A stretch of DNA of 64,000 nucleotides from the NCBI GenBank assembly GCA_016125285.1, contig WGMA01000027.1:62001-126000 (forward strand), read 5' to 3'. Below the pieces are notes generated by a model. The model worked only from the letters and a program-made list of their open reading frames with translations. It did not search any database and had not been told where the DNA came from. Below are positions 1-64,000 of this stretch, in pieces. This DNA is from Phycisphaera sp. (GTDB lineage Bacteria; Planctomycetota; Phycisphaerae; Phycisphaerales; Zrk34). How positions within the stretch are numbered: the stretch's first letter is position 1; every line of letters starts with the position of its first letter. The position numbers and the translations under genes are program-made.

Positions 1-3000
1 TGACGGTCACGACGGTCGTCGCCGGTTCGGCGGCGAGCTTCGGGCTCAACGTCGCGTCGGTCGACGGCGTGATCACCGGCAACCCGGTCCTGCAGCTGAC
101 CGGCGCCGCGAAGCTCTCGGCGATCAACAACGGCGCGGGCGTGGCGAACGTCAACGGCACCGATATCCGCATCACCGACTCCACCGGCACGACCTACAAC
201 GTCGACATCGCCGGCGCCTCCACGCTCAACGACGTGCTGGCGATCATCAACGGCGTTAACCCGGGCGTGCTGGTCGCTCAGATCAGCGGCTTCGGCTCGG
301 GTTCGGGCCTGGAGATCATCGATAACTCCGGCGGCACGGGCGTGCTGACGATCACGAACGGCACGAACACCAACTCCTCGGCCGCCACCAGCCTCGGCAT
401 CAAGACCACCAGCGGCGAGCGCCTCGTGCAGCTCGACGTCACCTCCGGCGCGCTGACCGACATCGACGCCATCCGCGTCAACCGCATCGGCGGCCCGGCG
501 CCGACGAACCTGGTCGGCATCGAGTTCGGCCCGAACGGCCTGCTCATCGGTCAGAACAGCGACGGCGACAACAGCGGCCGCGTCGAGATCGACCTGTTCA
601 ACCCGCAGCTGTCGCAGGAGTACAGCCGCTCGGGCAGCGAGTCTCAGTTCATCCACGGTCTGACGGCCACGTCCGACAGCCAGCACATGTTCGCCGTGCT
701 CGACACCGGCACGACCGACACGCTGCTGACGTTCAACGCCACGGCGGACCGATTGGTGCGTCTGGATACGACGACCGGCGCGGTGGTGCCGATCGGCTTC
801 ATCCGCGACTTCTGGGCGAACCTGCACTTCAACGACGTGATGACGCTCGCGGGCGGCCCCGACGGCGAGCTGTACGTGATCACCGGCGACCTCGACGGCG
901 TGGGCACGGCCTACAGCCGCAACGACGGCGCCTCGCTCGCCCGCCTCGACATCAACGGCAGCACCGTCACGATGGTGACGCCGGACGCCGCCGCGCCGTT
1001 CCTCCGCGGTGCGATCATCGACGGCGACCCGGTCACGACCGGCATCCAGCCGATCACCGACGCCTTCGTCGGCATGGCGATCGACAGCGACAACAACCTC
1101 TTCGCGGTTCAGCGCACCGAGCTCGACGCCGACGGCATGGTCAACGACGACGTGCTGCTGACGCTGGACATGCAGATCAACGGTGACGACGGCGTCAACG
1201 CACGCGTCGCCGGCCTCGGCAACGGCCTGCTGACCGACTCGTCGGCCAATCAGCTGAACGTCAGCGGCATCGGCTTCGACGAGCACGACAACCTGCTCGT
1301 GCACGACCTGAACAGCAACAGCATCCTCGCGCTGTCGGCCCTCGATCCGGTCGCCCCGATCGCGATCGTCACCGGCCCCGAGAACGACGCCCTGACGCAG
1401 GGCACGGCGGGCAACTCGATGTCGATCCCGCCGTTCGACTTCCTCACCGAGACCGACACGATGCTGACCGTCGGTAACACCGTGACGACCACGTCGACCA
1501 TCGGTAACCACGGCACGACGGGCGGCGACCAGGACGTGTTCCGCGTCGACGCGCTGGCCGGCCAGGTCATCACGATCGACGCCGCGGCGTTCAACAGCAA
1601 CCTCGACACGCTCGTGGCGATCTACGACAACGAGGGCAACCGCCTGGCCTACGACGACAACAGCGGCGTCGGCTCCGGCTCGTTCCTGCAGTACGTCGCC
1701 CCGGCCGACGGCGATTACTACGTCGTCGTGTCCGGCTACGCGTTCGCCACGCCGGTCCCGCCGGCCACGTTCAGCGCCACCACGGCCGGCTCCACCGGCA
1801 CCTACAACCTGAGCATCGGGCTGACGGCCGGCTCGGCCCTCGACCCGGGCCAGTTCGAGCACGTGACCGTGCCCGGCGCCGTGAACCCCGGCCTGCAGGC
1901 GTTCGCGGTGGGCCGCACCGGCGACCGCTTCAACACCTACAGCTACGACCTGGTGCTCCCCGGTGACACCACCGGCGCCCTGTTCGTGAGCCCCGGCGTC
2001 GTCCAGCCGCTCGGACGCAGCTACGTGCCGACCAACATCATCACGCACGACGTGACCGGTGTGGTCGGTGACGGCCTCGGCGATGGCAACCTCCACATCG
2101 TCGACATCGCGGTGCTCACCAGCACCACCGCCCCCGACTCGGTGTTCGCCGTCAACTTCAACGACCAGGGCACGGCCTCGACGGTCGACGATCGCTTCGA
2201 GCTCTACCGCCTGGATCGTGACGACGCGGGCGTCGTGACCGACTTCTCGCTTGTCGGCGAGATCGTCGACCCGGCTCTGCCCGGCCCGAACGCCGTGAAG
2301 AACATCAACGCGGTCGCGACCAACGACTTCGGCGACATCTTCGTGATCGGCACACGCGGCGAGACCTCGACGCAGCGCCTGTATCAGATCAACCCGAACA
2401 CGGGTCAGGCCACCGCCGTGGCGTCCCTCAGCGACGGCAACACCAACCCGATCGTCACGCTGGCGTTCAACAACGCCAACCAGCTGTACGCCGTCCGCGA
2501 CAGCGGCGCCACGCAGCAGCTGCTGCGGATCAACAGCACGACGGCCACGGTGACGAACCTCGGCAACATCGAGGTCGACGGTGTCAGCACGCACCTGTTC
2601 GCCGGTGACTTCGACGAGAACAACAACTTCATCGCCCTCGGCTCCGGCCAGGCGGGCAACCGCGTGGTGCAGGTCAACGTCACCACGCCGGGCGGCTCGA
2701 CGCCGATCACGCTGCAGGGCGCGGTCAACGAGTTCCTCGCGGGCTTCGCGTCCAACGGCGAGGACTTCTTCAGCATCTACAACGACGGCCAGACCGACAC
2801 GCAGCTGTGGTCGAGCCCGGCCGTCACCCGCGCCTCGACGCTCGGCATCATCGACACCGCCACCGGCGCGTTCGCTCAGATGACGCCGCTGGTCGACGCG
2901 TTCAACCACCTGCTTACGAGCATGGTGACCGACGTGACCGTGGGCGCCAGCACCACCTCCGCGGGTGGTGCGTCGGCCGGTACGGCGGGCGTGGTCGCCG

Positions 3001-6000
3001 AGGTCGAAGGCAACGACACCATCGCCACCGCCCAGGACCTCGAGTCCTACCAGTGGTCGCTGCAGGACAACGCCAACATCGGTGACTCGGCGAGCAACAA
3101 CACGTCGACAACGATCCCGCACCTGACGATTCAGGGCACCGGCGACGGCACCTACGACTACTACACGTTCTTCGTGCCCAACGCCGGCGCGCTGGGCATC
3201 TTCGACATCGACTTCGGCATCGGCGGCGCCGGTGACGTCGACACCGAGCTCGCCGTGTTCGACTCGTCGGGCAACGTGATCGCGCAGGTCGATGACGCGA
3301 GCACATCGAACGGTCGCGGCGGCAGCACCAGCAACCTCGACTCGTTCATCCAGATCAGCTTCCCGACCGCCGGGACCTACACCGTCGGCGTCAGCCGATT
3401 CAACTCCGCCGCGACGACCGGCACGCTGACCGGCAGCGCGGTGGAGACCGGCCAGGACTACACGCTGCAGATCTCCATCGAGAATCACCTCTCGCTGGCC
3501 GCGTATGCGGTGACCGACGACGGCCGCCTGTTCGAGTACGCCGCCGACACCGGCGCGTTCCTCGCCCAGCACGGCACGATCTACTCCGCCGACACCAACG
3601 AGAAGCTCGACATCGACGTGATCGAGTTCGCCGGCGGCAAGCTGCTCGGCATCGACAAGCGGTTCAACCAGATCGTCGAGATCGACCTGACCTCCGGCGT
3701 CGACCTCAACAACGACGGCGTCAACGACCGCATCTACGCCACGCCGCTGTCCGACGCCGGCCTGATCAACGGCCAGGTCCTCATCGACCTCGCCGACGAC
3801 GGCGGCCGCCTGCTCGGCCTGACCGACGAGACCGACACGCGTCCGGCCGAGTTCGTCCGCATCCTCGGCGAAGACGACCCGATCGGCGGGCTCATCGCCA
3901 CGTCGTTCGGCTCGGTGTCCATCAACACGCTCGACGGCGACTCGTTCGACGGCCGCGTCGTGGCCACCGGCAACAGCTTCCGCAGCGTGGTGGTCGACGG
4001 CGACTTCACCGGCTCGCTCTACACCAGCGGCGACATCAACTTCGCCCTGCGTAACGGTGACTTCGGCGGATCGATCCACGCCGACTCGGCCCGCAGCATC
4101 AGCATCACCGGCGACCGCCTCGTCGCGGGCGACGGCAGCATGCTTGTCGGCTCGAGCATCGAGATCACCACCGACCTGACCGGCTTCACGATGACCGACT
4201 CCGACTCGACCTTCGCGGGCACCATCTCCGCGATGTCGAGCCGCTCGATCCGCATCAGCGGCGCCGTCGCCGATACCGGCGAGGTGCTGATCGATCAGGA
4301 CGCCGGTTCGGTGTTCGTCGGTGGCGCGTTCGGCGGCACGATCGACGTCGGCACGGCCGGCGTGATCTCCGTCGGCGGCCGCCTCGGCGCCGAGTCGACG
4401 ATCGTCTCCGGCGGCAACGTCGGCTCCGCTCAGTTCGGCAACGGCACCGACCCCGGCAGCAGCGTGATCATCGGCGGTGACGCCGGCGTCGTGTCCATCC
4501 GCGGCACCCACCGCGGCCAGTTCGCGACCTTCGGCTCCGTCCGCAGCGCGAGCTTCGACGACCTGACCAACTCGCTGGTCGCCGTCGGCACCAACGCCAC
4601 GGCGGTCAACGTCAACGGCAACATGACCAACGCCGTGATCAGCACCGGCGTGTGGATCGGCGACGACCACGTCTACAACACCGCCGACGACGAGATCCTC
4701 GGCGGCACGCTCAACAGCGTGAACGTCCGTGGCAACTACGTGTCCAGCACGATCGCCGCGGGTGTCCTGCCGAGCCTCAACGCGGCCACCGCCGCCGGCA
4801 CGCCGCACCTGCCCGCTCAGGACGCCGAGTACTACGGCTACGAGGCGACCCTGCCCAACGGCGCCCCGACGCTCGTGGACGCGGCCGAGGCCGGCGGCAT
4901 CCTGCCGAGCTTCATCAACTCCGTGGTCATCGGCGGCAACGTCGTCAACCAGCTGTTCCAGGCCGACGCGGTCGTGGTCGCGGCTGACGGGGTCGGTCGT
5001 CTCAGCGGCAAGAACGTCAACCTGCTGGCCGTCCGCACCTACGACGATCCGTTCGGCGCCCCGATCGTCGACCGCATCACGGTCGTTGACGACTTCCAGT
5101 TCCTCGTGTTCTTCAGCGAGGGCGTCAACTCCGACTCGCTGATCCTGTCCGTCGACGGCAACAACGACGGCGACCTGCTCGACGACGGCGACGTGCTCGG
5201 CACCGTCACCCTCACCGACGACCAGGGCAACATCGTCGACGACGGCATCTCCATCGGTTACGACCTGCGTGCGAACCAGCACGGCGGCTATGACCCGGTC
5301 ATGGTCGTCTACAGCAGCCACAGCCTCGCCAACACCCGCCTGACCGCCACGCTGTCCGGCGGCGAGAACGGCGGCCCGGCGATCTACGACCGCTCCGGCG
5401 GCCGCTCGGCTCTGCGTGACTTCAACCAGGACGGCACGCCCGACGGCCTCGAGCAGGCCTTCGGCGGCGACGCCGAGACGCTGTTCGACTTCGATCCGTT
5501 CGGCACGCTGCTCGACGGCGACCTCGACGGCATCGAGGGCTCGGCCGCGACGTTCATCAACTTCTTCGGCGACGCGCCCGACACGTTCGCCGACGCCCTG
5601 GCCGACAGCGTCCTGCCGCTGAGCCTGGTCACCCGCACCGACGCGCAGACCATCACGCTCGGCAACAACTTCCAGGCCGCCGACGACATCGATATCTTCC
5701 ACTTCCAGGCCAACGCGTACGACTTCGTGTCGCTCGAGTTCGCCGCGGATACCCCGGCCCAGATCGCGCTGTTCGTCCGCGACACCCAGGGCACCGACGA
5801 TCCGTTCGACGACACCTACGAGCTGGTGACCCGCGTCGAGGGCACCTACTTCGACGGCAACGACGTCAACCGCGGCGACTTCGGCTCCGTGTCGTCCGAC
5901 ACCCTGTTCATGGCGATCGAGATTCCGCCGATGGCCGCGGCCATCGGTTCCGACGCCGACACGCTCGACGCCGCCGGCAACCATACCGCCGACGCCGACG

Positions 6001-7064
6001 GCATCCAGACCAGCTCCCTGGACTTCTTCATCGTCGTCACGCCGGACGTCGGCGGGGCCCTCTACCAGCCCGGCGGCGACAACACGTATCAGATCAACGT
6101 CACCCTCGCCCCGAACGACGACCTGCTCGACGGCCGCGCCGACGGACAGCTCACGCTGCCTCCCGGTGAGCAGGTCGCCTACTTCTCCGACGAGATCGGC
6201 CTCCACAACAACGAGCTCGGCGCCAACACGCCCAAGCAGCTCGTCTACGTGAACTTCAACGGCGGCATCTCCACGGACACCGACGCCGGCACCGTGGTCT
6301 TCCAGCCGTTCGACGCCGCGATCGTCGACTCCTCCTTCACGGGCCTCACGCAGGTCCTCGTCGAGGGCGGCGTGGTCAACGGCAAGAACGTCACCGGCAT
6401 CATGGAGACCATCCCGGCCATCTTCGCGACCACGCCGGACTCCACGCCGTTCGGCTCCATCACCTCGATGGTGCTCGGCGCCGATCTGACGCAGTACTTC
6501 AACGCCACCAGCGGCATCTTCTTCACCACCGTCGACCCGAGCGTCTCGGGCCTGCGGCCGGGTGAGGACTTCGCCACCCTGTTCGTCGGTGAGTCCGACC
6601 TGCCGCCGGGAGCCGGGTTCTTCGGCCTCGCCGAGCACGTCGACTTCGCCAACCTCGACAAGGGCGACCAGGCCATCATCCCCGCCGAGACGTTCCAGAA
6701 CATCTCGCTGGCGACGAACCTGCCCGACCGACTCAACGAGTACTCGCTGGCGCTGGCCAACGTCATCTCGCACGAGTTCGCCCACCTGCTCGGTCTCAAC
6801 CACACCGGCAACTTCTTCGACGGCGGCGACCTCTATCCGAACCTCACCCATCCGTTCGCCGACGATCCGGACAACGATCCGACCAACGGCGACGACTCGA
6901 ACACCGGCATCGGCCTCATCACGTCGGGCTTCTACAACCCGATCACGCTCGCGGCCCAGTTCCGCCTCGAGCTCGGCACCGCCGGCCTGGCCGCCAACGA
7001 GTTCCCGATCGGTGACAACGACACCGTCGATCAGCTGCTCAAGTGGGTCGGCAGCGCGATCTGA
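1..7064 (+). CDS. Giant secreted protein with PPC-like domains and C-terminal metzincin-type zinc motif (5' end missing)
   Basis: The frame is open from base 3, so the start lies before the window; more than 2,350 residues are present. The composition is Asp/Gly/Thr-rich and poor in Lys and Cys, typical of exported planctomycete giants. Three segments look like pre-peptidase C-terminal (PPC) beta-sandwiches, at about 1470-1820, 3000-3470 and 5640-6110 (for example NLDTLVAIYDNEGN). Propeller-like repeats with a RLYQINPNTG pattern lie at 740-2900. A Gly/Asp-rich, probably beta-helical stretch lies at 3890-4780. Near the end, bases 6771-6803 encode HEFAHLLGLNH, the HExxHxxGxxH zinc motif of metzincins (Matrixin/M10-like), so a protease or former protease is likely. 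It is a single gene ending 27 nt before a terminator. Its target is unknown. The gene at 53712-57218 has a similar beta-helix-like section. Confidence 0.85.
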   Translation, partial: TVTTVVAGSAASFGLNVASVDGVITGNPVLQLTGAAKLSAINNGAGVANVNGTDIRITDSTGTTYNVDIAGASTLNDVLAIINGVNPGVLVAQISGFGSGSGLEIIDNSGGTGVLTITNGTNTNSSAATSLGIKTTSGERLVQLDVTSGALTDIDAIRVNRIGGPAPTNLVGIEFGPNGLLIGQNSDGDNSGRVEIDLFNPQLSQEYSRSGSESQFIHGLTATSDSQHMFAVLDTGTTDTLLTFNATADRLVRLDTTTGAVVPIGFIRDFWANLHFNDVMTLAGGPDGELYVITGDLDGVGTAYSRNDGASLARLDINGSTVTMVTPDAAAPFLRGAIIDGDPVTTGIQPITDAFVGMAIDSDNNLFAVQRTELDADGMVNDDVLLTLDMQINGDDGVNARVAGLGNGLLTDSSANQLNVSGIGFDEHDNLLVHDLNSNSILALSALDPVAPIAIVTGPENDALTQGTAGNSMSIPPFDFLTETDTMLTVGNTVTTTSTIGNHGTTGGDQDVFRVDALAGQVITIDAAAFNSNLDTLVAIYDNEGNRLAYDDNSGVGSGSFLQYVAPADGDYYVVVSGYAFATPVPPATFSATTAGSTGTYNLSIGLTAGSALDPGQFEHVTVPGAVNPGLQAFAVGRTGDRFNTYSYDLVLPGDTTGALFVSPGVVQPLGRSYVPTNIITHDVTGVVGDGLGDGNLHIVDIAVLTSTTAPDSVFAVNFNDQGTASTVDDRFELYRLDRDDAGVVTDFSLVGEIVDPALPGPNAVKNINAVATNDFGDIFVIGTRGETSTQRLYQINPNTGQATAVASLSDGNTNPIVTLAFNNANQLYAVRDSGATQQLLRINSTTATVTNLGNIEVDGVSTHLFAGDFDENNNFIALGSGQAGNRVVQVNVTTPGGSTPITLQGAVNEFLAGFASNGEDFFSIYNDGQTDTQLWSSPAVTRASTLGIIDTATGAFAQMTPLVDAFNHLLTSMVTDVTVGASTTSAGGASAGTAGVVAEVEGNDTIATAQDLESYQWSLQDNANIGDSASNNTSTTIPHLTIQGTGDGTYDYYTFFVPNAGALGIFDIDFGIGGAGDVDTELAVFDSSGNVIAQVDDASTSNGRGGSTSNLDSFIQISFPTAGTYTVGVSRFNSAATTGTLTGSAVETGQDYTLQISIENHLSLAAYAVTDDGRLFEYAADTGAFLAQHGTIYSADTNEKLDIDVIEFAGGKLLGIDKRFNQIVEIDLTSGVDLNNDGVNDRIYATPLSDAGLINGQVLIDLADDGGRLLGLTDETDTRPAEFVRILGEDDPIGGLIATSFGSVSINTLDGDSFDGRVVATGNSFRSVVVDGDFTGSLYTSGDINFALRNGDFGGSIHADSARSISITGDRLVAGDGSMLVGSSIEITTDLTGFTMTDSDSTFAGTISAMSSRSIRISGAVADTGEVLIDQDAGSVFVGGAFGGTIDVGTAGVISVGGRLGAESTIVSGGNVGSAQFGNGTDPGSSVIIGGDAGVVSIRGTHRGQFATFGSVRSASFDDLTNSLVAVGTNATAVNVNGNMTNAVISTGVWIGDDHVYNTADDEILGGTLNSVNVRGNYVSSTIAAGVLPSLNAATAAGTPHLPAQDAEYYGYEATLPNGAPTLVDAAEAGGILPSFINSVVIGGNVVNQLFQADAVVVAADGVGRLSGKNVNLLAVRTYDDPFGAPIVDRITVVDDFQFLVFFSEGVNSDSLILSVDGNNDGDLLDDGDVLGTVTLTDDQGNIVDDGISIGYDLRANQHGGYDPVMVVYSSHSLANTRLTATLSGGENGGPAIYDRSGGRSALRDFNQDGTPDGLEQAFGGDAETLFDFDPFGTLLDGDLDGIEGSAATFINFFGDAPDTFADALADSVLPLSLVTRTDAQTITLGNNFQAADDIDIFHFQANAYDFVSLEFAADTPAQIALFVRDTQGTDDPFDDTYELVTRVEGTYFDGNDVNRGDFGSVSSDTLFMAIEIPPMAAAIGSDADTLDAAGNHTADADGIQTSSLDFFIVVTPDVGGALYQPGGDNTYQINVTLAPNDDLLDGRADGQLTLPPGEQVAYFSDEIGLHNNELGANTPKQLVYVNFNGGISTDTDAGTVVFQPFDAAIVDSSFTGLTQVLVEGGVVNGKNVTGIMETIPAIFATTPDSTPFGSITSMVLGADLTQYFNATSGIFFTTVDPSVSGLRPGEDFATLFVGESDLPPGAGFFGLAEHVDFANLDKGDQAIIPAETFQNISLATNLPDRLNEYSLALANVISHEFAHLLGLNHTGNFFDGGDLYPNLTHPFADDPDNDPTNGDDSNTGIGLITSGFYNPITLAAQFRLELGTAGLAANEFPIGDNDTVDQLLKWVGSAI

Positions 7065-7090
7065 TCGCCGCAACCATCACACCAACCAAA

Positions 7091-7123
7091 AGCCCCCGTC
7101 GATGATCGACGGGGGCTTTTTTT
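7091..7123 (+). terminator. Rho-independent terminator of the giant gene
   Basis: A GC-rich inverted repeat (AGCCCCCGTCG, five-base loop, mirrored arm) is followed directly by seven T residues, 27 nt after the stop codon at 7064. Confidence 0.93.
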
Positions 7124-7203
7124 ATCGATGTGTCACGCGACGTGCGGCGGCGGGGCGTCCGCGCACGCGGGTGCGGCACGCAGCGGGTGCGGGATTGATC
7201 GGT

Positions 7204-8721
7204 TCAGTTGGACGGGGCGACCGACACGTGGGCCGCGCCGCTGCGCATCGCGTCGATCGACTGCTTGTAGACCTGCACGCACTTCGTCGCCGCGCCGTCC
7301 CAGGTGAGGCTGCGCACCTCGAGGTCCGCGTGCTGACGCAGCGTGTCGCCCAGCGGCGGGTGACGCAGCACGGCGATGATCTTGTCGGCGATGTCGTCGG
7401 TGTTCCAGAAGTCGACCTTCAACGCGTGCCGGATCACCTCCGACACGCCGGAGCTGCGGCTGATGATCACCGGCACGTCGTGGCGGATCGCCTCGAGCGG
7501 CGCGATGCCGAACGGCTCGCTGACCGACGGCATGACGTACACGTCGGCGAGCTCGAACACGCGCGCCACGTCGCGGCCGCGCAGGAACCCCGTGAACAGC
7601 ACCTTGTGGGCGATCCCCATCTCGCGCGCCATCTGCATGATCTGCGGCACCATGTCGCCCGCGCCGGCCATGACGAACTTCACGCGATCGATCTTGCTGA
7701 GCACCTTCTTCGCCGCCTCGACGAAATACTCCGGGCCCTTCTGCATCGTGATGCGGCCGAGGAACAGCACGATCTTGTCGCCGCGCTCGATGCGCGACGT
7801 CGGCGTCGCGGGCTGCGCGTCGTCGGACTCGATGCCGTTGTACACCACGTGCACCTTCGCGCTCGGCACGCCGTAGCGCGCCACGCAGATCTTCTTCGTG
7901 AGGTGCGACACGCACACGACCGTCATCGCGCCGTGCATGCCGCGGCGCTCGATGTCGTAGATCGGCTGGTACGGGTGCTCGCCCGAGCGGTCGAACTCCG
8001 TCGAGTGCACGTGCACGACCAGGGGCTTGCCCGTCGCCGCGGCGACCGCCAGCCCCGCGGGGTACGTCATCCAGTCGTGCGCGTGGATCACGTCGAACCG
8101 CTCGTCGCGCACGAGCTCGAGGCACACCTCGGCGTACCGCTGCGACTCGGCCACGACGTCGCCGCTGTAGTCGCCCGCGGTGGGCGGCACGTCGGGCTCG
8201 TTGTAGCCGGCCGCCGGCGCGGCGCTCGCGGCGGGGCGGTTCGTGGTCAGCGCCTCGGCGCGGTCGTACGCGGCCCGCTGCTCGGGCGACGTGCCGGTCG
8301 TGATGATCCGGCGCCCGCGCACGCGGACTTCCTCCGGCGTGCGCGCCAACGAGCCGAGGTACGGGCTGGTGATCGCCGAGGGGATCGCGCGGAACTCGAC
8401 GTTGCCCATCGATTCATCGCGGGTCGCGCCGTTGGCCAGATCGGTGCCGCGCGGTTCGGCAGCCGTGTCTCGCGTGCCCATCGGCGCGGCATCGCTGCCT
8501 CCGATAACGCCACTGCCGTTGACGACCGTGCGCGGGCGCATCAGGTCGGCCGGGCTGAGCAGCTGGACGTGCTGAGGATGTTGGCGGCCGACGGCTCGGG
8601 GCAGGACAAACAGCACATCAACGCCCTGACGGCTCAACCCGCGGGTCAAGCCGTTGCACGCCGTGCCCAGCCCGCCGGTGATATACGGCGGGAATTCCCA
8701 TCCCAGCATCAGCACACGCAT
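7204..8721 (-). CDS. Glycosyltransferase family 4 (GT-B fold)
   Basis: This 505-residue cytoplasmic enzyme is predicted to transfer a sugar from a nucleotide donor. The N-terminus MRVLMLGWEFPP followed by TGGLG matches the acceptor-side loop of GT4/GT5 enzymes such as glycogen synthase. The C-terminal Rossmann domain has VLFLGRITMQKGPEYF and the EPFGIAPLE element (the E-x7-E donor-binding motif). A linker of about 80 residues (roughly 90-175) looks poorly structured and is longer than usual. Upstream on the minus strand a TTGTAA / TAGATT pair with a 17-nt spacer could be the promoter, and GAGAGCAGG could be the ribosome site. It diverges from prmC. The substrate cannot be read from the sequence; a polysaccharide or glycogen role is possible. 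Confidence 0.85.
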   Translation of the reverse strand: MRVLMLGWEFPPYITGGLGTACNGLTRGLSRQGVDVLFVLPRAVGRQHPQHVQLLSPADLMRPRTVVNGSGVIGGSDAAPMGTRDTAAEPRGTDLANGATRDESMGNVEFRAIPSAITSPYLGSLARTPEEVRVRGRRIITTGTSPEQRAAYDRAEALTTNRPAASAAPAAGYNEPDVPPTAGDYSGDVVAESQRYAEVCLELVRDERFDVIHAHDWMTYPAGLAVAAATGKPLVVHVHSTEFDRSGEHPYQPIYDIERRGMHGAMTVVCVSHLTKKICVARYGVPSAKVHVVYNGIESDDAQPATPTSRIERGDKIVLFLGRITMQKGPEYFVEAAKKVLSKIDRVKFVMAGAGDMVPQIMQMAREMGIAHKVLFTGFLRGRDVARVFELADVYVMPSVSEPFGIAPLEAIRHDVPVIISRSSGVSEVIRHALKVDFWNTDDIADKIIAVLRHPPLGDTLRQHADLEVRSLTWDGAATKCVQVYKQSIDAMRSGAAHVSVAPSN

Positions 8722-8818
8722 GACGTACCTGCTCTCTCGCGATTCGGAGGGCCCCTCAGGGGTGAATCTAACAGTCCGCTGTTGGGGTTACAAGAAGCGG
8801 TCCCGTCGCGCGTCGACG

Positions 8819-8848
8819 GTGACCGCGCGACGCCGCTTCGCTTACAAT
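8819..8848 (+). promoter_or_regulatory. prmC promoter, predicted leaderless
   Basis: GTGACC (8819-8824) and TACAAT (8843-8848) are separated by 18 nt. Only eight bases separate the -10 box from the ATG at 8857, so transcription should begin at or next to the start codon. There is room for at most a very weak GGTGGAG. Confidence 0.6.
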
Positions 8849-8856
8849 CGGTGGAG

Positions 8857-9753
8857 ATGAACAAACACCGTGCCAACGCAGAGGATACGACGAACTGGAC
8901 CAGCCGGAAGCTGCTGGAATGGACCGCTGCGCACCTCGACCGCAAAGGCGTCGATTCGCCGCGGCTCTCCGCGGAGATGCTCCTGGCCCACATCCTGCAC
9001 GTGCCCCGCATCAACCTGTTCATGGACATGGACCGCCCGGCCAGCCCGCTGGAGCGTGCGGCGTTCCGCGACCTGGTCGAGCGCGCCGCCGAGCACGAGC
9101 CCGTGCAGTACCTCGTCGGCCACGCCCACCTCTACAGCCTTCAGTTCGCGGTCAACCGCCACGTGCTGATCCCCCGGCCGAGCACCGAGACGCTCATCGA
9201 GCACATCATCCAGCACACGCGCACAACGCCCGGGTTCGCCTCGCCGAGCATCGTCGACATCGGCACCGGCAGCGGGGCGATCGCCGTGGCGCTGGCCGTC
9301 AACCTGCCCGAGGCGCGGATCGTCGCGACGGACATCTCGCCCGACGCGCTGGAGCTCGCGAAGCAGAACGCGGCGCGGCATGACGTGGCGGACCGCATCG
9401 ACTTCCGCCTCGGCGATCTCTACGAGCCGCTGTCCGGGCCGTTCCATTACGTGGTGTCCAACCCGCCGTACATCAGCGACGCGGAGTGGGAGTACGTCGA
9501 GCGCAACGTGAAGGACTACGAGCCGGTGGGGGCGCTGCGGGGCGGCGTCGACGGGCTCGATCAGCTGCGTCCGCTGATCGCGCACGCGTCGGAGCATCTC
9601 GCGAAGCCCGGCCAGCTCGTGCTGGAGATCGCCGCGTCGCAGAAGCAGGCGGTGCTCGACCTGGCGAAGGCGGCCAAGGGGCTGACGAACCCGCGCGTGC
9701 TGGCGGACCACGAAAAACACCCGCGGATGTTGCTCGCGGATCGGGCGACGTAG
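8857..9753 (+). CDS. prmC: Peptide chain release factor N5-glutamine methyltransferase
   Basis: This 298-residue cytoplasmic enzyme methylates the Gln of the GGQ motif in RF1/RF2 using S-adenosylmethionine. The N-terminal helical domain (TSRKLLEWTAAHLDRKG...LLAHILHV) is typical of PrmC. The SAM-binding loop DIGTGSGAIAVALA lies near residue 134, and the diagnostic NPPY motif (SNPPYIS) is at about residue 202. The frame is open far upstream, but the start at 8857 is favoured because family homology begins there and a TACAAT box sits eight bases before it. The next gene starts 9 nt after the stop, suggesting co-transcription. No prfA is visible beside it. Confidence 0.95.
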   Translation: MNKHRANAEDTTNWTSRKLLEWTAAHLDRKGVDSPRLSAEMLLAHILHVPRINLFMDMDRPASPLERAAFRDLVERAAEHEPVQYLVGHAHLYSLQFAVNRHVLIPRPSTETLIEHIIQHTRTTPGFASPSIVDIGTGSGAIAVALAVNLPEARIVATDISPDALELAKQNAARHDVADRIDFRLGDLYEPLSGPFHYVVSNPPYISDAEWEYVERNVKDYEPVGALRGGVDGLDQLRPLIAHASEHLAKPGQLVLEIAASQKQAVLDLAKAAKGLTNPRVLADHEKHPRMLLADRAT

Positions 9754-9762
9754 GATGAAGGC

Positions 9763-10452
9763 ATGACGACCGAGGCTGTGACACATCACGACGACACGCC
9801 GACCGATCTCGAGCGCTGGCGTCGCTACGCCGAGTGGCTGGCGCTGTTCACGATCGTGTACAACCTGATCGAGGGCGTGCTGTCGGTGTGGATGGGCGCG
9901 GGCGACGAGACGCTGGCGTTGTTCGGCTTTGGTGTCGACTCGTTTGTCGAGATGATCAGCGGCATCGGCATTCTGCACATGATCCGCCGGCAGCGGGCCG
10001 CGGACGGCGACGAGTCGCCCGACCACTTCGAGCAGACCGCGCTGCGGATCACCGGCTGGGCGATGATGCTGCTCGCCGCGGGCCTCGTGGCGACCGGCGT
10101 GTTGAGCCTCTACGAGCAGCACGCGCCGCACGCGACGTGGTGGGGCGTGGGCATCTCGTCGGTGTCGATCCTCACGATGTGGGCGCTGATCTGGGCGAAG
10201 CGGCGCGTCGGACACGCGTTGAACTCGCCCGCGATGCTCGCCGACGCGAAGTGCAACCTGGCGTGCGTGCAGTTCTCCGTGGTGCTGCTGCTATCGAGCG
10301 GGCTTTACGAGTGGACGGGCGTCGGCGGGTTCGACGCGGTCGGCGCGCTGCTGATCGCGCTGCTGTGCGTCCGCGAGGGGCGCGAGTCGTTCAACGAGGC
10401 GAAGGGCATCCGCTGTGGGTGCCACGGCGGTTGCGAGACAAAGGACGCGTAG
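9763..10452 (+). CDS. CDF-like cation transporter (membrane domain only)
   Basis: The product has 229 residues and about six hydrophobic segments, including LALFTIVYNLIEGVLSVWMG and GWAMMLLAAGLVATGVLSL. The motif FGFGVDSFVEMISG corresponds to the conserved acidic metal site on the second helix of cation diffusion facilitators. The family's C-terminal cytoplasmic domain is absent. Instead the chain ends in a Cys/His cluster, CGCHGGC, that could bind metal. It lies 9 nt after prmC and is probably translated from the same message; a TAGGAT box six bases before the ATG could also give a leaderless transcript. The transported ion is unknown. Confidence 0.8.
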   Translation: MTTEAVTHHDDTPTDLERWRRYAEWLALFTIVYNLIEGVLSVWMGAGDETLALFGFGVDSFVEMISGIGILHMIRRQRAADGDESPDHFEQTALRITGWAMMLLAAGLVATGVLSLYEQHAPHATWWGVGISSVSILTMWALIWAKRRVGHALNSPAMLADAKCNLACVQFSVVLLLSSGLYEWTGVGGFDAVGALLIALLCVREGRESFNEAKGIRCGCHGGCETKDA

Positions 10453-10496
10453 CCCGGCGTGTTCGGGTTGCGGGCAACTGAGAGCAAGGTGCTTCC

Positions 10497-11195
10497 ATGG
10501 CCAATAACCACCGCACGTGTCAGGTCTGCGGAAAGAGCCTGCCCGCCAACCAGCTCATTCACGCGGCGGTCATCCGGCCGGCGATCGTTGACGTCATCCG
10601 CCGCGAGGTCCCGCAGTGGTCCGACGACGGCGACATCTGCCTCAACGACCTCAATCAGTTCCGCAACCGTTACATCCAGAACATCCTTGAAAGCGAAAAG
10701 GGCGAGCTGACGGACCTCGAGGACGAGGTCCTTCAGAGCCTGATGGATCACGACATCCTCGCCAGCAACGTTGAAGAGGAAATCGAGGAGGCGGTCACGT
10801 TCGGCGAGCGGCTCTCGGATCGCATGGCGAGCTTCGGCGGCAGCTGGGCGTTCATCATCGTCTTCGCGTGTGTGATGCTCGCCTGGATCACGCTCAATTC
10901 CGTCACGCTGTTGTCGCGCCCGTTTGATCCGTTTCCTTACATCCTGCTGAACCTCGTGTTGTCCTGCCTGGCCGCGATCCAGGCGCCCGTGATCATGATG
11001 AGCCAGAACCGCCAGGAAGCGAAGGACCGTCTGCGTTCACAGCACGACTACCAGGTGAACCTCAAGGCGGAGCTCGAAATCCGCCAACTCCATCAGAAGG
11101 TCGACCACCTGCTTTCGCATCAGTGGGAGCGCCTCGTCGAGATCCAGCGGGTTCAGCTTGAGCTGATGAACGATTTACGCAATCGTAAGGGGTGA
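10497..11195 (+). CDS. DUF1003 membrane protein with N-terminal CxxC
   Basis: The product has 232 residues. It opens with CQVCGKSLP, a possible metal-binding knuckle. Acidic helices follow (LTDLEDEVLQSLMDHDIL), then the DUF1003 core: the amphipathic FGERLSDRMASFGGSW, two membrane spans (FIIVFACVMLAWITL and YILLNLVLSCLAAIQAPVIMMS), and the conserved NRQEAKDRLRSQHDY segment leading into a C-terminal coiled coil. DUF1003 proteins have no settled function. An AAGGTG ribosome site precedes the ATG. It lies 44 nt after the CDF-like gene on the same strand. Confidence 0.88.
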   Translation: MANNHRTCQVCGKSLPANQLIHAAVIRPAIVDVIRREVPQWSDDGDICLNDLNQFRNRYIQNILESEKGELTDLEDEVLQSLMDHDILASNVEEEIEEAVTFGERLSDRMASFGGSWAFIIVFACVMLAWITLNSVTLLSRPFDPFPYILLNLVLSCLAAIQAPVIMMSQNRQEAKDRLRSQHDYQVNLKAELEIRQLHQKVDHLLSHQWERLVEIQRVQLELMNDLRNRKG

Positions 11196-11259
11196 CGGCG
11201 GACCGTCCGCGCAAACGCCGCTGCGCGCATCACCGGGGCCATCTATTTGGGAGTTTTCA

Positions 11260-11640
11260 TTGTCTTACAAGCTGACGCCGCAGGAGGGCCGACCGTATCT
11301 GGTCTGGCACGAAGCGATCGCACGTTTCGCCGAGCACTTCGCTTACGTGTCGATCGATCGCCATCGCGGCGCCGAGCAGGCCGACCGCATCATGGATCGC
11401 CTCAAGGAGATCGACGCCCCGGCCGAGGCGATCGACGCGCTGCTCGCGCGGCGCGGACACGCGGCGTCGGTCACCGTTGCCGACGACCTGGCGTCGAAGA
11501 CCGCGTTTCTGTCTTTTCTGTTGATGCCCGATCGCGAGATCTACATCGCGTATTTCTCTGCGGATCACGAACGCGACAGCGCTCCGCTGCTCGCGAAGCT
11601 CGCGGCGGCGCTGGAGTATGAGGTTGTTGAGACGTCATGA
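11260..11640 (+). CDS. Small soluble protein of unknown function
   Basis: The 126-residue product is not recognised. The start is TTG (11260), chosen because GGGAG sits seven bases upstream and no in-frame ATG lies near the beginning. It is predicted soluble, alternating helices (ADRIMDRLKEIDAPAEAIDALLARRG) with strands (TAFLSFLLMPDREIYIAYFS), like a small alpha/beta domain. There is no signal peptide and no Cys. Codon use matches the neighbours. It may be the last gene of the prmC group, 64 nt after the DUF1003 gene. Confidence 0.6.
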   Translation: MSYKLTPQEGRPYLVWHEAIARFAEHFAYVSIDRHRGAEQADRIMDRLKEIDAPAEAIDALLARRGHAASVTVADDLASKTAFLSFLLMPDREIYIAYFSADHERDSAPLLAKLAAALEYEVVETS

Positions 11641-11650
11641 TTCGGGGTGG

Positions 11651-11675
11651 CACTGACAAGCGTAGCTTGTCAGTG
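11651..11675. repeat. 10-bp perfect palindrome after the small ORF
   Basis: CACTGACAAG, a five-base loop (CGTAG), then CTTGTCAGTG. It starts 10 nt after the stop at 11640. There is no T-run, so it is not a classic terminator; it could be a 3'-end stabilising hairpin or a repeat unit. Confidence 0.7.
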
Positions 11676-11698
11676 GAGATGTGCGGATGGCGTGTGGC

Positions 11699-11739
11699 TT
11701 TCCCTCACCCTCGCCCTCGCCCGGTGGGAGAGGGAAATG
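11699..11739. repeat. CCCTC / GGGAGAGGG palindromic repeat, copy 1
   Basis: CCCTCACCCTCGCCCTCGCC followed by GGTGGGAGAGGGAAA forms a hairpin between two convergent genes. Reverse-complemented, it closely matches the copy at 21402-21440. Related copies lie at 43677-43715 and 62483-62611. Confidence 0.75.
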
Positions 11740-11757
11740 GCGCGAGGACTCACGGCG

Positions 11758-13125
11758 TTACAGCAAGTCGCGGATCGGCTCGCCGTAGTCGATCGCGGGG
11801 ACGGGGCGACCTGCGTGGTCGAGGAACTGCGTGTGGGGGTCGACGCCGAGCACGTGGTAGATGGTGGCGTGCATGTCGCCGACGGTCAGCGGGTTGTCGC
11901 GGGGTTCTTCGCCTTTGGCGTCGGTCGAGCCGACGATCACGCCGTTGCGCAGCCCGCCGCCGGCCATGACGACGGACATCGAGTTGCCCCAGTGGTCGCG
12001 GCCGGGCGTGCCGTTGCCCGAGCCGTCGTTCATCTTCGGCGTCCGGCTGAACTCGCCGCAGACCATGACCATGATCTTGTCGGTGAGGCCGCGCTGGGCG
12101 AGGTCGGTGAACAGGGCGGCGAGGGCCTGGTCGAGCGGCGGGAGCATGCGCTCCATGCCTTCCTGCAGGTTCCAGTGGTGGTCCCAGCCGCCGGAGTGGA
12201 CGGTGACGAAGGTGCAGCCGGCCTCGGCGAGGCGACGGGCGAGCAGGCAGGACTGGCCGAACGTGTTGCGTCCGTAGAGTTCGCGGGTGGCGTTGTCTTC
12301 GGCGGCGATGTCGAACGCGGCCTGCGCGGCCGGGCCGGTGACCATCTCCCATGCGGACTGCTCGAAGCGATCGAGCGTGTCCATGACGCCGGTGGTGTCG
12401 GCGGCGCGCTGCAGGCTGTCCATGTGACGCAGCAGCGTGCGGCGGTCTTCGAGGCGCTGGACGGACATGCCGCCTGGCAGGTTGAGGTTCTGGACCTTGA
12501 AGTTGGGGCTGTTGGGGTCGCCGTTGGTTTCGAACGGGTTGTAGGCCGGTCCGAGGTAGTGGGCGCCGAAGTAGCCGGGTCGCAGACCGACGGACGAGGC
12601 GTAGGGCACGGCGGTGTACGCGGGCAGGCCGGGGCGCCGCGAGCCGAGCACGGCGGAGGAGATCGCGCTGATGCCGGGGTACTTGATCGACGTGTTGCCG
12701 CCGTTGGCGCCGCCGCGGCTGGTGAGCATGCGGTGGGCGCCGCCGAAGTGGTCGCCGTCGTTGTGCGCGATGGAACGGACGATGGAGAATTTGTCGGCGA
12801 CCTTCGCCTGCTTCGGGAACATCTCGGTGATGTCGATGCCGGGGACGTTGGTCTTGATGGGGCTCCAGATGCCGCGGTACTCGGCGGCGGCGTCGGGCTT
12901 CATGTCCCACAGGTCGAGGTGGCTGGGCCCGCCGTCGAGCCAGACGAGGATGACACGCGTGTCCTTCTTCGCCGCGCGGCCGTTGGGTCCGCCGCCGGCC
13001 TCGGCCGCGCGCAGCACGTCGGCCAGTCCGACCGACGCCAGCCCCGCGACGCCCGCCTGCACGAACGTCCGCCGCGACAATCCGTCGCAGTACCTGCCCG
13101 TGGCGCCCGCTTCGATTCTGAACAT
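11758..13125 (-). CDS. DUF1501 family exported protein (Tat signal)
   Basis: The 455-residue product belongs to the DUF1501 family, which is abundant in planctomycetes and distantly related to sulfatases and alkaline phosphatases. The Tat signal LSRRTFVQAGVAGLASVGL is near residue 19. Conserved blocks are VILVWLDGGPSHLDLWDMKP, IVRSIAHNDGDHFGGAH, SGGWDHHWN and GRDHWGNSMSVVMAGGG, which carry the Asp/His pattern expected of a metal site. A GTG 15 nt upstream is possible, but GAGGG eight bases before the ATG at 13125 favours this start. In planctomycetes these genes often sit beside DUF1549/DUF1553 cytochrome genes; none is present here. The enzymatic activity is unproven. Confidence 0.9.
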   Translation of the reverse strand: MFRIEAGATGRYCDGLSRRTFVQAGVAGLASVGLADVLRAAEAGGGPNGRAAKKDTRVILVWLDGGPSHLDLWDMKPDAAAEYRGIWSPIKTNVPGIDITEMFPKQAKVADKFSIVRSIAHNDGDHFGGAHRMLTSRGGANGGNTSIKYPGISAISSAVLGSRRPGLPAYTAVPYASSVGLRPGYFGAHYLGPAYNPFETNGDPNSPNFKVQNLNLPGGMSVQRLEDRRTLLRHMDSLQRAADTTGVMDTLDRFEQSAWEMVTGPAAQAAFDIAAEDNATRELYGRNTFGQSCLLARRLAEAGCTFVTVHSGGWDHHWNLQEGMERMLPPLDQALAALFTDLAQRGLTDKIMVMVCGEFSRTPKMNDGSGNGTPGRDHWGNSMSVVMAGGGLRNGVIVGSTDAKGEEPRDNPLTVGDMHATIYHVLGVDPHTQFLDHAGRPVPAIDYGEPIRDLL

Positions 13126-13229
13126 GCCCAAAGCCCTCACAGGGAGACCAGCCCGGAACCGGGCAGCACCCGCTGCTCAATCACTATATTGATCGAGTCA
13201 GGCGTTCGGCTACGGGTCAGCGCAAGAGA

Positions 13230-14837
13230 TTATTTCTGGGGCTTGTCCGCCGGTTTGACGTCGGCAGTGGCGTCTTGGGGGTCGTCGCCGTCACCGGCCT
13301 TGCTTTCAGCTTTGCCGTCGCGCTCGGCATCGTGCTTCTTGTTGTCTTCCAAGACTTTAGCGACGTGCTGGCGGAGGTCGTAGAGGCGCTGGGCGACAAT
13401 CTTGTCGCGGTTGTTCACCTGCTCGGTGATCTCGCCGCGGAGGTTTTCGAGCCGCTGCTCGATCTGGGCGATCTCGTGCTCGCGGAGGTCGAACCGCAGC
13501 TCGACGATGTCCGCGAGCAGCTTGCGGAGCTTGGTGTCGATCTCCTCCCGCTGCTTTTCGTCCTTGCCGGCGTGCTGGAGCCGGTCGGCCTGTTTGCTGA
13601 TCTTGTGCTGCAGCTGCTGGGCGTTGGCCATGATGCGGCCGGCCTCGGGGTCGTCCTCCCGCTGGGCGATCCGCGGCATCACCTTCTGGCGGATGCGCGA
13701 CAGCGTGCGGTGAAACATCATCGGGTTGTTCTTGCGCAGATCGGCGAGGCGGTCGGCCAGCTCGGGGTCCTTCTGACGGATGTAGTCCAGCATCTTGTCG
13801 ATCTGGGCGTCGTCCAGCTCGCCCTTGCCGGCGTTGGGGCGGTCGGGCCGATCGTTGTCCGCGTGATCCTTGCCGGGGTGATTGTCGGCGCGGTCGGCGG
13901 GGCGGGGCTGCTTGTCGTCACGCCCGGCGTTGGGGCCGGGGTGGGGGCGATCGGCCGGGGCGTCGCCGTCGTGTCGCAGCAGGTCCTTCGGCGGATCGAG
14001 GTAGACGGGCATGACGCGGTCGACGTTTCCGCCGATCACTTCCTTCGCCAGGTCGTCGACGATCTGGTCGCGCATCTCGCGGTGATCGGCGAGCTGGCGG
14101 CGGAGCATGTCGATGCGTTTCTCGATCTTCGTCAGCTCGTGCCGCCGCCGATCGATCGACGTGTCGAACGCCTGCTCGCCGAGCCGCTGCACCTGCGACT
14201 TGAGTTCGTCGGTCTGGTCCGGCGGGGCGGTGAGCATCTGCTTGGTCTTGCCCCACGCGGCGTTGCGGAGCTGGGCCTCGATCGCGCGGTAGCGGTAGCC
14301 CTCGGGGTCGCGATGCGACTCGACGGCGGCCTCGCGGATGCGGTTGGCGATGCCGGGCGTCTTGGTCAGCAGGCGTCGGAACTGATCGGGGTTGCGTTCG
14401 CGCAGCTCGCTGAGCTTGTTGGCGAACGCGGGCGCCACGCCGCGGAGGGCGTCGAGGCCCTGGTCGATCTGCTGATCGGTCAGCGGCTCGGGGGCGGCGT
14501 CGGGCTTCTCGTCGGACTTGTCGTCGCGTCGGGCGTCGGGCTTGAGCACCGGCTTGCCGTCGAGGCGAACCTTCGCGTCGCCGGGGCGGTCTGGTCGGTC
14601 GGCGTGGTCGGCCTTGGCGTCGGGCTTCGGCGTGTCACCCTTGTTCGCCTGGGCGTGGGTGGGGGTGACCGCGACGGCCAACACCGTAGCGGCGAGCGTC
14701 AGCGCGAGCGTGATGCGCCACGGCCGCGTCGTGCGTGACGTGCTCGTGGCGCGCGTGACATATGGCGTGGACGGGGTCTGCACGTCCGGCCGCGGGGATG
14801 CGGTCGGCGTAGCGGGTTGTTGGCGTATGCGGGTCAT
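13230..14837 (-). CDS. Exported charged coiled-coil protein with internal duplication
   Basis: The 535-residue product has a long basic N-terminus, a hydrophobic export or anchor segment (ITLALTLAATVLAVAV) and then an Asp/Lys/Pro-rich mature region. Two copies of one module are visible: LTDQQIDQGLDALRGVAPAF...LSELRERNPDQFRRLL, and LDDAQIDKMLDYIRQKDPEL...LADLRKNNPMMFHRTL. Each is followed by a heptad-rich coiled coil (KIEKRIDMLRRQLADHREM and IAQIEQRLENLRGEI). A GGGAGG ribosome site precedes the ATG. It is the last gene of the ECF sigma operon, 30 nt after the putative anti-sigma gene. By position it may act in an envelope-stress response, for example as a periplasmic sensor; this is inference. 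Confidence 0.8.
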   Translation of the reverse strand: MTRIRQQPATPTASPRPDVQTPSTPYVTRATSTSRTTRPWRITLALTLAATVLAVAVTPTHAQANKGDTPKPDAKADHADRPDRPGDAKVRLDGKPVLKPDARRDDKSDEKPDAAPEPLTDQQIDQGLDALRGVAPAFANKLSELRERNPDQFRRLLTKTPGIANRIREAAVESHRDPEGYRYRAIEAQLRNAAWGKTKQMLTAPPDQTDELKSQVQRLGEQAFDTSIDRRRHELTKIEKRIDMLRRQLADHREMRDQIVDDLAKEVIGGNVDRVMPVYLDPPKDLLRHDGDAPADRPHPGPNAGRDDKQPRPADRADNHPGKDHADNDRPDRPNAGKGELDDAQIDKMLDYIRQKDPELADRLADLRKNNPMMFHRTLSRIRQKVMPRIAQREDDPEAGRIMANAQQLQHKISKQADRLQHAGKDEKQREEIDTKLRKLLADIVELRFDLREHEIAQIEQRLENLRGEITEQVNNRDKIVAQRLYDLRQHVAKVLEDNKKHDAERDGKAESKAGDGDDPQDATADVKPADKPQK

Positions 14838-14867
14838 GGCTGGGCCTCCCGCGAAAGATGGGAGGCG

Positions 14868-15686
14868 TTAGAACGATCCGAGCTCCGCTTCGAGCAGCGA
14901 CAACTCGTTGGTGATGTCGTCGTTGCCGCTCAGCAGCGGGTCGGTATACGGTGAGGTCTGAACGATGGCCTCGGTGTGGTGCATGTCCGCGGCGAGGTTC
15001 ATGATCTGCGTGTCGAGCTGCGTGGGGCTGCCGTTCAGCGAGTCGGCGAAGCGGTCGACCTCGCGCTCCAGCGCGGCGAACGTCGGATCGGGCGCCTCGG
15101 CGTGGGGCAGCTCGGCGTACTGATACAGCCACCAGCCGGCGCTGACGCCCATGACGATCGCCGCGGCCATCGACACGCGACGCACCCACGTGGTGAACCC
15201 GATGCGTGCGAGGACGACGGGGTCCCTGCGGCCGGCGACCTCGGGCATCGCCTCGCCCATCGCCATCGCCGCGTCGACCGCGCCGACCACTTCACGCTCG
15301 TGATCGCCGAGCTTGCTCGACGTCGCGGCGAGGATGCGATCGCTCAGTCCGGCGGGCGCAGCGGCCTTCATCGACTGCGACAGATTCGCGTCGAGAGCGG
15401 TCAGTTCTTCGTCGAGGTAGTGGGGCAGGCTGGTGACGGTCGCCTGGTAGACCTTGGCGGACAGGTCGGCGGGGATGTCGGCGGAGAGTTCGCGACGGAG
15501 GACCTGTTCGATTTCTTGCAGTTCGGAGCCGGGCGTGACGTAGGGGAGGTGCCCGACGGTCTGATCGTAGATGCGCTGGACAAGGTGAGCGGGGGCGGCG
15601 GTCTTTAACGCGTCGCTGAGCACGGCGTCGAGCACGTGCAGCTCCGGGTCGAGTCCGAATTGTCTGTTACCGTTTGGCCGCATCAT
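14868..15686 (-). CDS. Single-span membrane protein, putative anti-sigma factor with three N-terminal repeats
   Basis: The 272-residue product starts 28 nt after the sigma gene ends. The N-terminal half holds three similar units of about 45 residues, each of the form L-x-E-x2-LD/L-x2-L...APA-x-L-x2-R/K-I/V-x3-T...LP: LHVLDAVLSDALKTAAPAHL, IEQVLRRELSADIPADLSAK and LTALDANLSQSMKAAAPAGL. One membrane span follows (VSMAAAIVMGVSAGWWLYQY), then an acidic C-terminal domain of about 90 residues on the other side. There is no zinc-binding HxxxCxxC motif, so this is not a ZAS-type anti-sigma. The role is inferred from the operon and topology. Confidence 0.7.
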   Translation of the reverse strand: MMRPNGNRQFGLDPELHVLDAVLSDALKTAAPAHLVQRIYDQTVGHLPYVTPGSELQEIEQVLRRELSADIPADLSAKVYQATVTSLPHYLDEELTALDANLSQSMKAAAPAGLSDRILAATSSKLGDHEREVVGAVDAAMAMGEAMPEVAGRRDPVVLARIGFTTWVRRVSMAAAIVMGVSAGWWLYQYAELPHAEAPDPTFAALEREVDRFADSLNGSPTQLDTQIMNLAADMHHTEAIVQTSPYTDPLLSGNDDITNELSLLEAELGSF

Positions 15687-15714
15687 CTTGATTCTACCAG
15701 TTTCTCGGCGCCCG

Positions 15715-16284
15715 TCAGGCGGTTTCCTGACTCTGTTCCAGCAGGGTTCGCAGTTTCTTAAGTGCTCGATGGCTCCTTGCCAGCACGGTGCCCAGCGGTT
15801 GCTCGAGCGCTTCGGCGATCTGTGCGAAGCTGAGCTCGGCGGTGTACCGCATGTACAGCACCTCTCGGTCGGCCTCGGGCAGCTGAGCGATTGCGGTGTG
15901 GAGCTTGTCGTGCTCCTCCTGCGTGTCCATTCGGTCCCCGGGCATCGGCCCGTTGCTCGTCTGTCCCACGGCCTCCGGCGGGGTCTCGGCGAAGTCCATC
16001 GTGGACGCCTGCCGTTTACGCCGCCTCATCTCGTCCCTCAACCGATTGATCGCGATACGAAAAAGCCACGATTCAAATCGGCCTTGCTCGTCGTAGTCGG
16101 GCAGCTTGCTGACGATCTTCACGAACGTGGCCTGGGTGATCTCTTCAGCGAGCTCCGCATTGCGGCACTGCCTCAGCAGCAGCCCGTAGACCCGGCCCGA
16201 GTAATCCTCGACCAGCTCGCGCCACGCCGCCTGATCGCCTTCGATCGCGGCCCGCAATGTCTGATCGATGCCTCGCTCGGCCAT
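15715..16284 (-). CDS. ECF-type RNA polymerase sigma factor
   Basis: The 189-residue protein has the two sigma domains of the extracytoplasmic-function family. Region 2 is YSGRVYGLLLRQCRNAELAE...FVKIVSKL...FESWLFRIAINRLRDEMRRR. Region 4 is LPEADREVLYMRYTAELSFA...EQPLGTVLARSHRALKKLRTLL, a helix-turn-helix for the -35 element. It lies first in an operon with a membrane protein and an exported coiled-coil protein, a common arrangement for signal-controlled sigma factors. AGGTGTAGAG serves as the ribosome site. On the same strand, TATAAT at 16473-16468 could start its message with a leader of about 175 nt, so housekeeping transcription is likely. Confidence 0.93.
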   Translation of the reverse strand: MAERGIDQTLRAAIEGDQAAWRELVEDYSGRVYGLLLRQCRNAELAEEITQATFVKIVSKLPDYDEQGRFESWLFRIAINRLRDEMRRRKRQASTMDFAETPPEAVGQTSNGPMPGDRMDTQEEHDKLHTAIAQLPEADREVLYMRYTAELSFAQIAEALEQPLGTVLARSHRALKKLRTLLEQSQETA

Positions 16285-16426
16285 CTCTACACCTGTTCAA
16301 CGGAGACCCGTGTTCGCTTATTGCATCAACCCCAAGCTGTCCACCGAGGGGTTCGCAAAATGTCCGGGTTATCCAGCCCGGCGCTAAAGTCCTGTCACGC
16401 CCCGGCCCGGCTCTTCATACAATAAC

Positions 16427-16523
16427 GGCGAAACCACCGCGTTTTCGCCACCGATAAGGCCGCGTGCATTATACCCTTATCAACCCGAAAAACATTGATC
16501 GTCATTCGGGGTCGGGTTATACT
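16427..16523. promoter_or_regulatory. Divergent promoter region between the sigma operon and the ilvB leader
   Basis: On the plus strand, TTGATC (16495-16500), a 17-nt spacer and TATACT (16518-16523) form a near-consensus promoter eight bases before the ATG of a short ORF. On the minus strand a perfect TATAAT occupies 16473-16468. A palindrome (GGCGAAA ... TTTTCGCC, 16427-16449) would lie in the leader of the minus transcript. TACAAT at 16418-16423 on the plus strand is another possible -10 box. Confidence 0.6.
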
Positions 16524-16531
16524 GTTCGACG

Positions 16532-16633
16532 ATGTATCTGATCGACGCACTATGGCGACTACTCTTCGGCACGCCGCTATTCAAGCGGGTACCGGTCGCC
16601 GTACGGCGGCGGGCCCCGCGAATTACCAAGTGA
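16532..16633 (+). CDS. 33-residue leaderless ORF upstream of ilvB, possible leader peptide
   Basis: The ORF starts MYLIDALWRLLFGTPL, continues basic, and stops at TGA (16631-16633). A near-consensus promoter ends eight bases before the ATG, so translation would begin at the mRNA 5' end. Five of the first 16 codons are Leu, three of them CTA, and two of the three Val codons are GTA; both look rare in the flanking GC-rich genes. Leu/Val/Ile control codons are expected in leader peptides of branched-chain amino-acid operons, and ilvB follows 121 nt later. I found no T-run terminator between them, so classical attenuation is not shown. It could instead be an independent microprotein. Confidence 0.5.
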   Translation: MYLIDALWRLLFGTPLFKRVPVAVRRRAPRITK

Positions 16634-16754
16634 GCGGCCTGCCACCCGCGCCCCAGGCGCACGCCGGCGTCATTGCACGCCTCCATCCACATGAACCGAT
16701 ACAACCTCCGAGCCCTCACCTTCATGGGCCGGACTTAGCTATGAGAGCCACCCG
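16634..16754 (+). promoter_or_regulatory. Intervening leader of ilvB
   Basis: The region holds short stems (GCGCC-CCA-GGCGC near 16650; GCCC...GGGC near 16712-16731) and a 15-codon ORF at 16691-16738 (MNRYNLRALTFMGRT). A minimal ORF (ATG AGA GCC ACC CGA TGA, 16741-16758) has a stop that overlaps the ilvB ATG. Translational coupling or a regulatory leader is plausible, but no defined riboswitch is recognised. Confidence 0.35.
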
Positions 16755-18581
16755 ATGAGTACCGCAAAGACCAACACCGGAATCGACACCACCCACCCCG
16801 CCGCCACCACCGACAAGTACCACGGCATGAACGGCGCGCAGGTCTTCCACGAGCTCATGGTCGAGCACAACGTGGAGGCCATGTTCGGATACCCCGGCGG
16901 CGCGATCCTTCCGGTGTTCGACGCTATCCATGAAACCAAGCAGTTCAAGTTCATCCTCACCCGTCACGAGCAGGGCGCCGGTCACATGGCCGAGGGTTAC
17001 GCCCGCGTGACCGGCAAGCCGGGCGTCGTCCTTGTGACGTCCGGCCCGGGCGCGACGAACACCGTCACGCCCCTGCAGGACGCGAACATGGACGGCACCC
17101 CGCTGATCGTCTTCTGCGGACAGGTCGCCACCGGCGCCATCGGCTCCGACGCGTTCCAGGAGGCCGACGTCACCGGCATCACCCGCGCCTGCACCAAGTG
17201 GAACGTGCTGGTCAAGAACGTCCACGAGTTGCCGCAGCGCATCAACGAGGCGTTCCACATCGCCACGACCGGTCGGCCCGGCCCCGTCGTCGTCGACCTG
17301 CCGAAGGACGTGACCGGCGCGATGCGCATCAACCGTCCCGTCTGCGCCGCGCCGCAGCTGCCCGGCTACCACATCCGTGAGCTGGGCACGAGCGATCAGC
17401 TCGCCCGCGCCGCGGAGATGATCAACAACGCCAGGCGGCCGATCATCTACGCCGGTCAGGGCGTCGTGCTGTCGCACGCGTCGGAGCTGATGCGTGAGAT
17501 GGCGATCTCCGGCAACATCCCCGTGACCACGACGCTGCAGGGCCTCGGCTCGTTCGACGAGTCGCACCCGCTGTCGCTGCACATGCTCGGCATGCACGGC
17601 GCGGCCTACGCGAACTGGGCCATGCAGGAGGCCGACTGCATCATCGCCATCGGCGCCCGGTTCGACGACCGCATCACCGGCAACCTCGCCACGTTCGGCC
17701 GCTCCGCCCGCAAGGCCTCGGCCGAGGGGCGCGGCGGCATCATCCACTTCGACATCTCCCCCGAGCAGATCGGCAAGAACGTGCCGACCGACCTGGGCAT
17801 CGAGGGCGACGCCCGCAAGAACCTCGAGCTGCTGCTGCCGATGATCAAGCACGTCGAGCGCAACGAGTGGATCGAGCAGCTCGCCGAGTGGAAGCGCAAG
17901 TACCCGTTCGCGTTCCGCCCCGACGACCGCCCCGGCCACATGAAGCCGCAGCAGGTCGTTCAGGAGCTCTACAACCAGACGCAGGGCGAGGCGGTCATCG
18001 GCACCGGCGTCGGCCAGCACCAGATGTGGGCCGCGCAGTTCTACAACTTCAAGAACCCCCAGCAGTGGTTCACGTCCGGCGGCCTGGGCACGATGGGCTA
18101 CGGCGTCCCGGCCGCGATCGGCGCGAAGCTCGGCATGATGATCGAGGCCGAGAAGCACGGCAAGCAGGACCGCATCGTCGTCGACATTGACGGCGACGGC
18201 TCGTTCTGCATGACCGCCATGGAGATGGTCACCGCCGCGCAGTACGGCATCCCCGCGAAGATCATGCTGCTCAACAACGACTTCCAAGGCATGGTCAAGC
18301 AGTGGCAGGACCTGTTCTACGAAGAGCGCTACAGCCACACCGAGATGCACAACCCCGACTTCGTGAAGCTCGCCGAGGCGATGAACTGCAAGGGCATCCG
18401 CTGCACGTCCACCGCGGACCTGAAGGAAAAGATGGCCGAGTTCATCGCGTGCGACCAGCCGATCGTCGGCGAGTTCGTCGTCGAGAAGCACGAGCACGTC
18501 TGGCCGATGGTCCCCGCGGGCGCTAGCCTCGACGACATGAAGCTCGGCGTCGTCGGCGAGCTGGCCGAGGAGCGCGGCTGA
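16755..18581 (+). CDS. ilvB: Acetolactate synthase, large (catalytic) subunit
   Basis: The 608-residue thiamine-diphosphate enzyme condenses pyruvate with pyruvate or 2-oxobutyrate, the first common step of Val/Leu/Ile synthesis in the cytoplasm. Motifs in order are the N-terminal ThDP site with its catalytic Glu region (VEAMFGYPGGAILPVFDAI, LTRHEQGAGHMAEGYAR), the central FAD-type domain (IGARFDDRITGN), and the C-terminal ThDP motif DIDGDGSFCMTAMEMV...LLNNDFQGMV. Its length is slightly above the usual 560-590 because of a short polar N-terminus. No small subunit ilvN follows. Expression probably comes from the promoter at 16495-16523 through a leader carrying a short ORF. Confidence 0.95.
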   Translation: MSTAKTNTGIDTTHPAATTDKYHGMNGAQVFHELMVEHNVEAMFGYPGGAILPVFDAIHETKQFKFILTRHEQGAGHMAEGYARVTGKPGVVLVTSGPGATNTVTPLQDANMDGTPLIVFCGQVATGAIGSDAFQEADVTGITRACTKWNVLVKNVHELPQRINEAFHIATTGRPGPVVVDLPKDVTGAMRINRPVCAAPQLPGYHIRELGTSDQLARAAEMINNARRPIIYAGQGVVLSHASELMREMAISGNIPVTTTLQGLGSFDESHPLSLHMLGMHGAAYANWAMQEADCIIAIGARFDDRITGNLATFGRSARKASAEGRGGIIHFDISPEQIGKNVPTDLGIEGDARKNLELLLPMIKHVERNEWIEQLAEWKRKYPFAFRPDDRPGHMKPQQVVQELYNQTQGEAVIGTGVGQHQMWAAQFYNFKNPQQWFTSGGLGTMGYGVPAAIGAKLGMMIEAEKHGKQDRIVVDIDGDGSFCMTAMEMVTAAQYGIPAKIMLLNNDFQGMVKQWQDLFYEERYSHTEMHNPDFVKLAEAMNCKGIRCTSTADLKEKMAEFIACDQPIVGEFVVEKHEHVWPMVPAGASLDDMKLGVVGELAEERG

Positions 18582-18589
18582 GGCCAGGC

Positions 18590-18624
18590 GTCAGTGGTCA
18601 GGTTTCAGTAGTCAGTCATCAGAT
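18590..18624. repeat. Period-7 repeat array after ilvB
   Basis: Five contiguous heptamers, GTCAGTG GTCAGGT TTCAGTA GTCAGTC ATCAGAT, lie between the ilvB stop (18579-18581) and its terminator. This is one of several period-7 arrays at gene 3' ends in this window. Confidence 0.75.
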
Positions 18625-18657
18625 AAAAACCCCCGGCACATGTCGGGGGTTTTTCTT
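18625..18657 (+). terminator. Rho-independent terminator of ilvB
   Basis: AAAAACCCCCG, a short loop, then CGGGGGTTTTT, followed by CTTT. It is the only plus-strand terminator between ilvB and the next gene and may work in both directions. Confidence 0.9.
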
Positions 18658-18699
18658 TGACACGATATCGCTTGCCTCTGCGGTGATGACCGCCGCAAC

Positions 18700-18726
18700 T
18701 TGCAATACGCCGCGCATCCCTACAAT
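18700..18726 (+). promoter_or_regulatory. Promoter of the DUF2179-type gene, predicted leaderless
   Basis: TTGCAA (18700-18705), a short 15-nt spacer and TACAAT (18721-18726) end eight bases before the ATG at 18735. No ribosome site fits in between. The spacing from -10 to ATG is the same as at prmC. Confidence 0.55.
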
Positions 18727-18734
18727 GGGTCGGT

Positions 18735-19286
18735 ATGTGGATTGAACTCGGCGGGGCGCTGCTCATCTTTGTTCTGCGGATTGTAGACGTGTCGATCGGC
18801 ACGCTGCGTGTGGTGGAGACGGTGCGCGGCAACCGTGTGCAGGCGGTGCTGCTGGGGTTCTTCGAGGCGGGCGTATTCATCAGCGCGATCTCGGTGGTCA
18901 TGAGCGGGCCGATGTCGTGGGTGCAGATGGTCGGGTACGCGGGCGGCTACGCCACAGGCACGGCGGTCGGCATGACGATCGAGAAATGGATCGCGTCGGG
19001 ACACGTGCTGCTGCGGGCGATCAGCCGTGGCCAGGCCGCGGAAGTCGTCGAGGCAGTGCGCGAAGCGGGCTTCGGCGTCACCACGATGCACGGTCAGGGC
19101 AAGGACGGTCCGCAGGACATTCTCTTTATGGTCGTGGCTCGGCGCAAGGCGCCGCAGGTGATCCGGCTCGTCGAAGGCGTCGATCCGGACGCGTTCGTCG
19201 TCGTCGAGTCCGCCGTCCGCGCCGTGCGCGGCTACGTCCCCCACGGCATGCCCGCCGCGATCCCCCCGGCCGCGGTGCGAAAATAG
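18735..19286 (+). CDS. UPF0316 / DUF5698-DUF2179 membrane protein
   Basis: The 183-residue product has three N-terminal membrane spans (LGGALLIFVLRIVDVSIGTL, VLLGFFEAGVFISAISVVMS, VQMVGYAGGYATGTAVGMTI) and a soluble C-terminal DUF2179-like domain (VLLRAISRGQAAEVVEAVRE...ILFMVVARRKAPQVIRLVE). The R-x-V-D-V-S-I-G-T-x-R motif in the first span is characteristic of UPF0316. The function is unknown; the DUF2179 fold suggests ligand sensing. The start is fixed by the TACAAT box eight bases upstream. It stands alone and convergent with murC. Confidence 0.88.
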   Translation: MWIELGGALLIFVLRIVDVSIGTLRVVETVRGNRVQAVLLGFFEAGVFISAISVVMSGPMSWVQMVGYAGGYATGTAVGMTIEKWIASGHVLLRAISRGQAAEVVEAVREAGFGVTTMHGQGKDGPQDILFMVVARRKAPQVIRLVEGVDPDAFVVVESAVRAVRGYVPHGMPAAIPPAAVRK

Positions 19287-19295
19287 CCAGAGATC

Positions 19296-19390
19296 AGTAG
19301 TCAGTAGCCAAACAAAAACCCCCGACCGGCGTCGGGGGAATTCTTCGTCACAATATTGCGGACACCTGACACCTAGCTACTGACTACTCT
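19296..19390. repeat. Inverted period-7 repeat pair around the murC 3' end
   Basis: AGTAGTCAGTAGC (19296-19308) recurs inverted as GCTACTGACTACT (19376-19388). The right arm is a heptamer array, GGACACC TGACACC TAGCTAC TGACTAC (19360-19387), that contains the murC stop codon and its last codons (Ser-Ser-Gln). The murC terminator lies between the arms. Confidence 0.8.
19313..19338 (-). terminator. Rho-independent terminator of murC
   Basis: On the minus strand CCCCCGAC, loop GCCG, GTCGGGGG is followed by TTTTTG, 38 nt after the murC stop. It may also stop the convergent DUF2179-type transcript. Confidence 0.88.
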
Positions 19391-20849
19391 CCAGGAATCC
19401 CTTCGCGATCTGCCACACCGGGCCCGCGCCCATCGCGACGAGCAGGTCGTTGGGCTTGCAGTGGTGCGTCAGGAAGCGGGTGATGTCCTTGAAGTCGTCG
19501 ATGTGCACCGCGAGCACGCCGCGCTGCTGCAGCTTGTAGACCAGGTCGGCCGCGCTCACCGCCCGGCGGTCCTCCTCGCTGTCGCGCACGAAGTAGATCT
19601 CCGGCACGACGACCACGTCGGCCTCCTCGAAGCTCGTGGCGAACTGGTCGAGCAGGAACCGCGTGCGGCTGTGCTGGTGGGGCTGGAACACGCAGATGAG
19701 GCGCCCGCCGCGCGTCTCGGGGTGGTAATGATCACGCAGGGCGCGGAGCGTGGTGTCGATCTCGGTGGGGTGGTGGCCGTAGTCGTCGATGACGGTCACG
19801 CCGTTGGCCACGCCCATGACCTGCATGCGTCGACCGAGCCCGCGGAACGACCCGATCGCCTTGGCGATGCCGTCCCACATCGCGCCCATGCGGTGGGCCG
19901 TCACCGCCGCGACCGCCGCGTTGTACGCCATGTGCTCGCCGGGCATCCGGCAACGGAACTCGCAGACGACCTCGCCCTCGTGCCTCAGCACGACCTGGCT
20001 GCGGATACGCGTCTTGGACTGCCGCACCTGCTCGACGTGCCAGTCCGCCTGCGGGCCGAAGCCGATCGTCTCGACGTCGCACTCCAGGCCCGCCGCGACG
20101 TTCGTGCGGTACGCGCGCTCGTGGCTGATTAGCAGCGTGCCGTCGGGGCGGATGAGCTCGCCGAAGTGGTGGAACGACTCGATGATGGCGTCGAGCGAGC
20201 CGTAGATGTCGAGGTGGTCCTCCTCGACGTTGAGGATCACGCCGTGCGTCGGGCGGAAGTTGTGGAACGAGCGGTCGTACTCGCAGGCCTCGGCGACGAG
20301 CATGTCGGGGTTGCCGACGCGTGCGCCGCCGCCGATCTGCTCGCAGATGGCGCCGACGATGAAGGTCGGGTCGAGGCCGGTCTGCAGCAGGATGTGCGAG
20401 AGCATGGACGTGGTGGTGGACTTGCCGTGCGTGCCGGCGATGGCGACGCCGGTGCGCCCGATCATCAGGCGGCCGACGACCTGGGCGTACTTGAGCACGG
20501 GCAGCCCGCGCCGCTTCGCCTCGACGACCTCCGGGTGATCACCGCGGATCGCCGCCGACACGACCAGCACGTCCGCGTCACCCGGCACCGACTCGGCCGT
20601 CTGCTCGAGGATCACGTCGATCCCGTCGGCCTCGAGCGCCTCGGTGTACTCGCTGGGCGACAGGTCCGTGCCGCTGCACACGCCGCCCGCCGCGCGGACG
20701 ATCCGCGCCAGGCCGCTCATGCCGCACCCGCCGATGCCGACAAAGTGCACGTTTTTCTGTGCAAAATGGAGCGGGGCGTTGGGGTCGGCCCATTCGGTGT
20801 CGCGTGGAAGTGCCTGAGAATGCTGGCGTGACGTGGCGGGTGAGATCAT
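19377..20849 (-). CDS. murC: UDP-N-acetylmuramate--L-alanine ligase
   Basis: The 490-residue cytoplasmic ATP-dependent ligase adds L-Ala to UDP-MurNAc in peptidoglycan synthesis. The N-terminal Rossmann motif is HFVGIGGCGMSGLA. The ATP-binding loop GTHGKSTTTSML is near residue 125. The central domain has LNVEEDHLDIYGS, and the C-terminal domain has DDYGHHPTEI and VFQPHQHSRTR. All are typical and intact, relevant because some planctomycetes were once thought to lack peptidoglycan. GAGGGAACGCC precedes the ATG. The last codons and the stop lie inside a period-7 repeat array. No other mur/fts gene is adjacent. Confidence 0.96.
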   Translation of the reverse strand: MISPATSRQHSQALPRDTEWADPNAPLHFAQKNVHFVGIGGCGMSGLARIVRAAGGVCSGTDLSPSEYTEALEADGIDVILEQTAESVPGDADVLVVSAAIRGDHPEVVEAKRRGLPVLKYAQVVGRLMIGRTGVAIAGTHGKSTTTSMLSHILLQTGLDPTFIVGAICEQIGGGARVGNPDMLVAEACEYDRSFHNFRPTHGVILNVEEDHLDIYGSLDAIIESFHHFGELIRPDGTLLISHERAYRTNVAAGLECDVETIGFGPQADWHVEQVRQSKTRIRSQVVLRHEGEVVCEFRCRMPGEHMAYNAAVAAVTAHRMGAMWDGIAKAIGSFRGLGRRMQVMGVANGVTVIDDYGHHPTEIDTTLRALRDHYHPETRGGRLICVFQPHQHSRTRFLLDQFATSFEEADVVVVPEIYFVRDSEEDRRAVSAADLVYKLQQRGVLAVHIDDFKDITRFLTHHCKPNDLLVAMGAGPVWQIAKGFLESSQ

Positions 20850-20944
20850 GGCGTTCCCTCGTCCGATCTAGCTGTCTTCGTCCCTGAAGACCGTGCAACA
20901 AACAGGTCTCATCATATCATTCATCGGCATGGGAGCTAGCGCAG

Positions 20945-21035
20945 GTTTCAAGTTTCAGGTCTCAAGTTTCACGTTCCCGATAACGCACAACGATGCCCCC
21001 AGCTGCAACATGAGACTTGAAACATGGAACTTGAG
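20945..21035. repeat. Inverted period-7 arrays downstream of ytxJ
   Basis: The left arm, 20945-20979, is GTTTCAA GTTTCAG GTCTCAA GTTTCAC GTTCCCG. The right arm, 21011-21035, reads on the minus strand CTCAAGT TCCATGT TTCAAGT CTCA and begins at the base next to the ytxJ stop codon. Together they can form an imperfect hairpin. Confidence 0.75.
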
Positions 21036-21368
21036 CTACCCCGCGTGCGGCCGCCACGCCTCGGTCATCGCGTGGGCTGTAATCCGGCCGTGCGAGATGT
21101 GCCACACCGCTTCACCCGCGCGGATCAGCAGCATCTGCGGGCTCTCGTGCTTCACGCCGGTCTTCGCGGCGATGTGGTTCGACACGTCGCGGGCGGTCTG
21201 CACGATCACCATCCGCACCGGCTGGTCGCCGTGGTCGAGGAAGTAGTCCTCGACGATCTCCTTGACCATGTCCGAGATCGGGCACGTGCTTGAATGCTTG
21301 TACACCCACACCGGCTCGCCGTGGTTCATCCACGCGTCGGCTTCCTCGATCGTCGTCAGCTGCTTCAT
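21036..21368 (-). CDS. ytxJ: Monothiol bacilliredoxin, YtxJ/BrxC family
   Basis: The 110-residue thioredoxin-fold protein has the signature KHSSTCPIS (single redox Cys at about residue 29), as in Bacillus YtxJ/BrxC. Those proteins remove bacillithiol from mixed disulfides. TGVKHESPQMLLIRAGEAVW supplies the family's cis-Pro loop region. It acts in the cytoplasm. If the assignment is right, the organism probably makes bacillithiol or a similar thiol; no bshABC gene is present in this window. The start ATG at 21368 fits the family length. Confidence 0.85.
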   Translation of the reverse strand: MKQLTTIEEADAWMNHGEPVWVYKHSSTCPISDMVKEIVEDYFLDHGDQPVRMVIVQTARDVSNHIAAKTGVKHESPQMLLIRAGEAVWHISHGRITAHAMTEAWRPHAG

Positions 21369-21401
21369 TCTGCGTCCAGCTCCACGGACCTGCCCGGGCC
21401 G

Positions 21402-21440
21402 TTTCCCTCTCCCGCCGGGAGAGGGCGAGGGTGAGGGATG
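21402..21440. repeat. CCCTC / GGGAGAGGG palindromic repeat, copy 2
   Basis: TTTCCCTCTCCCG-CC-GGGAGAGGG followed by CGAGGGTGAGGG lies between two minus-strand genes. It is the inverted counterpart of the copy at 11699-11739. Confidence 0.75.
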
Positions 21441-21457
21441 ATCGTTCGCCCGTCATT

Positions 21458-22690
21458 CTACTTCGTGATCGTCACCCGCGTCGTCACCATCGCCCCGCGC
21501 TCGTCCGTCACCGCGAGGAACCACACCGTCGCATCGCCCGGCGGGGCGGGGCACGTCACCTCGTACGCCCCGTCGCCCGTCGCCTTCACCTCCGCCGCGA
21601 CGGTCTGCCACTCCCGCTTGTTGATCGGCGTCTCGTCCGTCGTCAGATGCATCTCCGCCTTCGTCAGTTTTACCCTGCTCATCACCGCCAGCCGGACGCG
21701 CCCGTCGCCAACCTCCGGCGTGCCCAGCTTCGGCAGCGGATCACCGCCGATCAGCACGCTGTCGATGAACAGGCCGATCTCCTGCGGCGCCCAGCCGACC
21801 TGGTGCCCGTGCGGCATCTTCACCTGGATCCGCACCGTCTTCGGGACGCTGTCGGGCACCGCCGCGACGCTCTTCATGGAGCTGTCCAGCGGGTAAGCGA
21901 AGTCGTTCGTGCCGTCGAGGAAGAAGATCGGCATCGACACGTGCGGCAGGTACTGCGACGGGTCCCACAGCGACACCCACCGCTGCCGCTGCTCCGGCGT
22001 GAACTGCGCGAATCGCGGCAGCCAGACGCTGTTCTCGTGCAGGAACCCGCAGCCGTACACCGGCACAGCCGCCTTGAACCGGCTGTCGACGCCCGCGGTG
22101 ATGCACGTCAGGTACCCGCCCCAGCTGATGCCCGTCAGGCCCGTGCGATTCGCGTCGACTTCCTTGAAGCTGCGGATCAGCGAGTGCGCCAGCACGACGT
22201 TCGCCACGGCGTGGTACGGCCACTGCTCGCCGGGCGCCTTGTCGACGCTGCCGAACTTTTCGTTGTCGCCCTGATCGGGCCCGCCGTCGGGCAGGCGCGT
22301 GCGGTTCTTGCCCTGGTGCGGGTTCTGCCCCTCGTTGGGCCGGTAGCCCGCCAGGTCCATCGCGATCGCCGCGTAGCCGCGCTTCGCCCACAGCTCCGCC
22401 CACTCGGCGAACGCCGTGCCGCCGCCGCCGTGCACGAGCACCATCGCGGGCAGGTTGTGATCCTTCGACGTGTCGCCTGCCAGCGTGCCCGGCGTCGCGT
22501 AGTACGCAAACACGTGCGTCGGCTTGCCGTTGTAAGGCTCGCCGACATACATCAGCGACCGCACCGGCGACTTGCCGTCCACCCACTCAAACTTCGGCGG
22601 CTCGCTGAGATGTTTGACGTCCCACGGCGTCTCGGCGCGGACGGCGGCTGATAGTAGAACGATGATCGGCAACCAATATCGAAGTCGCAT
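21458..22690 (-). CDS. Secreted alpha/beta hydrolase (dienelactone hydrolase / acetyl-xylan-esterase-like)
   Basis: The 410-residue product has a signal peptide (LRYWLPIIVLLSAAVRAE). The hydrolase core shows the oxyanion-side VLVHGGGGTAFAEWA, the nucleophile elbow GISWGG (GxSxG), an Asp in FLDGTNDFAYP and the His in MPHGHQVGW, so the catalytic triad appears complete. A C-terminal beta-domain of about 90 residues (RVRLAVMSRVKLTKAEMHL...EVTCPAPPGDATVWFLAV) resembles the accessory domain of planctomycete PhoPQ-type or acetyl-xylan esterases. It is probably periplasmic and acts on an ester in a polysaccharide or other substrate; the substrate is unknown. Confidence 0.8.
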   Translation of the reverse strand: MRLRYWLPIIVLLSAAVRAETPWDVKHLSEPPKFEWVDGKSPVRSLMYVGEPYNGKPTHVFAYYATPGTLAGDTSKDHNLPAMVLVHGGGGTAFAEWAELWAKRGYAAIAMDLAGYRPNEGQNPHQGKNRTRLPDGGPDQGDNEKFGSVDKAPGEQWPYHAVANVVLAHSLIRSFKEVDANRTGLTGISWGGYLTCITAGVDSRFKAAVPVYGCGFLHENSVWLPRFAQFTPEQRQRWVSLWDPSQYLPHVSMPIFFLDGTNDFAYPLDSSMKSVAAVPDSVPKTVRIQVKMPHGHQVGWAPQEIGLFIDSVLIGGDPLPKLGTPEVGDGRVRLAVMSRVKLTKAEMHLTTDETPINKREWQTVAAEVKATGDGAYEVTCPAPPGDATVWFLAVTDERGAMVTTRVTITK

Positions 22691-22747
22691 GCGGCATTCC
22701 TCTATGTGCGGTTTGAAGGCATGCTAGGCCGCAAGCGGCGTCGCAAC

Positions 22748-22782
22748 AATCCGAAATCCGCGATCCGAAATCCGAAATCACC
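22748..22782. repeat. Period-7 array abutting the hrpB stop codon
   Basis: Five heptamers, AATCCGA AATCCGC GATCCGA AATCCGA AATCACC, end exactly at the base before the complement of the hrpB stop (22783-22785). Confidence 0.8.
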
Positions 22783-25332
22783 TCACCGCCACTCGTGCTT
22801 CGGGTACCGCCGCTTCAGTTCCTTCTTCAGCTCCGGGTACATGTTCGCCCAGAAGCTCGCCAGGTCGGTGGTGACCTGCACGGGGCGGTAGTTCGGCGCG
22901 AGGATCTCGAGCGTGACGGCGACGCGCCCCGCGGCGACACGCGGCGTGTCGGTCAGGCCGTACAACTGCTGGATCTTCGCACGCCCCTTCGGCGGCGCGC
23001 CCGCCTCGTACGTCACGGGCATCTTGTAGCCGCTGGGCAGGTCGAGCCGCGTCGGCGCATTCTTCTCGACGAACTGCGTGTCGTCCCACGACAGCGCGTT
23101 GCGCAGCGCATCGAGCACGGGGCGGTCGCGGACCTGGCTCCAGCGCGTCGCGCCGTCGACCAGCTCGTGCAGGATCACACGCAGGTCGTCGTCGCTGTAC
23201 GTGATCAGCCCGCGCTCGGGGAACCACGCCGCGACGCAGCGCACACGCGCCAGCCACTGCTCGACGCCGTCGTCCCACCGCTCGAGCCGCAGCTCGCCGG
23301 AGGTGATGCGTTCGACGAGCATCTCCGCGGCGACGGCGGGGTCGGCGTCGGGCCGCTGCGTGCAGTCGATCACCACGCCGTCGTACAGCGTCTCGTCGGC
23401 CTGCTCCACGGCTAGGCGCTCGGCGTCCCACACGGCTCGCTTGCGCTGCGAGACGCGCTGCGGGTGCAGGTCGATCAGCGTGTCGACGGTCACGGCGGAG
23501 GCGAGGCCGAGCACGGTTTCGCGTCCGTCGCCCCGGCCGACCTCGCGCACGTCGAGGGCGACGAGCGGGCCGGGCTCGGTGACGACGGTCGCGTCGTCGA
23601 GCACGACGCGCTTGCGTCCGGGCATGGCGCAGTGGGGGCGCTGCGCATCGAGGCGGACCGCGACGTGGTCGCCGTACGCCGCGAGCACGCAGCGCAGCAG
23701 GGCGGCGGTCATGCCGGTCGCCTGCGCGGCGCGACGCCCGCCGAGCGGCAGGTCCATGTCGCGCGCCAGCCGCTCGAACTGCTTGACCGCGCGATCGACC
23801 TCGCGGCACGTCTGCCCGTGCAGGCCGATCGACTCGCACGCGTGCCGATCGAAGCGTGCGTCGCGCGCGGCGTTGAGCGCGCGCTCGCGGACCGCCACGT
23901 CGCTCAGCGGTTCGTCGGGCTCGATGAACCGCCGCAGCTTCGCCGCGCCACCGCGCGTCGCGATGTCGCGCTCCGCGATCAGCGCCGCCCACGTGATCGC
24001 GCGCCCCAGGCACCCCGCGTCCGCCGCGTCGAGCAGCATCCGCGCCAGCCGCGGGTGCGCCGGAAACCGCGCCATACGACGACCGAGTGTCGTCAGCGCG
24101 CCGTCCGCGCCGCTTGCCTCTTCGCCGCCGTCGATCGCCCCGAGCTCGCGCAGCAACGCGATCGCGTGGTCGACGTCCGCGTCGTCCGGCCTGTCGAGCC
24201 ACCCGAACCCGCGCACGTCGGCGACGCCCATCGTCTTCAAGCGCAGCACCGCCTCAGCGAGCTCGACGCGGCGCACCTCCGGCGGGGTCTGCGCGTCGCG
24301 CCGCGCGTGGTCCGTCTCCGTCCACAGCCGCAGGCACACGCCCGGCGCCGTCCGCCCCGCGCGCCCCGCACGCTGGTCCGCCGACGCCCGGCTGCACGGC
24401 TCCACACGCAGCAGATTCAACGCGCGGTCGGGGTCGTAACGCGCCATCTGCACCTCCCCCGAGTCGATCACACACGTCACGCCGTCGATCGTGATCGACG
24501 TCTCGGCCACGTTCGTCGCGACGATCACCTTGCGCCGTTTCGACGGCCCGACCGCGCGGTCCTGCTCCGCCGGGGGCAGCGACCCGTGCAGCGGCAGCAC
24601 GTCGATCGTCTCACCGCTGCGCGAAACGACCGCCTGACACGCGCGGATCGTGCGGTTGATCTCGAACACGCGCGGCATGAACACCAGCACGTCGCCGTCA
24701 CGCCCGGCGTTGAGGAACCCGTCGAGCGCTTCGCCCGCGAGGTCCCACACCGGCTTGCTCGGCAGCTTCTTCAAATACGTCACGTCGACCGGATACGCAC
24801 GCCCCTCCGCGTGAAGCGATTCGCAGTCGAGGTACGCGGCGACCGCCTCGGCGTCGAGCGTCGCGGACATCACGACGACGCGCAGGTCCGGTCGGCGGGC
24901 GTCCTGCAACTGCCGCAGCAGCGCGAGAGACACGTCGGCGTCGAGGTTGCGTTCGTGGAACTCGTCGAGGATCACGCAGCCGACGTAGCGCAGCGTCGGG
25001 TCGCTCTGCATGAGCCGCAGGAACAAGCCCTCGGTCATGAAGCGGATACGCGTGTCGCGCGACACGTGCGACTCGTGCCGCGTCTGGTAGCCGACGAGCC
25101 CGCCGACGTCGCACTTCAACTCGTGCGCGACACGCCGGGCGACCATACGCGTCGCGAGTCGGCGCGGCTGCAGCACGACGATCTGTTTGTCGGTGATCGC
25201 GTCGCCTGCGCGGTGCACGATCTGTGGCACCTGTGTCGTTTTGCCCGACCCCGTCGGCGCGGTCAGCACGAGCCGATTCCCCTCACGCAGGTGCGCGACG
25301 ATGTCCTCGGCGATCGTATTAACAGGGAGCAT
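22783..25332 (-). CDS. hrpB: ATP-dependent RNA helicase HrpB
   Basis: The 849-residue DEAH-box helicase is close to the E. coli HrpB length. Motifs in order are I TAPTGSGKTTQVPQ, Ia LQPRRLATRMVARRVA, II DEFHERN (DEFH variant of DEAH, as in HrpB), III VVMSATLDAEAVA, IV-V VLVFMPRVFEI and VIVATNVAETSITIDGVTCVID, and VI QRAGRAGRTAPGVCLRLW. The ratchet and HrpB-specific C-terminal domains follow to the end (FWANMYPELKKELKRRYPKH). It is probably a cytoplasmic RNP/RNA remodeller. No clear ribosome site precedes the ATG. It sits alone, flanked on both sides by period-7 repeat arrays. Confidence 0.95.
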   Translation of the reverse strand: MLPVNTIAEDIVAHLREGNRLVLTAPTGSGKTTQVPQIVHRAGDAITDKQIVVLQPRRLATRMVARRVAHELKCDVGGLVGYQTRHESHVSRDTRIRFMTEGLFLRLMQSDPTLRYVGCVILDEFHERNLDADVSLALLRQLQDARRPDLRVVVMSATLDAEAVAAYLDCESLHAEGRAYPVDVTYLKKLPSKPVWDLAGEALDGFLNAGRDGDVLVFMPRVFEINRTIRACQAVVSRSGETIDVLPLHGSLPPAEQDRAVGPSKRRKVIVATNVAETSITIDGVTCVIDSGEVQMARYDPDRALNLLRVEPCSRASADQRAGRAGRTAPGVCLRLWTETDHARRDAQTPPEVRRVELAEAVLRLKTMGVADVRGFGWLDRPDDADVDHAIALLRELGAIDGGEEASGADGALTTLGRRMARFPAHPRLARMLLDAADAGCLGRAITWAALIAERDIATRGGAAKLRRFIEPDEPLSDVAVRERALNAARDARFDRHACESIGLHGQTCREVDRAVKQFERLARDMDLPLGGRRAAQATGMTAALLRCVLAAYGDHVAVRLDAQRPHCAMPGRKRVVLDDATVVTEPGPLVALDVREVGRGDGRETVLGLASAVTVDTLIDLHPQRVSQRKRAVWDAERLAVEQADETLYDGVVIDCTQRPDADPAVAAEMLVERITSGELRLERWDDGVEQWLARVRCVAAWFPERGLITYSDDDLRVILHELVDGATRWSQVRDRPVLDALRNALSWDDTQFVEKNAPTRLDLPSGYKMPVTYEAGAPPKGRAKIQQLYGLTDTPRVAAGRVAVTLEILAPNYRPVQVTTDLASFWANMYPELKKELKRRYPKHEWR

Positions 25333-25339
25333 GTTTGCA

Positions 25340-25444
25340 GGGGTTCGTGGCTGGGGGGTTTAGGGTTAGGGACACAGATATCCGGGGCATACTAATCGAT
25401 CGCGGCGTCGCGCCACCAACCCCCAACCACTAACCCCCGACCCC
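25340..25444. repeat. Inverted period-7 arrays between the PQQ lipoprotein and hrpB
   Basis: The left arm, 25340-25374, is GGGGTTC GTGGCTG GGGGGTT TAGGGTT AGGGACA. The right arm on the minus strand, 25444-25410, is GGGGTCG GGGGTTA GTGGTTG GGGGTTG GTGGCGC, starting four bases after the stop of the upstream gene. Both arms are G-rich on opposite strands. Confidence 0.75.
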
Positions 25445-25448
25445 GATT

Positions 25449-26843
25449 TCACTCCGCCGCCTTCGGCCCGATGCGGTACAGCGACGTGTCCGTGCGGAGG
25501 AAGATCGCGTCGCCGCTGAACGCGGGGGTGGCGAGCTGGCCGCCGGGGAGCTGGTTCTCGGCGATCATCTCGAACGTGTCCGCGGCCTTGAACACGTAGG
25601 TCGTGCCGGACTCGCCGGAGATGTAGAGCCTGTCGCCGACGAGCTCGAGCGACGCGGTGAAGCTGCGGCCGAGGCGTTGCCGCCAGATGTCCTTGCCGGT
25701 CGTCGCGTTGTAGCACGAGACGATGCCGCCGTCGTTGACGACGTAGAGCCGGTCGTTGTGCAACAGCGATGACGGCACGTACGCGACGCCCGCGCCGTCG
25801 GTCCACTCGACGTGCGTCTTCGTGACGTCGCCGCTGCCGTCGGCGCGGATCGCCATCAGCTTCTTGCGCGGGAACCCGCCGGAGACGTACACGTGCGTGT
25901 CGCTGAACAGTGGCGTGTTGGCGCACACCTCGGTCGGGCCGTCGGCGTGCCACAGCTCCTTGCCGGTGGCCGGATCGTAGCTGGTGACCCTGTCGTAGCC
26001 GTGGATCACGAGCTGGTCGCGCCCGGCGACGCGGCCGACGTTGGGTGTGGCGTAGTTGGCATGGACGTCGGACCTGGTGCGCGGCGTCTTCCAGATCACG
26101 TCGCCGGTCGCGCGGTCGAGCGCGGCGAGGTAGCCGCCGGTCAGGTCCTCGCCGGAGATGATCACGGTCGATTTGTAGAGGATGGGCGAGGCGCCGTGCC
26201 CGTGCTCGGACTTGTAATCGTCGATACGTTTCTTCCAGACGACCGCGCCGTCCAGGGTCACGGCGTCGACCCACAGCGCGTCGTCGATGACAAAGATCGT
26301 ATAGACCTGCTGGCCGTCGCACGCCGGGGTGAGCGACGCGTGGCTGTTCTTGCGGTTCTTGGCGGGCAGTTCGCCCTGGTGCAACTGCGTCGCCCAGGCC
26401 TGCTTGCCGTCGTTGCGGTCGTAGCAAAGCAGCGACTCGGTACCCGCGGCCTCGTCGCACGTGGCGATGATCACGCGGTCGCCCACAACGATCGGCGACG
26501 CGTGCCCGCGGCCCGGCACGTCGGTCTTCCACACGATATTGCTCGTCTCCGACCACTCGGTCACCGGCGTGGCCGACGCCGGAGCGATGCCGTCCTTCGA
26601 CGGCCCGCGCCACCAGGGCCAGTCGTTCGCGCCGACGCTGATCGCCGGCGCCGAGCCCGGCTTGACGTCGCTCGACACCGACACCGGCTTCGACGTCGCA
26701 ACCGGAGCGGCGTCGGGTTGCGGGGCGGCGCTGGCCCGCGTCGACGGCTTGTCGTCGCAGCCGACCGTCGTGAACAGCGCGACCAGCGCGAGCATAGCGA
26801 ATGCGGTGCGTGACAGCGTCGTGGCGGCGTGGCGTTGGCGCAT
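25449..26843 (-). CDS. PQQ-type beta-propeller lipoprotein
   Basis: The 464-residue product starts MRQRHAATTLSRTAFAMLAL and carries the lipobox TTVGC (Cys at about residue 29), so it is a predicted lipoprotein. The mature part has repeated propeller blades of the PQQ/BamB type: WPWWRGPSKDG, ESLLCYDRNDGKQAWATQL, GAVVWKKRID, YLAALDRATGDVIWKTPR, DRVTSYDPATGKELWHADG, ISGESGTTYVFKA. A longer frame exists to 26903, but the start at 26843 is chosen because a TACAAT box at 26894-26889 would lie inside that extension and the signal peptide begins here. Binding of PQQ itself is not shown; planctomycete members may be structural or scaffold propellers. Confidence 0.85.
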   Translation of the reverse strand: MRQRHAATTLSRTAFAMLALVALFTTVGCDDKPSTRASAAPQPDAAPVATSKPVSVSSDVKPGSAPAISVGANDWPWWRGPSKDGIAPASATPVTEWSETSNIVWKTDVPGRGHASPIVVGDRVIIATCDEAAGTESLLCYDRNDGKQAWATQLHQGELPAKNRKNSHASLTPACDGQQVYTIFVIDDALWVDAVTLDGAVVWKKRIDDYKSEHGHGASPILYKSTVIISGEDLTGGYLAALDRATGDVIWKTPRTRSDVHANYATPNVGRVAGRDQLVIHGYDRVTSYDPATGKELWHADGPTEVCANTPLFSDTHVYVSGGFPRKKLMAIRADGSGDVTKTHVEWTDGAGVAYVPSSLLHNDRLYVVNDGGIVSCYNATTGKDIWRQRLGRSFTASLELVGDRLYISGESGTTYVFKAADTFEMIAENQLPGGQLATPAFSGDAIFLRTDTSLYRIGPKAAE

Positions 26844-26888
26844 GGGTTCGGCCTCGTGCGGAGTGTGACGTGCCTTCGATGCCCGTGG

Positions 26889-26957
26889 ATTGTAGCCGGT
26901 CACGCGGCGGCGGGTCGGCCGGCGCGACTCGATCCCCGTCGCGGCCCGGCGTACAAT
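26889..26957. promoter_or_regulatory. Divergent -10 boxes for the PQQ lipoprotein and the esterase
   Basis: TACAAT on the minus strand (26894-26889) lies 45 nt before the lipoprotein ATG. TACAAT on the plus strand (26952-26957) lies 49 nt before the esterase ATG at 27007, which has ACGGAG as its ribosome site. No consensus -35 elements are obvious. Confidence 0.5.
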
Positions 26958-27006
26958 CGTCGGCCTGCCTTTCCCACATTCCCACCCTCATCGAACGGAG
27001 CACGCG

Positions 27007-29055
27007 ATGACGACAACGACACGGCGGATGTTGACCCTGATGATATTGACGCTGCTGGGCGCGGCGATGACCGAGGCGCGCGCGGAGGTGAAGCTGCCGG
27101 GCTTCTTCAGCGACCACATGGTGCTGCAGCGCGAGATGAAGGCGCCGGTGTGGGGCTGGGCCGACGCCGGTGAGAAGGTCGCGGTGACCGTCGGCGACAA
27201 GACGCTGACGACGACCGCGGGCGCCGACGGCAAGTGGCGTGTCGAGTTCCCGCCGATGAAGGCCGGCGGCCCGATCACGCTGACCGTCAAGGGTTCCAAC
27301 ACGCTGACGGTCAACGACGTGCTCGTCGGCGAGGTGTGGCTCTGCTCGGGCCAGTCGAACATGGAGTTCACCGTGCACGGCAGCGTCAACGCCGCGCAGG
27401 AGATCGCCGCGGCGGACTACCCGCAGATCCGTCACCTCAAGTTCGCCCACCGTCCCGCCGGGGAGCCGCTCGACGACATCGAGGCGCCGTGGCAGGTCTG
27501 CTCGCCGCAGACCGTCGGCAACTTCACCGCGTGCGGCTACTTCATGGCGCGCGAGCTGCACAAGGAGCTCGGCGTGCCGATCGGCCTGATCAACAGCTCG
27601 TGGGGCGGCACGCGCGTCGAACCCTGGACCACCCGCGCCGCCTTCGAGCATAACCCCAAGCTCGCCGACATCGCCGAACGCGTCGCCGCGGACTGGGGCA
27701 AGCCGCCGTCCAACCACCAGAACCCCACCGTGCTCTACAACGGCATGATCCACCCGATCGTCGGCTACGCCATGCGCGGGGCGATCTGGTACCAGGGCGA
27801 ATCGAATCACAACGAGGGCATGCTGTACTACGAGAAGAAGAAGGCGCTGATCGGCGGGTGGCGCGACATCTGGGGCGTCGGTGCGTTCCCGTTCTACTTC
27901 GTGCAGATCGCGCCGTTCCAGTACGGCAACGAGGACCCCACCGTCATGGGCGCGTTCTGGGAAGCGCAGGCCAGGTGCCTCGACATCCCGAACACCGGCA
28001 TGGTGGTCACCAGCGACATCGCCACGCTGCAGAACATCCACCCGCCGAACAAGCAGGACGTCGGCCACCGCCTGGCGCTGCTCGCGCTCAACCGCACGTA
28101 CGGCAGGAAGTGCGAGGACAGCGGCCCGGTGTTCAAGGAGATGAAGATCGACGGCGACAAGCTCGTCGTGTCGTTCGACCACGCCGACGGGCTCAAGTCG
28201 CGTGACGGCAGCGCGCTGACGTTCTTCGAGATCGCCGACGCGGAGTCGGGTTTCGTGCCGGCGACCGCGGAGATCAAGGGCACGAGCGTCGTGCTCACGT
28301 CGGACAAGGTCTCCAAGCCGGTGGCGATGCGGTTCGCGTGGAACAAGCTCGCCGAGCCGAACCTCGTCAACGGCGCGGGCCTGCCGACCAGCGCCTTCCG
28401 CGCCGGCGAGATCCCCAAGCCCGACTTCCTGCCGACGATCGCCGAGGCCAAGGGTTACACGCTCGTCTACGACATCGACCTGGCGAACCTCTCGGCGCAC
28501 CCGAGCTACGACGTCGACAGGCACGCCGAGGTCAAGGGCTTCGACCGCGTGGCGTACCTGCTCGAGCTGCAGCCCGGCGGCGGCAAGCCGAAGTTCGTGT
28601 TCGTGTCGTTGGACGCGTTCACCGACGACGCCGGCAAGATCGCCATCCCGACCGTCGACAGCGGCGCGAGCTTCCAGCTGAACACCACGAACATGACCGT
28701 CGTGTCGAACTTCGACGGCATCGCCACCGGCAACGGCATCGCGGGCAACATCGAGTTCTGGCCGAACAACTACGGCCCGGCCAACACCGCCAATATCCCC
28801 AACGCCGACCCGGCGATCTGGGACTTCGGCGATCAGCGCGTCGATCCCGTCGACGGCTACGGCTGCATGCAGGTGCACAACCCCGGCGCCAAGCAGACGA
28901 TCTTCGCGATCAACCAGTGGAAGGCCGGCGGCGGCGGCGCGAACATCGGCATCGGCAACTCCAGCGCCGACGCCCGCACACGCGACTGGACCTTCGTGTC
29001 CAACGGCGGCAGCTACACCGCCAAACGCCTCCGCGTGCTCGTGCACGCGAAGTGA
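27007..29055 (+). CDS. Sialate O-acetylesterase-like SGNH hydrolase with extra C-terminal domain
   Basis: The 682-residue secreted protein has a signal peptide (LTLMILTLLGAAMTEARA). Residues about 25-105 form an N-terminal beta domain (FFSDHMVLQREMKAPVWGWA). The SASA/SGNH catalytic block I, WLCSGQSNMEF (Ser near residue 118), is intact, followed by INSSWGGTRVEPW and IWYQGESNH (block III), then VGHRLALLALNRTYG. The family usually ends near residue 480. Here about 190 further residues (from TIAEAKGYTLVYDIDLANLS) form an additional module, perhaps for carbohydrate binding. It probably removes acetyl groups from glycans outside the cytoplasm. Confidence 0.88.
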   Translation: MTTTTRRMLTLMILTLLGAAMTEARAEVKLPGFFSDHMVLQREMKAPVWGWADAGEKVAVTVGDKTLTTTAGADGKWRVEFPPMKAGGPITLTVKGSNTLTVNDVLVGEVWLCSGQSNMEFTVHGSVNAAQEIAAADYPQIRHLKFAHRPAGEPLDDIEAPWQVCSPQTVGNFTACGYFMARELHKELGVPIGLINSSWGGTRVEPWTTRAAFEHNPKLADIAERVAADWGKPPSNHQNPTVLYNGMIHPIVGYAMRGAIWYQGESNHNEGMLYYEKKKALIGGWRDIWGVGAFPFYFVQIAPFQYGNEDPTVMGAFWEAQARCLDIPNTGMVVTSDIATLQNIHPPNKQDVGHRLALLALNRTYGRKCEDSGPVFKEMKIDGDKLVVSFDHADGLKSRDGSALTFFEIADAESGFVPATAEIKGTSVVLTSDKVSKPVAMRFAWNKLAEPNLVNGAGLPTSAFRAGEIPKPDFLPTIAEAKGYTLVYDIDLANLSAHPSYDVDRHAEVKGFDRVAYLLELQPGGGKPKFVFVSLDAFTDDAGKIAIPTVDSGASFQLNTTNMTVVSNFDGIATGNGIAGNIEFWPNNYGPANTANIPNADPAIWDFGDQRVDPVDGYGCMQVHNPGAKQTIFAINQWKAGGGGANIGIGNSSADARTRDWTFVSNGGSYTAKRLRVLVHAK

Positions 29056-29058
29056 GAC

Positions 29059-29133
29059 ATAGCCCCGGGCTTGCCCGGGGTTGTCGTTCAATGTGGGATA
29101 GCGTGCGGTTTCCCCCGGCAAGCCGGGGGCTAT
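29059..29133. repeat. Paired palindromic (REP-like) element between convergent genes
   Basis: Arm 1 (29059-29080) is AGCCCCGGGCTTGCCCGGGG preceded by AT. Arm 2 (29112-29133) is the near-perfect inverted copy. Each arm is itself palindromic, and 31 nt separate them. The element lies just after the stop at 29055 and just before the convergent stop at 29141, so a terminator or mRNA-stabilising role is plausible. Confidence 0.8.
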
Positions 29134-29140
29134 ATCGCCG

Positions 29141-29590
29141 TCACTTCTTGTCCATCATCTCGTTGAACCGCCGGTGCGACTCTTCGTCGGAGACCTCTTC
29201 GACGCGCTGCGCGATCATCCACTTGTGCCCGAATGGGTCGGTGATGCACCCGGTGCGCAGGCCGTAGAACTGATCAGCGACGGGGCGGTCGAGCGTCGCG
29301 CCGGCGTCGACGGCGCGCTGGACGACGGCGTCGGTGTTGTCGACGTGGATCGTGAAGCTCACCGGCGACCCGCCGAGCGTCTGCGGGCCGACGTAGCTCA
29401 TCGCCACGACCTCGTCGGCGAGCATCACGACGCTGCGACCGATCTTCAGCCCGGCGTGGCCGATCTTGCCATCGGGCATGTCATATCGCTCGTACACCTC
29501 GGCGCCGAACACCTTCGTGTAGTAGTCGATCGCCTCCTTGCCGCCGCGCACGATCAGGTAGGGGATCACGGTGTGATGGTCGTCGGACAT
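29141..29590 (-). CDS. PhnB-like VOC (glyoxalase-fold) protein
   Basis: The 149-residue protein has the start set by GGAGG six bases before the ATG at 29590. The VOC pattern is visible: VIPYLIVRGGKEAIDYYTKVFGA, MLADEVVAMSYVGPQTLGG, FTIHVDNTDAVVQRAVDAGA and the closing TDPFGHKWMIAQRVEEVS. This matches the PhnB/YdcE subgroup, whose function is generally unknown; members often lack the complete metal site. It is cytoplasmic and has no operon partner. Confidence 0.88.
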   Translation of the reverse strand: MSDDHHTVIPYLIVRGGKEAIDYYTKVFGAEVYERYDMPDGKIGHAGLKIGRSVVMLADEVVAMSYVGPQTLGGSPVSFTIHVDNTDAVVQRAVDAGATLDRPVADQFYGLRTGCITDPFGHKWMIAQRVEEVSDEESHRRFNEMMDKK

Positions 29591-29690
29591 GGCGTGCCTC
29601 CGGTGAGTTTGGCGTCCATGATACCCATCTGCGGTGACGCTGAAGCCATCCGCGCAGAATAAAGCCCGGGGTCGGCTGACCCCGGGCCGG

Positions 29691-30296
29691 CTACTGTTCC
29701 GCGCCGCTCTCAAGAAGCGGTTTTATCGACCCGGAGATGGGCGCTTCGTGGGGGGTTCCCAGTTCCTCCCGATGCTTGCCGCCCGCCGATCTCAACTTGG
29801 CGGCCAGGTCCGTCATCCCCTTGCTTTCTGCTTCGTCCAACGGCGTGGCGCCAAAGGCTCCTGTCAGATTGGGGTCGACCCCTTTGTCGAGGAGGTAGAT
29901 CGCCATGTCTTCGTGTTGATAGAGAATCGCGACAAACAACGGGCTGAACTCGGCGCCTCGTTCCACGGCATCTCGGTGGCCGTCAATGGACGCGCCACGC
30001 TCGATCAACAATTCAACGATGTCCCTACGGTCTTCGGCGACGGCGAGTTCGAGCAACGTCTGATTCTGATATAGCGCGGCATGTATGAGGCCGCTGTCGC
30101 GATCGATCTCCGCTTGAATCTGATCAAGCGATGCGTGCTGCCACACCAGATGGACCACGGGAGGCGCCTTGGCCGGGACCAACTGCGTCGTACTGGTGAT
30201 CTCAAACGACAGAAAGGGGAGGGCTACCACGCAGAGTATGACGCCGGCTACAGCGACGAGTTTGAGGATGTCACGCCGTTGTTGGGTGTCAGTCAT
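29691..30296 (-). CDS. Membrane-anchored ankyrin-repeat protein
   Basis: The 201-residue product has a short cytoplasmic start and one membrane anchor (LKLVAVAGVILCVVALPFLS). Ankyrin units follow (NQTLLELAVAEDRRDIVELLIERGASID; FSPLFVAILYQHEDMAIYLLDKGVDPN; FGATPLDEAESKGMTDLAAKL). It is likely a periplasm-facing protein-interaction domain. Its base composition is visibly less GC-rich than the neighbours, and it stands alone between other minus-strand genes, which suggests acquisition. The partner is unknown. Confidence 0.8.
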   Translation of the reverse strand: MTDTQQRRDILKLVAVAGVILCVVALPFLSFEITSTTQLVPAKAPPVVHLVWQHASLDQIQAEIDRDSGLIHAALYQNQTLLELAVAEDRRDIVELLIERGASIDGHRDAVERGAEFSPLFVAILYQHEDMAIYLLDKGVDPNLTGAFGATPLDEAESKGMTDLAAKLRSAGGKHREELGTPHEAPISGSIKPLLESGAEQ

Positions 30297-30321
30297 GGCT
30301 GCACACGATTATACGGCGCAT

Positions 30322-30354
30322 GAAAAAAGCCGAGCGACGCGCGTCGCTCGGCTT
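30322..30354 (-). terminator. Rho-independent terminator of sat
   Basis: On the minus strand a perfect palindrome, AGCCGAGCGACGC / GCGTCGCTCGGCT, is followed by TTTTT, about 50 nt after the sat stop codon. Confidence 0.92.
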
Positions 30355-30403
30355 GGTGTTGTGTCGTCGGATGATCACAGCCGGGGGCGGCTGTACCACA
30401 GTC

Positions 30404-31675
30404 CTACTGCTTCATCGCCGCGGCGAGGATCGCGCTGGTCGACGGACGCATGATGCGCGGGTCGACCTGCTCGCCGGCCTGCAGCGTGGCGCGGACCTGC
30501 TTGCCGGAGATGAACACCGGCTTCTCGTCCGAGTGGTTCTCCATCAGGTCGACGCGGCCCAGCGACTCGTAGTACGCCGCGAAGCCGACCTTCACCGGCT
30601 TGATCTCCAGCTCGCCGCCGAGGTTGTCGAAGATCTCGTGCGCATCGAAGTCGCCCCAGATGGCGGTGCCGTCGGCGTAGGGCGCATCGGCGTGCTTGCG
30701 GCCGATGATGATGTTCGTGAAGCCCATGTTCTGGCGGTAGATCGCGTGCATCACGGCCTCGCTCGGGCCGCCGTAGAACATCTTGATGTCCAGGCCGAGC
30801 AGCCACACGCGGTCCTTGATCTCGCCGCCGACCTTCTCCCACAGCTCGGCGTTCTTGTCGCCCTCGCCGAACTCGCCGGACTCGATCAGCGTCTCGTAGG
30901 TCTGCATGCGGACCTTGGCGTTCACGTCGTCGCCCTTGGTCTCACCCAGCAGCGGGTTGAGCACGGCCACGGCGTTCTTGCCTTGCTGCAGCAGCACCTC
31001 GAGGCCGTACAGCAGGGCGTACTCGTGGGCGCGGTGCAGCGGGTTGCGGGTCTGGAAGGCGACCGCGGCGTCGAAGCCGGACTCGCCGAGCATCTTGCGG
31101 ATCTGCGCCGGCGTCTTGATGTGCGAGCCGAACTCCGGGTGCTCGTCCTGCTCGATGACGTTCAGCGTGCCGCCGATCAGGTGCGTCTTGTCGGCGTTGT
31201 CGGGGTTGGCCAGCACGATGTCGGCGCCGGGGTGATCCGTGCGCTCCGTGCGGTAGACGCTCTTGATGTAGCGCGGCTTGTCCCACGCGAACACGCTCTC
31301 GATGTCGAGCGTCGCGATCACGTCGCCCTTCGGGTCCGTCAGCGCGACCTTCTGGCCGGCCTTCAGCGACCCGGCCAGCTCGGCGGTCACCGGCAACGCG
31401 AGCGGGATCGTCCACGCCAGCGTCTTGCCGTTCGCCTCGATCGTCTGATTGTCGAGCACGCCGTTGTAGACGTCCTCGTTCATCGGACCGACCAGCGGGC
31501 TGAGCGTGCCGTCGCCGATGCGGTGCACCGTGGCCACCTCGCCGCTGGAAACGGGCACCTTGGTCAGGCCGGCGGCCTCGGCCCGCAGGGCGTCGGCGTC
31601 ATCCACAAAGCGGTTCACAAGCACGCCACCGTGCGGCGCGATCAGTTCGGAAATCGTTTCGGACATGTCTGACAA
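30404..31675 (-). CDS. sat: Sulfate adenylyltransferase (ATP sulfurylase)
   Basis: The 423-residue homo-oligomeric enzyme makes adenosine phosphosulfate from ATP and sulfate. The N-terminal PUA-like domain has [11 protein letters not shown]. The catalytic domain has the QxRNPxHxxH motif as [11 protein letters not shown], then [33 protein letters not shown] and [14 protein letters not shown]. The length fits the single-chain Sat family rather than CysD/CysN. An AGAGG ribosome site and a TTGCCC / TATACT promoter lie upstream. No aprAB, cysC or cysH gene is adjacent, so assimilatory use is likely but not shown. Confidence 0.95.
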
Positions 31676-31711
31676 CCTCTATTCAATCTCGGGGTTCACG
31701 AAGGAACGGCC

Positions 31712-31739
31712 AGTATAGGGACCGCAGTTTCGTGGGCAA
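31712..31739 (-). promoter_or_regulatory. sat promoter
   Basis: On the minus strand TTGCCC (31739-31734), a 16-nt spacer and TATACT (31717-31712). The leader is about 30 nt with AGAGG before the ATG at 31675. Confidence 0.6.
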
Positions 31740-31930
31740 GTTTCAAATCGGCGCTGTGCGCCGAGTGGATATCGCCATACGCAGGCGGCGCGTTGACCAT
31801 TGTTCGTCGTTGGCGAGTCGCAGGGGCGCCGCTCGAGCGCGACGAACGTCGATCGCTGTCGACGCGTCGCTCGAACTACCTCGACGCGGACTGGCCAGTC
31901 GCAGGCCGATTGGATTCTCTGCCATCACCC

Positions 31931-31959
31931 TTGACATACGGTATTCGTTACCCTAACAT
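31931..31959 (+). promoter_or_regulatory. Consensus promoter of the radical SAM gene, predicted leaderless
   Basis: TTGACA (31931-31936), a 17-nt spacer and TAACAT (31954-31959). The ATG follows after nine bases with no ribosome site. The stretch 31740-31930 upstream shows no other recognised element. Confidence 0.75.
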
Positions 31960-31968
31960 AACCAAACA

Positions 31969-33096
31969 ATGGTTAGCCCGATCAAACGACAGAACGGCTC
32001 GCCGATCACCGAAACGCCACGCGGGCGCGGCGCCGCGTTCAACCCCGCCAACCGTTTCGAGACCATCAGCCTCGAGGTGCTCGGCGATCACCTGGACCAT
32101 CTTGCGACCGAAGAACACGTGTCGCGCGACGGAAAACAAATTACCACAGAGGTTTACCGTGACGCGTCCCGCTCGGTGATCAACCGCGTCGACAGCCCCG
32201 ACATCCCGTTCGGCTGGACGCTGAATCCCTATCGCGGCTGCGAGCACGGCTGCGTCTACTGCTATGCCCGGCCCACCCACGAGAACCTCGGCTTCTCGTC
32301 CGGCGTCGACTTCGAGACCAGGATCATGGCCAAGGTCGACGCGCCGGATCTGCTCCGCAAGGAACTGGCCCGGGCGTCGTGGCGGGGCGAGCCGATCGCG
32401 ATGTCCGGCGTCACCGACTGCTATCAGCCCATCGAGGCACGCCTGAAGATCACGCGTAAGTGCTTGGAAATCATGGCCGAAGCGCGGCAGCCGGTCACCA
32501 TCGTCACCAAGTCCCGCCTGATCCTGCGCGATATCGACCTGCTGGCGGACATGGCGCGGCAGCGGCTGGTCAATGTCGCGATCAGCGTGACATCGCTCGA
32601 CAACGCGCTGTCCGCCAAGCTCGAACCGCGTGCCGCGAGCCCGCGCGACCGCATCTGGACGATCCGGCGACTCGCCTCCGCGGGTATCCCCGTGATGGCG
32701 ATGGTGGCGCCGATCATCCCGGCGATCAACGACCGCGAGATCCCCGCGATCCTCGACGCCGTGGCGCGCGTCGGGGCGCGGGCCGCGGGATACGTGCTGC
32801 TCCGCCTGCCCTGGCAGAACAAGGAACTGCTCGAGGACTGGCTCGACCGCCACATGCCCGACCGCAAGGACCACGTGCTGAGCCTCGTCCGCCAGTCCCG
32901 CGACGGAGAGCTCTACGACAGCCGCTGGCACGCACGCATGCGCGGCGAAGGGGAATACGCCCGTCAGATCGCCCAGACCTTCCGCGTGTTCGCCACGCGC
33001 TGCGGTCTGAACCAGCCCCTCCCCCCGCTGAACCGCGATCAGTTCCGGCGTCCGGTCCTCGATGGACAGATGATGCTTTTCGACAGCCCCCGGTAA
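31969..33096 (+). CDS. PA0069-family radical SAM protein (spore-photoproduct-lyase-like)
   Basis: The 375-residue cytoplasmic Fe-S protein has the radical SAM cluster motif CEHGCVYCYARPTHE (CxxxCxxC), preceded by WTLNPYRGC. Conserved segments MSGVTDCYQPIEARLKITRK, PVTIVTKSRLILRDIDLL and VAISVTSLDNALSAKLEPRA place it in the PA0069/Rv2578c family, related to spore photoproduct lyase. The reaction is not established. The start is well supported by a consensus promoter ending nine bases before it. It stands alone on its transcript. Confidence 0.92.
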   Translation: MVSPIKRQNGSPITETPRGRGAAFNPANRFETISLEVLGDHLDHLATEEHVSRDGKQITTEVYRDASRSVINRVDSPDIPFGWTLNPYRGCEHGCVYCYARPTHENLGFSSGVDFETRIMAKVDAPDLLRKELARASWRGEPIAMSGVTDCYQPIEARLKITRKCLEIMAEARQPVTIVTKSRLILRDIDLLADMARQRLVNVAISVTSLDNALSAKLEPRAASPRDRIWTIRRLASAGIPVMAMVAPIIPAINDREIPAILDAVARVGARAAGYVLLRLPWQNKELLEDWLDRHMPDRKDHVLSLVRQSRDGELYDSRWHARMRGEGEYARQIAQTFRVFATRCGLNQPLPPLNRDQFRRPVLDGQMMLFDSPR

Positions 33097-33157
33097 TCGC
33101 CGATCCGGCGGGGAGGCGCGACGACAAAAAAAGGCGACGGGTCCGCCAACGGGCCGC

Positions 33158-33197
33158 TATACTATGTACCCAGTTGGCGACCGGGCCAATTGGGTAC
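33158..33197 (+). promoter_or_regulatory. -10 box with 12-bp inverted repeat at the transcription start of the MA-type peptidase gene
   Basis: TATACT (33158-33163) is followed at once by GTACCCAGTTGG (33166-33177), an eight-base loop and CCAATTGGGTAC (33186-33197). This is a 12-bp stem with one G-T wobble. It covers the predicted transcription start, so it could be an operator or a 5' mRNA hairpin. No consensus -35 is visible. Confidence 0.5.
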
Positions 33198-33222
33198 GTC
33201 ATCCACTCGCGGGAAAGATTCG

Positions 33223-34581
33223 GTGTCGAACAGCACGCGATGCGGCATGGTGAAGGCGGTTGTGGCGTGGGTGGTGTTGGCCGCCACGGGCGCGGTCTGG
33301 GCGGGCAAAACGGTCGTCGACCCCCCCCTCAAGGTGCTGACGTACGACGTGGACAACAAGCGTCTGGCCGGGTACATGACGGCCTACGACGCCCGGGGTT
33401 TTGATCTCAAGGACGCGAAGGGCAAGATCGAGTCCGTCGGCTGGGCCCGCGTGCAGCCTCGCAACATCTACGTGCTGCAGCAGCGCGCGTTCGGCGACGA
33501 CGCCAACGCCGAGCAATGGCTGGGCCTGGGGGCGCTGCTGCTGAACATCGACGACGAGACCGCGCCGCCGCTGGCCGAGCGCGCCTTCCGCGAGGCCCTC
33601 AAGAAGGACGACAAGGTCGGCGACATCATCGCCCGCATCAAGGCCGAGTCGCGTGCGGGGGCGTCGCATGAAAACGACGGCCCCGACGGCGTCGGCGGGG
33701 CGGATGGCGAAGCTGCGGTGACCGGCGCGTTCATCCCCGACTTCGGCGGCGCCTCGCTCAGCCGCGCCTGGCCGGACCTCTCCGACGCGCAGACCGCCGC
33801 CGCGATCGAGGACGCCAAGACCTTCGCCGAACGCACCAAGCAGCAGATCAACGACAGCCTCCGCCTCTACGAGACCAAGTACTTCCTGTTCTACACCGAC
33901 CTCGACGACGCCGAGGCCCGCAAGTGGCAGGGCCTGATGGACAAGATGTACGCCCGGCTCATCGAGATGTTCGCCCTTGAAAAGGGCCGCAACATCTGGA
34001 AGGGCAAGGCCCTGGTCTTCGTGTTCCAGAAGGCGTCGGACTATCAGAAGTTTCAGATCACCATGCACCACACGAACCCCGGCTCCTCGGCCGGCATGTG
34101 CCACAGCTTTTCCAACGGCGACGTGCACATCGCGTTCTACCGCGACGAGAACGAGATGCGGTTCGCCCACGTGATGGTCCACGAGACCGTCCACGGCTTC
34201 GTCCACCGCTACAAGTCGCCCGTGCCCGTGCTGTCGTGGGTTAACGAGGGACTGGCCGAGTGGCTGTCGATGGAACTGCTGCCCAACTACCGCTCGCGGA
34301 AGGTCATCCGCCAGGAGGCCGCCGAGATGCTCTTCGAGACCGGCGGCAGCCTACGCGGCATGCTCGCCGCGCAACACATCCAGCCGTGGCAGTACGGCGT
34401 GGCGACCTCATTGACCGACTTCATGATCGAGTACAAGCGCCGCGCCTACGTCGAGTTCATCCAGGCCATCAAGTCCGGCAAGCCCTGGGAAGACGCCTTC
34501 GAGCACCAGTTCGGCATGCCGATCGACAAGTTCCTCGTCGGCTTCGGCCGGTCGATGAAGATCGACGCCGTGACGCGCTGA
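33223..34581 (+). CDS. Secreted peptidase MA-like protein (HExxH gluzincin type)
   Basis: The product has about 452 residues. The GTG start at 33223 is preferred because GGGAAAGA precedes it at proper spacing; an ATG at 33247 is the alternative. A signal peptide follows (VKAVVAWVVLAATGAVWA). The N-terminal part is TPR-like or adaptor-like. The peptidase part shows FFSFSNGD-like core strands, VMVHETVHGFVHRY (HETVH zinc motif) and the downstream NEGLAEWLS Glu ligand, as in the peptidase MA/DUF1570 group common in planctomycetes. It is probably periplasmic. The substrate is unknown, and some family members may be inactive. Confidence 0.82.
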   Translation: MSNSTRCGMVKAVVAWVVLAATGAVWAGKTVVDPPLKVLTYDVDNKRLAGYMTAYDARGFDLKDAKGKIESVGWARVQPRNIYVLQQRAFGDDANAEQWLGLGALLLNIDDETAPPLAERAFREALKKDDKVGDIIARIKAESRAGASHENDGPDGVGGADGEAAVTGAFIPDFGGASLSRAWPDLSDAQTAAAIEDAKTFAERTKQQINDSLRLYETKYFLFYTDLDDAEARKWQGLMDKMYARLIEMFALEKGRNIWKGKALVFVFQKASDYQKFQITMHHTNPGSSAGMCHSFSNGDVHIAFYRDENEMRFAHVMVHETVHGFVHRYKSPVPVLSWVNEGLAEWLSMELLPNYRSRKVIRQEAAEMLFETGGSLRGMLAAQHIQPWQYGVATSLTDFMIEYKRRAYVEFIQAIKSGKPWEDAFEHQFGMPIDKFLVGFGRSMKIDAVTR

Positions 34582-34592
34582 CCATCACGCAC

Positions 34593-35504
34593 TCACCACG
34601 CGTAGTTCTTCTGCTTGCGGAACCCCTCGATGCGGATCGCGCCGTCGGGCCACAGCTTCATCGTGCTGTAGCCGTTGTTCTCAACGCCGTCGCCCTCGAT
34701 CATCGCGACCAGCGTGCAGTAGTGCACGCCGTTGATCAGCTGGTAATCGTTCGCGTGGCTGTGCCCCTGCAGCACGAGCCGCACGCGACCCGACGCCTCG
34801 AGGATCTTGCGGACGTCCGCGGCGTTCTTCGTGCTGTGGCGTTCGGTCACGTCGAGCCGCTGGTGGGCGAACACGATTACCGGCAGCGTCGACTTCTTGA
34901 GGTCCGCCTCGAGCCAGGCCAACTCGGCCGGCGGCACGTTCGCGTCGAACCACTCGAAGTTGTGGTGGCCGTAAGGCTCCATCCCGCTGTTGAAGCACGC
35001 GTCGATCACGACGAAGTGGAACCCGCCGCGGTCGAAGCCGTAGTAGGTCTTCGTCGCGCCGCAGTGCTCGACGAACTGCTCCTTCGTCAGCGTGTCGACG
35101 CAGTGGTTGCCCAGCACGTAGTGCCGCTCGCAGGTCAGCTTCGCGTATTCCGCCTCGATCGTCTTGAGGTAGCCCAGCTCGTCGTCGACCGACTCGGCGC
35201 GGTCGATGAAGTCGCCCAGCTCGACGACGAAGTCGACGCGGTCGTCGTTGAACCGGCCGATCGCCTCGCGGAACTTGCCCAGCGTCTGGCGGTAGTAACG
35301 CGTGCCGCGCGGCGGCTTGTCCGCGTAGTGCATGTCGGTGATCAGCCCGATGCGCAACGCGGGCGGCGTCGGTGGGGCGGTCGCGTGCGCGTCACTCATC
35401 GCCGCGGCCCCCACGCCCGCCAGCAGCAGCGCGCCGTCGCGGATAACCGCCCGCCGGCTCGGCGGCGTCCCAAGCGTCTCGTCTTCGCGATCCGTCTGGC
35501 TCAT
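34593..35504 (-). CDS. Tat-exported calcineurin-like metallophosphoesterase
   Basis: The 303-residue product has its start at 35504, chosen from GGGAGG eight bases upstream. The Tat signal SRRAVIRDGALLLAGVGAAA is near residue 18. The metal-binding motifs of the superfamily appear in order: LITDMHYAD (D-x-H), VELGDFIDR (GDx2D), YVLGNHC (GNHE-like), IVFAHQRLD and LQGHSHAND (GHxH). The enzyme probably acts on a phosphoester outside the cytoplasm. It is convergent with the MA-peptidase gene (11 nt apart). Confidence 0.9.
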   Translation of the reverse strand: MSQTDREDETLGTPPSRRAVIRDGALLLAGVGAAAMSDAHATAPPTPPALRIGLITDMHYADKPPRGTRYYRQTLGKFREAIGRFNDDRVDFVVELGDFIDRAESVDDELGYLKTIEAEYAKLTCERHYVLGNHCVDTLTKEQFVEHCGATKTYYGFDRGGFHFVVIDACFNSGMEPYGHHNFEWFDANVPPAELAWLEADLKKSTLPVIVFAHQRLDVTERHSTKNAADVRKILEASGRVRLVLQGHSHANDYQLINGVHYCTLVAMIEGDGVENNGYSTMKLWPDGAIRIEGFRKQKNYAW

Positions 35505-35591
35505 GGCGTCGACCTCCCATGCGGTCAATTATACGTCGGTCCGCCCGCCGGGTGGCGCGCCCGCGCGGGGGATGCCTTTTCATGCTCCCGA

Positions 35592-35622
35592 TTGACATAT
35601 CATAAAATCATGATATTATAAC
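35592..35622 (+). promoter_or_regulatory. Promoter and ArsR-type operator of the sulfur operon
   Basis: TTGACA (35592-35597) with TATTAT (35614-35619) at 16 nt spacing. Between them is a perfect 7-bp inverted repeat, ATATCAT-6-ATGATAT (35597-35616), which overlaps both boxes. This is a typical position and length for an ArsR-family repressor site. The area is strikingly AT-rich for this genome. Confidence 0.75.
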
Positions 35623-35639
35623 AATCAGGAGGCCAGACC

Positions 35640-35951
35640 ATGGCGACGAAGACACGCAAGCTGATCCCGCAGGAGGTGCTCGAGCAGGCCGCTCAGGTCC
35701 TCAAGGTGCTGGCGCACCCGGACCGCATGCGGATGGTCGAGCTGCTCATGGACGACGAATACACCGTCGGTGAGCTGGCGGAGCTGGTGGGCCTGGCGCC
35801 CGCCGCGACCAGCCAGCACCTGAACCTCATGCGGGCCCACGGCATCCTCGACAGCGAGCGGGCCGACCGCTCGGTCTACTACCGCGTGATCAGCCCCAAC
35901 GCGACGCACATGATCGACTGCCTCCGCAAGTTCGGCGGCGGGGGGCGGTGA
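35640..35951 (+). CDS. ArsR-family transcriptional regulator (BigR/PmpR-like by context)
   Basis: The 103-residue winged-helix repressor has AQVLKVLAHPDRMRMVELLM, the recognition helix region LAPAATSQHLNLMRAHGIL and the wing ERADRSVYYRV. AGGAGG precedes the ATG. It heads an operon with two YeeE/YedE membrane proteins, the arrangement of the persulfide-responsive BigR/PmpR systems. Those regulators sense sulfane sulfur with two cysteines; only one Cys (IDCLRKF, near the C-terminus) is visible here. The sensing chemistry must therefore differ or be intermolecular. It probably represses its own operon through the palindrome at 35597-35616. Confidence 0.88.
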   Translation: MATKTRKLIPQEVLEQAAQVLKVLAHPDRMRMVELLMDDEYTVGELAELVGLAPAATSQHLNLMRAHGILDSERADRSVYYRVISPNATHMIDCLRKFGGGGR

Positions 35952-36069
35952 CGACGATCGGTCGCGAGGCCTTTTATTTGGTGAAACGTATCAAGAGTTC
36001 ATGACATCAGAAAGAGTAGATATGAAATGCGACACCCCACATCACGATCAACCCCAAGGGAGGTGCATC

Positions 36070-36612
36070 ATGTTGAGCGCTTTGCGGAAGAGTCGGTGGT
36101 CGCCCTACGTGGCCGGGGCGGGCATCGGCGTGCTGAGCTGGGCCACGTTCGGGCTCATGGGCAAGGCCCTGGGCGCCAGCACGTCGTACGTGCAGGCGGT
36201 CGGGCTGCTCGAGTCCCTGTTCGCCCACGACCACGTGGCCCACAACGCCTACTACGCCAAGTACCTCGTCGACGGCAACGCGATCGACTGGCAGATGATG
36301 CTGGTCATCGGCCTCGTCCTCGGCGCGGCCCTGTCGGCCTGGCTGGGCAAGAGCCACGAGGTCGAGCGCGTGCCCACCCTCTGGGCGAAGCGCTTCGGCG
36401 ACAGCAAGCCGCTGCGTTACGCCGCGGCGTTCGTCGGCGGCGTCCTGCTGCTGTTCGGCGCGCGACTGGCCGGCGGCTGCACGTCGGGCCACGGCATCAG
36501 CGGCACGCTGCAGCTGGCCGTGGGCTCCTGGCTGTTCTTCGTCTCGTTCTTCGCCGCGGGTCTCGCCACGGCGTTCACGCTCTACGGAAAGGAGGGTCGC
36601 AGTCATGTTTAA
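36070..36612 (+). CDS. YeeE/YedE-family sulfur transporter half (first)
   Basis: The 180-residue membrane protein has four or five spans (VAGAGIGVLSWATFGLMG, MMLVIGLVLGAALSAWLG, YAAAFVGGVLLLFGARLAGG, LAVGSWLFFVSFFAAGLA). The family motif GGCTSGHGISG holds the conserved Cys used by TsuA/YeeE for thiosulfate relay. GGGAGG six bases before 36070 fixes the start. The last eight bases overlap the next gene. Members occur as paired halves, here together with an ArsR gene, and probably import a sulfur species or act in sulfide/persulfide homeostasis. Confidence 0.88.
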   Translation: MLSALRKSRWSPYVAGAGIGVLSWATFGLMGKALGASTSYVQAVGLLESLFAHDHVAHNAYYAKYLVDGNAIDWQMMLVIGLVLGAALSAWLGKSHEVERVPTLWAKRFGDSKPLRYAAAFVGGVLLLFGARLAGGCTSGHGISGTLQLAVGSWLFFVSFFAAGLATAFTLYGKEGRSHV

Positions 36613-37231
36613 CCTCGACCTTTTCAAATTCGATACTCCCGCGCAGCTCGCGCTCGGCCTCGTGACCGGCATCGTCTTCGGCGTCCTGCTCCAGCGTGCC
36701 CGAGTCACGCGCTACGCCACGATCGTCGGCCAGTTCCTCTGGAAGGATCACACCGTCATCAAGACGATGCTCACCGCCGTGGCCGTCGGCTCCGTCGGCG
36801 TGTACGCGATGCATCAGATGTGGGACGTGCCACTGCACGTCAAGGCCGCGGAGATCCTCGCGGTGTCCGTCGGCGGCGTGATCTTCGGCGTCGGCATGGC
36901 GCTGCTGGGCTACTGCCCCGGCACCGGCATGGCCGCGATCGGTGAGGGCAGCCGCCACGCCATCCCAGGCGTGATCGGCATGCTCACCGGCGCCGCGATC
37001 TACGCCGAGGTCTACCCGTGGTTCAAGGCCCACGTCCTGCCCGTCGCCAACCTCGGCAAGGTCACCTTCGCCGACATCACCGGCGTGTCGATCTGGGTGT
37101 TCGTCGTCGCGCTGATCGTGCTCGCGTCCGTCGTGTTCTACCTCCTGCGCAACCGCGGCGGGAAGACCGGCGACAAGACCACCGGCACGACCCACGACGT
37201 GCCAACCAACGCGCCGCACGCGACGGCGTAG
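36605..37231 (+). CDS. YeeE/YedE-family sulfur transporter half (second)
   Basis: The 208-residue product has about four spans (AQLALGLVTGIVFGVLLQRA, IKTMLTAVAVGSVGVYAM, ILAVSVGGVIFGVGMALLG, VSIWVFVVALIVLASVVFYLL). The conserved Cys motif is LLGYCPGTGMAAIGEG. It starts inside the first half gene (ATG at 36605, stop of the previous gene at 36612), so translation is coupled. The C-terminal tail is polar with His and Thr. Together with 36070-36612 it should form the two-gene PmpA/PmpB-like unit. Confidence 0.88.
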   Translation: MFNLDLFKFDTPAQLALGLVTGIVFGVLLQRARVTRYATIVGQFLWKDHTVIKTMLTAVAVGSVGVYAMHQMWDVPLHVKAAEILAVSVGGVIFGVGMALLGYCPGTGMAAIGEGSRHAIPGVIGMLTGAAIYAEVYPWFKAHVLPVANLGKVTFADITGVSIWVFVVALIVLASVVFYLLRNRGGKTGDKTTGTTHDVPTNAPHATA

Positions 37232-37255
37232 GTTCATTTGGTGATTTGGTGATGT
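37232..37255. repeat. Period-8 array after the second YeeE/YedE gene
   Basis: Three octamers, GTTCATTT GGTGATTT GGTGATGT, begin at the base after the TAG stop (37229-37231). Confidence 0.65.
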
Positions 37256-37257
37256 GA

Positions 37258-37291
37258 AGCGCCGCGACGAAGGTCGCGGCGCTCTTCTGTT
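37258..37291 (+). terminator. Terminator of the arsR-yeeE-yedE operon
   Basis: AGCGCCGCGAC, loop GAAG, GTCGCGGCGCT followed by CTTCTGTTT. The 11-bp stem has a GNRA-like loop; the T-tract is interrupted. Confidence 0.75.
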
Positions 37292-37371
37292 TAGCGACGC
37301 CCCGTAGGGGCGTGCGTCACATGGTGATCGGCGCGACACGGCAAGCACGCCCCTGCGGGGCGTCGCTAAAC
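37289..37371. repeat. Paired palindromic element A, downstream of glyS
   Basis: Two 27-nt arms (37289-37315 and 37345-37371) are inverted copies with one difference and contain AGCGACGCCCC and AGGGGCGTGC. Each arm is a small palindrome, with a 29-nt spacer. The element ends one base before the glyS stop codon. It is nearly identical to the element at 39116-39207 on the other side of glyS. Confidence 0.85.
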
Positions 37372-37372
37372 G

Positions 37373-39010
37373 TCAGCCGATGTTTTCGCGGAGGAACGCC
37401 TCGACCTGGCTGATGTTGATCCGTTGCTGCGACGCGGTGTCGCGCTCGCGGACGGTCACCGTCTGATCGGTCAGCGTGTCGCCGTCGATCGTGAAGCAGT
37501 ACGGCGTGCCGATCTCGTCCATGCGGGCGTAGCGGCGGCCGATCGACTGCTTGACGTCGTACTCGCACGTGAATTTTTCACGCAAGTCGTAGTACAGCTT
37601 CTGCGCCACCTCGGGCATGCCGTCCTTCGCCACGAGCGGGAAGATGCCCGCCTTGATCGGCGCGAACTTCGGCTTGAAGCTCAGCACGTACTTGCTGCCC
37701 GAACGGTCGGGCGTCGGGGTGAACGCTTCGCAGAGCAGCACGAGCACCGCTCGCGTCAGACCGCTGGCGGGTTCGATGACGTTGGGGATGTAGCGTGACG
37801 CTTCCTTGATCTCTTCCTTCGACTTGCCCTCGTTCTGCATCCTGACCTGCAGCTCCTGGTCGAAGTACGACTGGTCCTTGCCGCTGTGCTCCTGGTGCTG
37901 CGTCAGGTCGAAGCATCCGCGGTGGGCGATGCCTTCGAGTTCGCCGAAGTTGCCGCCGGTGAACGGGTAGCGGTACTCGACGTCGACGCACATCTTTGAG
38001 TAGTGCGCCAGCTCGTCGTCATCGTGATCGCGGAAGCGGAGGTTCGCCTCGTCGATGCCGAGTGACTTCCACCAGTCCATGCGCTCGTTCTTCCAGAACT
38101 CGTACCACTTCGCGGCCTCGTCGGGATGGCAGAACCACTCCATCTCCATCTGCTCGAACTCGCGGCTGCGGAAGATGAAGTTGCGCGGCGTCACCTCGTT
38201 GCGGAACGCCTTGCCGATCTGCGCGACGCCGAACGGCACCTTCACACGCATCGTGTCGACGACGTTCTTATAGTTCAGGAAGATGCCCTGCGCGGTCTCC
38301 GGGCGGAGGTAGACTTTGTTTGCTTCGTCCTTGATCGCGCCTGCGTGCGACTCGAACATCAGGTTAAACGCGCGAGGTTCGGTGAGTTCGCCGCCGCAAT
38401 GTGGGCAGGCGGCGACGAAGGTCTCTGATTGGTCGCCTGCGGCGACGCGTTGAGCGGCGTTGGCGACTATGGCCACGTGCGAAGGATTCTCCTTGAGCGC
38501 GTCGACCAGCCCGGGCGCAACCTTGCGGGCGCGATTTGATCCGGCGAATGCAGAGATGGTGTCGTTGTCCGCTCCATCCGTGCCCGGAGAAGTTTCATTG
38601 ACCGCGGTGACCCACGGTGCGCTGTGCAACATCGACAGAACGTGATCGGCGCGGAGCAGCTTCTTGCACTGCTTGCATGTGGACATGGGGTCGTTGAATC
38701 CCGCCACGTGTCCCGACGCCTCCCACGTGCGCGGGTTCTGGATAATGGACGAGTCGAGGCCGACGATCTGGAGGGGGTCGCCGTCGGGGCCGATGGGGGG
38801 GCACTCGACCATGCGTTTCCACCAGTGGTCGCGGATGTTGTTCTTGAGGAGGGCGCCGAGCGGGCCGTAGTCCCAGAAGCCGTTGATGCCGCCGTAGATC
38901 TCGGAGGCGGGGTAGACGAAGCCGCGGCGTTTGCACAGCGCGACGATCTCGTCCATCGACTTTTCGGACGGGTCGACCTTGGGCAACTGCATGACGGTGT
39001 CTTCGGACAT
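37373..39010 (-). CDS. glyS: Glycyl-tRNA synthetase, homodimeric class II type
   Basis: The 545-residue single-chain enzyme charges tRNA-Gly. The class II motifs are visible: motif 1 region YGGINGFWDYGPLGALLKNN, motif 2 GKAFRNEVTPRNFIFRSREF, FEQMEMEWFCHPDEA, motif 3 in GLTRAVLVLLCEAF, and a C-terminal anticodon-binding domain (KFAPIKAGIFPLVAKDG). A CxxC pair (CKQCKK, and CPHCGG about 90 residues later) lies in the insertion domain and may bind zinc. GGGAGG lies 10 bases before the first ATG. The gene is flanked on both sides by matching palindromic repeat elements. Confidence 0.95.
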   Translation of the reverse strand: MSEDTVMQLPKVDPSEKSMDEIVALCKRRGFVYPASEIYGGINGFWDYGPLGALLKNNIRDHWWKRMVECPPIGPDGDPLQIVGLDSSIIQNPRTWEASGHVAGFNDPMSTCKQCKKLLRADHVLSMLHSAPWVTAVNETSPGTDGADNDTISAFAGSNRARKVAPGLVDALKENPSHVAIVANAAQRVAAGDQSETFVAACPHCGGELTEPRAFNLMFESHAGAIKDEANKVYLRPETAQGIFLNYKNVVDTMRVKVPFGVAQIGKAFRNEVTPRNFIFRSREFEQMEMEWFCHPDEAAKWYEFWKNERMDWWKSLGIDEANLRFRDHDDDELAHYSKMCVDVEYRYPFTGGNFGELEGIAHRGCFDLTQHQEHSGKDQSYFDQELQVRMQNEGKSKEEIKEASRYIPNVIEPASGLTRAVLVLLCEAFTPTPDRSGSKYVLSFKPKFAPIKAGIFPLVAKDGMPEVAQKLYYDLREKFTCEYDVKQSIGRRYARMDEIGTPYCFTIDGDTLTDQTVTVRERDTASQQRINISQVEAFLRENIG

Positions 39011-39052
39011 GGCGGTCCTGCCTCCCTGTAAATAGGCGAATCGGGCATGGTA

Positions 39053-39087
39053 CAGGAGTCATTAGTCAGGGGCCAGTGTGCAGAAGT
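39053..39087. repeat. Period-7 array upstream of glyS
   Basis: Five contiguous heptamers, each starting with CA: CAGGAGT CATTAGT CAGGGGC CAGTGTG CAGAAGT. They lie between the glyS start and the palindromic element after rnr. Confidence 0.75.
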
Positions 39088-39115
39088 CCGCACACATGCC
39101 GCATGCCGTCTCTCC

Positions 39116-39207
39116 GTTTAGCGACGCCCCGCAGGGGCGTGCTGGGGGTTGGTGGTGACGACGGTATTGCGGCGAGCGGAGCACGGCCCTGCGGGCACTC
39201 GCTAAAC
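39116..39207. repeat. Paired palindromic element B, downstream of rnr
   Basis: The left arm (39116-39142) is identical to the reverse complement of 37345-37371. The right arm (39181-39207) is its diverged inverted copy, with a 38-nt spacer. It ends four bases before the rnr stop codon (39212). Confidence 0.85.
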
Positions 39208-39211
39208 ATTC

Positions 39212-41587
39212 TCAGCGTTTGCGTCGCCGCTTGCCGCCGCCCTTGCGCTTCTGGCGGGACACGGCGTGCTTGGTCTTGGGCTTGCGTCGGCCCTTCTCGG
39301 CGACGCCGCCGCGGGTGTGCGTGGCGTGCTTGTCGCGGCGCTTGTTGCCGGTCTCTTCGATGATCAGCAGGTCCATCTCGCGGCGGGTCAGGTCGACCGC
39401 GGCGATGCGCACCTTGAAGCGGTCGCCGATGGTGATCGATCGGCCGGACCGCTGCGCGACCAGCGAGCCGGTGAACTTGTTGAGCTTCCACCGCTCGGCC
39501 GGTCCGCCGGGCAGGTCGGGCAGGCGGATCATGCCCTCGACGACGAACTTGTCGATCTGCACGAACAGGCCGGACCCGGTGACGCCGGTGACCGTGCCGG
39601 GGAACTCGTCGCCGACGTGCTTTTCGAGCAGCTGCAGCACGAGGAAGTTCCGCAGCTCGCGTTCCGCGGCCTCGCTGTTGCGCTCCGTCGACGAGCAGTG
39701 CCCGCCGAGCTTGTACAGCTCCTCCTCGGTAAGCACGCGTTCGTCCTCGCGCAGCTTCGCGGCGAGCTTCTTGCGTTTGTGCGGATCACCGGACAGCTCG
39801 TCCTGGCCCTTCATCACGTCGAGCAGCGCGTCGAACGCGCGGTGCACGGCGAGGTCGGGGTAGCGGCGGATCGGGCTGGTGAAGTGCGTGTAGTGCTCCG
39901 ACGCCAGCGCGAAGTGGCCGATGATCTGCGGCGAGTACTCGGCCTTGGTCAGCGTGCGGAGCACCGCGAAGTGCACCGCCCGCGCCGCGGGCTTGCCGCG
40001 CACCGAGTCGATCAGCGTCTGCAGCTCCTTGCGGCTGGGGTTCTGCGGCACGTTGTAACCCGCCACGCGGGCGAACACGCGCAGCTGCTCGGTGTCGTGC
40101 GCGCCCGGGTCGGGGTGCACACGCCGGATCAGCGGCACGTCGAGATCGGCGAACACGCGGGCGACCGCCTCGTTCGCCTCGACCATGAACGCCTCGATGA
40201 TCTTGTGCGTGAACGCGTCGTCCTCCGGCTCGGCGTCGATCACGTGGCCGTCCTCGTCGTACACCAGCACGCACTCGGGCAGGTCGAGCACGATCATGCC
40301 CGCGTCGAGCCGACGCTTGCGGATGACCTTCGCGAGCTTGTCCATCGCGCGGACCTTGTCGATCAGCTGCTTCGTGTACGGCTCGTCGTACTTCGCGTGC
40401 TTGCGCGCCTCCTTCTCGTCGCCGTCGATCAGCGCCTGCGCTTCGAGGTACGTCATGCGGTGGTCGGACTGGATGACTGAGCTGGCGAAGCGTGTGGCGA
40501 TGACCTTGCCGCGGTCGTCGTAGGTGATGAACGCGGAGCGGGCGAGCCGGGGCACGCCGGGCTGCAGCGAGCACAGGCCGTTGGACAGCACCTCCGGCAG
40601 CATCGGCACGACGAGCCGGGGCAGGTAGGTCGAGTTGCCGCGCAGGTACGCCTCGTCGTCGAGCGGCGTGCCGGGTCTGACGAACGTGGCGACGTCGGCG
40701 ATGTGCACGCCGAGCTCGACGCCGCGGTCGGTCACCTCGAGGCTGATCGCGTCGTCGTAGTCCTTGGCGTCCGGCGGATCGATGGTGACGGTGTACAGGT
40801 CGCGCAGGTCGGTGCGACCTTCGTAGTACTTTTCGGGGTTTCGGTCGAAGTCGCGCACGGCGGCGCGGGCTTCGTTGAGGGCGTTCTCGGGGAACTTGTC
40901 CGCCAGCCCGTACGCGCGGCAGATGGCGACGGTCTCGACGTCGGGCCGACCCGCATCGCCCAGTACCTCGGTGATCACGCCCTCGGCGACCATGTTGCCC
41001 TCGGGGTACTTCGTGAGTTCGACGACGACCTTGTCGTCGAGCTTGGCGTTCTTCGCCTGGGGGTCGCGGACGATGATGGGGTCGGTCATGGACGTGCCGT
41101 CGGGGACGACGATCCAGGTCTTGCCGCGCTTCGAGAGCTTGCCGACGAAGTGCGAGGTGCCGCGCTGGAGGATCTCGACGACCTTGCCGGTGTAGGGCGA
41201 GTGCCCGGCGGCGCGCCAGCCGGAGCGGCGGATCACCTCGGCGCGCACGCGGTCGCCGGTCAGGGCGCCCATGATGGCGTCGGGCGGCACGAACAGGTCG
41301 CCGTGCTCGTTGGGCTCATCGGTGATGATGAAGCCGAAGCCGCGGTCGTTCACCTTGATCTTGCCGGTCACCTCGCGACCGAGCGGCGGCAGGGCGATCG
41401 TGGCGTCGTTGCCGCGCACGATCTGTCCGTCGGCGAGCAGCTGTCCGAGCGCCTGCTCGAACGCCTTGGCGTCGTCGGCGTTAATGTTGAGGGCGTTTTC
41501 GAGTTCGCGCGCCGATTGCGGGTCGTACGCCCGGTGCCGCACATGGCGCATAATTACATCTTCGTAACGATCAGTCATCTCCCGCAT
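39212..41587 (-). CDS. rnr: Ribonuclease R
   Basis: The 791-residue 3'-to-5' exoribonuclease of the RNB family degrades structured RNA and assists ribosome and tmRNA quality control. The layout is an N-terminal helix-turn-helix-like region, cold-shock domains (REVTGKIKVNDRGFGFIITD), an RNB domain with the catalytic Asp cluster (TIDPPDAKDYDDAISLEV and HIADVATFVRPGTPLDDEA), LCSLQPGVPRLARSAF, the tract FTSPIRRYPDLAVHRAFDAL, a C-terminal S1 domain (VTGVTGSGLFVQIDKFVVEG) and a Lys/Arg-rich tail (KRKGGGKRRRKR), all typical. The start could be 41587 or the ATG nine bases later; neither has a clear ribosome site. Confidence 0.95.
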   Translation of the reverse strand: MREMTDRYEDVIMRHVRHRAYDPQSARELENALNINADDAKAFEQALGQLLADGQIVRGNDATIALPPLGREVTGKIKVNDRGFGFIITDEPNEHGDLFVPPDAIMGALTGDRVRAEVIRRSGWRAAGHSPYTGKVVEILQRGTSHFVGKLSKRGKTWIVVPDGTSMTDPIIVRDPQAKNAKLDDKVVVELTKYPEGNMVAEGVITEVLGDAGRPDVETVAICRAYGLADKFPENALNEARAAVRDFDRNPEKYYEGRTDLRDLYTVTIDPPDAKDYDDAISLEVTDRGVELGVHIADVATFVRPGTPLDDEAYLRGNSTYLPRLVVPMLPEVLSNGLCSLQPGVPRLARSAFITYDDRGKVIATRFASSVIQSDHRMTYLEAQALIDGDEKEARKHAKYDEPYTKQLIDKVRAMDKLAKVIRKRRLDAGMIVLDLPECVLVYDEDGHVIDAEPEDDAFTHKIIEAFMVEANEAVARVFADLDVPLIRRVHPDPGAHDTEQLRVFARVAGYNVPQNPSRKELQTLIDSVRGKPAARAVHFAVLRTLTKAEYSPQIIGHFALASEHYTHFTSPIRRYPDLAVHRAFDALLDVMKGQDELSGDPHKRKKLAAKLREDERVLTEEELYKLGGHCSSTERNSEAAERELRNFLVLQLLEKHVGDEFPGTVTGVTGSGLFVQIDKFVVEGMIRLPDLPGGPAERWKLNKFTGSLVAQRSGRSITIGDRFKVRIAAVDLTRREMDLLIIEETGNKRRDKHATHTRGGVAEKGRRKPKTKHAVSRQKRKGGGKRRRKR

Positions 41588-41638
41588 CCAATCTTTAGCA
41601 ATGGGAATCCGGAACAGAAAGGGTCAGTCATAGCCGGC

Positions 41639-41644
41639 ATTATA
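41639..41644 (-). promoter_or_regulatory. -10 box of rnr
   Basis: Perfect TATAAT on the minus strand, giving a leader of about 45 nt. A consensus -35 is not evident. Confidence 0.5.
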
Positions 41645-41718
41645 CAGTCGGGCCGGTGCACACATGTTAGCGAGGGGCTGTCGGAAAACCAGCCCCGGAT
41701 GAAAAAATGTGACGGAAC

Positions 41719-41861
41719 CACAGAAGCACAGAGGCACGGAGGCACGGAGCCGCTTCATTAGGAAGGCAGAAACGCAGGAAAAGCGATATTTGGATTCGAT
41801 TCCTGCTTTCCTGATTTCCTAATCATCCCCCTTCTGACCTCGGTGTCTCTGTGCCTCTGTG
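41719..41861. repeat. Nested inverted period-8 element upstream of pirin
   Basis: The outer left arm (41719-41750) is CACAGAAG CACAGAGG CACGGAGG CACGGAGC. The inner left arm (41760-41783) is AGGAAGGC AGAAACGC AGGAAAAG. On the minus strand the inner right arm (41820-41797) is AGGAAATC AGGAAAGC AGGAATCG and the outer right arm (41861-41838) is CACAGAGG CACAGAGA CACCGAGG. The result is two nested palindromes, both built from octamers. Apart from the rnr leader, this is all I see in the 295-nt gap between rnr and pirin. Confidence 0.8.
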
Positions 41862-41882
41862 GTTCGAAACAGGAGGTGCATG

Positions 41883-42581
41883 ATGTTGACGAAACGCAAC
41901 GCAGACGAGCGCGGACGGACGAAACTGGACTGGCTGAACGGGCGGCACAGCTTCTCGTTCGGGCGGTATTACGACCCGGCGTGGATGGGCTTCGGGCCGC
42001 TGCGTGTGATCAACGACGACGTGATCGCGCCGAGCGGCGGGTTCGGCGAGCACCCGCACCGCGACATGGAGATCATCACGTACATCCTCGACGGTGCGCT
42101 GGAGCACCGCGACTCGATGGGCAACGGCTCGGTGATTCGGCCGGGCGACGTGCAGGTGATGACGGCGGGGTCGGGCATCCGCCACAGCGAGTTCAACGCG
42201 CTGCACGACGGCGCGACGCACCTGCTGCAGATCTGGATCGAGCCGGGCGAAGCGGGCCTGACGCCGCGGTGGGACGAGCGGACGTTCGACCCATCGTTGA
42301 AGCACAACCAGCTGCACGCGATCGTCACGCCCGACGGCCGCGACGGCTCGCTGTTGATCCGCGCCGACGCGACGATCTACGCCGCGCTGCTGAGTGAGGG
42401 TAAGTCCGTGACACACGCCTACGCGCCGGGTCGGCGCGGCTGGGTTCAGGTCGCGCGCGGCAAGGTCACCGCCAACGGCGAGACGCTCAGCGCAGGCGAC
42501 GGCGCCGCGCTGACGGACGTCGACACGCTGACGATCGAGGCGGCGGACGACGCGGAGGTGTTGGTGTTTGATCTGCCGTAG
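41883..42581 (+). CDS. Pirin-family protein (quercetinase-like cupin)
   Basis: The 232-residue bicupin has the pirin signature HSFSFGRYYDPAWMGFGPLR, then the metal ligands GGFGEHPHRDMEIITYILDG (His-x-His ... Glu) and VMTAGSGIRHSEFN. The second cupin half is degenerate (AALLSEGKSVTHAYAPGRRG). Bacterial homologues such as YhhW show quercetin dioxygenase activity, but cellular roles vary. Tandem ATGs occur at 41880 and 41883; AGGAGG at better spacing favours the second. It is a single cytoplasmic gene. Confidence 0.93.
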   Translation: MLTKRNADERGRTKLDWLNGRHSFSFGRYYDPAWMGFGPLRVINDDVIAPSGGFGEHPHRDMEIITYILDGALEHRDSMGNGSVIRPGDVQVMTAGSGIRHSEFNALHDGATHLLQIWIEPGEAGLTPRWDERTFDPSLKHNQLHAIVTPDGRDGSLLIRADATIYAALLSEGKSVTHAYAPGRRGWVQVARGKVTANGETLSAGDGAALTDVDTLTIEAADDAEVLVFDLP

Positions 42582-42595
42582 GAATTTGAACGACC

Positions 42596-43552
42596 TCACC
42601 CCTTCGCCGCGGTGATCAGTTCGCGGAGGATGTCGTCGAGCTGGCGGGTGGGGCGGTAGCCGATGGCTTGGTTGATGCGGGTCAGGTCGGGGACGCGGCG
42701 GCGGAGGTCGTCGAATCTTGCGCCGTAGGCCTCGTCGTAGGGGACGAAGGTCACGGAGCTGGACGAGGCGGAGAGGGCGATGATGCGTTCGGCGAGGTGT
42801 TTGATGGTGACCTCTTCGTCGGAGCCGAGGTTGAACACGCGGCCGTGGCAGTCGGGGTTGCGCAACAGCTTCGGCATCGCGGCGACGATGTCGGCGACGT
42901 GGCCGAAACAGCGCGACTGCTGGCCGTCGCCGTAGATCTGCAGCGGCTGGCCGGCGAGCGCGGCCTCGATGAAGCGGGGGATCACCATGCCGTACTTGCC
43001 CAGCTGCCCCGGGCCGACGGTGTTGAACAGCCGGACGACGACCGTCGGCAGGGCGTGCTGCTGGTGATACGCGAGGGCGAGGTACTCGTCGATGGCTTTC
43101 GCGGCGGCGTACGACCAGCGGTTGTAGATGGTCGCGCCGTAGGTCACGTCGTCGTCTTCGCTGAACGGCATCTTCACGCCCTTGCCGTACACCTCGGAGG
43201 AACTGGTGATCAGCACGGGAATGTTGAACGCCGCGGCGCCGCGCATCACGGCGGTGGTCTCCATGACGTTCGTCTCGATCGAGCGCACCGGCTCGTCGAC
43301 GATGAGCTGCACGCCCACGGCCGCGGCGAGGTGATAGATCGCGTCGAACTCGCGGAGCCAGGCGATGTTGGTCAGGGCGTCGGCGACGGACTGGACCTGC
43401 AGCGTGCAGTTGTCGCCGAGCAGGTCCGCGACGTTCTCACGCCTGCCGGTCGACAGGTTGTCGAGCAGGTGGACGGAGTGCCCTTCGCTAAGGAGCAGGC
43501 GGGTGAGGTGTGAACCGATGAACCCCGCGCCGCCGGTGATCAGCACATTCAT
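42596..43552 (-). CDS. NAD-dependent sugar-nucleotide epimerase/dehydratase (extended SDR)
   Basis: The 318-residue enzyme has the N-terminal NAD motif TGGAGFIGSHL (GxxGxxG), LDNLSTGRRENV and the catalytic set SSSEVYGKG (Ser, Glu) plus YNRWSYAAAK (YxxxK). VVRLFNTVGPGQ and the substrate loop YGDGQQSRCFGHVAD resemble UDP-glucuronate decarboxylase and GalE-like epimerases. The exact substrate cannot be assigned. It lies convergent with pirin, 14 nt apart. TAAGAT six bases before the ATG, with no ribosome site, suggests another leaderless start. Confidence 0.88.
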   Translation of the reverse strand: MNVLITGGAGFIGSHLTRLLLSEGHSVHLLDNLSTGRRENVADLLGDNCTLQVQSVADALTNIAWLREFDAIYHLAAAVGVQLIVDEPVRSIETNVMETTAVMRGAAAFNIPVLITSSSEVYGKGVKMPFSEDDDVTYGATIYNRWSYAAAKAIDEYLALAYHQQHALPTVVVRLFNTVGPGQLGKYGMVIPRFIEAALAGQPLQIYGDGQQSRCFGHVADIVAAMPKLLRNPDCHGRVFNLGSDEEVTIKHLAERIIALSASSSSVTFVPYDEAYGARFDDLRRRVPDLTRINQAIGYRPTRQLDDILRELITAAKG

Positions 43553-43676
43553 GGCCGTATCTTAGTGGGGCGTGGGCCGTGGTGAAAGTAAAGCCGCGAC
43601 CGCGTCGGAAGGGGATGCGGTCGCGGCACAGGGGTAAAGCGAGTCAATCGGGCGCACGGGATGCGGTCGCGTTGGA

Positions 43677-43715
43677 CCCTACACCCCGGCCCTCTCCCTG
43701 GCGGGGAGAGGGAGC
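43677..43715. repeat. CCCTC / GGGAGAGGG palindromic repeat, copy 3
   Basis: CCCCGGCCCTCTCCC-TGGC-GGGGAGAGGG lies just downstream of the pseudopilin stop (43721 on the minus strand). It may act as its terminator hairpin. Confidence 0.7.
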
Positions 43716-43720
43716 AATGC

Positions 43721-44830
43721 TTACGGCAGGTTCCACCACTTGGTGCGGTAATTGCCGCGGCGTGAGCCGGTCTCCCACATGTCTTGCTGGATGTCGATGT
43801 CGCGCGGGTCGATGTCCCACGGCGACATGAGGTGGACCGAGCCGTCACGCCAGGTGACGTTGACCTGATGACCGGTGTGCCGCGCGAAGGTCGGCATGAA
43901 CGACTCGGGGTCGGACGGGTTGGCGTCGGCCGGCAGGAACTCCGGGGACCACCAGTTGTCGTCGGCGGGGCACGCGACGGTGCGCAGGTCGTAGTCGAGC
44001 ATGAAGATCGAGTCGGAGCGGTCGGAGCGCTGCCCGGCCCACTCGTTGATCGCGTAGCTGGCCATGCCGCCGAGGATCAGCTTCGTGCCGTTGGGGTCGA
44101 CGCGTCCGACGTCGAAGATCCGCGTGATGCCCATGTCGTCCTCGACGTAGAAGTGGTAGCCCGCCGAGCCCTTGTAGAAGCTGGCTTCGACCAGGCCGTC
44201 CTCGAGGATAGTCACGTGCACGATGAAGTCGTCGCGGTCGTAGTCGCCGCCGTTGGGTCGGATGTCCTCGAACCGCAGCTCGTAGTAGTAGCCGGGCTTG
44301 CCGGGCGTGCCGGATTCGTTGCGGATGTCGGTATAGACGCCGACCTCGATGGGCATGTGGTGGTTGTAGGTCTGGTTATCGAAGCTGAGGACCTTGATGG
44401 ACCCGGACACGCCGACCATCGGCTCGTCGTCCTCGGGGCAGATGAAGACCTTGTAGTTGCGGTCGATGGCGGGGGCGGTGAAGCCGACCCATCCCGACGC
44501 GGCGAAGGGCAGCGCGGGGGCCATGTCTTCGGGGGTGGTCATCAGGTAGGGGCGGAGCGAGGAGGTCCAGTCGCCGCCGGGCATACCGGGCACGCCGGGC
44601 TGCGAGGCGTCGGAGATCGCGCGCTGGCGGGTCTCGCCGCCGTACTGGATCGCCTGGTTCATCCACGCGTTGTAGATCTCGTGGAGGTTCGCCGAGCACG
44701 TGGCGACGTACGCCGAACGCACCGACTTGTTGATCGCGGGGATCACCATCGCCAGCAGCAGCATGATGATGGCCATGACCACCAGCAGCTCGACGATCGT
44801 AAAGCCGTTGTGACGTGTGGAGCGATTCAT
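43721..44830 (-). CDS. Prepilin-like (type IV pilin/type II secretion) pseudopilin, planctomycete type
   Basis: The 369-residue product has a short leader ending in Gly, then FTIVELLVVMAIIMLLLAMV: the prepilin peptidase site (G/F, Glu at +5) and hydrophobic stem. The large C-terminal part (RNYKVFICPEDDEP..., FARHTGHQVNVTWRDGSVHL) resembles the big planctomycete pseudopilins with a C-terminal GxVH/L tail. The start at 44830 is set by GGAGAG six bases upstream. Its ATGA overlaps the stop of the HEAT-repeat gene, so the two are translationally coupled. The exported partner system is not in this window. Confidence 0.88.
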   Translation of the reverse strand: MNRSTRHNGFTIVELLVVMAIIMLLLAMVIPAINKSVRSAYVATCSANLHEIYNAWMNQAIQYGGETRQRAISDASQPGVPGMPGGDWTSSLRPYLMTTPEDMAPALPFAASGWVGFTAPAIDRNYKVFICPEDDEPMVGVSGSIKVLSFDNQTYNHHMPIEVGVYTDIRNESGTPGKPGYYYELRFEDIRPNGGDYDRDDFIVHVTILEDGLVEASFYKGSAGYHFYVEDDMGITRIFDVGRVDPNGTKLILGGMASYAINEWAGQRSDRSDSIFMLDYDLRTVACPADDNWWSPEFLPADANPSDPESFMPTFARHTGHQVNVTWRDGSVHLMSPWDIDPRDIDIQQDMWETGSRRGNYRTKWWNLP

Positions 44831-45477
44831 CGTTTGCTCTCCAGTCTCTTCAGGTAGTCGTCGTGCGCCTGTTCCATGCCGGGCCACACGGTTTCGATCT
44901 TGCGGATCGCCGCGGCGTTCGCCGCCGGGGTGTCTTCGGCCACGTAGCCGTAGTCGCGTCCGAGCATCTTCTTGATCGCGCCGTACGCGCTGCGCCGCAC
45001 CGCCAGGTCGTCGTCACGCAGCGCCTTGACCAGCGCCGGCATGCCCTCCCACGCCTGCAGCGTCCCCAGCGAACGCGCCGCCGCCGCACGCACCTCCGCC
45101 GCGTGGTCCTCCGCCAGGATCGCCGCCACCTTGTTGCGGTCGACATCGTCGCGATGAAAACTGCCCAGCCCCGCCACCGCCGCCTCACGCACCTCCGGCC
45201 GCGGATCGCGCGCCACCGCGAACACCACCGGCACCGCCTCCGGACGCGCCGGATTCGCCAGCATCAACACCGCCCGCTTCGCCACACGCGTGTCCGGGTC
45301 CGACGCGTAACGCGTCAGCGTCTTCGTCGATTGGTCCGGCGTCAGCTGCTTGACCAGTTCGGAATCGCCCGGCTTCGTCGGTATGCGCACCGCGTCCGCC
45401 TCGCCGCGCAGCCCGACGAATATCCCGGCGAGACCCGCCAGAATGACGAATACAACCACAGCAACTTTGCGCTGCAT
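44827..45477 (-). CDS. Membrane-anchored HEAT-repeat protein
   Basis: The 216-residue product has an N-terminal anchor (VAVVVFVILAGLAGIFVGL) followed by HEAT/PBS-lyase-type repeats: DPDTRVAKRAVLMLAN, DPRPEVREAAVAGLGSF, DHAAEVRAAAARSLGTL and DDDLAVRRSAYGAIKKM. Repeats of this kind are protein-interaction scaffolds. AGGG about eight bases before the ATG supports the start at 45477; the frame extends upstream but without domain content. Its stop overlaps the pseudopilin start, so a joint role in that secretion or adhesion machinery is likely. Confidence 0.82.
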   Translation of the reverse strand: MQRKVAVVVFVILAGLAGIFVGLRGEADAVRIPTKPGDSELVKQLTPDQSTKTLTRYASDPDTRVAKRAVLMLANPARPEAVPVVFAVARDPRPEVREAAVAGLGSFHRDDVDRNKVAAILAEDHAAEVRAAAARSLGTLQAWEGMPALVKALRDDDLAVRRSAYGAIKKMLGRDYGYVAEDTPAANAAAIRKIETVWPGMEQAHDDYLKRLESKR

Positions 45478-45734
45478 TGACGTGCCCTGATGTACGTGCC
45501 CACGGCCGAATCGCACGATCCCGGATGACAGTGCGACGGCCGATTTTGCCCTGTGTCGGAACCCTACGGAGGTTCTCTCGTTGCGAGAGAGTGGTGGGTA
45601 GAGAACCCGACACAAGCAAATAATACACCGATGACCCCCAAATGACCATACGATAGGACAGATGTCACGCAAAACAATAGTTCTGCGTGGCGCATGCGTG
45701 AAATCTGCGTGGATTGCCGGGAACGGCGGGGCGG

Positions 45735-46067
45735 TCAGGCGCTGAACGACGACCCGCAGCCGCAGCTCGACGTCGCGTTGGGGTTCTTGAAAACGAACCC
45801 GCGGCCCATGATCTCGTCCTTGAAGTCGATCTGCGTGCCCTCGAGGTACAGGTGCGACTTCTGGTCGCACACCACGTGGATGCCGTGCGCGTCGAACTCC
45901 CAGTCGCTGTCCGACTTCTTGTCCGTCAGGTCCAGCACGTACGTAAACCCGCTGCACCCGCCACCCTTCACGCCCACACGCAGGTACGTCTTGGCCATGT
46001 CCAGATTCTGCTTCTCGCAGATGTCACGGATCTCGTTCGCGGCGTTTTCACTGATCTCAACTGCCAT
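45735..46067 (-). CDS. A-type Fe-S carrier (HesB/IscA/ErpA family)
   Basis: The 110-residue cytoplasmic protein accepts or delivers Fe-S clusters to apoproteins. All three cluster cysteines are present: GGGCSGFTY and the C-terminal SSCGCGSSF (CxC). The conserved FKDEIMGRGFVFKNPNA segment precedes it. The start is set by GAGGAG before 46067. A GTGACA / TATAAT promoter lies upstream, and a short palindrome (GGGCCGAATGGCCC) sits just before the ribosome site. A cysteine desulfurase gene lies 5 kb away at 51192. No iscU or sufB is adjacent. Confidence 0.93.
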   Translation of the reverse strand: MAVEISENAANEIRDICEKQNLDMAKTYLRVGVKGGGCSGFTYVLDLTDKKSDSDWEFDAHGIHVVCDQKSHLYLEGTQIDFKDEIMGRGFVFKNPNATSSCGCGSSFSA

Positions 46068-46110
46068 CGCAAGTCTCCTCGGGCCATTCGGCCCATTCCC
46101 ACTCCGCCCC

Positions 46111-46138
46111 ATTATAGACCAGACAGGGGTGCTGTCAC
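46111..46138 (-). promoter_or_regulatory. Promoter of the A-type carrier gene
   Basis: On the minus strand GTGACA (46138-46133), 16 nt, then perfect TATAAT (46116-46111), 43 nt before the ATG. Confidence 0.65.
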
Positions 46139-46173
46139 ATCCATCGATTCAGATGCATATCCGGCGAGCCGGG

Positions 46174-46271
46174 TTTCAGTGCTCAGTGGTCCGTAAGATC
46201 CCCCTGTCCCCTGTCCCCTGTCCCCTGTCCCCTGTCCCCTGTCCCCTGTCCCCTGTCCCCTGTCCCCCGAC
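46174..46271. repeat. Long period-7 array: degenerate heptamers then nine CCCTGTC copies
   Basis: In one continuous 7-nt phase: TTTCAGT GCTCAGT GGTCCGT AAGATCC, nine CCCTGTC (46202-46264), and CCCCGAC (46265-46271). The last base touches the complement of the stop codon of the TonB-like gene at 46272. Confidence 0.92.
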
Positions 46272-48359
46272 TCAATCCTCGTCGGTCAGCAGCACGTGCA
46301 CCTTCAGCGTCAGCGTCTCGGGCACGCGCGACAGCGGCTCGCCCTCCGCCGTCCACTTGTAAAAGCTCGCCAGCAGCGGCCCGTCCACGTTGTCGTACCC
46401 CGTCGACTTCGTGAACTCCGCGTGCAGCACCTTCCCGCCCTTGTCGAACACGATCTTCACGTCCGGGTTGCCCGGCAGGCTCGTCCGCAAAGCGATCGCG
46501 CTGAAACGCGGGTGCACCGTGTTGATCTTGATCCCCTGCTGCGCCAGCACCTGCCCCGGCTTGATCTCCGCGTGGTCGATCAGCGTCACCGGCGGGGCCT
46601 CGGCCGTGTCGCGCGGCGCCGCCGTCGGACGCGCCACCTGTGTCACCGCCGACGGCGTCTGCTCCTTCTTCTCCTCCTGCGGACTCTTCTCTTCCGTCTT
46701 CTCCTCCGTCTTCTTCTCGCCGTCCGCCTCCTTCAACGCCGGGTTCTCCGGCCGCTCCGGCGCACGCGTCTTGATCGCCTTCGGATCGATCCGCGGGTCC
46801 TCCTTCTCCGGCGAGCCCGGCTCCGTCGTCGGCACCGGGACCAGCGGCAGCGACGCCACCTCCGGCCGACGCGACTTCTCTCCCTCCTGCTTCTTCGACT
46901 CCGCCGCCGGCTTCGCCTCCGGGTCCGGCTTCACCGGCGGAGCCGTCCTTTTCATCTCTTCCTTCGGCTCCGTCACCGTCTTCGTGCGCTCCGGCACGAG
47001 CGGGTCGCCCACACGCGGCAGGTTCACCGGCGGCACCACCAACGCCACCTCACGCGCCTTCGGCGCTTCCTCCGGCGGGGCCGCCTTCTCCGTCGGCTCG
47101 GCCTTCGGCGACGTCGCCGCGATCTCCGTCGGCGCCTTCGGGTCGGCCTGCTTCGTCGCCGCCGCCTCCACCACCTCCGTCTTGGCGTCCAGCTTCGGCG
47201 CCTGCTCCACCTTCTTCGACGACTCCTCCGTCGCCTTCAGCGGCTGAACCGGGTCCGCCTTACGCTCCGTCGGCTCCGCCGTCTTCGGCGTCTGCGTCGG
47301 CTCGACCTCCGGCTGCTTCGGCGCGGGCGGCGTCGGCTGCGACAGCTGCGCCACCGTCGTCGGCGCCGGCGGCGTGGGGTCCAGCGGCGCGTTCTTCACC
47401 GGCGCCGGGTCCACCATCTTCTGCACCGCCGCCTGCTCCACCTTCGACTTCCGCGCCAGCAGCTTTTCGTAATCCTCGTGGCTGATCCAGTTCACGCTCG
47501 TCTCCGACGGGTCCAGCTGACCCACCGGCGTCCGCTGCTTGAGGTCCTTCCACTCCAGCTCGCGGCTCTGCGTGTTGTTCGACCGGTCCCGGTCGTTCAC
47601 CTTCTCCAGCGGGTCCGCCGTCGCCGACACCACGTGCACGCCCGGCTCGTCGACCGTGATCTCGCCCTCCAGACGCATCACCTCGCCCGGACGAGGCCAC
47701 GCCTCCATCCGCACCGCGCTCAGCGGCTTGCCGTTGATGCTCAGCACCACGTCCGACCGCGCCGACGCCACGCCGCCCAGGTTCGCCACGTCCACGATCG
47801 CCCGCGCCGGACGACCCACCACGCGCGGCTCGGGCACCTCGAAACCGACCACCGCCAGGTCCGGCGGGTCCGCCGCGCTCGACGTCGGCGACCGCCACAC
47901 CACCGTCGCGCTCGCCACGTTGTTCGTCTCGTCGATCTCGATCACGTCGTCGTCCGGGTCGACGATCACCTGCACCTTTTTCGCGCCCGCCGACTTCGCC
48001 GTGTAGCTGAACTGCCGCTCGACCGCCGCCCCGACCGCCGTCGCCTCGCGGATCACCGTGTCGCCCACCTGCTCGTCATCGACCGTCACCAGCACCCGCA
48101 CGCCCGTCGGCGCGACCACCGTGCCCGTGTTCCGCACCTTCGCCGTGATCACCGACGCCTGACCCGCGACCCGCGGCTCGCTCACGCTCACCGACACCGC
48201 CGCCCAGTCCTTCTCCGGCACGGTCTCCAGCTTCACCTCGCCCGGCCTCGCCGACCCGTGCTCGCGCAGCACCACCACCCCGGCCGCCGTGGCGATGTGC
48301 AGCACCAACGCCACGACCAGCCCGATCGCAAGCGGCAAGATGGCTTCGCGGTCGAACAT
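46272..48359 (-). CDS. TonB-like energy transducer with two CARDB domains
   Basis: The 695-residue protein has an N-terminal membrane anchor (LPLAIGLVVALVLHIATAAG). Two CARDB-type beta domains follow at about residues 50-150 (VSVSEPRVAGQASVITAKVR) and 165-270 (PDLAVVGFEVPEPRVVGRPA), with YD-x-VIEIDETNN calcium-loop-like turns. A linker of about 270 residues rich in Pro/Lys/Glu could span the periplasm. The C-terminal domain (VHPRFSAIALRTSLPGNPDV...DNVDGPLLASFYKW) resembles the TonB C-terminal fold. exbD lies upstream on the same strand, beyond a small insertion. CARDB plus TonB-like in one chain is unusual. Confidence 0.75.
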   Translation of the reverse strand: MFDREAILPLAIGLVVALVLHIATAAGVVVLREHGSARPGEVKLETVPEKDWAAVSVSVSEPRVAGQASVITAKVRNTGTVVAPTGVRVLVTVDDEQVGDTVIREATAVGAAVERQFSYTAKSAGAKKVQVIVDPDDDVIEIDETNNVASATVVWRSPTSSAADPPDLAVVGFEVPEPRVVGRPARAIVDVANLGGVASARSDVVLSINGKPLSAVRMEAWPRPGEVMRLEGEITVDEPGVHVVSATADPLEKVNDRDRSNNTQSRELEWKDLKQRTPVGQLDPSETSVNWISHEDYEKLLARKSKVEQAAVQKMVDPAPVKNAPLDPTPPAPTTVAQLSQPTPPAPKQPEVEPTQTPKTAEPTERKADPVQPLKATEESSKKVEQAPKLDAKTEVVEAAATKQADPKAPTEIAATSPKAEPTEKAAPPEEAPKAREVALVVPPVNLPRVGDPLVPERTKTVTEPKEEMKRTAPPVKPDPEAKPAAESKKQEGEKSRRPEVASLPLVPVPTTEPGSPEKEDPRIDPKAIKTRAPERPENPALKEADGEKKTEEKTEEKSPQEEKKEQTPSAVTQVARPTAAPRDTAEAPPVTLIDHAEIKPGQVLAQQGIKINTVHPRFSAIALRTSLPGNPDVKIVFDKGGKVLHAEFTKSTGYDNVDGPLLASFYKWTAEGEPLSRVPETLTLKVHVLLTDED

Positions 48360-48465
48360 CCTTCAATATCCCTGCAAATACTCTAGTCCGTCGATCCCGC
48401 TACGGCGAATCCGCCTGTTTCACCCTTAATAACACGGTCGAAAACGGACTTTGTTCTAATGATTT

Positions 48466-48563
48466 CACCGCAGAGCCGCCGAGAAGCGCAGAGGACCGCA
48501 GACAAGGAATAAACAGATACCCCTCAGCGAACCTCCGCGCTGCTCTGTGCCTCTGCGGTGAAT
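48466..48563. repeat. Inverted GCAGAG-type period-8 repeat between the TonB-like gene and the island
   Basis: The left arm (48466-48507) has GCAGAGCC GCCGAGAA GCGCAGAG GACCGCAG. The right arm (48529-48563) on the minus strand has CCGCAGAG GCACAGAG CAGCGCGG. It is the same type as the outer arms at 41719-41861. Confidence 0.7.
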
Positions 48564-48583
48564 GGGCGTGATTGGAGCGTGGG

Positions 48584-48844
48584 TTAGAACGGGATAGAGT
48601 CGTGCGCTCTGATCGGAATGTGTGTATCTTTCCGGGGGCCGTCAACGACGATCGGGGTTCTGAACTCGTCACCGTTGATCCGAACCACCAGCATCGCCTC
48701 GCCCGGAGGGACGTCGGTTTCCTCACGAGTCCGGATAAAGGTTGGGCCAACGTTCGAGAGTGGAATGCTGGTGCTACCGCACTCAAGCCACTGTTCGACA
48801 GTAGCCGAAAAAGGAATTCGACCGAATACACCTAATCCGCTCAT
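48584..48844 (-). CDS. Small beta-rich protein of unknown function, divergent partner of a mini-kinase
   Basis: The 86-residue product starts MSGLGVFGRIPFSA and has alternating hydrophobic strands (GEAMLVVRINGDEFRTPIVV). It is not recognised. AGGGAG seven bases before the ATG (48844-48842) supports the start. The start codon overlaps that of the divergent kinase-like gene by two bases (the shared CATG). Its base composition is more balanced than the surrounding operons. The pairing suggests a functional link, for example a partner or inhibitor of the kinase, but this is inference. Confidence 0.55.
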   Translation of the reverse strand: MSGLGVFGRIPFSATVEQWLECGSTSIPLSNVGPTFIRTREETDVPPGEAMLVVRINGDEFRTPIVVDGPRKDTHIPIRAHDSIPF

Positions 48845-49337
48845 GGCCGCACTCCCTGACAACCCGCTCGAGATTGCCCAGCGATTCCTTGCTGGTTCTG
48901 GCCAAATCCAGTCAGAACTGGGCTCCGGTACCGATGGTATCGTCTACTCCACATCGCGTCCATCAGCAATCAAGGTGTTTGCCGCCCGCCAACCATACGG
49001 AAAAGAGCTCGCCGCGTACTCCAGGCTCGCCGAATTCGATGTCTCCGAATTATGCGGACATAACGTCCCGATTCTATTCGGCCACGACGACGAGACACTC
49101 GTGATCGAGATGTCCCGCGTCGTTCCGCCGTACGTTCTCGACTTCGGCAAGTCTGACGTTGACATCTGTTGGGACTTCACGGACGAGGAACTCGAGGCCC
49201 GCTTGCTGGAGCAGGCCGAAGACTTTGACGAGTACTGGCCGGTCGCTCGGGACATCTATTACGCGCTTCGGCACTACGGCATCTACTACCACGACCTGAG
49301 CCCTCGAAACGTCGCGTTCGTAAACCCGCGAGACTAG
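48843..49337 (+). CDS. Minimal protein-kinase-like protein lacking most of the C-lobe
   Basis: The 164-residue product has a glycine-rich loop (LGSGTDGIVYST), the Ala-x-Lys strand (SAIKVFAA), an alphaC-like acidic helix (YGKELAAYSRLAEFD) and the catalytic loop YHDLSPRNVAFVNPRD (HxD...N). The chain stops there, about where the DFG Asp would fall, so the rest of the C-lobe is missing. It may be a truncated gene, or a genuine mini-kinase of the small RIO/Kdo-like kind, in which the final Asp could supply the metal ligand. No ribosome site is clear. The start overlaps the divergent 86-residue gene. AT-richer codons suggest transfer. Confidence 0.6.
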   Translation: MAALPDNPLEIAQRFLAGSGQIQSELGSGTDGIVYSTSRPSAIKVFAARQPYGKELAAYSRLAEFDVSELCGHNVPILFGHDDETLVIEMSRVVPPYVLDFGKSDVDICWDFTDEELEARLLEQAEDFDEYWPVARDIYYALRHYGIYYHDLSPRNVAFVNPRD

Positions 49338-49402
49338 CTCGTTTCAGGCGCGATCGTTCGACGAGTACATCACGCAGGAGTCAGCCAAATCTTGCCGCCG
49401 AC

Positions 49403-49437
49403 TGGCTCCTGACACCTGGCCACTGCCTACTTCTCCG
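49403..49437. repeat. Period-7 array covering the exbD stop codon
   Basis: TGGCTCC TGACACC TGGCCAC TGCCTAC TTCTCCG. The complement of the exbD stop (49427-49429) falls inside the fourth unit. It is very similar to the murC array at 19360-19390, which also covers a stop codon. Confidence 0.78.
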
Positions 49438-49873
49438 CCTTGCCCGAGTCCGGCGCGCCCACGATGTAGAGATCCTTGATCCCCAACTGTCGCACCGTGT
49501 CGATCAGCTTGATCAGCAGCGGCCCGCGGTCCACGCCGCCCGCCTCGGCGTCCAGCGCCACGAACACCGCCGGCGGGTCCGGCTGCTGCGCCAGCACCGT
49601 CAGCCGCTCACGCAGCGCCTCGAACGTTGTCGCCTTCTGGTTGAGGTAGATCGTCGAGTCCTTGCCGACCGTGATCCCCGTGATCCGCGACTCGGTCACC
49701 TGCTGCGACGCCGCGAGCGTCGGAAACTTCATCGGCAACACCCGCGCCTGCACCGTCAGCACCAGCGAGTAAATAAAGAACGTCAGCAGCAGAAAGATGA
49801 TGTCCAGCAACGGCGTCATCTCGATCCGCGCATCGTCCGTCCCCATCGCCTTGTCCACCAGTCGCTGTCGCAT
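49427..49873 (-). CDS. exbD: ExbD/TolR biopolymer transport protein
   Basis: The 148-residue protein has one membrane span near residue 20 (MTPLLDIIFLLLTFFIYSLV) with the essential Asp that conducts protons in ExbD/TolR. The periplasmic domain is ITVGKDSTIYLNQKATTFEA...VALDAEAGGVDRGPLLIKLI. The start at 49873 is chosen because a TATAAT box at 49886-49881 overlaps the upstream alternative ATG. This predicts a leaderless message (7-nt gap). The TonB-like gene at 46272-48359 is the likely partner. No exbB is seen in this window. Confidence 0.9.
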   Translation of the reverse strand: MRQRLVDKAMGTDDARIEMTPLLDIIFLLLTFFIYSLVLTVQARVLPMKFPTLAASQQVTESRITGITVGKDSTIYLNQKATTFEALRERLTVLAQQPDPPAVFVALDAEAGGVDRGPLLIKLIDTVRQLGIKDLYIVGAPDSGKAEK

Positions 49874-49880
49874 GGCGAGC

Positions 49881-49886
49881 ATTATA
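49881..49886 (-). promoter_or_regulatory. -10 box of exbD, seven bases before its ATG
   Basis: Perfect TATAAT on the minus strand followed by GCTCGCC and ATG (49873). No good -35 element is seen. Confidence 0.5.
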
Positions 49887-49920
49887 GGGGTTGTTGCGGC
49901 CCGGGGCCCTGGTTGCCCGG

Positions 49921-50352
49921 TCATTCCTCACCGCAGTAGATGACGCGATGGCCCTCGTCATGAAACAGCAGGCCGATCGCGCGCGTCGCGGGGCAGAACG
50001 CGATCACGTCACCGCCATCCAGCATCGCCCGATTCTCATGTTCGGCCCTGTAGGTCGAAGCAAATCGCTTGAAGTCGACAACATCAATCCGAAACGGCTC
50101 ACGACGTTCCGTGTCGCAGTAGGAATTGACGAGCCAAAGGTAGTCGCGGGCCTTGTTGGAGAGCAGGGCACGCAAGACGAACGCGCACTCGCCGTCTGCG
50201 TCGAGATCCGGGTATCCCGCGTCGCGGATGACTTCGGGCCCGTATGGCTTGATAGCCCCAAAGAGACCATCCGACGAAATGTCGCGTTCCGATGCCGCCT
50301 TACCGCGAAGGTCGAAGGCGGCGTTCAGATCATCAATCATTTGCTGCCACAT
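49921..50352 (-). CDS. Hypothetical soluble protein, probably acquired
   Basis: The 143-residue product is not recognised. It is acidic, with mixed alpha/beta character (MIDDLNAAFDLRGKAASE; DYLWLVNSYCDTERREPFRI; AIGLLFHDEGHRVIYCGEE). There is no signal peptide or membrane segment. Codons are less GC-rich than the flanking genes. GGAG ten bases before the ATG and TATAAC about 28 nt before it fit expression. It stands alone upstream of exbD, next to the long gene-free palindromic region. It could be an immunity or SUKH-like orphan, but no motif proves it. Confidence 0.6.
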   Translation of the reverse strand: MWQQMIDDLNAAFDLRGKAASERDISSDGLFGAIKPYGPEVIRDAGYPDLDADGECAFVLRALLSNKARDYLWLVNSYCDTERREPFRIDVVDFKRFASTYRAEHENRAMLDGGDVIAFCPATRAIGLLFHDEGHRVIYCGEE

Positions 50353-50739
50353 GAATGGTTACTCCGGAAACGCGTCGTGTTATACCACCACCAGTGAGAC
50401 CGTGACAGTGCTGAACGATCGTGCGCAAGAGCGCGCACGTCAAACACCGTCAGCCCGATTTTGCCACGAAAAAGTCAACGCACGCCGCGACCTCTACTTA
50501 CACCGTCGCCCCGCGCGCGTCGCGACGCCCCCGTGCGCACCTGCGCGTCGCTGCGACCACTTATAGAGGGTTATTACATGATCCAAACCCCAGACAACGT
50601 ACGCGCTCACCGCGCCGTGCGCCCCGCACCTCCCATGGCAAGCCCACGGCTCCGAGCGCAGCGAGACGACGTGGGATCCCCTTGGAATCCGGCTCGCCCC
50701 GCGCGAACACGGTTCATACCCGCCAGCGCGCATTATGTA

Positions 50740-50754
50740 CCCCCCCCCCCCCCC
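50740..50754. repeat. Poly-C tract of 15 bases
   Basis: Fifteen consecutive C residues on the plus strand, between GTA and GAATAT. Tracts of this length are prone to slippage. It lies just outside the palindromic junction at 50783-51142. Confidence 0.95.
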
Positions 50755-50782
50755 GAATATCGGCGCGTTGTCGCAGCACTGC

Positions 50783-51142
50783 CCGCATGGGGCCTCGCCG
50801 GCCCCCTGCGCGACCCCCGCTCCACCCCGTGGCGCCCGTCGCGACACGACATGCGCACGTGTTCGATCGCATATCTTTCCCCGCACGGCCCCATCTGCCG
50901 GCGAGGGCCGCGCGGGGAAAGACATGCTGGTGGGGCAGAGCCGATACGACACGGGCCGCGTGCGACCCGTCGTTCGACACACCCCCCAACCACACAACCA
51001 GCCTGCTGCCTTCGGCAAAGCCCTCGCCAGAGCCGGGGCTTTGCCGAAGGCAGCGGGCGATCGAACACGCGGGGCCGTCCCCCCGTGCGGCGCGCGCCAC
51101 GACGCTCAGCGGGGGTCGCGCAGGGGGCGGAGCCCCATGCGG
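50783..51142. other. Multi-branch palindromic element (possible structured RNA or cruciform DNA)
   Basis: Nested exact inverted blocks form a long imperfect closing stem: 50783-50793 with 51132-51142 (11 bp), 50801-50821 with 51108-51128 (21 bp) and 50858-50870 with 51057-51069 (13 bp). Inside it are hairpin A (50875-50891 with 50905-50921, 17 bp, one mismatch), hairpin C (50926-50931 with 50997-51002, plus an inner stem near 50946-50973) and hairpin B (51005-51023 with 51036-51054, 19 bp perfect). Hairpin A begins four bases after the closing stem and hairpin B ends two bases before it. No convincing gene lies here; open frames reflect GC bias. The rest of the gap 50353-51191 shows only a poly-C tract and TATAGA at 50562. 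Confidence 0.7.
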
Positions 51143-51191
51143 TGCGGATACAACACCAGCGCGATACCCATTACGATGTTGCAGAACCCAC

Positions 51192-52397
51192 ATGACGCCT
51201 GAACCGCCGATCTATCTCGACCACAACGCCACCACGCCCGTCGATGCCCGCGTGCTCGACGCCATGCTGCCGTACTTTCGTGACGTCGCGGCCAACGCGT
51301 CGAGCACGCACGCACCGGGGCGCGCCGCGGCCGAGGCCGTCGACGCCGCGCGGCGACAGGTCGCTGAGCTGATCCACGCCGACCCGCGCGAGGTCGTGTT
51401 CACCAGCGGGGCGACCGAGGCCAACAACCTGGCGATCAAGGGCGTCGTGGGCTGGTACGGCAACCGCGACGACGCGCCCAACTACCGCGGGCGTCACGTC
51501 GTCACCGCCTCGACGGAGCACACCGCCGTGCTCGACGTGTGCGGTCGGCTCGTCGAGCAGGGCTGCGAAGTGACCTACGTCGATCCCGCGCCGACCGGCG
51601 TCATCGAGCCGGCGACCGTCGCCGACGCCGTGCGCGACGACACCGTGCTGGTGTCGGTGATGTGGGTCAACAACGAGACCGGCGTGATCAACGACATCGC
51701 CGCGATCGCCGCCGCCGTGCGCGACCGGCTCGGTCGACACGTGCTCGTGCACACCGACGCGACCCAGGCGGTGGGGCGCGTGCCCGTCGATGTCGCCGCG
51801 GCGCACGTCGATCTGCTCAGCTGCAGCGCCCACAAACTCTACGGCCCGAAGGGCGTCGGCGCGCTCTACGTCCGCCGACGCGACCCGCGCGTGAGACTGA
51901 CGCCGCTCATCGACGGCGGCGGGCACGAGCGCGGCGTGCGCAGCGGGACGCTCAACGTGCCGGGCGTCGTCGGGTTCGGCGCGGCGTGCGCCCTCTGCGC
52001 CCAGACCATGCGCCACGACATGGCGCGGATCGCCGACCTGCGCGACCGCCTCGAGGCGGCGCTGATCGCCCGGCTCGGTGACGACCGCGTGCGTGTGATC
52101 GCCGCCGAGGCCCCGCGCGTGCCCAACACCGCCAACGTCGCCTTCGCGGGGGTCGACGCCGACCGCCTGCTGCGGGCCACGCCGGGGATCGCCGCGAGCA
52201 CCGGCGCCGCGTGCAGCGCCGCGAACTGGCAGGGCAGCCACGTCCTGCGGCGGATGGGCCTCGACGACGCGGTCGCCCGCAGCGCCGTCCGCTTGAGCCT
52301 GGGTCGCGACACCACCCCCCATCAGATCACCCGGTCCGTGGAGCTCATGACCCGCACGCTCGCCACCGCCGACGTATCCACCCCCGCGTGTGGATGA
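51192..52397 (+). CDS. Cysteine desulfurase (NifS/IscS family)
   Basis: The 401-residue PLP enzyme releases sulfur from cysteine for Fe-S clusters or tRNA thiolation. Motifs: IYLDHNATTPVDARVLDAML, FTSGATEANNLAIKG, STEHTAVL, VSVMWVNNETGVI, HTDATQAVGRVPVDV, the PLP-lysine site SCSAHKLYGPKG, and the C-terminal catalytic Cys loop STGAACSAANWQGSHVL. The loop resembles group I IscS/NifS in position. The frame is open upstream, but family homology begins at the ATG 51192; the ribosome site is weak. Upstream lies the palindromic region at 50783-51142. No iscR or iscU is adjacent. Confidence 0.93.
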   Translation: MTPEPPIYLDHNATTPVDARVLDAMLPYFRDVAANASSTHAPGRAAAEAVDAARRQVAELIHADPREVVFTSGATEANNLAIKGVVGWYGNRDDAPNYRGRHVVTASTEHTAVLDVCGRLVEQGCEVTYVDPAPTGVIEPATVADAVRDDTVLVSVMWVNNETGVINDIAAIAAAVRDRLGRHVLVHTDATQAVGRVPVDVAAAHVDLLSCSAHKLYGPKGVGALYVRRRDPRVRLTPLIDGGGHERGVRSGTLNVPGVVGFGAACALCAQTMRHDMARIADLRDRLEAALIARLGDDRVRVIAAEAPRVPNTANVAFAGVDADRLLRATPGIAASTGAACSAANWQGSHVLRRMGLDDAVARSAVRLSLGRDTTPHQITRSVELMTRTLATADVSTPACG

Positions 52398-52403
52398 CCT
52401 AAT

Positions 52404-52434
52404 TTGACGCGAGGCGGAGGGTTGTGGGTACAAT
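52404..52434 (+). promoter_or_regulatory. Promoter of the Ala-rich lipoprotein
   Basis: TTGACG (52404-52409), a long 19-nt spacer and TACAAT (52429-52434), followed by a leader of about 30 nt with AGAAAGGGG before the ATG at 52472. This shows that genes with a leader keep a clear ribosome site. Confidence 0.65.
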
Positions 52435-52471
52435 GGTGGCTTCACCTTCAAGCACAGAAAGGGGTGCTGAT

Positions 52472-52720
52472 ATGAAGAACGTGATGTACGCGATGACCGT
52501 GGTGGCTGTGATGGCGCTGGGCATGCTCAGTGGCTGCGGCAAGGAAGACGCGAAGCCGGCGAGCACGGGCACGGGTTCGGGCGACACGAACAAGGCCGTG
52601 ATGGACGCCGCGAAGGCGGCCGGCGACGCGACCACGAAGGCCGCCGAGGACACCGCCAAGGCCGCCGAAGACAGCGCGAAGACGGCTGAAGACGCCGCGA
52701 AGGACGCGACCGCGAAGTAA
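52472..52720 (+). CDS. Small lipoprotein with heptad Ala/Lys/Glu/Asp helix
   Basis: The 82-residue product has a signal peptide with lipobox (MALGMLSGC, Cys at residue 22). A Ser/Gly/Thr spacer follows, then an all-helical tail of heptads (AAEDTAK AAEDSAK TAEDAAK). It resembles Lpp-like or LEA-like coiled-coil lipoproteins and may tether or space the envelope; the function is unproven. The start at 52472 has a strong AAAGGGG ribosome site; a longer reading to 52424 would include the promoter. It is a single-gene unit with its own promoter and terminator. Confidence 0.8.
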   Translation: MKNVMYAMTVVAVMALGMLSGCGKEDAKPASTGTGSGDTNKAVMDAAKAAGDATTKAAEDTAKAAEDSAKTAEDAAKDATAK

Positions 52721-52750
52721 GACAACGCGTCTTACGGACACGACTTCGAG

Positions 52751-52784
52751 CCGGGCGCGATCCGTCAGACGCGCCCGGTTTTTC
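52751..52784 (+). terminator. Terminator of the lipoprotein gene
   Basis: CCGGGCGCG, a 10-base loop, CGCGCCCGG and TTTTTC. Confidence 0.9.
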
Positions 52785-52997
52785 TTGCGCACGAAAAATG
52801 TGGGGCTACGAGATTAATAATTCCCGGTTAGCTTTCGGGGAATCTACCCCATGTTTTTCAGTAGAAAAACGCCGATGATGATCGTAGTAGACATTGAGTA
52901 CCGTGTCTGCGTCGTGCGTTCGAGAGAAGAGAGAGAGTCGTCCAACTGAGTACGCCTGGGTGTTGGACGGAGTCCGTGCGTTGTTTGAGGTACCCGT

Positions 52998-53549
52998 GTG
53001 ATGCATCGTCAGATCCCGAACATCCTGCTTGTTGAAGACAACCCCGGCGACGTGGAACTCATCAAGGCGTTCCTCGCCGAGACCGTCGCGATGCCCGTGT
53101 CGGTCAACTACGTCGAGTACATCCTTGAGCAGCGCAGCGCCGTGGGCGATCGCCCCGAGTGGCTCGGCGGCGACCACCACCCGGCGGACGAGCATTCGTG
53201 GATCCGGCTCAGCGCCGTGAGCAACGCCGACGACGCGATGCGATTCCTCAATCGTGAAGCGCCCTACGAGAGCGCGCCGCGGCCGGACCTCGTGCTGCTC
53301 GACCTGAACCTCCACGGCGTGTCGGGCCACGACGTGCTGGACGAGATCAAGTCGAACCCGCGCTTCGGCGATATCGACGTGATCGTGCTGACGTCGTCGG
53401 GTCACCCCACGGACGTCAACCGCGCCTACGCGCTCGGAGCCGGGTGTTACATCCGCAAGCCCGACTGCCTCGATGACTTTCCGATCGTCGCCGCCGCGAT
53501 CAAACGTTACTGGTTCGGCGTGGCGCGACAGCGGTTGCAGACCGCATAA
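52998..53549 (+). CDS. Stand-alone response regulator (Rcp1-like receiver domain)
   Basis: The 183-residue receiver-only protein has an acidic pocket (ILLVEDNPGDVELIKAFL), a phospho-acceptor Asp in LVLLDLNLHGVSGHDVLDEI, a Thr/Ser switch in VIVLTSSGHPTDV and the conserved Lys in GAGCYIRKP. An insert of about 35 residues after the first helix is longer than in CheY. No output domain is present, as in Rcp1/CheY-like relays to bacteriophytochromes or hybrid kinases; no kinase is adjacent. The start is GTG (52998, GAGG seven bases upstream) or ATG (53001). The gap 52785-52997 shows no further element. Confidence 0.9.
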   Translation: MMHRQIPNILLVEDNPGDVELIKAFLAETVAMPVSVNYVEYILEQRSAVGDRPEWLGGDHHPADEHSWIRLSAVSNADDAMRFLNREAPYESAPRPDLVLLDLNLHGVSGHDVLDEIKSNPRFGDIDVIVLTSSGHPTDVNRAYALGAGCYIRKPDCLDDFPIVAAAIKRYWFGVARQRLQTA

Positions 53550-53605
53550 GACCGACCCCCTGATGCACAGATTCCCTTCCAAACAAATCTGTGTAAACCC
53601 CTGAA

Positions 53606-53637
53606 GCCCGCGAGCGCCCCTACTCGCGGGTTTCTTT
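53606..53637 (+). terminator. Terminator of the response regulator gene
   Basis: CCCGCGAG, loop, CTCGCGGG followed by TTTCTTT. Confidence 0.85.
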
Positions 53638-53648
53638 ATGCGCACCAA

Positions 53649-53685
53649 AACGCGGCGTGCGTCGATGGGGTCGACGCACGCCGCG
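53649..53685 (-). terminator. Terminator of the LEPR-XLL giant
   Basis: A 15-bp perfect stem (CGCGGCGTGCGTCGA with its complement) and a five-base loop. On the minus strand it is followed by TTTTGG, 27 nt after the stop at 53712. Confidence 0.85.
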
Positions 53686-53711
53686 CTTGTCGGTCGACGC
53701 GGTTTGTCGTG

Positions 53712-56700
53712 TCAGATCAGTCGCACGACGAAGTCGTCGGGGAACGAGATGCCGGTCAGGTCGGCGGGGCTGCGGAAGGCGACAGCGCCGTCGGGCGTGG
53801 CGAAGCGCACGCCGCGGAAGTCGGAGGTCGCCAGCCCGAAGGGCACGCCGCTGTTGGTCGGCTCGATGAGGCCGAGGCTGACGACGCCGAGCGTGTTGGC
53901 CGCGACGTCGGAGCCGACGAACGCGGGGTCGGTGCTGCCGCGCACGCCGCGGATGATGACGTTGCCGATCGACGCCAGGGCGTCGAAGTCGCCGCTGTCT
54001 TCGGGCAGGCCCATGACGCTGTCGTTGACGCCGGCGAACAGCTGGCTGTCGATCATGCGGCCGATGACGGCGCCGCCGATGTGGCCCGCGGCCCTGACGG
54101 AACTGTTGTTCATCTCGCCGGCCACGCCGAACCGACCCAGTGCCGTGATCCGCGCGTTGAGTGGGTCGACGTCCTGCGTCAGCGTCACGTCGGCGTCGAT
54201 CATGTCGCCGCGGATGTTGAGCACGGCGATGCTGTTGGCGGTGGCCGAGCCGCCGAAGTCGCCGCGGACGTCGACGACGCGCAGGTCGCCGGTGGCGATC
54301 AGTTCCCACGCGTTAGCGATCGAGGTCGCCAGCAGCGCCGAGGCGCCGCCGGTGATGTCCCACACGCCGCCGAGGATTTCGCCTGCGACACGCAGGTTGA
54401 TGACGGCGAGGGTGGCGGCGCCGGTGTTGTTGAGGGTGATGTCGAGGTCGGCGTCTCCGGCGATGTCGCTGCGCCGGTCGCCGCGCGTCAGCCACTGCCG
54501 CAGCGTGTCGGCGGTGATCGAGCCGCCGGACCACTCGGTGACGATGATGCTGCCGGCGTCGCCGCCGACGGTCACGTCGAGGTCGGTGACGCTGCCGAGT
54601 TGCAGGACGCCGATGGCGCCGGCCTCGATCGTGCCGGCGCTCCAGTCGCCGGCGCGGACGGCGGTGACGGCGCCGGTGACGTCGAGGTTCACCATCGAGA
54701 GGTTGCCGAGCCGGGCGCTGCGGATCGAGTCGGCGGCGATGCCGCCGGTGGAGACGTTGCCGAGCAGCAGGCTGGTCAGGTCGCTGAGGAGTTCGATGCC
54801 GAGGTTGGTCACATCGCCGCCGCGCAGGACGCGGAGCGAGCCGCCGGTGATATCGAGATTGGTCGCGTCGCCGAGCAGGACGGTGCCGATATCGAAGCCG
54901 ACGTCGAGCGTCAGGTCGCTGACGTCGCCGAGCCGCAGGGCGGCGAGCCCGCCGCCGGTGACGTCGATCGTCAGGTTGGACGCCGCGCCGCCGAGGATCG
55001 AGCCGACCTCGCCGACGATGGTGAATGTGGCGTCGCTGATCATGCCGGCGAAGCGTGCGCCGCCGAGGGTGGCGCGGGGCTCGCCGTCGCCGCTGAGCAT
55101 GAGGCTGGCCTCGAAGTCGCCATCGACGCTGTTGCGTCGGTCGCCGGTGACCAGCAGCGTGCCGATCCACGGGGCGGTGATCAGGTCGAGGTCGGCGTCG
55201 GTGTCGACCCAGTCGATGACGCGGAGCGAGCGGAGGCCGCTGCCGGACATGAGCGAGAGGTTCGCCACGCGTCCGAGCAGGACGTCGACGGTGTCGGTGG
55301 CGGCACCGCCGATGGTCATGGTGTGGTTGTCGGCGATGTCGCCGAGCTGGATCGCGCGTGCGGATCCGGTGATCGTCACGTCGCCGAGGATATCGGTGGT
55401 GCGTCCGGAGAGGATGCTGATGTCGCCGTCGACGACGATGTCGATGACGGAGGTGCGCCCGTCGCCGCCGCGTGCGCTGACGAGCAGGGAGCTGCTGGCG
55501 GTGGTGCCGTCGAGGAGGATCTGGTAGGCGTCGCCGGAGCCGGTCGCGGGGATGAACACCTGGCCGGCGCCTGCGCCGCGGAGGCTGACGGTGACGGTGT
55601 CGCCGTTGTCGTCGACGTACTGGGCGACCTGTCCGTTGGCGATGTCGAAGACCATGGCCTCGTTGTCGACGATGTGGGCGGTGGCCTGTGCGTCGGTCAG
55701 CACCACGCCGCCGCTGGGGTTCGAGAGGTTGACGAAGAAGCTCTCGCCGGGGTCGGCGACGTCGTCGTCGTTGAGCGGGATGTGGATGTACTGGACGGTG
55801 TCGCCGGGGTCGAAGGTGAGCGTGCCGGTGATCGCGAAGTAGTCGTCGGTGGGCATCGCGGTGTCGGGCGCGGTGGAGAAGTCGACGGTGACCGGCTGGT
55901 CGAGCATCTGGCTGAGGTGCACCGCGAGCGTGAGGACGCCGTCGCCCTCACCGGCGGAGGCGTCGTCGATGGTGAACCCTGCGACGGAGACGTCGAATGC
56001 GACCTGGGCGTGGTTGCCCTGCAGATCGGTGGCGGTGACGGTGACGGTGATGGTGCCGGCGGTGTCGGCGGGGGAGGTGAGTCGGATCTGGCTGTTGGCG
56101 ATCGCGGCGGTGGCGACGGCGGGGTTGGACGACTGGACGGAGAACGACAGCTCGGGGACGAGGGCGATGTCGGTGAATCGGACGAAGTTGGCGGTGGTCA
56201 GCTGGCCGCCGTTGTAGTTGATCAGCGGCAGCGAGCTGAGGGCGGCGTTGATGGACGAGCCGTCGTAGAGCTGGACGGCGGCGATGGCGTCGACGACGTT
56301 CATGCCGTCGAACAGGACGTGGCCGAAGGTGGTGAACCCGCCGTTCTGGATGTCGAGGTTGTCGGAGTTGTTGGCGAGGTTGAAGAACCACTGGCTGGTG
56401 GCGGAGTCGGGGTTGCCGCCGACCTTGGCCATGGCGATGGTGCCGCGCGTGTTGGTGTCGTGGGTGATGAACCAGTCGAGCCCGGACTGCGAGGCGGAGG
56501 AGGGCGTGGGCGCGACGATGACGGTGTCGGAGGCGTCGTTGACGCCGATGATCTCGAAGAAGGGCGTTGGCGCGGCGGGGCTGCCGATGGGCAGGCCGTC
56601 GTTGCGGCCGGTCAGGCAGATATGATCGCCGAGCACGACGCCGCTGAGGTCGGTGCCGTTGGGCAGCTGAACGACGTTGGAGGCGATGGTGACCGACGCG

Positions 56701-57218
56701 TTGGCGCCGGAGACGAAGGCGAGGTTGGAGAACTCGTTGATGACAGCGGGGTTGGTGGTGACGGCGGTGATGCCGCTGCCGGTCCAGTTGAACCCGCCGC
56801 CCTGGATGATGAAGTTGTCGATGGAGCGGTGGATGAAGTTGTCGCCCTGGATCTCGTTGTTGAAAGCGCCGGTGTTGACGTAGGTGATGAAGTTGGCGAC
56901 GGTCGAGGGCGTGGCGGTGTTGGTCAGCTCGACGTAGAAGGTGCCGAGGACGGACTCGAACTTGGTGACCGAGCCGTTGATCGCCGGGTCGTTGAAGAGG
57001 CTGGCGAGGTTGGCGATGACCTGGTTGGTGACCGGGGCGGTGACCTGCTGGTCGTTGACGCTGCCGAGGACGGTGGCGGACATCAGCACGCGTGGCTCGA
57101 GGGCCTCGAAGAGCGGCTGCGTGTCGGGCCGGGCTGGCCGACGTCGGCGGTCGCGCCGCCGCGGGGGTGTACCGATCAACCGCCGCCACAACGATTGCAT
57201 GTTGCGTCTGCTCATCAT
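53712..57218 (-). CDS. LEPR-XLL exported giant with cyclophilin and Calx-beta domains
   Basis: The 1,168-residue product starts MMSRRNMQSLWRRLIG. A basic stretch is followed by LEPRVLMS at residues 40-47, the planctomycete LEPR-XLL signature. A cyclophilin-type peptidyl-prolyl isomerase domain follows (FESVLGTFYVELTNTATPST, FIHRSIDNFIIQGGGFNW, then TSQWFFNLANNSDNLDIQNG and FTTFGHVLFDGMNVVDAI), split by an insertion of about 100 residues. Next is a Calx-beta domain (FTIDDASAGEGDGVLTLAVH ... DDDVADPGESFFVNLSNPSG). The last 600 residues are a repetitive, probably beta-helical region (LRLGDVSDLTLDVGFDIGTV). AAGGAG sets the start. It is probably cell-surface located. Confidence 0.88.
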   Translation of the reverse strand: MMSRRNMQSLWRRLIGTPPRRRDRRRRPARPDTQPLFEALEPRVLMSATVLGSVNDQQVTAPVTNQVIANLASLFNDPAINGSVTKFESVLGTFYVELTNTATPSTVANFITYVNTGAFNNEIQGDNFIHRSIDNFIIQGGGFNWTGSGITAVTTNPAVINEFSNLAFVSGANASVTIASNVVQLPNGTDLSGVVLGDHICLTGRNDGLPIGSPAAPTPFFEIIGVNDASDTVIVAPTPSSASQSGLDWFITHDTNTRGTIAMAKVGGNPDSATSQWFFNLANNSDNLDIQNGGFTTFGHVLFDGMNVVDAIAAVQLYDGSSINAALSSLPLINYNGGQLTTANFVRFTDIALVPELSFSVQSSNPAVATAAIANSQIRLTSPADTAGTITVTVTATDLQGNHAQVAFDVSVAGFTIDDASAGEGDGVLTLAVHLSQMLDQPVTVDFSTAPDTAMPTDDYFAITGTLTFDPGDTVQYIHIPLNDDDVADPGESFFVNLSNPSGGVVLTDAQATAHIVDNEAMVFDIANGQVAQYVDDNGDTVTVSLRGAGAGQVFIPATGSGDAYQILLDGTTASSSLLVSARGGDGRTSVIDIVVDGDISILSGRTTDILGDVTITGSARAIQLGDIADNHTMTIGGAATDTVDVLLGRVANLSLMSGSGLRSLRVIDWVDTDADLDLITAPWIGTLLVTGDRRNSVDGDFEASLMLSGDGEPRATLGGARFAGMISDATFTIVGEVGSILGGAASNLTIDVTGGGLAALRLGDVSDLTLDVGFDIGTVLLGDATNLDITGGSLRVLRGGDVTNLGIELLSDLTSLLLGNVSTGGIAADSIRSARLGNLSMVNLDVTGAVTAVRAGDWSAGTIEAGAIGVLQLGSVTDLDVTVGGDAGSIIVTEWSGGSITADTLRQWLTRGDRRSDIAGDADLDITLNNTGAATLAVINLRVAGEILGGVWDITGGASALLATSIANAWELIATGDLRVVDVRGDFGGSATANSIAVLNIRGDMIDADVTLTQDVDPLNARITALGRFGVAGEMNNSSVRAAGHIGGAVIGRMIDSQLFAGVNDSVMGLPEDSGDFDALASIGNVIIRGVRGSTDPAFVGSDVAANTLGVVSLGLIEPTNSGVPFGLATSDFRGVRFATPDGAVAFRSPADLTGISFPDDFVVRLI

Positions 57219-57382
57219 CTTTGCTCCTTTTCCGCGCGGCCTGGCCGCGACCGTCCAACGCCTTGGCGCCCGTTCTCCGGCGGGCGTCACGTTTCTCGCA
57301 TCCGCCGCGGCGGCGTTTCACACGCGAGGCCGCGGCAACGATCTCCCCTGATTCAAACCCCGAAACGCCTGGAAGGTCGCAA

Positions 57383-57388
57383 ATTGTA
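57383..57388 (-). promoter_or_regulatory. -10 box of the LEPR-XLL gene
   Basis: TACAAT on the minus strand, giving a 5' leader of about 160 nt with several GC-rich stems. The leader matches no riboswitch I recognise. Confidence 0.45.
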
Positions 57389-57487
57389 TCTAAAACCCGG
57401 TGAAAGGGAAGCAAAAAGAAAAACGTGGCCCGCCCCTTTCGGAACGGACCACGCTTGAGGCACACGGCCATGAACACGCGTGGCGTG

Positions 57488-58807
57488 TCAGAATTTGAAT
57501 TCAACCTGCAGCCAGACCTTGCGGCGGTCGGCCGGGCCCAGGTCGCTCCAGTAGTCGGCGTACTTGGCCAGGATGGTGATGTTCTTGGTGATGGCCTTGG
57601 AGAACACGATGTCGAATTCCTGGCCGAGGTCGGGGCCGTCTTCCACGCCGTCGTAGATGTGGAACACGACCTTGCCCTTGATCTCCCACGGCAGGGTGGT
57701 GGCGGCGTAGAAGTACAGATCGCGGAGTCCCTGCGGAGGCGTGGTCAGGAACACATCGGCCCAGCCGTTGAACGCGTGGCCGGTGGCCAGGGGCGTGCGG
57801 AAGGAAGCGACGCCGTCGTCTGTGCCGAGGACCTCGTAGCCGATGCCGGCCGTGCCCCAGCCCTTGCGCGTCACCGAGCCGTCGATCAGGTAGTAGTTTG
57901 CTTCGTATTCGAGCGGGCTGTCACCGGCGTCCGTCTGGTGCGCGAACGAGCCGATGTAGGACGCGGACCACGTCTCGTCGAACGCGTAGGTGCCGGTGAG
58001 GCGGAAGCCGAAGGTGTTGCACGAGTTGACCGGGGAGTTGTCGAAGTCGAGCAGGTAGCCGAAGCCGACCACCTTCAGCCACGGCGCGACGGTGTAGGAG
58101 GCGTTGATGATGTGCGAGTCGGACTGGAAGTCGAGGTCGGCGTCTTCGCCGAAGATGCGGTTCACGTTGAAGATGTAGCCGTAGTAGATGTCGAGCTTCT
58201 CGATGGGCGTGACCTTGAAGGTGAACGCGTCGAAGGTCTGCTCGTTCTGCCGCCAGCCGACGTTGCCGATGAACCGGTCGTCGTCGAGCTTGATGCGCTG
58301 ACGTCCGCCGATGAAGGTGAACATCTTCTCGTACTCGTACTTGAGGTAGCCCTGGTTGAGTTCGGTGTCCGGGGGATCGGCGATGAGGGCCTCGGTGGTG
58401 TTGTGGTTCACGCCGTCGTGGTAGTCGTCGGGGTTGGCGGCGCGGATGTCCTCGAACTCGCCGTAGACGCTGAAGCCGTAGAGGGGCTTGGTGCCGTAGC
58501 CGAGGCGGAGTCGTTCGGTGAAGGCGTAGCCCTGCCCGCGGCGACCGGGCGTCGACGGCGGCGACGGCGACTCGTCGTTGACGTGCTCGAAGCGGAGGCG
58601 CAGGTCGATCTTGAACTGACCGCCGACGATGGCGTCGGTGAAGTCATCGAGGACCGACTTCTCCTTCATCGGCGCCTCGGCCGGCGGCGGCTCGGCGACC
58701 GGCTTCGCTTCTCCCTCGGCGCGGAGGCCGGCCGGAGCGAGGACCAGCGCCAGCACGGCTGCGGTGAGGAGGGCCATGGGGCTGCGGTGTAGTGGGGTGG
58801 TGTTCAT
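57488..58807 (-). CDS. Outer-membrane beta-barrel protein (alginate-export-like)
   Basis: The 439-residue product has a signal peptide (LTAAVLALVLAPAGLRAEG). After a Pro/Glu-rich linker, alternating amphipathic strands with aromatic girdles fill the chain (FKIDLRLRFEHVND, YGFSVYGEFEDIRA, LDIYYGYIFNVNRIFGEDAD, WSASYIGSFAHQTDAG). It ends in VWLQVEFKF, the terminal Phe expected by the BAM machinery. Conserved RFIGNVGWRQNEQTFDAF resembles the alginate-export/AlgE-like barrels. The start at 58807 is preferred because the upstream GTG overlaps the AGGAG ribosome site. The transported solute is unknown. Confidence 0.88.
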   Translation of the reverse strand: MNTTPLHRSPMALLTAAVLALVLAPAGLRAEGEAKPVAEPPPAEAPMKEKSVLDDFTDAIVGGQFKIDLRLRFEHVNDESPSPPSTPGRRGQGYAFTERLRLGYGTKPLYGFSVYGEFEDIRAANPDDYHDGVNHNTTEALIADPPDTELNQGYLKYEYEKMFTFIGGRQRIKLDDDRFIGNVGWRQNEQTFDAFTFKVTPIEKLDIYYGYIFNVNRIFGEDADLDFQSDSHIINASYTVAPWLKVVGFGYLLDFDNSPVNSCNTFGFRLTGTYAFDETWSASYIGSFAHQTDAGDSPLEYEANYYLIDGSVTRKGWGTAGIGYEVLGTDDGVASFRTPLATGHAFNGWADVFLTTPPQGLRDLYFYAATTLPWEIKGKVVFHIYDGVEDGPDLGQEFDIVFSKAITKNITILAKYADYWSDLGPADRRKVWLQVEFKF

Positions 58808-59285
58808 TCTGACTGTCACTCCTGTCTTGTGCGTGTGTGCGGCAAGTTTAAGGCGCAGCGACCGCGCTGCGGCTATTCAAGCTGGCCGCGCTCACACAGC
58901 ATGGCGGGCTCTATCGCCCACGGGTTGTGTTGAGGGTTCAGGGGATGTCGCGCAACAACGCCTGTTGCGGGGACCACGTCGTCCCTCGAGCTCGCCACGT
59001 CGTAAGCTCGACGCCGATCGAATTTGCAAAGTGCGTGCCAACGCATGCAAACACGCCAGACCGATCACGCAACGCCCCCGAAACGCGACCCGCCCACGCG
59101 CGACTGCGCACTAATCACGCATTAACATGCTTCGCTGCCTTTGAAATGTGCCGGCGCACCTCGGCGTACGCACGTTCAGGGTTTCACCGATAGCGCGATA
59201 GGTGGCTACCCGCATTCCGGCCGATTTGGGCTTGATCTACGTTGGGCGGAGTTGTTGTTTGTCACAGCCCGAGGAGTGCCCAGTC
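58808..59285. other. Intergenic region between the barrel gene and the cbb3 operon
   Basis: The region is 478 nt without a convincing gene. It holds two small perfect palindromes, CGCAGCG-4-CGCTGCG (58853-58870) and CGCAACA-5-TGTTGCG (near 58950-58969). The ribosome site GAGGAG lies before ccoNO. A TTGAT half-site near 59230 is too weak to call an FNR box. No clear promoter was found for the oxidase operon. Confidence 0.5.
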
Positions 59286-61676
59286 ATGAACCATCCAACG
59301 GATGCGAGCGGGTCGGAGAAAGTCGCCCCGACGCCCGGCGCCGCGCCGACCGCGCGCCTCGAAACGTTTACCTATAACGATGCGATCGTCCGCATGTTCC
59401 TCACCGCGACGCTGCTCTGGGCGCTGGTGGCGATGTCGGTCGGCCTGTTCATCGCGCTGCAGCTGGCGTTTCCGCGGCTCAGCTTCGGGTTGCCGTTCCT
59501 GACGTTCGGCAGGCTCCGCCCGCTGCACACCAACGCCGCGATCTTCGCGTTCGCCGGCAACGCCGTGTTCGCCGCGATCTACTACTCGACGCAACGCCTG
59601 CTCAAGGCGCGCATGTGGTCCGACATGCTCGGCCAGCTGCACTTCTGGGGCTGGCAGCTGATCATCGTCCTGGCCGCGCTGACGCTGCCGGCGGGCGTGA
59701 CGCAGAGCAAGGAGTACGCGGAGCTGGAGTGGCCCATCGACCTGCTGATCGCGGTGGTGTGGGTGGCGTTCTTCGGCGTCAACTTCTTCATGACGCTCAA
59801 GACGCGGCGCGAGCGCCACATGTACGTGGCGATCTGGTTCTACATCGCCACGATCATCACCGTCGCCGTGCTGCATGTGTTCAACAACCTCGTGGTCCCG
59901 GCGGGGCTGTTCAAGAGCTACTCGATCTACGCCGGCGTGCAGGACGCGTTCATGCAGTGGTGGTACGGCCACAACGCCGTGGCGTTTTTCCTGACCACGC
60001 CGTTCCTGGGCATGATGTACTACTTCGTGCCGAAGGCCGCGGACCGCCCGGTGTTCAGCTACCGGCTGTCGATCGTGCACTTCTGGTCGCTGGTGTTCAT
60101 CTACATCTGGGCCGGTCCGCACCACCTGCACTACACGGCGCTGCCGGAGTGGGCGTCGACGCTCGGCATGATCTTCAGCGTGATGCTGTGGATGCCGTCG
60201 TGGGGCGGCGGGATCAACGGCCTGCTCACGCTCCGCGGGGCGTGGCACAAGGTCACCTCCGACCCCGTGCTCAAGTTCTTCGTCGTCGGCATCACGTTCT
60301 ACATGATGGCCACGTTCGAAGGCCCGATGATGTCGGTCAAGTCCGTCAACGCCCTGAGCCACTACACCGACTGGACGATCGGCCACGTGCACGCGGGCGC
60401 GCTCGGGTGGAACGGGTTTATGACCTTCGGCATGATGTATTTCCTGCTGCCGCGTCTGTTCCAGACAAAGCTCTACAGCCAGAAGCTCGCCGAGTGGCAC
60501 TTCTGGCTCGGCACGATCGGCATCCTGCTCTACATCGTGGCGATGTACATCGCGGGCCTGACACAGGGCCTGATGTGGCGGGCGCTGGACGAGAACGGGC
60601 GGCTGATGTACCCCGACTTCGTCGAGACCGTCACTCGGATCATCCCGTACTACTGGATGCGTGCGATCGGCGGCGGCATGTACCTCACGGGCGTGGGCAT
60701 CGCGGCGTTCAACTTCGCGATGACGTGGAAGAGCCGCCCGGCGACGTACACCGAGACCGAGCACCAGGCCGCGCCGCTGAGCGACGACGACTTCACGCCA
60801 GAGGTCAGGCCCGAGTCGCAGCTCCAGGGCGTGGCGGAGATCGGCAAGAAGCTCGACGTGTGGTCGACGATGTGGTGGCACCGCAAGTGGGAGCGTCTGC
60901 CGCTGCGTTTCACCGTGTGGACGACGATCGCGGTGATCGTCGCGTCGCTGTTCGAGATCGTGCCGACGTTCCTGATCCGGTCGAACGTGCCGACGATCGC
61001 GAGCGTCAAGCCGTACACGCCGCTGGAGCTCGCCGGGCGCGACATCTACGTCTCCGAGGGTTGCTACAACTGTCACTCGCAGATGATCCGCCCGATCCTC
61101 GCCGAGACCAAACGCTACGGCGATTACTCGAAGCCCGGCGAGTTCGTCTACGACCACCCGTTCCAGTGGGGCAGCCGGCGCATCGGGCCGGACCTGGCGC
61201 GCGAGGGCGGCAAGCAGTCGCACCTCTGGCACCTGCTGCACTTCCAGGACCCGCCGCAGGTCACGCCCAACTCCATCATGCCGAACTACGGCTGGTTCGA
61301 GCGCAAAAAGCTCGATTTCGCGTCGATCCCCGTCCGCCTGCGAGCCGCGCACTACCTCGGCGCGCCGTACGACGACGCGGTGCTCAACGACCCGATCTCC
61401 GTCGCCAGGGCGCAGGCGAAGCAGATCGCCGACGAGCTGCGTCAGCAGGCCGGCGGGGGCGACCCGCGCCGCGTGCCCGACAACGCACCGCCGACATTCC
61501 AACACGACGTCGCCCTCGAGGACACGCAGGTCATCGCGCTCATCGCCTACCTGCAGCGCCTCGGCACCGACATCTACAAGCAGCCCGACGCGAAACCCGC
61601 CGCGCCGCAGCCCACGCCCACGCCCACGCCCGTCGCCGCCGCGTCGGCCGACAACTCCGCGAAAGGAGCGCAGTGA
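59286..61676 (+). CDS. ccoNO: cbb3-type cytochrome c oxidase, fused CcoN-CcoO
   Basis: The 796-residue fusion is part of the high-affinity terminal oxidase that reduces oxygen to water and pumps protons. Residues about 35-480 are CcoN: 12 spans with heme and copper ligands (RPLHTNAAIFAFAGNAVF, WWYGHNAVAFFLTTPFLG, IWAGPHHLHYTALPEWAS, THVHAGALGWNGF-type segment HVHAGALGWNGFMTFGMM). Residues about 530-750 are CcoO: an anchor (VWTTIAVIVASLFEIVPTFL), one heme c site CYNCHSQMIRP, and SRRIGPDLAREGGKQSHLWH. A Pro/Thr tail follows. GAGGAG precedes the ATG. The two subunits are separate in Proteobacteria; a fusion is known in several other phyla. Confidence 0.95.
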   Translation: MNHPTDASGSEKVAPTPGAAPTARLETFTYNDAIVRMFLTATLLWALVAMSVGLFIALQLAFPRLSFGLPFLTFGRLRPLHTNAAIFAFAGNAVFAAIYYSTQRLLKARMWSDMLGQLHFWGWQLIIVLAALTLPAGVTQSKEYAELEWPIDLLIAVVWVAFFGVNFFMTLKTRRERHMYVAIWFYIATIITVAVLHVFNNLVVPAGLFKSYSIYAGVQDAFMQWWYGHNAVAFFLTTPFLGMMYYFVPKAADRPVFSYRLSIVHFWSLVFIYIWAGPHHLHYTALPEWASTLGMIFSVMLWMPSWGGGINGLLTLRGAWHKVTSDPVLKFFVVGITFYMMATFEGPMMSVKSVNALSHYTDWTIGHVHAGALGWNGFMTFGMMYFLLPRLFQTKLYSQKLAEWHFWLGTIGILLYIVAMYIAGLTQGLMWRALDENGRLMYPDFVETVTRIIPYYWMRAIGGGMYLTGVGIAAFNFAMTWKSRPATYTETEHQAAPLSDDDFTPEVRPESQLQGVAEIGKKLDVWSTMWWHRKWERLPLRFTVWTTIAVIVASLFEIVPTFLIRSNVPTIASVKPYTPLELAGRDIYVSEGCYNCHSQMIRPILAETKRYGDYSKPGEFVYDHPFQWGSRRIGPDLAREGGKQSHLWHLLHFQDPPQVTPNSIMPNYGWFERKKLDFASIPVRLRAAHYLGAPYDDAVLNDPISVARAQAKQIADELRQQAGGGDPRRVPDNAPPTFQHDVALEDTQVIALIAYLQRLGTDIYKQPDAKPAAPQPTPTPTPVAAASADNSAKGAQ

Positions 61677-61678
61677 CC

Positions 61679-61855
61679 ATGCTCCGCGAAGTCATGCAGT
61701 CCGCACAGATGACCGAATACCCCATCGTCGCGCTGGTGCTGTTCACGGTGGCCTTCGCCGCGATCCTCGCCGGGGCGCTGCTCCGCTCAAAGTCCGAAAT
61801 CGACCACGCGGCCAACCTGCCGCTGGATCATGGCGAGGAGAACGGCCATGTCTGA
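61679..61855 (+). CDS. ccoQ: CcoQ-like small cbb3 oxidase subunit
   Basis: The 58-residue protein has one membrane span (YPIVALVLFTVAFAAILAGA) and a polar tail. It lies between ccoNO (2-nt gap) and ccoP (8-bp overlap), the usual place of ccoQ, which helps stabilise the complex. Sequence conservation in this family is low, so the assignment rests on position, size and topology. AAGGAG lies 11 bases before the ATG. Confidence 0.85.
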   Translation: MLREVMQSAQMTEYPIVALVLFTVAFAAILAGALLRSKSEIDHAANLPLDHGEENGHV

Positions 61856-62477
61856 CAAGAAGTACAAGGACATCCTGACCGGCCACAACTACGACGGCAT
61901 CCAGGAGTATGACAACCCCACGCCCGGCTGGTGGTGGCTGGTGTTTCACTGCTGCATCGCCTTCGCCGTGTGCTACTTCGTGTTCTTCCACATCAGCATC
62001 TACGGCTGGACGCGCGACGAGGCGTACAGCGCCGAGGTGAAGCGCAACTTCGACAAGCAGTTCGCCGCGCTCGGGCAGCTCGAGGTCAACGGCGAGACGA
62101 TCGCACGCTTCCTCAACGAGCCGCAGTGGCTCGATGTCGGTCGCACCGTGTTCCAGACCAACTGCATCTCGTGCCACGGCAAGCAGGGCGAGGGGCTCGT
62201 CGGGCCGAACATGACGGACGATCGCTACAAGAACATCAAGCAGATCGGTGACTTCGGCACGGTGATCAGCAACGGCGCGGCGAAGGGCGCGATGCCCGCT
62301 TGGAAGACACGCCTGTCGCCCAACGAGATCGTGCTCGTCGCGTCGTATGTCGCCAGCCTCCGCGGGCAGAACCTCAGCGGTCCGCGTCCGCCCGAGGGCG
62401 ACGTGCCGCCACCGTGGCCCGTGCCCGACAAGCCCGCGGACGCCGAGACGCCGGCCAAGCCGGACGCGCCGAAGTGA
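61848..62477 (+). CDS. ccoP: cbb3 oxidase subunit CcoP, single-heme form
   Basis: The 209-residue membrane-bound c-type cytochrome has the N-terminal CcoP signature YDGIQEYDNPTPGWW followed by one span (LVFHCCIAFAVCYFVFFHIS). Only one heme c motif is present, CISCHGK, with the axial Met probably in KGAMPAW; classical CcoP has two CxxCH sites. A Pro-rich tail ends the chain. The start at 61848 has GAGGAG seven bases upstream and overlaps ccoQ. It passes electrons from soluble cytochrome c to CcoO. Confidence 0.94.
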   Translation: MSDKKYKDILTGHNYDGIQEYDNPTPGWWWLVFHCCIAFAVCYFVFFHISIYGWTRDEAYSAEVKRNFDKQFAALGQLEVNGETIARFLNEPQWLDVGRTVFQTNCISCHGKQGEGLVGPNMTDDRYKNIKQIGDFGTVISNGAAKGAMPAWKTRLSPNEIVLVASYVASLRGQNLSGPRPPEGDVPPPWPVPDKPADAETPAKPDAPK

Positions 62478-62482
62478 TGACT

Positions 62483-62611
62483 CCTCTCCCCCGAGCGGGG
62501 GAGAGGCTGGGTGAGGGGGTTGGTTCGTCGGTCGCGTCGCGATCAGTGCGGTCAACGCGACGCTGCGAGCGACCCACCCTCACCCCGGCCCTCTCGCTTG
62601 AAGGGAGAGGG
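62483..62611. repeat. CCCTC / GGGAGAGGG repeat pair inside the cco operon, copies 4 and 5
   Basis: Hairpin CCTCTCCCCC-4-GGGGGAGAGG (62483-62506) is followed by GGTGAGGGGG. Then an inverted CCCTCACCCC and hairpin CCCTCTC...GAGAGGG (62589-62611). The pair lies in the ccoP-ccoG gap and may affect processing or stability of the mRNA. Confidence 0.75.
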
Positions 62612-62637
62612 AAATGCGCGGGAGGAAGGAGTTTGTC

Positions 62638-64000
62638 ATGACGCCCAACAACCAAACGCTGCTGCAGCCGGAGGAACAGGTCCTCTCAACGCTCGGCTCC
62701 GACGGCCGCCGCCGCTGGCTGCGCCCGAAGGTCAGCCGCGGCCGCTTCCTGACGATGCGCCGCGTCGTCGCCTACGCGCTGATCGCCGTCTTCACGCTGC
62801 TGCCCTACACGAGCATCAACGGCAAGCCCGCGATCCTCCTCGACATCATCAACCGCCACTTCACGCTGTTCGGCTACACCTTCCTGCCGACCGACACGCT
62901 GTTGCTGGCGCTGTTCATGGTCGCCGTGCTGATCACGATCTTCCTGCTCACCGCGTTGTTCGGTCGCGTGTGGTGCGGCTGGGCGTGCCCGCAGACGGTC
63001 TACATGGAATTCGTCTACCGCCCGATCGAACGCTTTTTCGCCGGGACCACCGGCAAGGGCGGCATGCCGAAGATCAAGAACCGCGGACTCCGCCGCGTCG
63101 CGCGCTACGTCACGTATTTCATCCTCTCGGTCTACCTCGCCCACACGTTCCTGGCGTATTTCGTCGGCGTGACGAACCTGCGGCACTGGATCCTCGGCTC
63201 GCCGTTCGATCACCCCGTCGCGTTCGTCGTCATGGCGGGCACCACCGCGATGATGATGTTCGACTTCTGCTACTTCCGCGAGCAGATGTGCATCATCGCG
63301 TGCCCGTACGGGCGGTTTCAGTCGGTGCTGCTCGACCGCAAGTCGCTGATCATCAGCTACGACGAGAAGCGCGGCGAGCCGCGCGGCAAGATGGAACGCG
63401 ACACGCCCGTCGAGCTGCGCGTGCACGGCGACTGCGTCGACTGTCACCAGTGCGTCACCACGTGCCCGACCGGCATCGACATCCGCAAGGGCCTGCAGAT
63501 GGAGTGCATCGGCTGCGCCCAGTGCGTCGACGCCTGCGACGCGGTGATGACGAAGATCGGCCGCGCTACGGGGCTGATCCGTTACAGCTCACAGGACGCG
63601 ATGGCCGGTAAGCCCGTCAAGGTGCTGCGCGCCCGCGTCGTGTTGTACCCCGCTGTGCTGATGATCGTGCTGACGCTGTTCGCCGTGGCGATGGGCTTGC
63701 GCCCCGCGGCCGACGTGACGTTGCTGCGCAACTTCGGCGAGCCGTTCACCGTGCTGCCCTCCGGCGAGGTGTCCAACAGCATGCGGATCAAGATCACCAA
63801 CCGCACCGCCGAGCCGGCCGTGTACGTCCTCGCGACCGAGGCAGGCAGCGCGGCGCGGATCGTCACGGACATGGGCGACGGGATGCGGATCGAGCCTGGC
63901 GGGTCGCAGACCGAGGGCATCGTGATCGCCGCCCCGCGCGACGCCTACGTCGCGGGCCACCTCAACGTCACGCTCCGCATCACCAACGCCGCGGGCACGT
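62638..64000 (+). CDS. ccoG: Cytochrome oxidase accessory ferredoxin CcoG (3' end cut by the window)
   Basis: The reading frame runs from ATG 62638 past base 64000, at least 454 residues. AAGGAG lies six bases upstream. Membrane spans alternate with Cys motifs: RVWCGWACPQTVYMEFVYRP, FCYFREQMCIIACPYGRFQS, then two [4Fe-4S] ferredoxin motifs CVDCHQCVTTCP and CIGCAQCVDACD. The C-terminal immunoglobulin-like domain (SNSMRIKITNRTAEPAVYVL) begins. CcoG (FixG/RdxA) reduces copper for insertion into the cbb3 oxidase, consistent with its place after ccoNOQP. Confidence 0.95.
   Translation, partial: MTPNNQTLLQPEEQVLSTLGSDGRRRWLRPKVSRGRFLTMRRVVAYALIAVFTLLPYTSINGKPAILLDIINRHFTLFGYTFLPTDTLLLALFMVAVLITIFLLTALFGRVWCGWACPQTVYMEFVYRPIERFFAGTTGKGGMPKIKNRGLRRVARYVTYFILSVYLAHTFLAYFVGVTNLRHWILGSPFDHPVAFVVMAGTTAMMMFDFCYFREQMCIIACPYGRFQSVLLDRKSLIISYDEKRGEPRGKMERDTPVELRVHGDCVDCHQCVTTCPTGIDIRKGLQMECIGCAQCVDACDAVMTKIGRATGLIRYSSQDAMAGKPVKVLRARVVLYPAVLMIVLTLFAVAMGLRPAADVTLLRNFGEPFTVLPSGEVSNSMRIKITNRTAEPAVYVLATEAGSAARIVTDMGDGMRIEPGGSQTEGIVIAAPRDAYVAGHLNVTLRITNAAGT

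Follow-up and report, generated by a model that had tools for sequence, protein, structure and literature searches.

A nested palindrome upstream of a cysteine desulfurase gene belongs to a small dispersed repeat family, most likely REPIN-like in its workings, of a Phycisphaera genome

The nested palindrome in the gap upstream of a cysteine desulfurase gene is one copy of a small, gene-less repeat family that is scattered between unrelated genes of the same Phycisphaera sp. genome. It is a broadly known kind of dispersed repeat, the unusual traits being its large size and its long covarying inner hairpins. More likely than not, the element is lineage-specific and non-autonomous, similar to REPIN/BIME or to TIR dimers, and is read as folded single-stranded DNA by what is presumably a RAYT-type (Y1/HUH) transposase.

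The window analyzed here is a 64-kb stretch of contig C13 (window coordinates equal C13 coordinates minus 62000) in an assembly of 90 contigs that is 97% complete. The initial annotation described three exact inverted blocks of 11, 21 and 13 bp in nested order, all of which were found where it had placed them (Table 1). The two main inner hairpins that it singled out are also present: the first has an exact 11-bp core (50874-50884/50912-50922) and extends beyond one mismatch, which is A.C, and the other is a perfect 19-bp hairpin (51005-51023/51036-51054). The claim that this order exceeds the effect of GC bias holds as well. The 360-nt segment has minimum free energies of -256.0 kcal/mol on the plus strand and -284.9 kcal/mol on the minus strand, with z-scores against dinucleotide shuffles of -14.1 and -15.1, respectively (0 of 100 shuffles equal), and of -15.0 for the minus strand with DNA parameters. 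After G+C correction, no other segment of this length in the window is as extreme. The open reading frame directly downstream, which starts at 51195, 52 nt from the element, indeed encodes a class-V aminotransferase/cysteine desulfurase (PF00266). The weak central hairpin was not recovered as a repeat elsewhere in the genome.

Table 1. Features of the foldback element in the window.
Feature	Coordinates	Strand	Remarks
Whole foldback element, inverted end-module pair and two long inner hairpins	50783..51142		Fold z -14/-15; family dispersed in own genome
Closing-stem block 1, 11 bp	50783..50793	+	Partner 51132-51142
Closing-stem block 2, 21 bp	50801..50821	+	Partner 51108-51128
Closing-stem block 3, CGTGTTCGATCGC, 13 bp	50858..50870	+	Partner 51057-51069
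Left end module, terminal palindrome CCGCATGGGGC..GGCCCCCTGCGCGACCCCCGCT and linker	50776..50844	-	Covariance model R2, 49.1 bits, E 2.1e-7
Right end module, ..GCGCGCGCCACGACG..AGCGGGGGTCGCGCAGGGGGCGGAGCCCCATGCGG	51085..51149	+	Covariance model R2, 68.4 bits, E 9.7e-12
Long inner hairpin 1, GATCGC-stem-...CTGCCGGCGAGGGC-stem-CATGCTGG	50865..50930	+	Model R1, 77.8 bits; covariation
Long inner hairpin 2, family of hairpin 1 in opposite orientation	50998..51062	-	Model R1, 85.2 bits; covariation
Weak central hairpin at the half-module junction, limits approximate	50939..50980		MFE structures

The gap itself, described as an 840-nt gene-free region, holds more than the palindrome: a second, unrelated dispersed repeat (approximately 50470-50610) and a tract of 15 C (50740-50754) had both been missed. 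The second repeat is present in 18 copies in the genome (loci L128-L144 and L008), with the conserved block TTTGCCACAAAAAAGTCA..ACTTACA..GTCGCGACGCCCCCGTGCGCACCTGCGCGTCG..CCCATTTATAGAGGG; in most copies, an ATG lies exactly 27 nt past this block and is followed by short similar peptides of the form M-x-Q-x-x-x-x-x-R-A. This repeat resembles a promoter or leader with a start codon more than a palindromic element. The C run lies within an open frame that extends from the ATG after the second repeat, through the palindromic element, to 51195, and is possibly a slippage tract or part of a decayed gene. Elsewhere in the window, the minus strand (53712-57290) encodes a large protein with cyclophilin and Calx-beta domains and an N-terminal motif of the LEPRVLMS type.

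Copies were located by a BLASTN search of the genome with the region as query, which returned partial copies at many places, and by focused searches for the long inner hairpin (model R1, in whose structure the outermost pairs are shifted by one, yet which is still specific) and for the end module (covariance model R2). Parts of the element recur at approximately 12 further loci, and the family occupies 13 loci. The end module, a palindromic unit of 36-60 nt, is found in 19 copies, of which 12 form six inverted pairs (one each in the window and on contigs C30, C67 and C85, and two on C62) and seven are single (one on C22, together with a long hairpin, and lone ends on C23, C53, C4, C3 and, twice, C37). 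The ends thus occur mostly as outward-facing inverted pairs, which span about 100-450 bp. The long inner hairpin is present in six copies, two of them in the window and one each on C22, C67, C30 and C62; the second end pair of C62 lacks it, and the pair of C85 surrounds an unrelated 27-bp hairpin. Because the long hairpin occurs twice, in opposite orientation, in the window copy and singly elsewhere, comparison of the copies makes the window copy look like two half-modules (end, linker and long hairpin) that were inversely joined. The paired copies fold with z-scores from -2.4 to -16.8, and no internal gene was found in any copy.

Wherever adjacent genes could be called, the copies are intergenic and their neighbours are unrelated, namely, as judged from the translations, accA/prephenate dehydrogenase, an unnamed gene/kdsA, glycosyltransferase/recQ and lpxK/hldE, with a desaturase downstream at C22; divergent and co-directional gaps are represented alike. 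The initial annotation offered three options for the palindrome, a structured RNA, a cis-acting leader, and a cruciform or mobile-element remnant. The recurrence at approximately 12 other loci between unrelated genes, together with the sharp outer ends described below, makes the mobile-element option the best fit, whereas an RNA role has a low probability and the leader finds no support. A leader of the cysteine desulfurase gene was rejected because the other copies lie beside accA, kdsA, recQ, lpxK, hldE and further genes, in both kinds of gap, and none are found in the relatives searched; it is unlikely that the element controls the gene that follows it. On C53 (6934-6991; L013:2130-2184), an lpxK-like frame appears to stop within the end module (..MASATT stop), so that the repeat would supply the last codons of this gene.

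The 19 ends, aligned on the terminal palindrome (..AGCGGGGTCGCGCAGGGGC-GGA-GCCCCTGCGG-NNN-GAR), have a sharp outer edge: past ..TGCGG, position +4 is G in 18 of the 19 and position +5 is A in 16, and conservation is lost from +7 outward (CGG-NNN-GA, with nothing kept beyond). The palindrome is flanked by CGGGGTCG on one side, with NNNGAR on the opposite one; the ends of the palindrome family are CCGCAGGGGCTCCGCCCCTGCGCGACCCC ends, and they also carry GGGGTCGC. Neither a GTAG nor a CGTC tetranucleotide is present 5' of the palindrome in the 19 ends. Across the six paired copies, whose flanks were compared by eye, there is no fixed-length target-site duplication and no long duplication either; identical 3 nt (TGC) on both sides are seen in the window copy alone.

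The six long inner hairpins were aligned with gaps in two columns only, and a structure of 23 pairs was read from these six sequences. Standard pairs fill 92.7% of the cells and 12 of the 23 pairs are changed on both sides; the covariation score is 0.50, compared with 0.15 for shuffled sequences and no more than 0.13 when the partners were slid, for a small set of six copies and a structure derived from the same sequences. Identity between copies is 0.90-0.96 in the loop and flanks and 0.49-0.55 in the stems, so that it is the pairing that is kept rather than the stem sequence. Among the mismatched cells on the GATCGC..CTGG strand, a small number, ten, drawn from the window (50865-50930 and 50998-51062) and the C22 and C67 copies, seven are A.C and none are G.T (two-sided binomial, approximately 0.016), which hints that one strand is the folded one. 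Folding of whole copies favours no strand consistently, and the window copy carries its two hairpins in opposite orientation, so that the "good" strand differs between them.

Model R1 detected no copy in 100 related genomes or in 397 genomes of the class, and a plasmid search found none. The 360-bp sequence yielded one weak 52-bp BLAST match among relatives (genome G012), rejected as a family copy since it has neither the family ends nor the hairpin; the end pattern in GTDB contigs matched two lone Streptomyces palindromes, which we take as chance. In view of the lack of copies in the relatives, the class and plasmids, the family is restricted to this genome as far as searched, this being the sole genome of its genus among those searched. 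No close relative with or without a copy at an alignable junction is available for an empty-site comparison.

REP units are tagged palindromes, often in inverted pairs (BIME, REPIN), and serve as substrates for RAYT transposases, which act on single strands (PMC8266576, PMC3116915). They occur as singlets and inverted doublets (PMC3116915), with inter-REP spacings in P. fluorescens SBW25 of typically 71 and 110 bp (PMC3116915, PMC8266576). Like REPIN and BIME, the family consists of short intergenic palindromes, single or in inverted pairs with a variable spacer, that are predicted to form a large hairpin or clover, in a genome that encodes RAYTs. REPs are defined by a palindromic unit of 20-50 nt that recurs in intergenic positions, to which the 19 end modules correspond, and largely by inverted doublets that can fold into a larger hairpin, to which the six pairs correspond. 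Unlike REPIN and BIME, the family is larger (100-450 bp), has few copies and an extra long conserved-loop hairpin inside, and lacks the GTAG or CGTC tag; no RAYT gene with these ends was found in the incomplete assembly. Other RAYT-like genes have long inverted ends on either side, and such ends are also present as dimers (PMC3733652); the TIR repeats of "TIRtrons" (TIRYT transposases), which are related to Y1 transposases, are single, dimeric or grouped, some with the GGGG-containing motif GGGGWSAS (PMC3733652). The family shares with them the long, partly self-complementary inverted ends, the single, dimeric or grouped layout and, in GGGGTCGC, a counterpart of the TIR motif, in which, however, G replaces A; also in contrast to TIRtrons, no transposase gene lies between the family ends.

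The RAYT model has 11 matches in the genome (L117-L127, on C50, C31, C15, C36, C85, C44, C80, C73, C70, C3 and C84), two of which exceed its curated cut-off; RAYTs lie, for example, at C50:144880, C31:293, C15:91714 and C80:74625. Several of these genes lie between palindromes or long inverted ends of their own. A multi-copy RAYT group (C36/C85/C80/C3) has inverted ends of 70-110 bp, which are also found alone elsewhere, and contigs break within this group. The palindromes at L117, L119, L120, L123 and L126 bear CGGGG?T directly 5' of the stem, like the ends of the palindrome family, whereas in a 50-kb control of ordinary DNA this motif is found at 1 of 37 hairpins; this comparison is small and post hoc, with an automatic scan over part of the RAYT loci and the remainder read by hand. 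Direct automatic alignment of the family ends with the RAYT palindromes detected no convincing homology past the short tag. A likeness of C85 to the flanks of an IS200 gene (L071) is due to another repeat inside C85 rather than to the ends. No transposase, RAYT or other, was found between, beside or flanked by the family ends in the assembly.

From the REP/RAYT literature, the RAYT matches, and the CGGGG?T shared by five RAYT loci and the family ends, we infer that the elements are, or once were, mobilized in trans by an enzyme of the RAYT type. When the DNA becomes single-stranded, on the lagging strand or during repair, the ends would fold, and a RAYT-type Y1/HUH transposase would recognize, cut and join the folded ends, which would make the element a miniature one like REPIN/BIME or a "TIR dimer". 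The dispersed copies, the layout of singlets and inverted doublets, the sharp edge, the lack of a long target duplication in the paired copies, the covarying hairpin, the unrelated neighbours and the presence of RAYTs support this reading; it is weakened by the absence of a RAYT with these ends and of a GTAG/CGTC tag, and by the low copy number (13 loci). Accordingly, the element most likely works like a REPIN but is not filed as one, since the layout is present and the GTAG tag and the linked RAYT are missing. We consider it unlikely, if conceivable, that the family represents a new class of miniature elements, recognized on one strand, whose unit is the half-module (terminal palindrome, linker, and a long hairpin in which loop and flanks are fixed and the stem is free); the inner hairpin would then add a separate function to that of the REP-type ends, as another binding site for protein or RNA.

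The outward-facing paired ends of 50-60 bp, the sharp boundary and the lack of an internal gene would also befit a MITE-like element descended from a conventional IS, whether DDE or other, with the end modules as terminal inverted repeats and the autonomous copy lost or hidden in a gap of the fragmented, 97% complete assembly. Bacterial MITEs (NEMIS/Correia, ERIC, Nezha; PMC3733652) are similarly non-coding and intergenic, with inverted ends and strong secondary structure. In contrast to classical MITEs, however, the family shows no regular target-site duplication, the TGC of the window copy being the sole exception, and no matching autonomous IS was found; single ends are common, and the ends themselves are strong hairpins, which classical terminal inverted repeats need not be. 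Hence, we regard a MITE origin as doubtful, although it deserves consideration.

The covariation of the inner hairpin is real, and its few mismatches are mostly such as would be G.U when read from one of the strands; both speak for the proposal of a large structured RNA, by which copies of a non-coding RNA, or of an mRNA-stabilizing or processing element, would have spread under selection on RNA folding. However, Rfam 15 gave no match at the gathering score and just generic miRNA hairpins at a permissive E-value, the element has no match to a Rho-independent terminator or sigma-70 promoter, the lack of a consistent strand noted above applies to whole elements and to the two window hairpins, and gene context and orientation vary among copies, making an RNA family quite improbable. 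Still less probable is symmetry without selection, whereby template switching or hairpin-templated repair (quasi-palindrome correction) acts in inert repeat remnants: arms that match within a copy, with stems strongly different between copies, are what it would produce, but it explains neither the dispersal and sharp outer ends nor a loop and flanks that are 90-96% identical despite drifting stems. Such correction could act alongside a REP-like mechanism.

Thus, a very ordered "RNA-like" fold in a gene gap can be a dispersed repeat rather than a leader. The family is an orphan REP- or TIR-like one, in a genome with approximately ten RAYT matches, in which the stem is free while the pairing, the loop and the flanks are kept; with this combination, one could test cleanly what such transposases recognize in their ends, and if a single RAYT can serve foreign ones.
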